Part shown: positions 1 through 30,732 of the stretch, piece by piece
Position numbering within the stretch: position 1 is the first letter of the stretch
How the letters are laid out: each line of letters begins with the position of its first letter
From: a virus
Reading direction: 5' to 3' (one strand)
Length of the DNA: 30,732 nt
Virus record (IMG/VR): IMGVR_UViG_3300042868_004620
Location: 1 to 30,732 of that record
The notes under the pieces: model-generated
Seen by the model: the letters and a program-made list of their open reading frames with translations, nothing else
What the model was told of the DNA's origin: nothing
Database searches by the model: none
Made by a program: the position numbers and the translations under genes

Positions 1-1502
1 CCGATCAGCCCGACAGACATAAGTGCATTAATGACCAGTTTGCCAAGTACGGCATCACCAATCATACTCGCATTGATGGTTTTGATGGTCGCGTAACGGA
101 TTATCGTAAGAAGGGAGATGTCGTCACTGGCATTTACTTTGACATTATGAAGTCGACCGATATTGCGTGTGCAATGGGTCACCTCACAATGATCAAGTAT
201 TGGTACGATACTTCCGAAACCGATGTTGCGTTATTCTTGGAAGATGATGTGAACCTTGAGAACTGCGAGAACTGGAGTTTCACGTGGTCAGAGTTCTTTG
301 CATCGCTTCCTTCGGACTGGAAGAATGTACAGTTGGCTCAGATTCGGTCGGATGAAATTAATGATATTGGCTTCCGTCCACGCATTGCTTCCGACTGGTG
401 CGTCACTGCGTATCTGATCAAACGATCATACGCCAAACAGCTGATTGATGATTACTTTATTGATGGTCGTTTCCGTCTCATTGTTCAGAATGACAAACAG
501 TGCCAGCCCATCGTAGAGAACCTCGTGTATTTCCCGGGAGAACCAAAGTCGTACAGTATCCCGCTCTTCACTGAAAAGAATACATTCTCGTCGACCTTCT
601 ATAGTAACGATACCAAGAAGGTCAAGGAATACAATGCTCTTTCCGAGAAGTACGTCACAACGTGGTGGCAACAGAATGGTCCCACAGCATCACTGGAATC
701 CATTATGAAGAAGCCAGTGCCGACTCCCATCATTCCTATGATCGGAACGGCAGTGGTCACAAATCCAAAATGGGTAAAACGCCTTGTTGAGAGTGTTGAT
801 TTTCCCGTCAAGGAGTTCTGCATCATCAATAACAACGGACGCGGAGAGATTGATGCCGAATTGGATGCGATTGCTGCAACTCCGCATCCCTACATTCGTA
901 AGATTAAAGTGGTTCATATGCCGGCAAATCTAGGTGTTCCGGGCTCATGGAACCTTATGATTAAATCCTATCTGAAGGCTCCGTACTGGATCATTGTAAA
1001 TGATGATGTTGCGTTTGGTCGTGGTTTCCTTGCGGAAATGTATGCTGCAACTATGCGTGATCCTTCGCTCGGTATCATTCACGGCTACGAAGGCGACCAT
1101 AATGTCGGTAGCTGGGACCTTTTCCTACTTCGAGATCATATTGTTGCCGATTACGGTCTCTTTGATGAGAATCTGTATCCCGCGTACAACGAGGACGCCG
1201 ATTACTTCCTACGGTTCATCCACAGTCCAATCCGCAAGATGATGAATCTTCAAAGCGATTACTATCACGGCGAGGGCAAGAAGAACGAATATCATGTTCA
1301 TGGAAGTCAGACGGGCAAGAGCGATCCGGTACTCAAAGAGAAATTGGACCGAGTGAATCTCATGAACATGGACTACATGACTCATAAATGGGGTAAGGAA
1401 TGGAGATGGTGTGCTCCAAGCAAACTTCCATTCGAGAACCGTCCGATTAGTTACACGTCCTACGATCTTCGCTTCATTCGTCAGAAGTATTTGGGCTTTT
1501 AA
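1..1502 (+). CDS. Two-domain glycosyltransferase (GT25-like + GT2-like), 5' partial
   Basis: The reading frame is open from base 3 to the TAA at 1500-1502, so the gene begins upstream of the window and the ATG at 147 is internal. The N-terminal half looks like glycosyltransferase family 25 (LPS/collagen galactosyltransferase type): an Arg/Asp-rich start, a 'CAMGHL' stretch and the acidic motif LFLEDDV with E-D-D at 240-248. The C-terminal half looks like a GT-A/GT2 domain: 'IIPMIGTAVV', a 'NLGVPGSWN' segment and a D-D motif (VNDDV) at 1002-1007, followed by 'NEDADYF'. Such enzymes transfer sugars from nucleotide-sugar donors to glycans or proteins. The gene lies directly upstream of a fibre block and is separated from it by a late promoter, so it belongs to the previous transcription unit. 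The acceptor is unknown. The GT25 and GT2 assignments rest on motif recognition; fold class is likely, sugar specificity is not predictable. Confidence 0.8.
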   Translation, partial: DQPDRHKCINDQFAKYGITNHTRIDGFDGRVTDYRKKGDVVTGIYFDIMKSTDIACAMGHLTMIKYWYDTSETDVALFLEDDVNLENCENWSFTWSEFFASLPSDWKNVQLAQIRSDEINDIGFRPRIASDWCVTAYLIKRSYAKQLIDDYFIDGRFRLIVQNDKQCQPIVENLVYFPGEPKSYSIPLFTEKNTFSSTFYSNDTKKVKEYNALSEKYVTTWWQQNGPTASLESIMKKPVPTPIIPMIGTAVVTNPKWVKRLVESVDFPVKEFCIINNNGRGEIDAELDAIAATPHPYIRKIKVVHMPANLGVPGSWNLMIKSYLKAPYWIIVNDDVAFGRGFLAEMYAATMRDPSLGIIHGYEGDHNVGSWDLFLLRDHIVADYGLFDENLYPAYNEDADYFLRFIHSPIRKMMNLQSDYYHGEGKKNEYHVHGSQTGKSDPVLKEKLDRVNLMNMDYMTHKWGKEWRWCAPSKLPFENRPISYTSYDLRFIRQKYLGF

Positions 1503-1522
1503 AGTCCTGTGAACTAATTTAT

Positions 1523-1530
1523 TATAAATA
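1523..1530 (+). promoter_or_regulatory. T4-type late promoter (TATAAATA)
   Basis: Exact match to the T4 late promoter core TATAAATA in the 74-nt gap between the glycosyltransferase and the first fibre gene. On T4 geometry the transcript would start near 1536, giving a leader of about 41 nt that includes the AAGGA ribosome binding site at 1566-1570. Confidence 0.75.
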
Positions 1531-1576
1531 GACATTCAACGTCGGTGTTCAACCTTCTGTGGAATAAGGAAACAGA

Positions 1577-4500
1577 ATGTCTATAGATAAAAACTTTAAA
1601 GTCAAAAACGGCTTAGATGTAGCCGGTAACGCAACCGTAACTGGAACAATCGCAGTCCAAGGTATCCAAAGTACCCAGGGGCTCACTCGTTTCTTAGTAT
1701 CGGATACAGACGGGACATTCTATTATCAGAGTGGTGGAACACAGGGTGCTCAAGGCATTCAAGGTATTCAAGGCGTACAGGGTACGCAAGGAACACAGGG
1801 GCGCCAGGGTATTCAAGGAACTCAGGGCACCCAAGGCGAGCAAGGGATTCAAGGCATCCAGGGTATTCAAGGTGCACAGGGTCTTCAAGGTGCTCAGGGT
1901 CGCCAGGGCATTCAAGGGCATGAAGGAACTCAGGGTACTCAGGGAGCACAAGGTCTTCAAGGCGCACAAGGAACTCAGGGTATCCAGGGTATTCAAGGAA
2001 CTCAGGGAGCCCAAGGCGAACAGGGTATTCAGGGTATCCAGGGCATTCAGGGTATCCAAGGTATTTCCGGTGCTCCTGGTTCCGGTGGTACAATTGGACA
2101 TTGGGGTTCATTCTGGAGCACTCAGACTCAAGTTGCCGATGCCGCAAATACAGCATATCCGATCACCTTTAATCAATATGATGCCGCAAATTATGGAGTT
2201 ACCGTCTCCAATAATTCTCGGATCAATTTTCAATATATCGGTGTTTACAGTATTACATTTTCTGCTCAATTTGCAAATATTGATAATTCTGCATCAACGC
2301 ACGATGTAAAAGTCTGGTTACGCAAAAACGGTAATGGTAGCGCAGGAGATATTCCTGCAACCGAAAGCAGATTTACAATTCCGATAAAACACTCTGGTGT
2401 TCCAGGAGCCGTAATTGGTACCGTCAATTATGTTTTAACGGTTGAGCCGGGAGACTATTTTGAACTTATTTGGGCTCCAAGCGATGTTGATGTAGTCCTT
2501 CAATATTTTGCGGAAGGGACCTCTCCCGTCTCTCCATCGACTCCGAGTGTCATCTTTACTGCAACGCAGGTAATGTATACCCAACTTGGACCACAAGGCA
2601 CCCAAGGTATTCAGGGTGTTCAAGGTGTACAAGGCACACAAGGCACACAAGGAATTCAAGGTATCCAGGGCATTCAAGGCGTGCAGGGAACTCAAGGTAC
2701 CCAAGGAACTCAGGGTCTTCAAGGTACACAAGGTACCACGGGGATGTCGTTCATTGTTGCGCGTACATATGCCACAGTTGCCGCACTTATTGCCGATACA
2801 ACTCCGGCTGATATTGTTGCGGGTCAATTCGCACTCATCAATACGAATGATGTAGAGGATCCTGATAATTCAAAGATTTATCTCTGGGACGGTGACCAAT
2901 ACATTTTCATGAATGACCTTTCGGGTACCGCCGGTATCCAAGGTACCATGGGTGCTCAAGGAGTACAAGGTACGCAAGGTGTTCAAGGGACTCAAGGCGA
3001 ACAGGGTATTCAAGGTATCCAGGGCATTCAAGGTGTGCAGGGAACTCAAGGTGCTCAAGGAGAGCAAGGCATCCAAGGAATTCAGGGAATCCAAGGTGCT
3101 CAAGGGACCCAGGGTATCCAAGGTATTCAAGGTGAACAGGGTATCCAGGGTATTCAAGGTACTCAGGGAATTCAAGGTATCCAAGGCACACAAGGTATCC
3201 AAGGTATCCAAGGCGAGCAGGGCATTCAAGGAGAACAAGGTATCCAGGGTATCCAAGGAACACAGGGTACGCAAGGTATTCAAGGAGCCCAAGGCACATT
3301 TGGTACGCAAGGAGCCCAAGGCATCCAAGGTATTCAAGGAGAGCAGGGTGTCCAGGGTATCCAGGGCATTCAAGGTACTCAAGGAACTCAGGGCACTCAA
3401 GGTATCCAAGGAGAGCAGGGTATCCAGGGTATTCAAGGCGTACAGGGAACACAAGGTACTCAAGGTATTCAAGGAGAACAGGGTATCCAAGGTGAACAAG
3501 GAATCCAGGGCATTCAAGGCGTACAGGGAACACAAGGTGCTCAGGGTGAACAAGGAATCCAGGGAATTCAAGGTATTCAAGGAGTGCAGGGAACTCAAGG
3601 TACCCAAGGAACTCAGGGAACACAGGGAACCGAAGGTGCTCAAGGTATCCAAGGTACTCAAGGAACACAGGGTGAGCAGGGCATTCAAGGTATTCAAGGT
3701 ATCCAAGGAATTCAAGGAGCTCAAGGAACCCAGGGCGAACAGGGCATTCAAGGTATCCAAGGTCTCACAGGTATCCAAGGCGCTCAGGGTCTTCAAGGTA
3801 TTCAAGGATTCAAGGGTACAGAAATTTCTATCAGTGACACTGCACCAACTTCACCAGAGGTAAATGACCTTTGGTGGAATTCTGTTGGCGGTATGCTCAT
3901 GATTTACTACTTTGACGGTGACTCATCTCAATGGGTTTCCGCAACATCTGGTATTACTGGAGCCCAAGGTACTCAAGGCATTCAGGGTCTTACAGGTATC
4001 CAAGGTATTCAAGGTACCGCAGGCACCTTTGGCGGTGCAGCGTTCGATTACACATTTGATACATCTACTGTAAATTCCAATCCCGGAGCCGGAAAGCTAC
4101 GGCTCAATAATGTAAATCTCTCGCTTGCCGATACTCTTTACATTAACGAGTTGGATGATTTAAACAACTCGAACTATAATTTCTTACAGACAATTGATGA
4201 TTCGACATCTGTTATTAAGGGTCACTTCACAATTTCAATCAAAGGCAATCCAGATGTATTTGCGCTATTTGCAATCACGGGGTTTCATACTCATAACACG
4301 AATTACTTCGGCGTTCCTGCATCGTATCTTGCGGGTGCTACATCTTTTGCATCGAATGCCGATATTATAATTACCTTTGCACGTACCGGCGATGTCGGTG
4401 CACAGGGAACTCAAGGCATTCAAGGGATCCAAGGTATTACAGGTATTCAAGGAGCAATCGGAACTCAAGGCGCTCAGGGTCTTCAAGGTATCCAGGGCAT

Positions 4501-6361
4501 TCAAGGTGTCCAGGGAACTCAGGGTATCCAGGGCGTACAGGGAACACAAGGTACGCAAGGCATTCAAGGGATCCAAGGTATACAAGGTATCCAAGGAACT
4601 CAGGGTATCCAAGGTCGCCAAGGTATTCAAGGGACTCAAGGCGCTCAGGGGACTCAGGGCATCCAAGGGATTCAAGGAACTCAGGGTGCGCAGGGAACAT
4701 TTGGTTCGCAGGGAACTCAGGGTATTCAAGGTATTCAAGGAACTCAAGGCATCACAGGTTCAACTGGTGCTCAAGGTGCAATGGGTTCACAAGGAACTCA
4801 GGGTATCCAGGGTCGTCAAGGTATTACTGGTGCGACTGGCGCTCAGGGTACGATTGGTACAAGTGTGACGGGTGCTCAAGGTACGCAAGGAACTTCGGGT
4901 GCTGCAACTGCATTACCGTTATCCGGTGGAACAATGACTGGCACATTCAGAATTACAAATAATAGTATCCGTTCTGCCGCGGCTTCAAATTGGGACGGCG
5001 ATCCGGGAGCCGAAGGAAAAATTCAGTATCATGCAAATCGCTGGTACATCGTCTCAGACAGTTCGTCAGATCGTATTGTTCAATTCCGACGAAACGGTAC
5101 GGATGTATCGTATATTGATAACAGTGGTAATTTTCAGGGGAATGCTGCAACCGCATATGGACTTAATGTTCACGCCGGTAGAAATAACGAAGCAAACAAA
5201 GTCGTAAGAACTGATGGTAATGGATACATTCAAGCGGGCTGGATTAATACCGATTCTGGTGATAATGGAGCAACCGCAATTAGCCGAGTGTATGCGTCTC
5301 AAGACGGATATATACGTTACTACACTCCTGCAAACTTTGCCACCGCCGCGAAGTTAGTCACGCAGATGGACGGCACAAGGGATGGCACAAACTACAACTC
5401 TCGTTTAACTTCTGGCTTCTATAATGCAGAAAATTCTCCAGCAAACAGTGTAGGTACTGGATTTTCTCAGTTAATTGTAGCCAAGGGCCTTGATACCGGG
5501 TGGCAGTTGGCTGGTGGATACGCCAACAACACAATCTATACTCGTGGCTGGCACTCGTCCGGGACATTTTACCAATGGTATACTTTATTGTCTGATGGGA
5601 ATTACAATTCATATTCTCCAACATTAACTGGCGGCAATGCGTCAGGGACCTGGGGCATCTCCGTCACGGGTAATGCCGCCAACATCACGGCCTACACGAT
5701 CAACCAAAGCGTAGGCACAGGAAATAACGTAACTTTCAACATAGCTGATGCTACCCAATTTAGGGATAGTAATGATACAAGTTATTATCTCAATCCCAAC
5801 GGCGATTCTAGTTTATCTAGTGCAAAATTCTGGGGAAATCAAATCATTATTCGAGGCGGCTCACCTACATTGTACTTTCAAGATTCCGATCAAATGTCGG
5901 CGATGCTGCACAATAACTCTAACCTGTTGTATATTCTTAGAGGTGGAGTTGATACTACTAGTTGGTCCCAGGTTGGTGGATATTGGCCAGTATATTGGGA
6001 CCTGAGTAACAATAATGCCACATTCGGTGGAGCTATTTGGGCTGCTGGTAATGTTACAGCTTACTCCGATGCAAAGCTGAAAGAAAATGTAGAAACAGTT
6101 ACAAGTGCTCTTGACAAGACCTTATCTCTTCGCGGTGTATATTACACTCTTATTCGCGATGAAACAAAAACCCGTAAGATGGGTGTCATCGCTCAGGAAG
6201 TACAAAAAGTTGTGCCAGAAGTTGTCATGTTGCATCAAGACAAGGAAGATACAGAAGGCACTCTTTCAGTTGATTACGGAAACATTACTGCGCTCCTCAT
6301 CGAAGCAATTAAAGAGCAACAAAAGCAAATTGATGAATTAAAAGCCCTCATCAAGAAATAA
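1577..6361 (+). CDS. Giant collagen-like tail fibre with C1q-like module and S74 chaperone
   Basis: A 1594-aa modular fibre, probably trimeric and on the virion surface. Approximate domains: N-terminal attachment segment 1-54 ('FKVKNGLDVAGNATVTGTI'); Gly-X-Gln collagen 55-172; a C1q/TNF-like jelly-roll candidate 174-338; short collagen 339-388; a small module 389-453 ('VEDPDNSKIYLWDG'); long collagen 453-747; a DLWW module about 749-793; a 123-aa [10 protein letters not shown] module 818-940; collagen 941-1109; a shaft of phage fibre modules 1112-1494, including 'SNDTSYYLNPN'; and a peptidase S74 domain from Ser1497 (SDAKLKEN) to the end. S74 domains drive trimerisation and then cut themselves off before the Ser; the Ser and Lys five residues apart are present. 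The end is coiled-coil-like ('AIKEQQKQIDELKALIKK'). The start has an AAGGA site 6 nt upstream. Which T4 fibre it replaces is not clear. Confidence 0.88.
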   Translation: MSIDKNFKVKNGLDVAGNATVTGTIAVQGIQSTQGLTRFLVSDTDGTFYYQSGGTQGAQGIQGIQGVQGTQGTQGRQGIQGTQGTQGEQGIQGIQGIQGAQGLQGAQGRQGIQGHEGTQGTQGAQGLQGAQGTQGIQGIQGTQGAQGEQGIQGIQGIQGIQGISGAPGSGGTIGHWGSFWSTQTQVADAANTAYPITFNQYDAANYGVTVSNNSRINFQYIGVYSITFSAQFANIDNSASTHDVKVWLRKNGNGSAGDIPATESRFTIPIKHSGVPGAVIGTVNYVLTVEPGDYFELIWAPSDVDVVLQYFAEGTSPVSPSTPSVIFTATQVMYTQLGPQGTQGIQGVQGVQGTQGTQGIQGIQGIQGVQGTQGTQGTQGLQGTQGTTGMSFIVARTYATVAALIADTTPADIVAGQFALINTNDVEDPDNSKIYLWDGDQYIFMNDLSGTAGIQGTMGAQGVQGTQGVQGTQGEQGIQGIQGIQGVQGTQGAQGEQGIQGIQGIQGAQGTQGIQGIQGEQGIQGIQGTQGIQGIQGTQGIQGIQGEQGIQGEQGIQGIQGTQGTQGIQGAQGTFGTQGAQGIQGIQGEQGVQGIQGIQGTQGTQGTQGIQGEQGIQGIQGVQGTQGTQGIQGEQGIQGEQGIQGIQGVQGTQGAQGEQGIQGIQGIQGVQGTQGTQGTQGTQGTEGAQGIQGTQGTQGEQGIQGIQGIQGIQGAQGTQGEQGIQGIQGLTGIQGAQGLQGIQGFKGTEISISDTAPTSPEVNDLWWNSVGGMLMIYYFDGDSSQWVSATSGITGAQGTQGIQGLTGIQGIQGTAGTFGGAAFDYTFDTSTVNSNPGAGKLRLNNVNLSLADTLYINELDDLNNSNYNFLQTIDDSTSVIKGHFTISIKGNPDVFALFAITGFHTHNTNYFGVPASYLAGATSFASNADIIITFARTGDVGAQGTQGIQGIQGITGIQGAIGTQGAQGLQGIQGIQGVQGTQGIQGVQGTQGTQGIQGIQGIQGIQGTQGIQGRQGIQGTQGAQGTQGIQGIQGTQGAQGTFGSQGTQGIQGIQGTQGITGSTGAQGAMGSQGTQGIQGRQGITGATGAQGTIGTSVTGAQGTQGTSGAATALPLSGGTMTGTFRITNNSIRSAAASNWDGDPGAEGKIQYHANRWYIVSDSSSDRIVQFRRNGTDVSYIDNSGNFQGNAATAYGLNVHAGRNNEANKVVRTDGNGYIQAGWINTDSGDNGATAISRVYASQDGYIRYYTPANFATAAKLVTQMDGTRDGTNYNSRLTSGFYNAENSPANSVGTGFSQLIVAKGLDTGWQLAGGYANNTIYTRGWHSSGTFYQWYTLLSDGNYNSYSPTLTGGNASGTWGISVTGNAANITAYTINQSVGTGNNVTFNIADATQFRDSNDTSYYLNPNGDSSLSSAKFWGNQIIIRGGSPTLYFQDSDQMSAMLHNNSNLLYILRGGVDTTSWSQVGGYWPVYWDLSNNNATFGGAIWAAGNVTAYSDAKLKENVETVTSALDKTLSLRGVYYTLIRDETKTRKMGVIAQEVQKVVPEVVMLHQDKEDTEGTLSVDYGNITALLIEAIKEQQKQIDELKALIKK
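3821..3937 (+). repeat. DLWW fibre module, copy 1 of 3
   Basis: A 117-nt (39-aa) module with the pattern DTAP.SP...DLWWNS...MIYYFDGDSSQWV between collagen tracts. Copies of identical length are at 8724-8840 and 10158-10274 in the next fibre gene. It is a small insertion module often seen in phage fibres; its function is unknown. Confidence 0.8.
4028..4396 (+). repeat. [10 protein letters not shown] module, copy 1 of 3
   Basis: A 369-nt (123-aa) globular module between collagen tracts in the 1594-aa fibre. Key residues: [13 protein letters not shown] at the start, '[10 protein letters not shown]' and 'KGHFTIS' in the middle, '[10 protein letters not shown]' at the end. The other copies, of identical length, are at 7449-7817 and 9372-9740. 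It is probably a beta-rich spacer or ligand-binding insertion of phage fibres. Confidence 0.85.
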
Positions 6362-6371
6362 GAATCATTTT

Positions 6372-6379
6372 AATAAATA
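6372..6379 (+). promoter_or_regulatory. Late promoter-like AATAAATA
   Basis: Seven of eight bases match TATAAATA, in the 31-nt gap between two fibre genes. T4 geometry would put the transcript start near 6385, 8 nt before the ATG at 6393. No Shine-Dalgarno sequence is visible before that ATG. Confidence 0.5.
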
Positions 6380-6392
6380 GCTCAATACTATT

Positions 6393-9300
6393 ATGGCCGT
6401 AATTAATTTTCCAACCAATCCGATCAACGGTTACATTCATACAGCTAACAACAGTAGCTGGATCTGGAATGGATCATACTGGAACGCCGTTAATGGCGGC
6501 GCGCAAGGTGCTCAGGGTCTCCAAGGAATTCAAGGAATCCAAGGCGTACAAGGAACACAGGGTCTCCAAGGCGAGCAAGGTATCCAGGGAATCCAAGGCA
6601 TTCAAGGTGTTCAAGGCACACAAGGTACTCAAGGTATCCAAGGTATCCAAGGTACACAGGGTATTCAAGGCTTGCAGGGCATTCAAGGTATTCAAGGAAC
6701 ACAAGGTATTCAAGGACATCAGGGTACACAAGGCGAGCAAGGTATCCAGGGTATTCAAGGCATTCAAGGTGTACAGGGAACACAAGGTACTCAGGGCGAG
6801 CAAGGTATCCAGGGTATTCAAGGAGTGCAAGGTACGCAGGGTGCTCAGGGTGAACAAGGAATTCAAGGCATTCAAGGCGTGCAGGGAACTCAGGGTGCTC
6901 AGGGTGCAGATGGTTACGTTGGATCCGATGGTGCTCAAGGCACGCAAGGCATCCAAGGTATCCAAGGTATCCAAGGAACTCAAGGTGTCCAAGGTATCCA
7001 GGGTATTCAAGGCATTCAAGGTGTACAAGGAACACAAGGTACTCAGGGAATTCAAGGAATCCAAGGCACACAAGGAACTCAGGGTATTCAAGGAATTCAA
7101 GGCGTCCAAGGAACTCAGGGAACACAAGGAGAACAAGGTATTCAAGGGACTCAGGGTACACAAGGTATTCAAGGTGTGCAAGGAACACAGGGAACTCAGG
7201 GCGAACAGGGAATTCAAGGAACTCAAGGTATCCAAGGTGTTCAAGGTACACAGGGCACTCAGGGTATTCAGGGCGTCCAAGGTACCCAAGGCGTTCAGGG
7301 TATCCAAGGAACTCAGGGCACTCAGGGTGAACAAGGAATCCAAGGGATCCAGGGAATTCAAGGTATTCAAGGAGCACAAGGTATCCAGGGAATTCAAGGC
7401 GTGCAAGGTACACAAGGAACTCAGGGTATTCAAGGTCCTGCTGGTACCTTTGGCGGTGCCGCATTCGACTATACCTTTGATACAACTACTACAAATTCAA
7501 ATCCTGGCACCGGCGTTCTTCGTCTCAATACTGCCAACCTTTCTCTTTCTTCGGCATTGTACATTAATGATACTGATGACCTCAGTGTTTCGATCTACAA
7601 CTTCTTACAGACCATTGACGATTCTACATCAACAATCAAAGGTCACTTTACAATCTCGGAAAAGGCAAATGCAAACAACTTTGCAATCTTTGCGATTACC
7701 GGAAATCATACGCATGGTACGAATTATTTCCAGGTACCCGTCTCCTATCTTTCTGGTGCGACATCATTTACGGATGATTTAGACATCATTATTACCTTTG
7801 CTCGTTCGGGTGACATTGGTGCAACCGGAGCTCAAGGTACTCAAGGAACACAAGGCGAGCAAGGTATCCAGGGCATTCAAGGAATTCAAGGCACACAGGG
7901 AACGCAAGGAACTCAGGGTATTCAAGGAGTACAAGGTACACAAGGAGCTCAGGGTGAACAGGGTATCCAAGGCATTCAAGGAATTCAAGGAACTCAGGGT
8001 ACGCAAGGAACACAAGGTGAACAGGGTATTCAAGGAACGCAGGGCACTCAAGGTATTCAAGGTGTACAGGGAACACAAGGAACTCAGGGTATTCAAGGTA
8101 TCCAAGGAACTCAGGGCACTCAAGGTATTCAAGGGATTCAAGGCACTCAGGGCACCCAGGGTGAGCAAGGTATTCAAGGTATCCAGGGTATTCAAGGAGT
8201 ACAGGGAACACAGGGCACTCAAGGTATTCAGGGCATCCAAGGTATCCAAGGAACTCAGGGAACTCAAGGACAACAGGGAATCCAAGGTACTCAGGGTGAG
8301 CAAGGAATTCAAGGTGTTCAAGGCATTCAAGGAACGCAGGGCACACAAGGTATCCAAGGTATCACTGGTTCTCAAGGTATTACCGGAACTCAAGGTACGC
8401 AAGGTATCCAAGGAACTCAGGGCACTCAGGGTGAACAAGGAATTCAAGGTATCCAGGGTATTCAAGGAGTACAGGGAACACAAGGTACACAGGGGACGCA
8501 AGGAATCCAGGGCATCCAAGGTATTCAAGGTGTGCAGGGAACACAGGGCGCTCAGGGTGAACAAGGTATCCAGGGGACTCAAGGCACTCAGGGTACCCAA
8601 GGTATTCAAGGTGAGCAAGGCATTCAGGGTATTCAGGGCATTCAAGGCGTTCAAGGGATCCAAGGCATTCAAGGTATCCAAGGCGTACAGGGAACTCAAG
8701 GTACCCAAGGGTTAAAGGGAACAGAAATTGCTTCATCGGCAACTCCACCCGAGTCTCCTTCCGTTGATGACCTCTGGTGGAATTCCGATCTAGGTATTTT
8801 GATGATCTATTATTATGATGGTGATTCGTACCAATGGGTCACGACATCATCGGGTATTGTTGGACCTCAAGGTGCGCAAGGCACAATGGGTACTCAAGGT
8901 ATCAATGGAACTCAGGGTGCATCAGGTTTCAATGGAGCACAAGGTTCTCAAGGTCTCCAAGGTATTCAAGGTGTCCAGGGTATTTCTGGTGCTCAAGGTC
9001 TGAATGGGGCTCAAGGTGCTCAAGGGCTTCAAGGTGAGCAGGGCATCCAAGGTATTACCGGATCGCAAGGAGTTCAGGGTGCTCAAGGTACCCAAGGTTT
9101 ACAAGGCGAGCAAGGCATTCAAGGTATCCAGGGTATTCAAGGTACTCAAGGAACACAAGGCATTCAAGGTACTCAAGGAACCCAAGGTATTCAAGGAACA
9201 CAAGGCGAACAAGGTATCCAGGGTATACAAGGTATTCAAGGCGTACAAGGTATTGCCGGTTATCAAGGAATTAATGGTGCTCAGGGGACACAGGGTATTC

Positions 9301-12300
9301 AAGGTATCCAAGGCGTACAAGGAACGCAGGGCACACAGGGTATTACAGGTTCGCAGGGTACTGCCGGAACATTCGGTGGTGCAGCATTCGATTACACCTT
9401 TGATACATCCACGACAAATGCGGATCCGGGTACCGGAAAGCTCCGTCTCAGTAATGCCGATCTAAGCCTGGCAAGTGCTCTTTACATTAATGATACTGAT
9501 GACCTGAGTGTTTCAATTTACAATTTCTTACAGACCATTGATGACTCAACCTCAACAATCAAGGGTCACTTTACGATCACTCAGAAGAATGACACAAATA
9601 ATTTTGCGTTGTTCTCAATTACCGGAGCTCACTCTCACGGTTCCAATTATTTTAATGTTCCGGTAGCTTACCTCAGCGGTGCAACATCATTTACCAATGC
9701 TCTTGACATTATTATTACTTTTGCTCGTACGGGTGACGTAGGCGCAACTGGTGCACAAGGCACACAAGGTACACAGGGTATACAGGGTATCCAAGGGATT
9801 ACTGGTATTCAAGGAACTCAAGGTGTACAAGGAACTCAAGGTCGTCAGGGTATCCAAGGGACTCAGGGCACTCAGGGCCAACAAGGAACCCAAGGTATCC
9901 AGGGAATTCAAGGCGCTCAAGGAACACAGGGTATTCAAGGTATCCAAGGAACACAGGGTATACAAGGCGTACAAGGCGTGCAAGGCGCTCAAGGAACACA
10001 GGGTATTCAAGGTATCCAAGGAACACAGGGTATACAAGGCGTGCAAGGTACGCAAGGTATCCAGGGTGTACAGGGTATCCAAGGTATCCAAGGTATTCGA
10101 GGAACTCAGGGCACTCAGGGCACTCAGGGCGTTCAAGGTATCACTGGCGTGAATGCAAATGTTCTCACAAGCGACACTGCTCCGGTATCTCCAAATGCCG
10201 GTGACCTATGGTGGGACTCAAGTGTTGGCATGATGCGCATTTACTATTATGACGGTACATCATCGCAATGGGTCGATGTTAATCCAGGCTCGATTCAAGG
10301 TATCCAGGGTATTCAAGGCGTTCAAGGAACTCAGGGTGCTCAAGGAATACAGGGTATCCAAGGGGCGCAGGGAACTCAGGGTACAGTAGGGTCTCAAGGA
10401 ACAGTTGGTTCTCAGGGCGCACAAGGTATTCAAGGTATTCAAGGTATTAGCGGTGCATCAATTCTTGGAACTGCAAATACTTGGACAAATACAAATGCGT
10501 TTACATCGTTAAGTAGCACGGGAGGAGCCAACTTTGCAACGAGCAGCGGCAACGTCGGTATTGGGACGACGGGGCCATCGTATAAAACAGATATTTATGG
10601 TACGTTTGCTCAAAGAAATGCGCCTGCTGATGTTTTGCGGATTCAAGCTGATACAACTACTGTTAATGGCACTGGTGGTGTAGATGCCGGATTTGGCCCA
10701 TCATTGTTATTTTACGGCAATATTACGGGAGGTGGATTACGAAACAATGGCAGAATTAATGCTGTAAATGAAGGTGGCAATGTGTCTGGAATGGCTTTTT
10801 GGACACAATCAACCGCTGATATTATTTTGGAGAGGATGAGAATTTCTGCAGGCGGCAACGTCGGCATTGGTACAACGAGTCCATCCGCTAAACTGCACGT
10901 TGAAGATGGGAATATCTTCATCGGTAATTTTTCGGCTCATCCGAGTCCATATGGTTCCTCTTCAACTTCAAGTGGGCACGTTCTGAGGTTTGACAACACC
11001 TATAATGGCCGAAAGATCATTCTTCACGATAATGGGTTCGCGCCAGATTGGTTTGGCGGTTTTGGAGTTTCTCTCTCGGATATGGACTATTTCAGTGGGG
11101 CTAATCATCGGTTTTATGTCGGCTCAACTGCGGGGGCTGACGGTACTGAAGCCTTTACGATCCGATCAAGCGGCAACGTCGGTATTGGTACGACGAGTCC
11201 TGCATATAAATTAGATGTTGCTGGCAATATTAAAACTTCAGGACTCTTATTAGAAAAATTTGTAAGTTTTACACCTACGACAGTTGGTTGGTATAGAATT
11301 GTAAATGTAGGTCCTAGTGGGGGCGGTCTGGTACGCATTAGCGCTAACTATGATAACGCTGTTACTGATGTTGAATTTCAATTTAATATAGGTGGATATG
11401 GTACTGATGGCTCTGTACAGCAAACACGATACGCAAGCTACAACGGTGGAGTAGTTGACAAAGCAAGAATAAGTAGCGACGGAAGTGGTAGCTGCTATCT
11501 AGATATTTACGTATTCACTGCAACATCGCCAGCAGCAATAAGCGTTTATTTTTATGGCCCACAGATGCCAAGCCCTGTAGCGTCTCCTGTAGTCGGAGCT
11601 ACTGCGGGTTCAACAAATGTAAGAACATTAACCCTTGGGCATGGATTTAGAACTACTAACGGCTCAAACTTTGCTGAAGTCTCAGGCAACGTCGGAATTG
11701 GAACGTCGAGTCCTGATCAAAAACTGATGGTTAACATCAGTACTACATCAGGTGTTAATGGAACTGTTCTGAATTCCTATCCTATTGCTAAATTCATAAA
11801 CACCGATTCAGGCAATGCTCAGAGAGGACTTGAAATTGGAGCTAATACAGGAAGCGTCTCCTCGCCTATCTATCTGAAAGTATCAGGCACCAGCGCAAGA
11901 TTTGCTATTGTCAATGAAAACAATGTTGAAAACTTTACAATTCTTAGTGCTGGCAACGTCGGCATTGGGACGGCAAGTCCTTCGGGAAGGCTTCATGTTA
12001 CCGACGCCACCGATAGAACAGAAATTACCTCGCAGTTTCAAATTACTGGTGCAGGATATACTGGCTACCATTTTCTTGATGCGACAGCCTATTACATAGG
12101 TCAAAATTCCAATTCAAGAGAGTTGCGGGTATATTCTGGAAGCTCGACCGCTGTCGGTGTTCGTCTTACCGCTGGGAATAATGCTTGGACAACCTATTCT
12201 GATGAACGCTTGAAAGACATCATTGAACCAATTGAAAATGCAATTGAAAAGGTTTCTACCCTTAGAACTGTCATTGGTAAATATAAGACCGACGATATTA

Positions 12301-12491
12301 ATAAACGCCGGGTTTTTATGTTTGCTCAAGATGTTAATGCGGTTTTACCAGAGGCGGTTACAGAAGATTCTGATGGAATGTTAGGCATGGCGTTCGATCA
12401 TATAGTTCCGCTTTTAACAGCCGCAATCAAAGAACAACAAGTTCTGATCAGCAATCTGGCCGCACGCCTTGCCGCACTCGAATCTAAATAA
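6393..12491 (+). CDS. Giant (2032 aa) collagen-like tail fibre with S74 chaperone
   Basis: The largest gene of the window. The N-terminus ([15 protein letters not shown], then WIWNGSYWN) is an attachment motif also found at the starts of the genes at 12503 and 14836. Approximate domains: collagen 36-349; [10 protein letters not shown] module 353-475; collagen 478-774; DLWW module 778-816; collagen 823-990; second [10 protein letters not shown] module 994-1116; collagen 1118-1253; second DLWW module 1256-1294; collagen 1301-1353; then an '[14 protein letters not shown]' linker and a shaft with five [10 protein letters not shown]-type repeats (1386-1860); S74 domain from Ser1936 (SDERLK) to the end, with a coiled-coil-like tail ending in LESK. 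About 960 residues are Gly-X-Gln triplets, so the molecule should be very long and thin. No Shine-Dalgarno sequence is visible. It is likely a receptor-binding fibre or whisker; its receptor is unknown. Confidence 0.88.
7449..7817 (+). repeat. [10 protein letters not shown] module, copy 2 of 3
   Basis: The same 123-aa module as at 4028-4396, with no length change. It starts [13 protein letters not shown] and ends FARSGDI, embedded between two collagen tracts of the 2032-aa fibre. Confidence 0.85.
8724..8840 (+). repeat. DLWW fibre module, copy 2 of 3
   Basis: 39-aa module with DDLWWNS and [11 protein letters not shown], preceded by KGT as in copy 1 (3821-3937). The shared flank suggests the module moved together with the end of the neighbouring collagen tract. 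Confidence 0.8.
9372..9740 (+). repeat. [10 protein letters not shown] module, copy 3 of 3
   Basis: Third 369-nt copy, second within the 2032-aa fibre. It is preceded by 'TAGTFGG' as in copy 1 and ends FARTGDV. The second and third copies share the run [19 protein letters not shown], so they are closer to each other than to copy 1. Confidence 0.85.
9786..9913 (+). repeat. 128-nt block shared with 19670-19797
   Basis: Collagen-coding DNA that matches 19670-19797 at 127 of 128 positions (C9889 versus T19773). Neighbouring collagen DNA uses freely varying synonymous codons, so this identity points to recent recombination or gene conversion between two fibre genes. Confidence 0.85.
10158..10274 (+). 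repeat. DLWW fibre module, copy 3 of 3
   Basis: 39-aa module with [14 protein letters not shown] and [11 protein letters not shown], following the fourth collagen tract of the 2032-aa fibre. It has the same length as the copies at 3821 and 8724. Confidence 0.8.
10548..11980 (+). repeat. Five dispersed GNVGIGT(T/S/A)(S/G)P repeats
   Basis: Five near-identical DNA blocks of about 29 nt (core GGCAACGTCGG.ATTGG.AC) start at 10548, 10854, 11172, 11685 and 11952. Each encodes GNVGIGT followed by a Pro and introduces a new shaft segment. Their DNA conservation exceeds that of the segments between them, so they are probable recombination joints between fibre cassettes. The same block occurs three times in the next gene. 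Confidence 0.85.
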
Positions 12492-12497
12492 TAAATA
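12490..12497 (+). promoter_or_regulatory. Late promoter-like AATAAATA overlapping a stop codon
   Basis: Seven of eight bases match the T4 late core, overlapping the stop codon of the 2032-aa fibre gene. On T4 spacing the transcript would begin at 12503, the A of the next ATG, giving a leaderless mRNA. An alternative reading is that the sequence is only an AT-rich stop-start junction. Confidence 0.45.
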
Positions 12498-12502
12498 CTC
12501 TT

Positions 12503-14350
12503 ATGGCTATTGATTTTCCAACATCACCTTCTCCCGGACAGCAAGTCACATCTGGTTCAAGAACATGGACGTGGAGCGGTACCTATTGGGCCAATAATAC
12601 CATCACTGGTGTCCAGGGCACACAAGGTATCCAAGGTACTCAGGGAACACAAGGCGCCCAAGGTATCCAGGGACTTCTAGGCACTCAGGGTTCGCAGGGT
12701 CTCCAAGGTATCCAAGGAATTCAAGGTATCACCGGAGCTCAGGGTATTCAAGGAATTCAAGGTACTCAGGGAACACAGGGTCTCCAAGGTATCATGGGTG
12801 CTCAGGGTGCTCAAGGTACACAGGGAACACAAGGCGCACAAGGTATTCAAGGGACTCAGGGAACACAGGGGCTTCAAGGTATTCAGGGTATTAGCGGTGC
12901 ATCCATTCTTGGAACTGCGAATACTTGGACGAATACAAATGCGTTCACGTCAGTAACGGCGACACTTCAGTCACAGTTTAGCGGTTCAGCTAATAGCGCT
13001 ATATTTACTGGCTCCGATCCAGACCAAGGTTTCCAGATGATTTCTACGGCTACAGGAGGAAGAACTTATGCAGTAAAAGTTGCGGGTTCAGCTTCTGGAA
13101 ACATTCCTGGTGCGGGATTATATTTTTACGATCAAACTGGTACAGGTATTGTGATGGCTTTTGATACCACAAAAAGGGTAAACATCTACAACGGTCTTGC
13201 CGTGACTGGGGCGTTGTCGAGCACGGGAATGTTTAGCTTAACGGGCGGTTCGCTTGGGCAAATCGCCATTTTTAATTCCACAAACGCCAACGGTATTTAC
13301 CATACCTACCAGACAAATGGAACGGCTATAGGAGACATTGGCTCAAGCAACCAAACCATGAGCGGTTCTTCCGCTGATTTTGGTATTACGTCTCGTAGCG
13401 GCAAGTTGATTTTTGGCACAGGATCGTCCATTCGTGCGGTCATCGACAGCAGCGGGAACGTCGGTATTGGTACGACGAGTCCTTTGGCAAAACTGCAAGT
13501 AAGTGGAGGCAGATCATATCTCTTTAGTGGAGATAATTATAGTGTAGGCCTTGCTCAAACGGCAGCACAGGCTAATTATATGTACTTGGGTACTGCATCT
13601 GATGGTACATTCCACATCAGCGAAAGTGGTGGAACTGCTAGGTTCACACTACAACAAGCAGGCAACGTCGGCATTGGGACTGCGAGTCCTGCTTATAAAT
13701 TACATCTCAGTGGAGGTTCTGATACTCGTATTCAAATAGACGCAACCTCTACTCAAGGATTTTATTTTACAAAGGCAGGAACTAATAACGGAACATTTCG
13801 CGTAGATACTGACGGTAATTTTGAGTTTTACACCAAGACGGTTTCCCAAGCAATGGTTCTAACAGCTGCTGGCAACGTCGGCATTGGTACGACGAGTCCT
13901 GGCTCTTCAACCAAACTATTTGTTAACGGTCAGACGACACTAAAACGTCTACAAAAACAAGTGTACAATTTCTACACCACCAGTGGTTCATCATATGTAC
14001 ACTTCAAAACTACATTAAAATTAAGCGGCAGTGGTGCGCATGTTGGGATGTGGTCATGGCGATTTTATGGTTATTCATATGGCACAGCAAGAATAATTGA
14101 TTCTTATTTTGGTCTGCATGCAGATGGTTCTGGAAACATTTACAGTCCAGCATATCAAGATCAAGGCGAATTCGCATTTTGTACAAATATGTACAAATCA
14201 TCAGATAACTTCTTGGTTATTGTTGGTCTTATCGACAATACATATTACTTTGGTCTTGATGTCGACATTCATCATACTATGGCTTATTCATATACGGAAT
14301 TAGGAATAAGTACACATTCACAATCTGCAAACACTTCAGGAGTCTATTAA
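12503..14350 (+). CDS. Collagen-like tail fibre lacking an S74 domain
   Basis: A 615-aa fibre. The N-terminus (FPTSPSPGQQV, then WTWSGTYWAN) is the attachment motif shared with the genes at 6393 and 14836. Collagen-like Gly-X-Gln triplets span residues about 36-132, followed by the '[14 protein letters not shown]' linker also present in the 2032-aa fibre, and a shaft with three GNVGIGT repeats. The last roughly 140 residues (from KLFVNGQTT) are a different globular, aromatic-rich tip with no SDERLK motif and no coiled coil, so S74-type maturation is missing. The AT-rich tip coding region and the small gene that follows look like one acquired cassette. That small protein might take over the chaperone role, but this is inference. 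There is no Shine-Dalgarno sequence; the start sits 5 nt after a late promoter-like element. Confidence 0.85.
   Translation: MAIDFPTSPSPGQQVTSGSRTWTWSGTYWANNTITGVQGTQGIQGTQGTQGAQGIQGLLGTQGSQGLQGIQGIQGITGAQGIQGIQGTQGTQGLQGIMGAQGAQGTQGTQGAQGIQGTQGTQGLQGIQGISGASILGTANTWTNTNAFTSVTATLQSQFSGSANSAIFTGSDPDQGFQMISTATGGRTYAVKVAGSASGNIPGAGLYFYDQTGTGIVMAFDTTKRVNIYNGLAVTGALSSTGMFSLTGGSLGQIAIFNSTNANGIYHTYQTNGTAIGDIGSSNQTMSGSSADFGITSRSGKLIFGTGSSIRAVIDSSGNVGIGTTSPLAKLQVSGGRSYLFSGDNYSVGLAQTAAQANYMYLGTASDGTFHISESGGTARFTLQQAGNVGIGTASPAYKLHLSGGSDTRIQIDATSTQGFYFTKAGTNNGTFRVDTDGNFEFYTKTVSQAMVLTAAGNVGIGTTSPGSSTKLFVNGQTTLKRLQKQVYNFYTTSGSSYVHFKTTLKLSGSGAHVGMWSWRFYGYSYGTARIIDSYFGLHADGSGNIYSPAYQDQGEFAFCTNMYKSSDNFLVIVGLIDNTYYFGLDVDIHHTMAYSYTELGISTHSQSANTSGVY
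13454..13899 (+). repeat. Three further GNVGIGT repeats
   Basis: Blocks at 13454-13482, 13661-13689 and 13871-13899, nearly identical to those in the preceding fibre gene (10548-11980). The copies at 11172 and 13454 share the run TCGGTATTGGTACGACGAGT. They separate shaft segments of the 615-aa fibre. Confidence 0.85.
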
Positions 14351-14351
14351 T

Positions 14352-14648
14352 ATGCCTAATGAACTTGAAACACAATTAAAATTAAAATTAGATCAATTAA
14401 ATCAATATTCTATTCGAAGAAAATTAGAGTACGGTATTCTTTCTTCGCAATTAGATTTGTTATATAATGATATTCGCGATGGTTGTTTCGGCGAAAATGC
14501 AAAAAAAGGTTCTTGGTATAAAAAAATTACTGAAATTAAATCCAATTACCCAAAACCAGATATTGGTGCATTAAAGGTTGAGGTTGAAGAATTGATCAAA
14601 CAGGTTGACATCGCAAAGATGTATAAACCAGAAGAAACCCAAGAATAG
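14352..14648 (+). CDS. Small conserved phage protein next to a fibre gene (possible fibre chaperone)
   Basis: A 98-aa protein starting 1 nt after the upstream stop, with a good AGGAG site at 14338-14342 lying inside the end of the fibre gene. The pattern 'RRKLEYGILSSQLDLLYNDI', then 'GSWYKKITEIKSNYPKP', resembles a widespread small phage protein encoded next to tail fibre genes, whose function I do not know. A charged C-terminal helix follows (about residues 74-90). The DNA is markedly more AT-rich than the neighbouring genes, as is the end of the preceding fibre gene, which suggests both arrived together. A role as assembly chaperone for the S74-less fibre is a guess from position. Confidence 0.7.
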   Translation: MPNELETQLKLKLDQLNQYSIRRKLEYGILSSQLDLLYNDIRDGCFGENAKKGSWYKKITEIKSNYPKPDIGALKVEVEELIKQVDIAKMYKPEETQE

Positions 14649-14677
14649 TTTGTCTTTCTCAACTGGAGAACAAATAA

Positions 14678-14817
14678 ATGACAAACATAACTTGGAACAT
14701 CTCGCAACTTGACTGCCACCCACTAAACACATTCTTGACACGGACTGGACGGATAGCGGTGGTCGCCCAATCGTTGAGCCGCTCAAGCCAGCAGAACCCG
14801 CTCTTGAATCTAAGTAA
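14678..14817 (+). pseudogene. Decayed small virion-type gene
   Basis: Within the 187-nt gap before the 798-aa fibre gene. An ATG at 14678 opens 'MTNITWNISQLD', which resembles the starts of the 121- and 124-aa paralogs at 17237 and 18828 (ITYTWKID, ITYTWELTSL). About 60 nt later a sensible C-terminus appears in another frame: 'DTDWTDSGGRPIVEPLK', then PAEPALESK, ending at the TAA 14815-14817. The second frame has a TGA at 14710, so no single frame covers both. I read this as the ends of one or two genes joined by an internal deletion and frameshift. An upstream CTGGAGA at 14663-14669 could have been its ribosome binding site. Confidence 0.5.
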
Positions 14818-14823
14818 TAAATA
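14816..14823 (+). promoter_or_regulatory. Late promoter-like AATAAATA
   Basis: Seven of eight bases match the T4 late core, overlapping the last stop of the decayed gene. The predicted start near 14829 gives a 7-nt leader before the ATG at 14836, which has no Shine-Dalgarno sequence. Confidence 0.5.
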
Positions 14824-14835
14824 GAACATATAACA

Positions 14836-17232
14836 ATGGCCCTTTCATTTCCAAATTCACCTACACTTAATGACATCCACAGCCACAGTGGTAAGAGCTG
14901 GCAATGGAATGGTGCCTTCTGGGTCTCGATTAATGCTGGTGTTCAAGGACCGCAGGGTATCCAAGGGACACAAGGTACACAGGGTCTTCAAGGTGCACAA
15001 GGCACTCAGGGACAACAGGGTATTCAGGGCACGCAAGGAACACAAGGAACTCAGGGTACCCAAGGGCTTCAAGGTGCGCAAGGAACTCAGGGACAACAGG
15101 GTATCCAGGGAATTCAAGGAACCTTAGGAGCTCAAGGTGCAGTAGGTGCACAAGGTACTCAGGGTATCCAGGGTATTCAGGGTATCCAAGGAACTCAGGG
15201 AACCTTAGGAGCTCAAGGTGCAGTAGGAGCACAAGGTACTCAGGGCATTCAGGGTCGTCAGGGTATTCAGGGAACCTTAGGAGCTCAAGGCACTGTCGGC
15301 ACTACCGGTGCTCAGGGCGCACAAGGAACTTCGGGCGCAACAATTTTAGGCAATACAAATACTTGGACAGCTACTAATACATTTAATAATACAATTACCG
15401 GTTCTATCAGCGGGTCGTCAGGTTCTATCAGCGGCTACGGCAACCCCACAACGGCAGCGACCGCCAACACGATTGTTTACCGCGACGGCAGCGGACACAT
15501 CACCGGAAATTACTTTTTTGGTAACTACATCAACACGGGCGACGACGTTAGTGCGGGATCGATCACCTACTTGATGGGTAAGTTCGGCGATAATTATCAC
15601 CGCTCGGCTACGGCGGCAAAGGTCGCCACGTTCTTAAGCGGTCAGTCGATGAACATTAGTGGCACCTCGACCAACATCACCGCGTACACGATCAACCAGA
15701 GTCTCGGTACCGGTAACGGCCCCACCTTCGATCAGGTTTACTGCAACGGCTGGTTTCGCAACGTCGGCAATCAGGGGTTGTACAACGGCACCCACGGAAA
15801 TCATTTCTACGCGACCAGCAGTTCAATGTGGAACATCGCGGGGAACTCAGGCGGCGAAGTCGGTCTAATGATGAGAACGGGTGGGCATGAAGGAACGGTT
15901 CGCGGCTACCTTTACGGAGATAACAGCAGCAATTTTGGTCTGTTAGGCTCTGCTGGCTCTTGGAGATTGCAGATAGCCGGTGGCGATTACCTGAATTACT
16001 ATGGTAGTTCAATTCGCAGTTACCTCTACTACGACCTTAACGACACGGCTTACTACGTTGATCCAAACAGTACTACTAGATTAAACTTATTAAACGTAGC
16101 CCAAAATCTACACGTCAGCGTCAATGGCTCTACTGGTGGCGGCATTATTCTTGCTGATGATGGCGATATTGTAGATTTAAATGACGCTTATTGTGCAATG
16201 CGATTTTCTTCTGGCGTTAGGATTCATAGCGGAAATAGATCTGGTGGCGCGGTCATTACTCTCGGTTCGGATGGCAGAGTAACGGCAAATACCGATGCTC
16301 GCGCTCCAATTTTCTACGACAACAATGATACTGGATTTTACTGTGATCCAAATGGCACAAGTCGTTTAAACGGTCTTACCGTAGGATACAGTCAAGGATC
16401 ATCATTGATTAGTATGTTCGATTCTGATGAAAGTACTCGTTATATTCATAATAACAGTAGTACAATTGGGTTTTTGGGTTCTGCTGGTAATTGGAGATTA
16501 AGAGTAGCCGACGATGGTAACATCCTTATGGGAACATACCAAGACTGGCTGAGCAATCAAATCAGATCAAACATTTTTTATAAACACGACGATACATCGT
16601 ATTATTGTAATCCAAATTCATCTAGCGTTTTAAGAACAATAACAAATAGAGGTTGGCTTTATATTGATGAGAACTACGGGCACTCTGTAGTTGGTGTTTA
16701 TAATTCGACTATTTTCCAAGGCGTATTCGCAATGGGTGATTCGTATAAACTCACTGCGGGCGGCGGAATAAATAACCTTTACGGCATAGCTTGGTCGCAC
16801 CCGAATGCTGGCGGTATCGCTGGTAATTTAGATTCGCACGGATTGATTGTCGCGATTAACGGCGGCTTCGGTTCGTGTATGGCTTATTCAATCAAGGCTT
16901 CAAGCAACGTAACAGCATATTCAGATGAACGTCTAAAGAAAGATTGGGCTGATTTACCAAAAGATTATGTTGAGCAGTTAGCCAAAGTAAAAGTTGGTAC
17001 CTATACCCGTATTGATGGTGAGAAACTTCGCCAGGTCGGTGTCTCTGCCCAATCACTTCGCCCACTACTTCCAGAAGCAGTCATTGAAGCGACAGATGAT
17101 TTCAAAACTCTTTCGGTTGCGTATGGTAATGCTGCGATGGCATCCGCAGTGGAACTTGCAAAGGAAGTTGTATCATTAAAGGAACAACTTGCCGCAGTAT
17201 TGGAACGCCTCAACAAACTGGAGAATAAATAA
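14836..17232 (+). CDS. Collagen-like tail fibre with S74 chaperone
   Basis: A 798-aa fibre. The N-terminal attachment motif is FPNSPTLNDIHSHSG, then WQWNGAFWV, shared with the genes at 6393 and 12503. Collagen-like triplets span residues about 35-168. A shaft follows with 'TIVYRDGSGHI', 'NYINTGDDVS' and 'NITAYTINQS' modules; the last also occurs in the 1594-aa fibre near 5690. Three copies of a D.NDT.YY.DPN motif appear (NDTAYYVDPN, NDTGFYCDPN, DDTSYYCNPN), each after a divergent 'FLGSAG(S/N)WRL' type segment or similar. The C-terminal S74 domain runs from Ser696 (SDERLKK) and ends in a coiled-coil-like tail (LERLNKLENK). The DNA from about 15420 to 15900 is visibly GC-richer than its flanks, suggesting the shaft is mosaic. 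Host receptor unknown. Confidence 0.87.
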   Translation: MALSFPNSPTLNDIHSHSGKSWQWNGAFWVSINAGVQGPQGIQGTQGTQGLQGAQGTQGQQGIQGTQGTQGTQGTQGLQGAQGTQGQQGIQGIQGTLGAQGAVGAQGTQGIQGIQGIQGTQGTLGAQGAVGAQGTQGIQGRQGIQGTLGAQGTVGTTGAQGAQGTSGATILGNTNTWTATNTFNNTITGSISGSSGSISGYGNPTTAATANTIVYRDGSGHITGNYFFGNYINTGDDVSAGSITYLMGKFGDNYHRSATAAKVATFLSGQSMNISGTSTNITAYTINQSLGTGNGPTFDQVYCNGWFRNVGNQGLYNGTHGNHFYATSSSMWNIAGNSGGEVGLMMRTGGHEGTVRGYLYGDNSSNFGLLGSAGSWRLQIAGGDYLNYYGSSIRSYLYYDLNDTAYYVDPNSTTRLNLLNVAQNLHVSVNGSTGGGIILADDGDIVDLNDAYCAMRFSSGVRIHSGNRSGGAVITLGSDGRVTANTDARAPIFYDNNDTGFYCDPNGTSRLNGLTVGYSQGSSLISMFDSDESTRYIHNNSSTIGFLGSAGNWRLRVADDGNILMGTYQDWLSNQIRSNIFYKHDDTSYYCNPNSSSVLRTITNRGWLYIDENYGHSVVGVYNSTIFQGVFAMGDSYKLTAGGGINNLYGIAWSHPNAGGIAGNLDSHGLIVAINGGFGSCMAYSIKASSNVTAYSDERLKKDWADLPKDYVEQLAKVKVGTYTRIDGEKLRQVGVSAQSLRPLLPEAVIEATDDFKTLSVAYGNAAMASAVELAKEVVSLKEQLAAVLERLNKLENK
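17224..17231 (+). promoter_or_regulatory. Late promoter-like AATAAATA overlapping a stop codon
   Basis: Seven of eight bases match the T4 late core. It overlaps the C-terminal codons and stop of the S74 fibre. T4 spacing predicts a start at 17237, exactly the A of the next ATG, so the mRNA would be leaderless. Confidence 0.45.
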
Positions 17233-17236
17233 TTTT

Positions 17237-17602
17237 ATGGCTATTACATATACTTGGAAAATTGATATGATGCACACTCAGTCTAAAATGGGTGTTGAAA
17301 ATGCCGTTACTGAAATCCATTGGTCGAAAACTGGTACCGATGCGACTGGATCCACGGGTCGCTATCCCGGTTGTACTAAATTTAGTTTAGAAGAAACCGC
17401 GGCATTAAATGCAACTGGCAATTTTACTCCACTGAACAATCTTACCGAGACTCAGGTTCTCACTTGGATACAAAGTACGATTACTTCGGACGATATGACC
17501 TTTATCGATTCACAGATTCAAGCCTCAATTGATCATCAAAAGGCGCCGAAGACTTCTACTTCAATTGATTCTAACAGTTTTCCTTGGGCTGCAACTAATT
17601 AA
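17237..17602 (+). CDS. Small phage protein, paralog of the 124-aa gene at 18828
   Basis: A 121-aa protein. I chose the ATG at 17237 rather than the in-frame ATG at 17189, because 17189 lies inside the upstream fibre gene and the segment from 17237 (MAITYTWKID) aligns with the start of the 124-aa protein (MAITYTWELT). Both share the middle motif LTE(T/A)QVL.WIQ, then QIQ..ID..K.P and a C-terminal FPW. This family is recurrent in T4-like phages of aquatic bacteria, near fibre genes; it is presumably a small virion or fibre-associated protein. No signal peptide or membrane segment is seen. Confidence 0.75.
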   Translation: MAITYTWKIDMMHTQSKMGVENAVTEIHWSKTGTDATGSTGRYPGCTKFSLEETAALNATGNFTPLNNLTETQVLTWIQSTITSDDMTFIDSQIQASIDHQKAPKTSTSIDSNSFPWAATN

Positions 17603-17605
17603 TCT

Positions 17606-18412
17606 ATGCCAACACCAACAGGCACAATTTCAATGAGTGACGTCAATACGGAGCTAGGTCGGGCGTCTAATACGAACATTTCATTAAATGATACCATTGT
17701 ACGTACACTTGCGGGAGTTGCAAGCGGTACAATTTCCATGGACAATCTTCGTGGTAAGAGTAATACCCAAACATATACATTTGCTTATACCGGAGGAAAC
17801 CAAACCTTCACTGTTCCTTCGGGAAAAACCTCAATGGTCGTCAAACTTTGGGGAGCCGGAGGCGGAGCAGGATTCCTATCTTATGGCGGCGGTGGCGGCT
17901 TTGCTCAATCAACAGTGAGTGTTTCTGGCGGACAGACTTATACAATTGCCGTGGGCGGAGGCGGTGGAGGCTGGAATACAGGATCGGCAAACGGTTTTCC
18001 AGATGCTTATGGAACCTCCAATATCGGAACGGCGGGTGGCGGTGGATCAACTTCGGTAACAGGAAACGGAGTCGCAATATATGCTCCGGGCGGCGGTGGC
18101 GGCGGTGACACAAACGGTCACGGAGCAAATGCGGGTGGCGCGGGCGGTGGCTTATTCTTTGACGGCACGGCAAGAGGAGACGGAACAACTAATGGCGGAG
18201 AACAAGGATTCAGATTTGCGGGAGGTGGTTCGGGTGGACAATTTAGGTTTACATCGGGAAGTTCAAACAGTTCGGCAACCGGAACACATAAAACTTATGG
18301 TCCTCCGGGCAATTCAAGTGACGCTAATTATCCCGGCTATCCTCGCGGTTACGGCGGAGACTACAACGGACAAGATGCACCGGGTGGTGGATGGGCAGTT
18401 ATTATCTGTTAA
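17606..18412 (+). CDS. Gly-rich gp38-like tail adhesin
   Basis: A 268-aa protein. The N-terminal part 'ISMSDVNTELGRASN', followed by 'ISLNDTIVRTLAGV' and LRGKS, is a common attachment segment of phage tail proteins. From residue about 55 comes a Gly-rich domain, 'TFTVPSGKTSMVVKLWGAGG', with repeated runs of four to six glycines separated by short variable loops up to the C-terminus (GGGWAVIIC). This resembles T-even gp38-type adhesins, in which packed polyglycine II helices present variable loops that bind the receptor. The gene starts 3 nt after the upstream stop, so translational coupling is likely. It is a strong candidate for a receptor-binding tip protein; the partner fibre is not known. 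Confidence 0.75.
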   Translation: MPTPTGTISMSDVNTELGRASNTNISLNDTIVRTLAGVASGTISMDNLRGKSNTQTYTFAYTGGNQTFTVPSGKTSMVVKLWGAGGGAGFLSYGGGGGFAQSTVSVSGGQTYTIAVGGGGGGWNTGSANGFPDAYGTSNIGTAGGGGSTSVTGNGVAIYAPGGGGGGDTNGHGANAGGAGGGLFFDGTARGDGTTNGGEQGFRFAGGGSGGQFRFTSGSSNSSATGTHKTYGPPGNSSDANYPGYPRGYGGDYNGQDAPGGGWAVIIC

Positions 18413-18414
18413 TT

Positions 18415-18801
18415 ATGCAAAAATACTCTAAGATAAATTCAGAAAATCAAGTTACAGAGGTCGTCGATGTTGAAGACAACATTTCTAATCCTCTTGAATA
18501 CTTGAACAATAACCACGGTGAGGGAAATTGGCTAAAAACAGATTACTATACGTCTGCAAATAAGCACTACGATACTAATTTTGCTTTAGATGGTAAAGCA
18601 CCATTCAGAAAAAATCATGGAGCAGTAGGTTACACTTATGATTCACAAAGAGATGCTTTCATTCCTAAAAAGCCTTTTGATTCATGGGTGCTCGACGAAG
18701 AAACCTGCAATTGGTTTCCACCCATACCCTACCCGCAAGATGGAAAGAAATATAACTGGAATGAATCTACTATAAATTGGACGGAAATACAATCTACTTA
18801 A
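18415..18801 (+). CDS. Conserved small phage protein (GYTYD family)
   Basis: A 128-aa protein. The ATG at 18415, 2 nt after the upstream stop, is preferred to the in-frame ATG at 18391, which lies inside the adhesin gene. The signature is 'GYTYDSQRDAFIPKKPF', then 'SWVLDEETCNWFPPIPYP' and 'DGKKYNWNESTINWTE', a pattern I recognise from small proteins encoded near structural genes of marine T4-like phages. Many aromatic residues and no secretion signal; function unknown. Its place right behind the Gly-rich adhesin suggests a fibre- or baseplate-related role. Confidence 0.7.
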   Translation: MQKYSKINSENQVTEVVDVEDNISNPLEYLNNNHGEGNWLKTDYYTSANKHYDTNFALDGKAPFRKNHGAVGYTYDSQRDAFIPKKPFDSWVLDEETCNWFPPIPYPQDGKKYNWNESTINWTEIQST

Positions 18802-18806
18802 ACACT

Positions 18807-18814
18807 TATAAATA
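18807..18814 (+). promoter_or_regulatory. T4-type late promoter (TATAAATA)
   Basis: Exact match to the late core. T4 spacing puts the start near 18820, 8 nt before the ATG at 18828. The GGAG at 18815-18818 would then lie just upstream of the transcript and serve only readthrough mRNA. Confidence 0.65.
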
Positions 18815-18827
18815 GGAGTACAAACTT

Positions 18828-19202
18828 ATGGCAATTACATATACCTGGGAACTCACTTCCCTCAAGAAAAAGAACGTTGGTAACCTTACCGACTTTGTTG
18901 CACAAACTTACTGGAAGAAAATTGGTACCGATGAAAATGGTCTTGTCGGAGAATTCTCTGGCGCAACTCCATTCACTCCGGAAGCCGATGGCGATCCAGC
19001 AACCTTCATCTCATTTGAAGCCCTTACCGAAGCTCAGGTTCTCGGTTGGATTCAAGCTGTTGTTACCGGTAGCTATGAAACTCACGTGAACGAACAGATT
19101 CAAAAACAGATTGATGCCAAGAAGAATCCAGAAACCGAAGTATCTTCTGGTAATTTCCCTTGGTCTCCTCCAACAACTAATACCCCTCCGGCAACTCCTT
19201 AA
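18828..19202 (+). CDS. Small phage protein, paralog of the 121-aa gene at 17237
   Basis: A 124-aa protein aligning end to end with the 121-aa protein: MAITYTW start, IGTD(E)NG segment against TGTDATG, LTEAQVLGWIQ, then EQIQKQIDAKKNP and a FPW near the C-terminus, followed by a Pro/Thr-rich tail. GGAG sits 9 nt upstream of the ATG, one of the few clear Shine-Dalgarno sites in this region. Together with the remnant at 14678 this suggests three family members in the fibre region, possibly each once tied to a fibre. Function unknown. Confidence 0.75.
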   Translation: MAITYTWELTSLKKKNVGNLTDFVAQTYWKKIGTDENGLVGEFSGATPFTPEADGDPATFISFEALTEAQVLGWIQAVVTGSYETHVNEQIQKQIDAKKNPETEVSSGNFPWSPPTTNTPPATP

Positions 19203-19210
19203 TAGGGTAA

Positions 19211-20872
19211 GTGCGTGTTTATTCTATTATTAGTGTGAAGAATGAGTATTCAGATCCTCGTTTAAAAACCGATGTTTCGTTAATCACGAATCCTCTTGAT
19301 AAATTACAATCAATACACGGTTATTATTACCGTGGCAATGCTCTTGCCGGTAGCTTCGATTTTGATACGGAAACACTCCAGGTCGGTTTACTTGCAAATG
19401 AATTAGCCGGTGTTTTACCGGAGGTTGTAGAAATTGCTCCATTTGATGCAAGTTATGACCTAACAGGAGCTATTTCGTCTTTAAGCGGAGAAACATACCT
19501 CACGGTTCAATACGATAAGGTTGTACCACTTCTGATTGAAGTAGCACATGCTCAACAAGAATTGATTGAAAATGGTATTGGAGCCCAAGGTATTCAGGGC
19601 GTACAAGGTATTCAAGGAATTACTGGTGCACAGGGTCTTCAGGGCACTCAAGGAACTCAGGGTATTCAAGGTATCCAAGGGATTACTGGTATTCAAGGAA
19701 CTCAAGGTGTACAAGGAACTCAAGGTCGTCAGGGTATCCAAGGGACTCAGGGCACTCAGGGCCAACAAGGAATCCAAGGTATCCAGGGAATTCAAGGGCT
19801 TACTGGTATCCAAGGTTCTTTAGGAACTCAGGGTTCAATCGGTGCTGGAATTCAAGGTGCACAAGGTTCAATAGGCTCTCAAGGTATTACTGGTATTCAA
19901 GGGTTCACCGGCACAGGTATTCAAGGTACTCAAGGTGCTATAGGCTCTCAAGGTATCCAAGGTAATACGGGTATTCAAGGAACTGCTGGAAATGCGGGCA
20001 CCGGTATTCAAGGAGCTCAAGGTGCTATAGGATCCACTGGCGCAACAGGAGCTCAAGGTGCTATAGGATCCACTGGTGCAACAGGATCGACTGGAGCTCA
20101 AGGTGCTATAGGATCCACTGGCGCAACAGGAGCTCAAGGTGCTATAGGATCCACTGGTGCAACAGGATCGACTGGAGCTCAAGGCGCAATAGGATCCACT
20201 GGTGCAACAGGATCGACTGGAGCTCAAGGTGCTATAGGATCCACTGGTGCAACAGGATCAACAGGAGCTCAAGGTGCTATAGGATCCACAGGCGCAACAG
20301 GATCCACAGGCGCAACAGGAGCTCAAGGTGCTATAGGATCCACTGGTGCAACTGGAGCTCAAGGTGCTATAGGATCCACTGGTGCAACTGGAGCTCAAGG
20401 TGCTATAGGATCCACAGGCGCAACAGGATCCACAGGCGCAACAGGAGCTCAAGGCGCAATGGGTACCGCCGGGACTAATGGATCAAACGGCGCTCAAGGT
20501 ACGCAAGGTAGTGCAGGTCCCGGAGCCAATCAGGACCTAAATAACTACAATGATGTGAGTTTTAATTCGGTTACGGCTGGTAGCTTTAATTCAACATCAT
20601 CTATTCGATATAAGAAAAATGTCGTTACACTTTCCAATGCAACAAATATTGTAAAAAGTCTCCGCGGTGTCCGATACGATTTAGTTGATAATTCTAAGAA
20701 AAATGAAATTGGTGTCATTGCCGAAGAAGCAGCACGGATGCTACCTGAAGTTGTCGCTTTGGATAATAACGGCCGACCGAACTCCGTCGATTACAGCCGT
20801 ATTAGCGCAATACTAATCGAATCAATAAAAGATATTCTAATCCGACTTGAAAAACTTGAAAAGCGGGGTTAA
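19211..20872 (+). CDS. Collagen-like fibre with S74-type domains at both ends
   Basis: A 553-aa protein, GTG start at 19211 behind a weak AGGG; an in-frame GTG at 19235 is an alternative. Residues about 10-122 look like a complete S74 chaperone domain: SDPRLKTD at 14-21, '[18 protein letters not shown]', '[20 protein letters not shown]'. A collagen-like tract follows at 124-436, first Gly-X-Gln and then a [12 protein letters not shown] array (20012-20443). The C-terminus (about 460-553) is a second S74-type domain: SSIRYKKN with Ser463 and Lys468 at the expected spacing, '[18 protein letters not shown]' and '[18 protein letters not shown]'. S74 normally closes a fibre, so an N-terminal copy is odd: cleavage before Ser14 would remove only 13 residues. 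It may be a remnant of an older fibre end fused to a new fibre. Confidence 0.83.
19670..19797 (+). repeat. 128-nt block shared with 9786-9913
   Basis: One mismatch in 128 bases against the collagen region of the 2032-aa fibre. Outside both edges the DNA diverges at synonymous positions although the protein stays Gly-X-Gln. Confidence 0.85.
20012..20443 (+). repeat. Tandem [12 protein letters not shown] array
   Basis: Ten in-frame units of 12 to 18 codons (36-54 nt), 432 nt in all. The core unit is [12 protein letters not shown]; some units carry an extra GST or GSTGAT. The DNA is nearly identical between units, with GGATCC in almost every one. This is a recent slippage or unequal-crossing-over expansion, and length should vary between relatives. 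Confidence 0.9.
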
Positions 20873-20874
20873 TC

Positions 20875-21285
20875 ATGGGAAGCAATTATAAGGCAAATGG
20901 CACCGACCTAGATGATATTTTTATGGCGGGTAGCGGCGCCGGAGGTACGAATTACCAGGTAGGAGGTTCAGATTTAAATTCTCGTTATCAGGCAATAGGC
21001 TCGACCACAAAGGTGAGCGACGTAGGTTATAAAGTAAATGGAACCGATATTTCAAATTACTTTATGGCAAAACATAATTGTTATACCTATGAAGTCTATT
21101 ACGGTCCCGGAGGTAATGCATCTGCAGATTGGACGACGTGCTACGGTGGTTCTGGTTATGATGTAAGCGATACCAATGATCCTGGTAATGCAGGAACCTA
21201 TGCATTTACCACTTCGTGTGCATGGGAAGGAACGGTAAATACATATGATGGTTCTTATACCGCCAATCCATCAAGTTGCTCATGA
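20875..21285 (+). CDS. Repeat protein with a Cys-bearing C-terminal domain
   Basis: A 136-aa protein starting 2 nt after the stop of the double-S74 fibre. Its first 65 residues contain three copies of a 14-residue motif: YKANGTDLDDIFMA, YQVGGSDLNSRYQA and YKVNGTDISNYFMA. The remainder, about 70 residues, is Gly/Asn/Thr/Tyr-rich and contains four cysteines (NCY, TCYGG, SCAWEG and the final SCS), which may form disulfides or bind metal. The (N/G)G(T/S)DL repeat is familiar from phage virion proteins. I do not recognise a specific function; a small tip or decoration protein is plausible. The gene ends in an ATGA overlap with the next gene. Confidence 0.65.
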   Translation: MGSNYKANGTDLDDIFMAGSGAGGTNYQVGGSDLNSRYQAIGSTTKVSDVGYKVNGTDISNYFMAKHNCYTYEVYYGPGGNASADWTTCYGGSGYDVSDTNDPGNAGTYAFTTSCAWEGTVNTYDGSYTANPSSCS

Positions 21286-21527
21286 AAACTTTACCATTAA
21301 TTACACGGCAGACTCTCGGCGATGCTTTTATTGCGTCTCGTAAGGATGGTACTTCTAAAGGTACTCTTTTTCTCATTCGTGGTGACCAAACTACAATTTG
21401 CCATGGGTACCGAGTAGTAAAAGAGATTCTGATAGGCGATGTGTTCTGGTTGAGAAACCAACAAAATGAATTGATCGCTCTTCAGGAAGGTGATATAATA
21501 CAGTATGACGACGGTACCACCAATTAA
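21282..21527 (+). CDS. Small hypothetical protein (81 aa)
   Basis: I chose the ATG at 21282 because it overlaps the upstream TGA (ATGA), typical of translational coupling; a TTG at 21276 would add only two residues. The 81-aa product is mixed alpha/beta in appearance ('GTLFLIRGDQTTICHGYRV', then 'LIGDVFWLRNQQNELIAL'), with no Cys cluster or membrane segment. No family recognised. It overlaps the next gene by 23 nt. Confidence 0.6.
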   Translation: MKTLPLITRQTLGDAFIASRKDGTSKGTLFLIRGDQTTICHGYRVVKEILIGDVFWLRNQQNELIALQEGDIIQYDDGTTN

Positions 21528-21741
21528 AACACAGGTCTCCAACCTATTTGGTGATTTGCATAAATTAATAAAGAACGAACAGGGTCAGACGATTATGGCG
21601 TCTGCAGAAATTGTTAAGGCTCGAATGAATACTTGTGCAGCCTGTGAATTCTATAATCAGAATAGATGCACTAAGTGCGGTTGTTTTATGGAAGCCAAGG
21701 CTCGATTTACGTCTTTAAAGTGCCCAATAGGTAAGTGGTAG
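21505..21741 (+). CDS. Small Cys-knuckle phage protein
   Basis: A 78-aa protein whose C-terminal half has the pattern C-A-A-C, then C-T-K-C-G-C-F and a last C before PIGKW: TCAACEFYN, RCTKCGCFMEAKARF, LKCPIGKW. This is a typical small zinc-ribbon-like phage protein found among structural genes of T4-like phages (a DUF with CxxC...CxxCGC). The first 35 residues are a charged helix candidate. It overlaps the upstream gene by 23 nt, and a purine-rich AGGAAGG lies about 14 nt upstream. Role unknown; zinc binding is inferred from the cysteines. Confidence 0.7.
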   Translation: MTTVPPIKTQVSNLFGDLHKLIKNEQGQTIMASAEIVKARMNTCAACEFYNQNRCTKCGCFMEAKARFTSLKCPIGKW

Positions 21742-21746
21742 AAACA

Positions 21747-21754
21747 TATAAATA
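21747..21754 (+). promoter_or_regulatory. T4-type late promoter (TATAAATA) before gene 13
   Basis: Exact late core in the 19-nt gap before gene 13. T4 spacing predicts a start at 21760, one base before the ATG at 21761, so the neck-gene mRNA would be essentially leaderless. Confidence 0.65.
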
Positions 21755-21760
21755 GATGAT

Positions 21761-22519
21761 ATGCCTGCACCATCATCTAGACAAGAATTAATTGACTATT
21801 GCCTCCGTTCGCTCGGCGCTCCTGTTCTGGAGATTAATGTTGATGACGATCAGGTAAATGACCGTATCGACGAGGCGTTCCAATTCTGGAACGAATATCA
21901 TATGGACGCTACGCTCAAAACGTATCGTAAGGTTCAGGTGACCACCGAAATTGCGGCACAGAAATATGTTGACCTTCCGGATAGCTGCTTGTTTATTACA
22001 AGAGTGCTACCACTCAACAACAACTCATCCAATTCATCGGGTATGTGGTCGGCGCGTTACCAAATGCATTTAAATGACATTTATGATCTTCAGTATGCAG
22101 GAGCACTGGTGAATTATGTTGAGACCCGTCAGTTCCTTGAGATGCTGGATATGATTCTGAATGGTGTTCCTCCGATCCGGTTTAACCGCCATATGAATCG
22201 TTTGTTCATTGATATGGACTTCTCTTACACTATTGCCGTGGGAGATTGGATCATCATTGAGGCATATGAAACTCTTGAGAGAGATGGTTCTGGTGCGCAC
22301 ACCAAGGTGTACAATGATATGTTCCTCAAGAAATACGCCACGGCATTGATCAAGCGCCAATGGGGTCAGAATATGAGCAAGTTTGAAGGTATGCAACTTC
22401 CAGGCGGCGTCACGATGAATGGCATGAAGATTCTTGAAGATGCCAATGCAGAAATTCAAAAACTTGAGATTGACATGGAACTCAGATACGCAAAGCCAGT
22501 GGATTTTCTTGTTGGTTAA
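21761..22519 (+). CDS. 13: Neck protein gp13 (head completion)
   Basis: A 252-aa homolog of T4 gp13, which with gp14 closes the filled head and forms the docking site for the tail. Recognised by the N-terminal 'RQELIDYCLRSLGAPVLEIN', VDDDQVNDRIDEA, the 'FQFWNEYHMD' segment and the C-terminal 'YAKPVDFLVG' type end, and by its place directly before 14. It is shorter than T4 gp13 (309 aa) but typical for marine T4-like phages. No Shine-Dalgarno sequence; an exact late promoter core ends 6 nt before the ATG. Gene 14 begins 3 nt after the stop. Confidence 0.9.
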   Translation: MPAPSSRQELIDYCLRSLGAPVLEINVDDDQVNDRIDEAFQFWNEYHMDATLKTYRKVQVTTEIAAQKYVDLPDSCLFITRVLPLNNNSSNSSGMWSARYQMHLNDIYDLQYAGALVNYVETRQFLEMLDMILNGVPPIRFNRHMNRLFIDMDFSYTIAVGDWIIIEAYETLERDGSGAHTKVYNDMFLKKYATALIKRQWGQNMSKFEGMQLPGGVTMNGMKILEDANAEIQKLEIDMELRYAKPVDFLVG

Positions 22520-22522
22520 CCT

Positions 22523-23563
22523 ATGCCGCGTAATGTTTATTTTTCGCAGGGTGCGAAGTCTGAACAGAATCTTTATGAAGATTTAGTTACAGAAGCACTC
22601 AAAATCTATGGTCATGAGATGTACTACATTCCTCGTAGTATGGTCTCACGTGATATGATTTTAAATGAGGACGTTGAATCAAAATTCACAGAGGCATATG
22701 TCATTGAAATGTACCTTGAGAATGTGGATGGATTTGACGGAGATGGTACACTGTTCACAAAGTTTGGTCTTGAGATTCGCGACCAAGCAACCTTTGTAGT
22801 TTCAAAGCGTCAATGGGAAAAACTTATTGGTCTCTACAATAATGAGATTGTTTCGGGTCGGCCGAATGAAGGCGACCTTATCTTCTTCCCGCTCACTCGT
22901 TCGTTCTTTGTCATTAAGTTTGTTGAACACAAGTCTCCGTTCTACCAACTTTCCAAGGTTCCAGTCTACAAATTACAATGTGAGATGTTTGAATACTCCG
23001 ACGAGGACTTCTCTACGGGTATCAAGGAGATTGATTCTATTCAAGAGAAATTTGCGACCGAGTATTTCTTTGCTATTGAGAATTCAAATGAAACTAACTT
23101 TGTCATTGGTGAAACTGTAAAACAAATTGTTTCTCCTGCAACTCAATCTACCGATGCGGTTGAAATCTTTGGTAAGGTACTACGTTTCAACCAAATAATT
23201 CCAGAGAATCCAAATAGTGAACTCCGTATCGGTCTCGGAGAGATTCGGATGAGCAACGGCAACTTTGGCAGGTTTGGTCTTGGACCTCTTGTCGGTCTTA
23301 CCAGTGGCGCAGAATGGGACATTACAAAGGTATACGACCTTGATACCGCAAGTGAGAATCTTACATTTAACGGTAATGCCGAGGGAGCACAGAACTATGA
23401 TTTTGAGAAACAAGGACTCGACATTATCGACTTTACCGAAAACAATCCATTCGGTGAGATTGGTTTCTCGGAGCCGCCTCTCATTCCGTCAAATTCATCT
23501 TACCGTGCAGATTCAACAGGAATCTACGCAGACTCTACAACACTAACAGCCGATACCCAATAA
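22523..23563 (+). CDS. 14: Neck protein gp14 (head completion)
   Basis: A 346-aa homolog of gp14, partner of gp13 at the head-tail joint. Key sequence: '[19 protein letters not shown]', '[13 protein letters not shown]', '[20 protein letters not shown]' and '[20 protein letters not shown]'. The C-terminal tail '[14 protein letters not shown]' is the repeat-like end seen in cyanophage-type gp14. It is longer than T4 gp14 (256 aa), as in marine relatives. It starts without a ribosome binding site, 3 nt behind gene 13, so translational coupling is likely. Confidence 0.9.
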
Positions 23564-23564
23564 C

Positions 23565-24740
23565 ATGGCAAAGCAAACTATTTTAACAGGAACAGTCGCC
23601 AACGATAGAACGGGCGACACAATTCGTGCAGCCTTTACAAAGGCCAATGCCAATTTTACCGAACTGTATAACCTAGGCGCGGTGCAAGGAGTACAAGGTG
23701 CGCAAGGCACTCAGGGAATTCAAGGGCGTCAGGGTATCACTGGAGCTCAAGGTATCACTGGAGCTCAGGGAATTCAAGGTACCGCAGGATTCGTGGGATC
23801 TAACGGAGCTCAAGGTACACAAGGTGTACAAGGACTTCAAGGTACACAAGGTGCACAAGGTGTCCAGGGTATTACTGGTGCACAAGGAACACGTGCAACG
23901 GAAGATAGATTAATTAATGGCAGTTACGAAGTTATACTTAATGCTACGGGTGAACTCACATTTCCCGAAGGCGCTAATATAACTGATACGGCTACTACAA
24001 TTGTAATTACACCACCCGGAGCAGCTGCCGGACAAAGTTTAGTAATTCGTCCTACATCATCGACATGGTCGGTCACTTCGAGTGGTCACATTGTATATGG
24101 TAGCCCAATTACAATCTCGGTCAATCAGCTTTCGCAAGGAAATTATTTTGGAACAGTCAATTATGAAATTACTGGTACCGGTGTAACCCAACAATCGTTG
24201 GGTCGGGCTCTCACTGGTAATGTGGTTTTTGACGGAACTACAGGACCTATTGCCGAAACGGTCACCTGGACCATACCCGCCAATAGTGACATTACCGAAT
24301 TCACTTTTACTCTAACTACTGTTAATGGTACTCGTTCGACAGATTATCAAACTGAAAATGATCCGGCATTATACTATAATTTTGAATATAATGCAATGCC
24401 TACGGGAACCTTTGTTACCGTAACTAACAATGGTATTAATAGTTCGGAACACAGTCACGTACATTTAATCTCGGGCAATTCCGTAACAACCGATATCTAT
24501 CTTGGTGACGATGACCAGTTTGTTAAGATCGAAAAGAACGGCGGCGATGTTGTCATTGGTACCAACACAAATACTAAAAATTGGAGATTTGACACTGATG
24601 GAGATTTAACATTACCTGCTGCCGGCGACATTTTAGACAGCACTGGTGAATCACAATTCATTAGCATATCCGGATTAAAAACATTGGTTGCAGATAGTAC
24701 AGATTTTGCCGACTTTAAAACAAGAATTGCCGCTCTTTAA
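23565..24740 (+). CDS. Collagen-bearing structural protein inserted between 14 and 15
   Basis: A 391-aa protein starting 1 nt after the stop of gene 14. The N-terminus '[20 protein letters not shown]', then NFTELYNL, is a common phage structural start. A short collagen tract follows (about residues 43-107, including GRQ and [10 protein letters not shown]). A beta-rich region of about 190 residues comes next, then '[20 protein letters not shown]' with His296, His298 and His300, and '[14 protein letters not shown]', known from cyanophage structural proteins. The C-terminal helix is '[13 protein letters not shown]'. The alternate histidines could bind metal in a trimeric needle. There is no S74 domain. 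Its place in the neck operon hints at a whisker- or neck-fibre-like role, comparable to T4 fibritin, but that is inference. Confidence 0.72.
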
Positions 24741-24743
24741 TCT

Positions 24744-25514
24744 ATGACAAGCGGACACTTTTATCATTCTCATATTCGTAGAGTTGTTTCGGTCTTCGGA
24801 ACAATCTTCAATAACATCAATGTAATACGCAAAGACCAATCGGGTCACGTAGTGCATTCGGTGCGTGTTCCGCTTTCGTATGGTCCCAAAGCCAAGTTCC
24901 TTCAGCGTCTCGACGAACAGAAGGACCTTCAGGACAATAAGGTCGCAATGAAGCTACCGCGTATGTCGTTTGAGATTACAAACATTGTGTATGATGCGAC
25001 AACAAAGATCAACCGCAATAATGTTGTAACCTCGATTGATGCGGGCGATACACTTACGAAGCATATCGTACGGACCTTTGCTCCGTACAGAATGAACTTC
25101 CAGCTCTCGATTATGGCAAAGAATCAGGACGATGCTCTTCAGATCCTTGAACAGATTCTGCCATATTTTCAGCCCGAATATACCGTTACAATCAAGGAGC
25201 TGGATTCGGTAAATCTTACGACCGACCTTCCGTTTGTGCTCACAACGGTAAACATGGAAGATACCTACGAAGGCGATTTTGTTCAACGCAGAGCAATTAT
25301 CTATACTTTGGATTTTGAGACGCGCATCCGTTTCTATGGACCAGTTTCAAATAAGGCAATCATTAAGGTATCAGATGTGAACCTGCTTACAAATCAAAAC
25401 GATAAGATCGATGTAAATATCAACACAATCTTAGGTTCCATTGAGGACACACCCGACGACTATACCATAGTTCAGACAATCACGGATTTTGGGTTTAACG
25501 AACCCAATCCTTAA
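24744..25514 (+). CDS. 15: Tail sheath stabiliser / tail completion protein gp15
   Basis: A 256-aa homolog of T4 gp15 (272 aa), which caps the finished tail tube and sheath and connects the tail to the head. Recognised by 'FYHSHIRRVVSVFGTIFNNI', 'VPLSYGPKAKFLQRLDEQ', 'LPRMSFEITNIVYD' and 'APYRMNFQLSIMAKNQDDAL', and by its place before 16 and 17. It starts 3 nt after the inserted collagen gene and has no visible ribosome binding site. Confidence 0.92.
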   Translation: MTSGHFYHSHIRRVVSVFGTIFNNINVIRKDQSGHVVHSVRVPLSYGPKAKFLQRLDEQKDLQDNKVAMKLPRMSFEITNIVYDATTKINRNNVVTSIDAGDTLTKHIVRTFAPYRMNFQLSIMAKNQDDALQILEQILPYFQPEYTVTIKELDSVNLTTDLPFVLTTVNMEDTYEGDFVQRRAIIYTLDFETRIRFYGPVSNKAIIKVSDVNLLTNQNDKIDVNINTILGSIEDTPDDYTIVQTITDFGFNEPNP

Positions 25515-25529
25515 GCACTCAATTTTATT

Positions 25530-25964
25530 ATGAGCAAAAGCGAAGAACTGTTAAAGAACTTGGAACACCATTTACCGGCTGTTCCGGTGGCTCCTATTAC
25601 TGCAGAAGTAAAACAGGATAGGGAGATTGAGGACGATTACAAATTTTCGCGCGAGACATATAAGGACCTCGTGGATAAGTCGAATAAGGCAATTGATGGT
25701 ATGATGGAACTTGCGTTACAGTCGGAACATCCACGCGCATTCGAGGTACTCAGCAATATGCTCAAGAACACTTCCGACATGACGGATAAGCTCATGGCAC
25801 TTCAGAAGCAGAAGAAGGAAGTCAAGAAGAAAGAAAAAGGCGAAGTTCCGACGGGTCCCACTGGTAGTGTGACAAACAACAATGTGTTTCTGGGTTCCGT
25901 TACAGATTTACAGAAACATTTAATGTCTCAAACTCTCGAAAAGAATGTCACAAATGCACCTTAA
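25530..25964 (+). CDS. 16: Terminase small subunit gp16
   Basis: A 144-aa homolog of T4 gp16 (164 aa), the DNA-recognition and regulatory subunit of the packaging motor. The central helical hairpin is clear: 'FSRETYKDLVDKSNKAIDGM', then 'QSEHPRAFEVLSNMLKNTSD', then a Lys-rich stretch (KQKKEVKKKEKG). Its 3' end overlaps gene 17 by 20 nt, typical of this pair. Confidence 0.92.
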   Translation: MSKSEELLKNLEHHLPAVPVAPITAEVKQDREIEDDYKFSRETYKDLVDKSNKAIDGMMELALQSEHPRAFEVLSNMLKNTSDMTDKLMALQKQKKEVKKKEKGEVPTGPTGSVTNNNVFLGSVTDLQKHLMSQTLEKNVTNAP

Positions 25965-27555
25965 AAATGCTGAGATGGGGTACCTCGGTAACCCGATGGT
26001 CAAGCGTGATGGCGTTCAACAGCAATTCACGAATGAGGAAGTAAACGAGTACCTCAAGTGCATGAAGGACCCGATTTACTTTGCAAAGAAGTATGTGAAG
26101 GTAATTTCTCTGGATCGAGGCTTGGTTCCATTTAAACCTTATTCGTATCAGGAAAAAATGTTTAGCCATTTTACTGATAATAGATTTTCCATTGTTCTTG
26201 CGTGTCGCCAGTCGGGTAAGTCAATTAGCTCGGTCATCTACATTCTTTGGTACGCAGTATTCCAACCCGACAAGACAATCGCAGTCCTTGCCAATAAAGG
26301 TTCGACGGCGCGTGAAATGTTGGCACGTATTACTCTTGCGCTTGAAAACCTTCCATTCTTTCTACAACCGGGCTGTCGCGCCTTGAATAAGGGTTCAATC
26401 GAGTTTAGTAACAACTCGCGCATCATTGCCGCGGCAACCTCTGGATCTTCGATCCGCGGTCTTTCCATCAATCTATTGTTCCTGGATGAATTTGCCTTTG
26501 TTGAAAATGCAGCAACCTTTTATACCTCAACATACCCAGTAATTACATCGGGTACTACATCCAAGGTCATTATTACCTCTACGGCAAACGGTGTCGGGAA
26601 TACATTCCACCGTCTTTGGGAGAGTGCGGTTCAAGGAGTCAGTGAGTACAAACCGTTTCGCGTGGACTGGTTCGACGTTCCGGGACGCGACGAGAAATGG
26701 AAAAATCAGACAATTGCCAACACATCGCCGCTGCAATTCGAGCAAGAGTATGGTAATTCCTTTCACGGAACAGGCTCAACGTTGATTAATGCCGAGAATC
26801 TTCTTGCATTAAAATCTGAGCCCGCAATCTATACTCAGAACAATGTAAAGGTCTATGAGAAACCTATCTCCGACCATCGTTACGTGATGACGGTAGACGT
26901 GGCAAAGGGAAGAGGACAGGACTTTTCTACCTTTACCATCTTCGATGTTTCGGTGCAGCCATTCTATACCGTGTGCACATTCAGAGACAATCTCATGTCA
27001 CCGCTGTTGTTTCCGAATGTGATCTATAAGTATGCAAAGAACTATAACAATGCGTATGTCGTGGTCGAATCGAACGACCAGGGATCCGTGGTATGTAATG
27101 GTCTCTATTATGACCTAGAGTATGAGAATATGTTTGTGGAATCCATCGTGAAGCATGGAGCCATCGGTATTACCACCACAAAGAAAACAAAACGTATTGG
27201 TTGCAGTAACCTCAAGGATCTTATCGAACAAAAGAAACTAAAGGTCGTGGATCCAGACACCATTTCAGAGTTAAGCACCTTTGTTGAGGACGGTAGCTCA
27301 TATGAAGCATCCGACGGCAACCATGATGATACCGTAATGACTCTCGTGCTGTTTGCGTGGTTTGTGGCAACCGATTTCTTTATCAACATGTCCGACATTA
27401 ATCTGAAGCATATGCTCTATTCAGATAGACTCAAAAACATTGAGGACGAACTTGTTCCGGTCGGTTACTTTTCGGCAGTTGAAGATACAAAACCAAAATA
27501 CACCGTCGAAGGTGGAGAGGTCTGGACTCAGTCGTATAATACCGGATTGTTCTAA
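25945..27555 (+). CDS. 17: Terminase large subunit gp17 (packaging ATPase-nuclease)
   Basis: A 536-aa homolog of T4 gp17 (610 aa). The N-terminal ATPase has Walker A CRQSGKS at 87-93 and Walker B LLFLDEF at 177-183. The C-terminal RNase H-fold nuclease has its acidic residues at Asp318 (TVDVAKGRGQD), Glu375 (VVVESNDQG) and Asp461/Asp462 (NHDDTVMT). It translocates genomic DNA through the portal and cuts concatemers at headful. The start overlaps gene 16 by 20 nt; an in-frame ATG at 25954 is the alternative. Only a weak AAAAG is upstream, so coupling to 16 is likely. No truncation or intein seen. Confidence 0.96.
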   Translation: MSQMHLKNAEMGYLGNPMVKRDGVQQQFTNEEVNEYLKCMKDPIYFAKKYVKVISLDRGLVPFKPYSYQEKMFSHFTDNRFSIVLACRQSGKSISSVIYILWYAVFQPDKTIAVLANKGSTAREMLARITLALENLPFFLQPGCRALNKGSIEFSNNSRIIAAATSGSSIRGLSINLLFLDEFAFVENAATFYTSTYPVITSGTTSKVIITSTANGVGNTFHRLWESAVQGVSEYKPFRVDWFDVPGRDEKWKNQTIANTSPLQFEQEYGNSFHGTGSTLINAENLLALKSEPAIYTQNNVKVYEKPISDHRYVMTVDVAKGRGQDFSTFTIFDVSVQPFYTVCTFRDNLMSPLLFPNVIYKYAKNYNNAYVVVESNDQGSVVCNGLYYDLEYENMFVESIVKHGAIGITTTKKTKRIGCSNLKDLIEQKKLKVVDPDTISELSTFVEDGSSYEASDGNHDDTVMTLVLFAWFVATDFFINMSDINLKHMLYSDRLKNIEDELVPVGYFSAVEDTKPKYTVEGGEVWTQSYNTGLF

Positions 27556-27566
27556 ATCCTTCTATT

Positions 27567-27574
27567 TATAAATA
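27567..27574 (+). promoter_or_regulatory. T4-type late promoter (TATAAATA) before gene 18
   Basis: Exact late core in the 79-nt gap between 17 and 18. The predicted start near 27580 gives a leader of about 55 nt with a GAGGA ribosome binding site at 27623-27627. It likely drives the strongly expressed sheath and tube genes. Confidence 0.75.
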
Positions 27575-27634
27575 GATCATTGAACATCCGTATTATTACA
27601 ACCTTATAACTCAAAATTTGACGAGGACAAACTA

Positions 27635-29296
27635 ATGGCATTCCAAGTATCACCAGGAGTTCAGGTTCAAGAAATTGACCTAACAAACGTCGTACCAGCA
27701 GTATCCACCTCTATCGGTGGCTATGCAGGTGCTTTCAGCTGGGGACCAGTTGAGGAAATCCGTACAATCGGTTCTGAAAAAGAACTCGCATCTGTATTCG
27801 GCGTTCCTTATAAAACTGACACCGCAGTTTCACAATCATTTTTAACAGCAGCTTCATTCTTGAAGTATGCTACGGCACTCAAGGTCGTTCGCGCAGTTGA
27901 AACAACCGCAAAGAACGCAACATCTGGTAACCTCGGAGCTTCCGGCGTACAGATTAAAAACCGTGATCAATACGATTCAAGCTTCTCCGGCGAAGAATCA
28001 GCAGTTGGCTCATGGGGTGCAAAATACCCAGGAACATTAGGTAACTCGCTCAAGGTTTCAGTTTGCCCACATTCAGCTACAAGTGGGACCACTGCTTTTT
28101 CTACTTGGGCTTACGTTGATCAATTTACTGCTCAACCGGACGTCGATGAATTCCATATTGTCATCGTCGATGAAGACGGTCTCTGGACCGGTACTTCTGG
28201 AACGATTCTTGAGAAATATGAATTTGTTTCGACCGTTTCAGACGCAGTCAAGGAAGACGGTTCAACAAATTACTACAAGAACGTACTGAATAACAATTCA
28301 AAGTATGTGTGGTATCTTAAAGCTGATTCGGCCCTTATTGGTAGTTCTGCCGACGATGCAGTTGTTAATTACAGCCTTACCGGCGGTACCGATGTTACTG
28401 TTGTTGCTTCTTCAGTAAATACAGCTCTGGAACTCTTCAGAGATGCAGAAACCGTTGATGTCAACCTCCTCTTTGCAGGAGCCGATGCCGATGGTGCAAC
28501 CGACATTGCCGCAAAACTTTGCGATATTGCAAACAGCCGTAAGGATCTTCTTGTATTCCTTTCTCCTCCAATCGAGGCTTCGGTTGGTACCGCAACTCCA
28601 GCAGATGACGTAAGAGATTGGGCAGCAGATGCTCAAGATACTACCTACGGCAATAGCTCATATGCTGTATACGATTCAACCGCTCTCAAAATCTACGATA
28701 AGTATTCCGATACCTACCGTTGGATTCCAGCTTGCGGTCACGTTGCAGGTCTTTGCGCCAATACCGATCAGGTTGCCGATGCTTGGTTCTCACCAGCAGG
28801 TCTCAACCGCGGACAGCTCCTCGGCGTTACCAAGCTTGCTTACAATGCAAAACTTGCCGACCGTGATGCTCTCTACAAAGCAAGCGTAAATCCGATTGTT
28901 TCGTTCCCAGGTCAGGGCACCATCCTCTTTGGTGACAAAACTGGTCTTACCAAGCCATCGGCATTCGACCGCATTAATGTTCGTCGCCTCTTCATTGTTC
29001 TTGAAAAGGCAATTGCTACCGCTGCTAAATTTCAGCTGTTTGAATTCAATGATGAATTCACACGTGCAATGTTTCGCAATATGGTTGAGCCATTCCTCCG
29101 TGACGTTCAAGGTCGCCGTGGTCTCACCGACTTCTTGGTTGTATGTGATACCACAAACAATACTGCAGAAGTTGTCGACCGCAATGAGTTCCGTGCTGAA
29201 ATCTATATCAAGCCAGCACGTTCGATCAACTACATCACCCTGAGCTTCATTGCTACCCGCTCTGGTGTTCAGTTCTCTGAGCTGGTTGGTAAATAA
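27635..29296 (+). CDS. 18: Tail sheath protein gp18
   Basis: A 553-aa contractile sheath subunit. The N-terminus 'FQVSPGVQVQEIDLTNVV', then GGYAGAFSWGPVEE, is diagnostic of T4-type sheaths, as is the C-terminal 'FRAEIYIKPARSINYITLSF'. The middle third is the variable surface part; the protein is shorter than T4 gp18 (659 aa), as in marine relatives. GAGGA lies 7 nt before the ATG, and a late promoter is upstream. Contraction of this sheath drives the tube through the cell envelope. Confidence 0.96.
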   Translation: MAFQVSPGVQVQEIDLTNVVPAVSTSIGGYAGAFSWGPVEEIRTIGSEKELASVFGVPYKTDTAVSQSFLTAASFLKYATALKVVRAVETTAKNATSGNLGASGVQIKNRDQYDSSFSGEESAVGSWGAKYPGTLGNSLKVSVCPHSATSGTTAFSTWAYVDQFTAQPDVDEFHIVIVDEDGLWTGTSGTILEKYEFVSTVSDAVKEDGSTNYYKNVLNNNSKYVWYLKADSALIGSSADDAVVNYSLTGGTDVTVVASSVNTALELFRDAETVDVNLLFAGADADGATDIAAKLCDIANSRKDLLVFLSPPIEASVGTATPADDVRDWAADAQDTTYGNSSYAVYDSTALKIYDKYSDTYRWIPACGHVAGLCANTDQVADAWFSPAGLNRGQLLGVTKLAYNAKLADRDALYKASVNPIVSFPGQGTILFGDKTGLTKPSAFDRINVRRLFIVLEKAIATAAKFQLFEFNDEFTRAMFRNMVEPFLRDVQGRRGLTDFLVVCDTTNNTAEVVDRNEFRAEIYIKPARSINYITLSFIATRSGVQFSELVGK

Positions 29297-29312
29297 TCTT
29301 AACATTTAATTA

Positions 29313-29318
29313 AAGGAG
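29313..29318 (+). promoter_or_regulatory. Strong ribosome binding site for gene 19
   Basis: AAGGAG 9 nt before the ATG at 29328. It is one of the best Shine-Dalgarno matches in the window, fitting a protein needed in many copies. Confidence 0.8.
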
Positions 29319-29327
29319 AATAAACAC

Positions 29328-29858
29328 ATGGCTATTCTAGGAATTAATGACTTTAAGTCAAAACTAGTAGGTGGTGGAGCCCGCAATAATCTTTTCAAGG
29401 TTACCTGCAACTTCCCTGCTTATGCTGCCGGAAACGTAGAGCTTTCGGCATTCATGATCAAGGCGGCTCAGCTTCCTTCATCAATCATCAACCCAATCAC
29501 TATTCCATTTCGTGGACGCCAAATGCAAATTGCAGGCGACCGCGTATTCGAAGCGTGGGGTATTACCGTCATCAATGATACCAACATGGAAATCCGTAAC
29601 TCTTTTGAGCGTTGGATGTCCGGTATCAATGGTAATGCACTGAACACCGGTCGTTCAAATCCAGCCGACTACACCGTAGATATGGCGGTTGAACAACTCA
29701 ACAAAGCGGGTGAAGTAACAAAGCGTTACGACCTCCGTGGTGTTTTCCCAACAACCGTATCTGCAATCGATCTGAGCTATGACTCGGAAAATACAATTGA
29801 AGAATTCGGCGTAGAGCTCCAGATGCTCTATTGGGAATCTGCTCAATCAACAGTCTAA
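29328..29858 (+). CDS. 19: Tail tube protein gp19
   Basis: A 176-aa homolog of T4 gp19 (163 aa), which stacks in rings to form the inner tail tube through which DNA passes. Recognised by 'NNLFKVTCNFPAYAAGN', 'AAQLPSSIINPITIPFRGRQ', 'VFEAWGITVINDTNMEIRNS' and 'YDLRGVFPTTVSAIDLSY'. It follows the sheath gene by 31 nt and has its own strong ribosome binding site; a hairpin terminator lies just downstream. Confidence 0.95.
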   Translation: MAILGINDFKSKLVGGGARNNLFKVTCNFPAYAAGNVELSAFMIKAAQLPSSIINPITIPFRGRQMQIAGDRVFEAWGITVINDTNMEIRNSFERWMSGINGNALNTGRSNPADYTVDMAVEQLNKAGEVTKRYDLRGVFPTTVSAIDLSYDSENTIEEFGVELQMLYWESAQSTV

Positions 29859-29865
29859 TTATTTG

Positions 29866-29873
29866 GATAAATA
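29866..29873 (+). promoter_or_regulatory. Weak late promoter-like GATAAATA before gene 20
   Basis: Seven of eight bases match the late core. The predicted start (about 29879) falls at the foot of the following hairpin, so any transcript would begin with that stem-loop. It is uncertain whether this is a working promoter. Confidence 0.35.
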
Positions 29874-29876
29874 AAC

Positions 29877-29908
29877 AACAGGGGAGGAGTCATTCCCTCC
29901 CCTGTTTT
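29877..29908 (+). terminator. Rho-independent terminator after gene 19
   Basis: A perfect 11-bp stem: AACAGGGGAGG (29877-29887) pairs with CCTCCCCTGTT (29896-29906) around an 8-nt loop. It is GC-rich and ends in a short TTTT run (29905-29908). It separates the sheath-tube unit from the portal gene. The T run is short, so partial readthrough is possible. Confidence 0.85.
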
Positions 29909-29927
29909 ATTCAACCCAACATATAAT

Positions 29928-30732
29928 ATGGAATTTTTCGGATGGAAATTTGAAAAACTCAGCGATGCTGAGAAACGCAAGAAGATTGCAGAACAACCAG
30001 TTTCTTTTGTGCCCGCAAGCTCGGAGGACGGTTCCACTGCGATTGCCGCCGGAGGTTACTATGGTCAGTATCTCGACCTTGATGGAGATGCAGCAAAGAC
30101 GGATGTTGATTTAATCCGCAAGTATCGTATTGCAGCTGAACAGCCCGAGTGCGACCAGGCAATCGATGATATTGTCAATGAAGCTATTGTCGGAGACCAT
30201 GACGATGTTCCGGCACACCTTAACTTGGACCGTCTGGAACAGCCGGCTTCAATTAAGAAACTAATTCGTGGGGAGTTTGATCACCTCTGTAAATTACTCA
30301 ATTTCAGTAATAATGGTCAGGACATATTCCGTAGATGGTACATTGATGGACGTTTGTTCTATCATATGATCATTGATGAAAACCAACCCGACGCGGGTAT
30401 TCAAGAACTGCGGGCGGTTGATGCACTTCGTATCCGTAAGGTCCGTGAAATTAAAGAAGAAATGGACCCAAAGACGGGTGCCAAAATCATTAAGAATCTT
30501 GATGAGTATTACCTCTACCAGGATGGCGGTCTTCAGAAGTCGGACATTGGGCTCAAGATTAATAAGGATGCAATCTGTTATGTGCCATCTGGTATTCTTG
30601 ATGCGACCCGTAAGCGTGTTCTGTCTCCGCTCCATAAGGCAATCAAGCCCGTGAATCAACTGCGCATGATGGAAGACTCATTGGTCATCTATCGTCTTGC
30701 ACGTGCTCCGGAACGCCGTATTTTCTACATTG
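29928..30732 (+). CDS. 20: Portal protein gp20, 3' partial
   Basis: An ATG at 29928 opens a frame that stays open to the window edge (268 codons plus one base). The product starts MEFFGWKFEKLSDAEKRKK and contains 'DVDLIRKYRIAAEQPECDQA', 'IDDIVNEAIVGD', 'YIDGRLFYHMIID' and, at the edge, 'MEDSLVIYRLARAPERRIFY', the classic conserved block of T4-like gp20. The portal dodecamer sits at the packaging vertex, nucleates head assembly and is the channel for the terminase. T4 gp20 is 524 aa, so about half the gene is present. There is no Shine-Dalgarno sequence; a terminator hairpin precedes it. Confidence 0.96.
   Translation, partial: MEFFGWKFEKLSDAEKRKKIAEQPVSFVPASSEDGSTAIAAGGYYGQYLDLDGDAAKTDVDLIRKYRIAAEQPECDQAIDDIVNEAIVGDHDDVPAHLNLDRLEQPASIKKLIRGEFDHLCKLLNFSNNGQDIFRRWYIDGRLFYHMIIDENQPDAGIQELRAVDALRIRKVREIKEEMDPKTGAKIIKNLDEYYLYQDGGLQKSDIGLKINKDAICYVPSGILDATRKRVLSPLHKAIKPVNQLRMMEDSLVIYRLARAPERRIFYI

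Follow-up and report, generated by a model that had tools for sequence, protein, structure and literature searches.

Our data give good support to an exchange at the distal end of a fiber gene in an environmental virus of bacteria, represented by the 30,732-base IMG/VR virus record analyzed here as a whole (the window). In the reading that we regard as probable, a C-terminal tip domain (T), the 98-aa gene directly behind it (P2), and the start of a DUF7936 gene were joined into a fiber gene that ended in a different tip (R), and P2 serves as a folding partner of the tip; the exchange at the slot itself is well supported. Other phages are known to exchange fiber tips along with a matching chaperone, and what is new here is the partner family P2, breakpoints located inside P2, and a legible scar. 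The first-pass annotation of this DNA had viewed the tip and its small partner as an acquired cassette that moved in one step, and the scar, the linkage of T with P2, and natural exchanges in other loci all agree with that view.

The right part of the window carries homologs of T4-like neck, sheath, terminase, and tube proteins, and the left part is a series of long collagen-repeat fiber genes that starts after a glycosyltransferase gene (Table 1). Fiber genes often stand in tandem in this cluster, which also hosts an AT-rich small gene of phrog_7759 with unknown function (18391-18801, GC 0.355); an extra collagen-type fiber gene (23565-24740) lies between the gp14 and tail sheath stabilizer homologs. 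The cluster resembles the host recognition cluster of cyano- and pelagimyophages, a hypervariable fiber island located by the neck gene gp14 and often accompanied by glycosyltransferases, in that it is near gp14 and has a glycosyltransferase at its edge (PMC7029224); the portions of that report available to us describe a whole island, without tip-partner exchange or breakpoints. As the first-pass annotation had stated, the 615-aa fiber has no Peptidase_S74 (S74) domain and its tip is unlike the end of its S74-bearing neighbor, Pfam finding only collagen in it and S74 in both neighbors. The last GNVGIGT joint begins at 13871, where it had been placed, and the joints are indeed common to two fibers: one DNA pattern accounts for eight near-identical copies (10548-13899) in two fiber genes, and these are possible sites of shaft recombination. 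The fiber and P2 ORFs are separated by 1 bp.

Table 1. Features of the exchanged slot and its surroundings in the window
Feature	Position	Strand	Remarks
Glycosyltransferase gene	147-1502		Edge of fiber cluster
S74-bearing fiber before the 615-aa fiber	6393-12491		Pfam Peptidase_S74, E 3.4e-8
615-aa fiber, full ORF	12503-14350	+	Pfam: collagen, no Peptidase_S74
615-aa fiber: anchor, collagen-repeat, and GNVGIGT-shaft part	12503..13954	+	No S74
Last GNVGIGT joint upstream of the tip	13871..13899	+
T tip domain of the 615-aa fiber	13955..14347	+	C-terminal single-domain beta-sandwich; HMM family, structure model
P2, 98-aa partner gene	14352..14648	+	Variable N-terminus, conserved helical C-terminal core
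Cut-off DUF7936 gene	14678..14722	+	First 15 codons, MTNITWNISQLDCHP
Relic of R-type tip 3' end	14725..14814	+	KHILDTDWTDSGGRPIVEPLKPAEPALESK, then stops
Next S74-bearing fiber	14836..17232	+	Syntenic right flank of slot; Pfam S74, E 3.0e-8

A two-part scar lies between P2 and the next fiber. Its first part encodes MTNITWNISQLDCHP, and the intact DUF7936 genes of two other loci (L222 and L224) begin MTTITWNISQLDCHP. The second part, a relic in a frame other than that of the DUF7936 start, reads KHILDTDWTDSGGRPIVEPLKPAEPALESK before it stops, and it matches the C-terminal end of the R tip of a relative (L023) with 77% identity over 22 aa (E 3e-8); elsewhere in the window, no place does better than E 0.36. 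Comparison of the relic with five R-tip ends gave scores of 99 to 83, and the maxima for shuffled sequences were 41 to 52. When the relic alone was searched against 50,697 annotated phage records, a single match was obtained (Cyanophage S-TIM54, E 0.03), and it sits at the end of the stretch of that phage that matches the R tip. R is another S74-less tip type, unlike T, and it is present in annotated phages, including P-SSM2. These data support the conclusion that the scar consists of a DUF7936 start (15 codons) followed by the 3' end of an R tip, the remnant of the displaced tip.

We also compared the state of this slot in relatives, which were gathered by a scan with the neck protein gp14 (168 matches, 80 loci kept); four contigs with gp14 100% (L011, L012, L013, and L014) end short of the slot. 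In L023 (gp14 90%), positions 1-437 are 85.6% identical to window positions 12522-12949, and the fiber has an R tip, lacks P2, and is followed directly by the ortholog of the next window fiber. In L031 (gp14 67%), an R-tip fiber directly precedes a fiber in which 112 of the last 120 aa match the next window fiber. Overall, R tips occur in four relatives, two of which (L023 and L031) have them in exactly this slot, and the other two (L024 and L025, gp14 76%) have them before a different fiber. The sister contig (gp14 89%), which comprises loci L022 and L091, carries in the slot a fiber with the same anchor and an S74 end (E 4.4e-11), and in L091 this S74 fiber is followed by three stand-alone T genes (145, 148, and 147 aa), then by P2 (84 aa), and then by the next fiber. 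Orthologs of the next fiber start at L022:1562, L023:2776, and about L031:2463. This comparison reveals three distal states on one anchor: an R tip; an S74 end with separate T genes and P2; and a fused T with P2 and an R relic. By parsimony from the two relatives with R in the slot, the R tip appears to be the older state.

Since the relic is an R-tip end and relatives carry an R tip in the slot, the displaced tip would be of the R type. Replacement of an S74 end, as had been proposed in the first-pass annotation, is unsupported, given that the leftover codons are R-type and the R tip is still in the slot of L023 and L031. An S74 end does occur in the slot in L091, beside three separate T genes and P2, and the presence of this arrangement in a relative so similar in gp14 would suit a fusion in place, in which loss of an S74 end by deletion linked the shaft to a stand-alone T gene that, like P2, was there beforehand. 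We consider such a fusion improbable: the T domains of the window and L091 are only 18-24% identical and their P2 proteins 24%, and a simple deletion explains neither the R-tip relic nor the DUF7936 start. Another reading takes the relic as the remainder of a separate downstream R-tip fiber gene, with the T fiber and P2 as an additional gene and the tip unchanged; it is in keeping with the tandem fiber genes of the cluster and with the location of the relic 3' of P2, outside the fiber. We give this reading little credence, as the window fiber shares its anchor and collagen DNA (85.6%) with the R-tip fiber of L023, one R-tip fiber directly precedes the next fiber in that relative, and a DUF7936 start ahead of an R-tip end requires a joining event regardless.

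For the exchange that we favor, the slot would be a fiber gene with a conserved anchor and collagen part and a replaceable distal part, and the incoming stretch (T tip, P2, and initial DUF7936 codons) would have been joined into a fiber gene that ended in an R tip. The right joint would be non-homologous, leaving the last 30 R-tip codons 3' of P2; with P2 missing from the recipient slot, no P2 homology would have been available for the joint, and a scar would have been left. Where both partners carry P2, its conserved 3' half would be the right-hand crossover site. At the left, the exchange had been thought to start right after the joint at 13871-13899, but similarity to L023 at the nucleotide level extends no further than 12949, and so the exchanged stretch need not start after that joint. 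Protein searches of annotated phages and IMG/VR, including one with the first T profile, found no donor of the T-P2 block, and when the DNA of the whole region was compared with annotated phages, only collagen-repeat parts matched. Arrays in which two or three stand-alone T genes precede a P2, often with overlapping stop and start codons, recur in L091 (4493-6082), L094 (84-1676), L179-L184, L188-L191, and L194-L198, and such arrays are possibly a reservoir of tips.

The tip and the 98-aa gene had been described as AT-richer than their surroundings, and our measurements confirm this. GC content declines from 0.461 in the shaft to 0.407 in the linker, 0.361 in the T domain, and 0.300 in P2, and the block formed by T and P2 (13955-14648) is the window minimum at 0.333; among stretches of that size that do not touch it, the lowest has 0.386. 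The dip sets in gradually on the left and ends sharply on the right, GC being 0.515 again in 14722-14818. The difference in GC between P2 and the shaft (-0.159) is the lowest among 82 P2 genes measured alike (next, -0.154). Since the T genes and P2 of L091 also have a GC of 0.35-0.39, vs 0.468 in the S74 fiber of that contig, AT-richness is partly a trait of the T/P2 kind. Synonymous codon usage (tip z 0.32, P2 z 2.41) is not clearly foreign, because other genes deviate equally or more (up to 4.53). Hence, of the compositional break anticipated by the first-pass annotation, the GC part was found, with a gradual left edge, and the codon-usage part was not clear; codon usage was dropped as proof of foreign origin.

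The T family was defined in this analysis as a domain that is either C-terminal in a fiber or encoded by a separate gene of ~145-155 aa. Its HMM matches the window fiber with E 1.3e-25, this fiber having been in the seed alignment, unlike all other T fibers from loci chosen by P2, and the domain ends the ORF. Among the matches listed, the T domain is at the ORF end in all but two (L203 and L210). T-like domains are also found in three Bacteroidota MAG contigs (L225, L226, and L227). The window tip alone, used as a protein query, has no relative in IMG/VR and none in annotated phages, and with a first T profile the sister contig alone was confirmed. Modeling from 11 sequences predicts a beta-sandwich (pLDDT 81.1) whose best PDB neighbors are 6c72, the C-terminal domain of an Acinetobacter phage tailspike (Z 9.1, rmsd 2.9, 112 residues), and T4 gp9 (1qex, Z 8.8), scores that are only slightly over the usual best score of unmatched models. 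Searched against PDB sequences, the T profile returned a single weak match (5bxg, an uncharacterized beta-sandwich protein, E 0.0011).

A search for T and P2 as a linked pair gave a divided answer. The loci chosen by T contain 50 terminal T genes in 31 clusters, and the next gene is P2 in 14 and another follower in 16, with 1 at a contig end; the share is 11 of 28 when L175, L176, and L177, which are contigs first found via P2 (as L105, L146, and L104), are left aside. Followers in the absence of P2 include a PF16778 tail assembly chaperone, a short unnamed protein, and DUF7936. The short protein has a GYxFxY motif recognized by eye and matches no Pfam model at the cut-off (L204 2352-2546, L206 5309-5560, L214 5312-5491, L215 1057-1215, and L217 5341-5490). 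Viewed from P2 (80 loci kept of 347 confirmed), 83 of 88 copies have an upstream ORF, the other five having been dropped for want of one, and these 83 genes form 20 clusters by their last 130 residues. T is upstream only in L102, L104, L105, and L146, and the 83 genes include 11 with PEGA, 4 with a Gly-rich domain, and none with S74 (last 330 residues, E 0.01). A few genes that are not tip-like also occur upstream of P2, namely an oxygenase (L119) and a second P2 copy (L125). Among annotated phages, P2 matches 43 records, mostly cyanophages, and all nine cyanophage loci opened have a gene whose end lies 1-34 bp ahead of P2; six of these nine upstream genes have Gly_rich_2 and none has S74. T and P2 therefore recur together, as had been expected, and P2 also follows many other tip families. 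The term "dedicated" in the first-pass annotation is too narrow for this distribution, and we dropped the idea that P2 is dedicated to T tips.

Natural tip exchanges were found in four pairs of loci in which the shaft is near 90-98% identical, the tip and P2 N-terminus are near 50%, and identity recovers inside P2. In L104/L105, the shaft is near-identical, the tip brings a fall in identity from 0.97 to 0.48 between neighboring 60-base bins, and identity recovers within P2 (3908-4195), reaching 0.80 at 3980 and 1.0 from 4100 and remaining high beyond. The other pairs (L103/L130, L121/L132, and L096/L126), which have a jelly-roll, non-T tip type and may share history and so perhaps are not independent, display ~0.35-0.8 in the tip and the N-terminal part of P2, recovery in the last third of P2, and 0.9-1.0 downstream. 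Both tips and P2 N-termini change fast, and on the left side of the exchanged stretch the jelly-roll pairs have shoulders of 0.6-0.85, so these patterns could be attributed to fast divergence of both parts under diversifying selection; the drop between neighboring bins in L104/L105, followed by full identity within P2, makes this attribution improbable.

The correspondence between tip and P2 N-terminus was also assessed across loci. In pairs with alike shafts, the median identity over the first 60 bases of P2 was 0.46 (0.40-0.90) in 33 tip-exchanged pairs, which include some near-duplicates and pairs of L114-L116 with L125 that differ in downstream DNA, and 0.93 (0.48-1.0) in 103 tip-conserved pairs, several of which go down to 0.48. 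Among the 78 loci that remained of 122 after duplicates were removed, P2 N-termini were alike in 135 of 216 same-tip pairs vs 42 of 2,787 different-tip pairs, and at matched C-terminal similarity in 69 of 103 vs 10 of 620. Over all pairs, tip similarity and P2 N-terminal similarity showed no rank correlation (0.004; partial, -0.022; up to 0.092 in permutations), since the majority of pairs are related neither in tip nor in P2 N-terminus, and the link is visible only in class-level counts. The P2 N-terminus of the window was below the similarity cut-off against all 12 loci listed as nearest in tip.

Alignment of P2 revealed a variable N-terminal half and a conserved helical C-terminal half. As a direct protein query, P2 retrieved no relative from IMG/VR, and its relatives were recovered with a profile built from sister-phage copies, the full alignment being too weakly conserved for scanning. 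The C-terminal core matches phrog_1787 (E 1.5e-13), 8886 (3.2e-12), 9114 (1e-10), and 2687 (2.1e-7); PHROG 1787 and its kin are listed in PHROGs without a function, and our literature search, partial in its coverage, found no paper on these families or on P2, T, or DUF7936. The structure model of P2, for which seven alignment rows were left out, is predicted to be all helical (pLDDT 89.4, pTM 0.55); Foldseek returned no PDB chain for it, and the best BFVD hit had E 0.71. Window P2 has no Pfam match up to E 1, Caudo_TAP (PF02413) and Phage_tail_APC (PF16778) included, and three other P2 proteins have none up to E 0.5 (L002, for example) apart from an irrelevant one in L104. A profile comparison by hhalign with three PF16778 proteins gave a probability of 0.3 percent. 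In sum, the Pfam, profile, PDB, and BFVD comparisons brought up no sequence or fold match of P2 to a known chaperone.

This leaves room for P2 to be linked to tips as something other than a chaperone, such as a virion accessory, an adhesin cap, or a regulator. We think that such a role is rather doubtful, in view of the position of P2, its combination of a variable, tip-matched N-terminus with a conserved helical C-terminus, and the presence of the PF16778 phage tail assembly chaperone directly after T in L199 and L210 and, with one gene in between, in L202. In the role that we favor, P2 would act on S74-less tips as an intermolecular folding partner, either an assembly chaperone or a transient cap. 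Contact with the matching tip would be made by the variable N-terminal half of P2; the conserved helical C-terminal half would have a generic role and, by analogy with Pam3 gp25, would be the trimerizing part. From its position, tip-matched N-terminus, and conserved helical C-terminus, together with the Pam3 case, we infer that P2 may act as such a chaperone or cap.

In Pam3, a freshwater myocyanophage, gp24 is the fiber and gp25 its chaperone, which binds the tip through a non-conserved N-terminal domain and trimerizes through a conserved helical one (PMC9608196). As described there, gp25 is likewise the product of a small gene with a non-conserved N-terminus and a conserved helical C-terminus, and the Gly-rich tip type of gp24 is that found before P2 in six of nine cyanophage loci; unlike the 98-aa P2 with its helical model, gp25 has 162 aa and a beta-sandwich N-terminus (PMC9608196). 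There is no detectable sequence or fold match between the two. Tfa of Mu, lambda-type Caudo_TAP (PF02413), T4 gp38, and PF16778 occupy the slot just 3' of the tip, as does P2 in the window, in the nine cyanophage loci opened, and in 14 of 31 T clusters, and Tfa-type proteins, like P2, are exchanged along with tips. P2, however, matches none of the sequence models of Tfa, gp38, or PF16778. Membership of P2 in the Tfa family was therefore rejected, and P2 is filed as working like Tfa. Like the intramolecular chaperone Peptidase_S74, P2 is proposed to aid the folding of a trimeric tip; unlike S74, which is fused to the fiber, P2 is a separate gene, and S74 is absent from the genes preceding it in the loci chosen by P2. 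In Alteromonas phages A5, V22, and P24, a fiber and its cognate chaperone are common to distant phages (PMC10579305). Compared with those modules, as far as that source describes them, P2 and T belong to other protein families, the breakpoints lie inside the partner gene, and one scar is present (PMC10579305).

More broadly, proteins of the PHROG 1787 type may constitute an unrecognized, widespread family of tip-matched intermolecular chaperones or caps that serve S74-less tips in T4-like aquatic phages, whose head would be swapped with the tip and whose tail codons would be the crossover, in one recombination event; we see the prospects of this generalization as evenly balanced. Paired tip exchange suggests how phages may change their attachment target, and the scar in the window represents a replacement dated by its context, with the old tip still legible. 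If P2 is a true partner, many "hypothetical" genes of cyanophages and T4-like aquatic phages would gain a testable role, annotation could match tips with their partners, and breakpoints inside P2 would explain how a tip can be replaced without loss of its partner.
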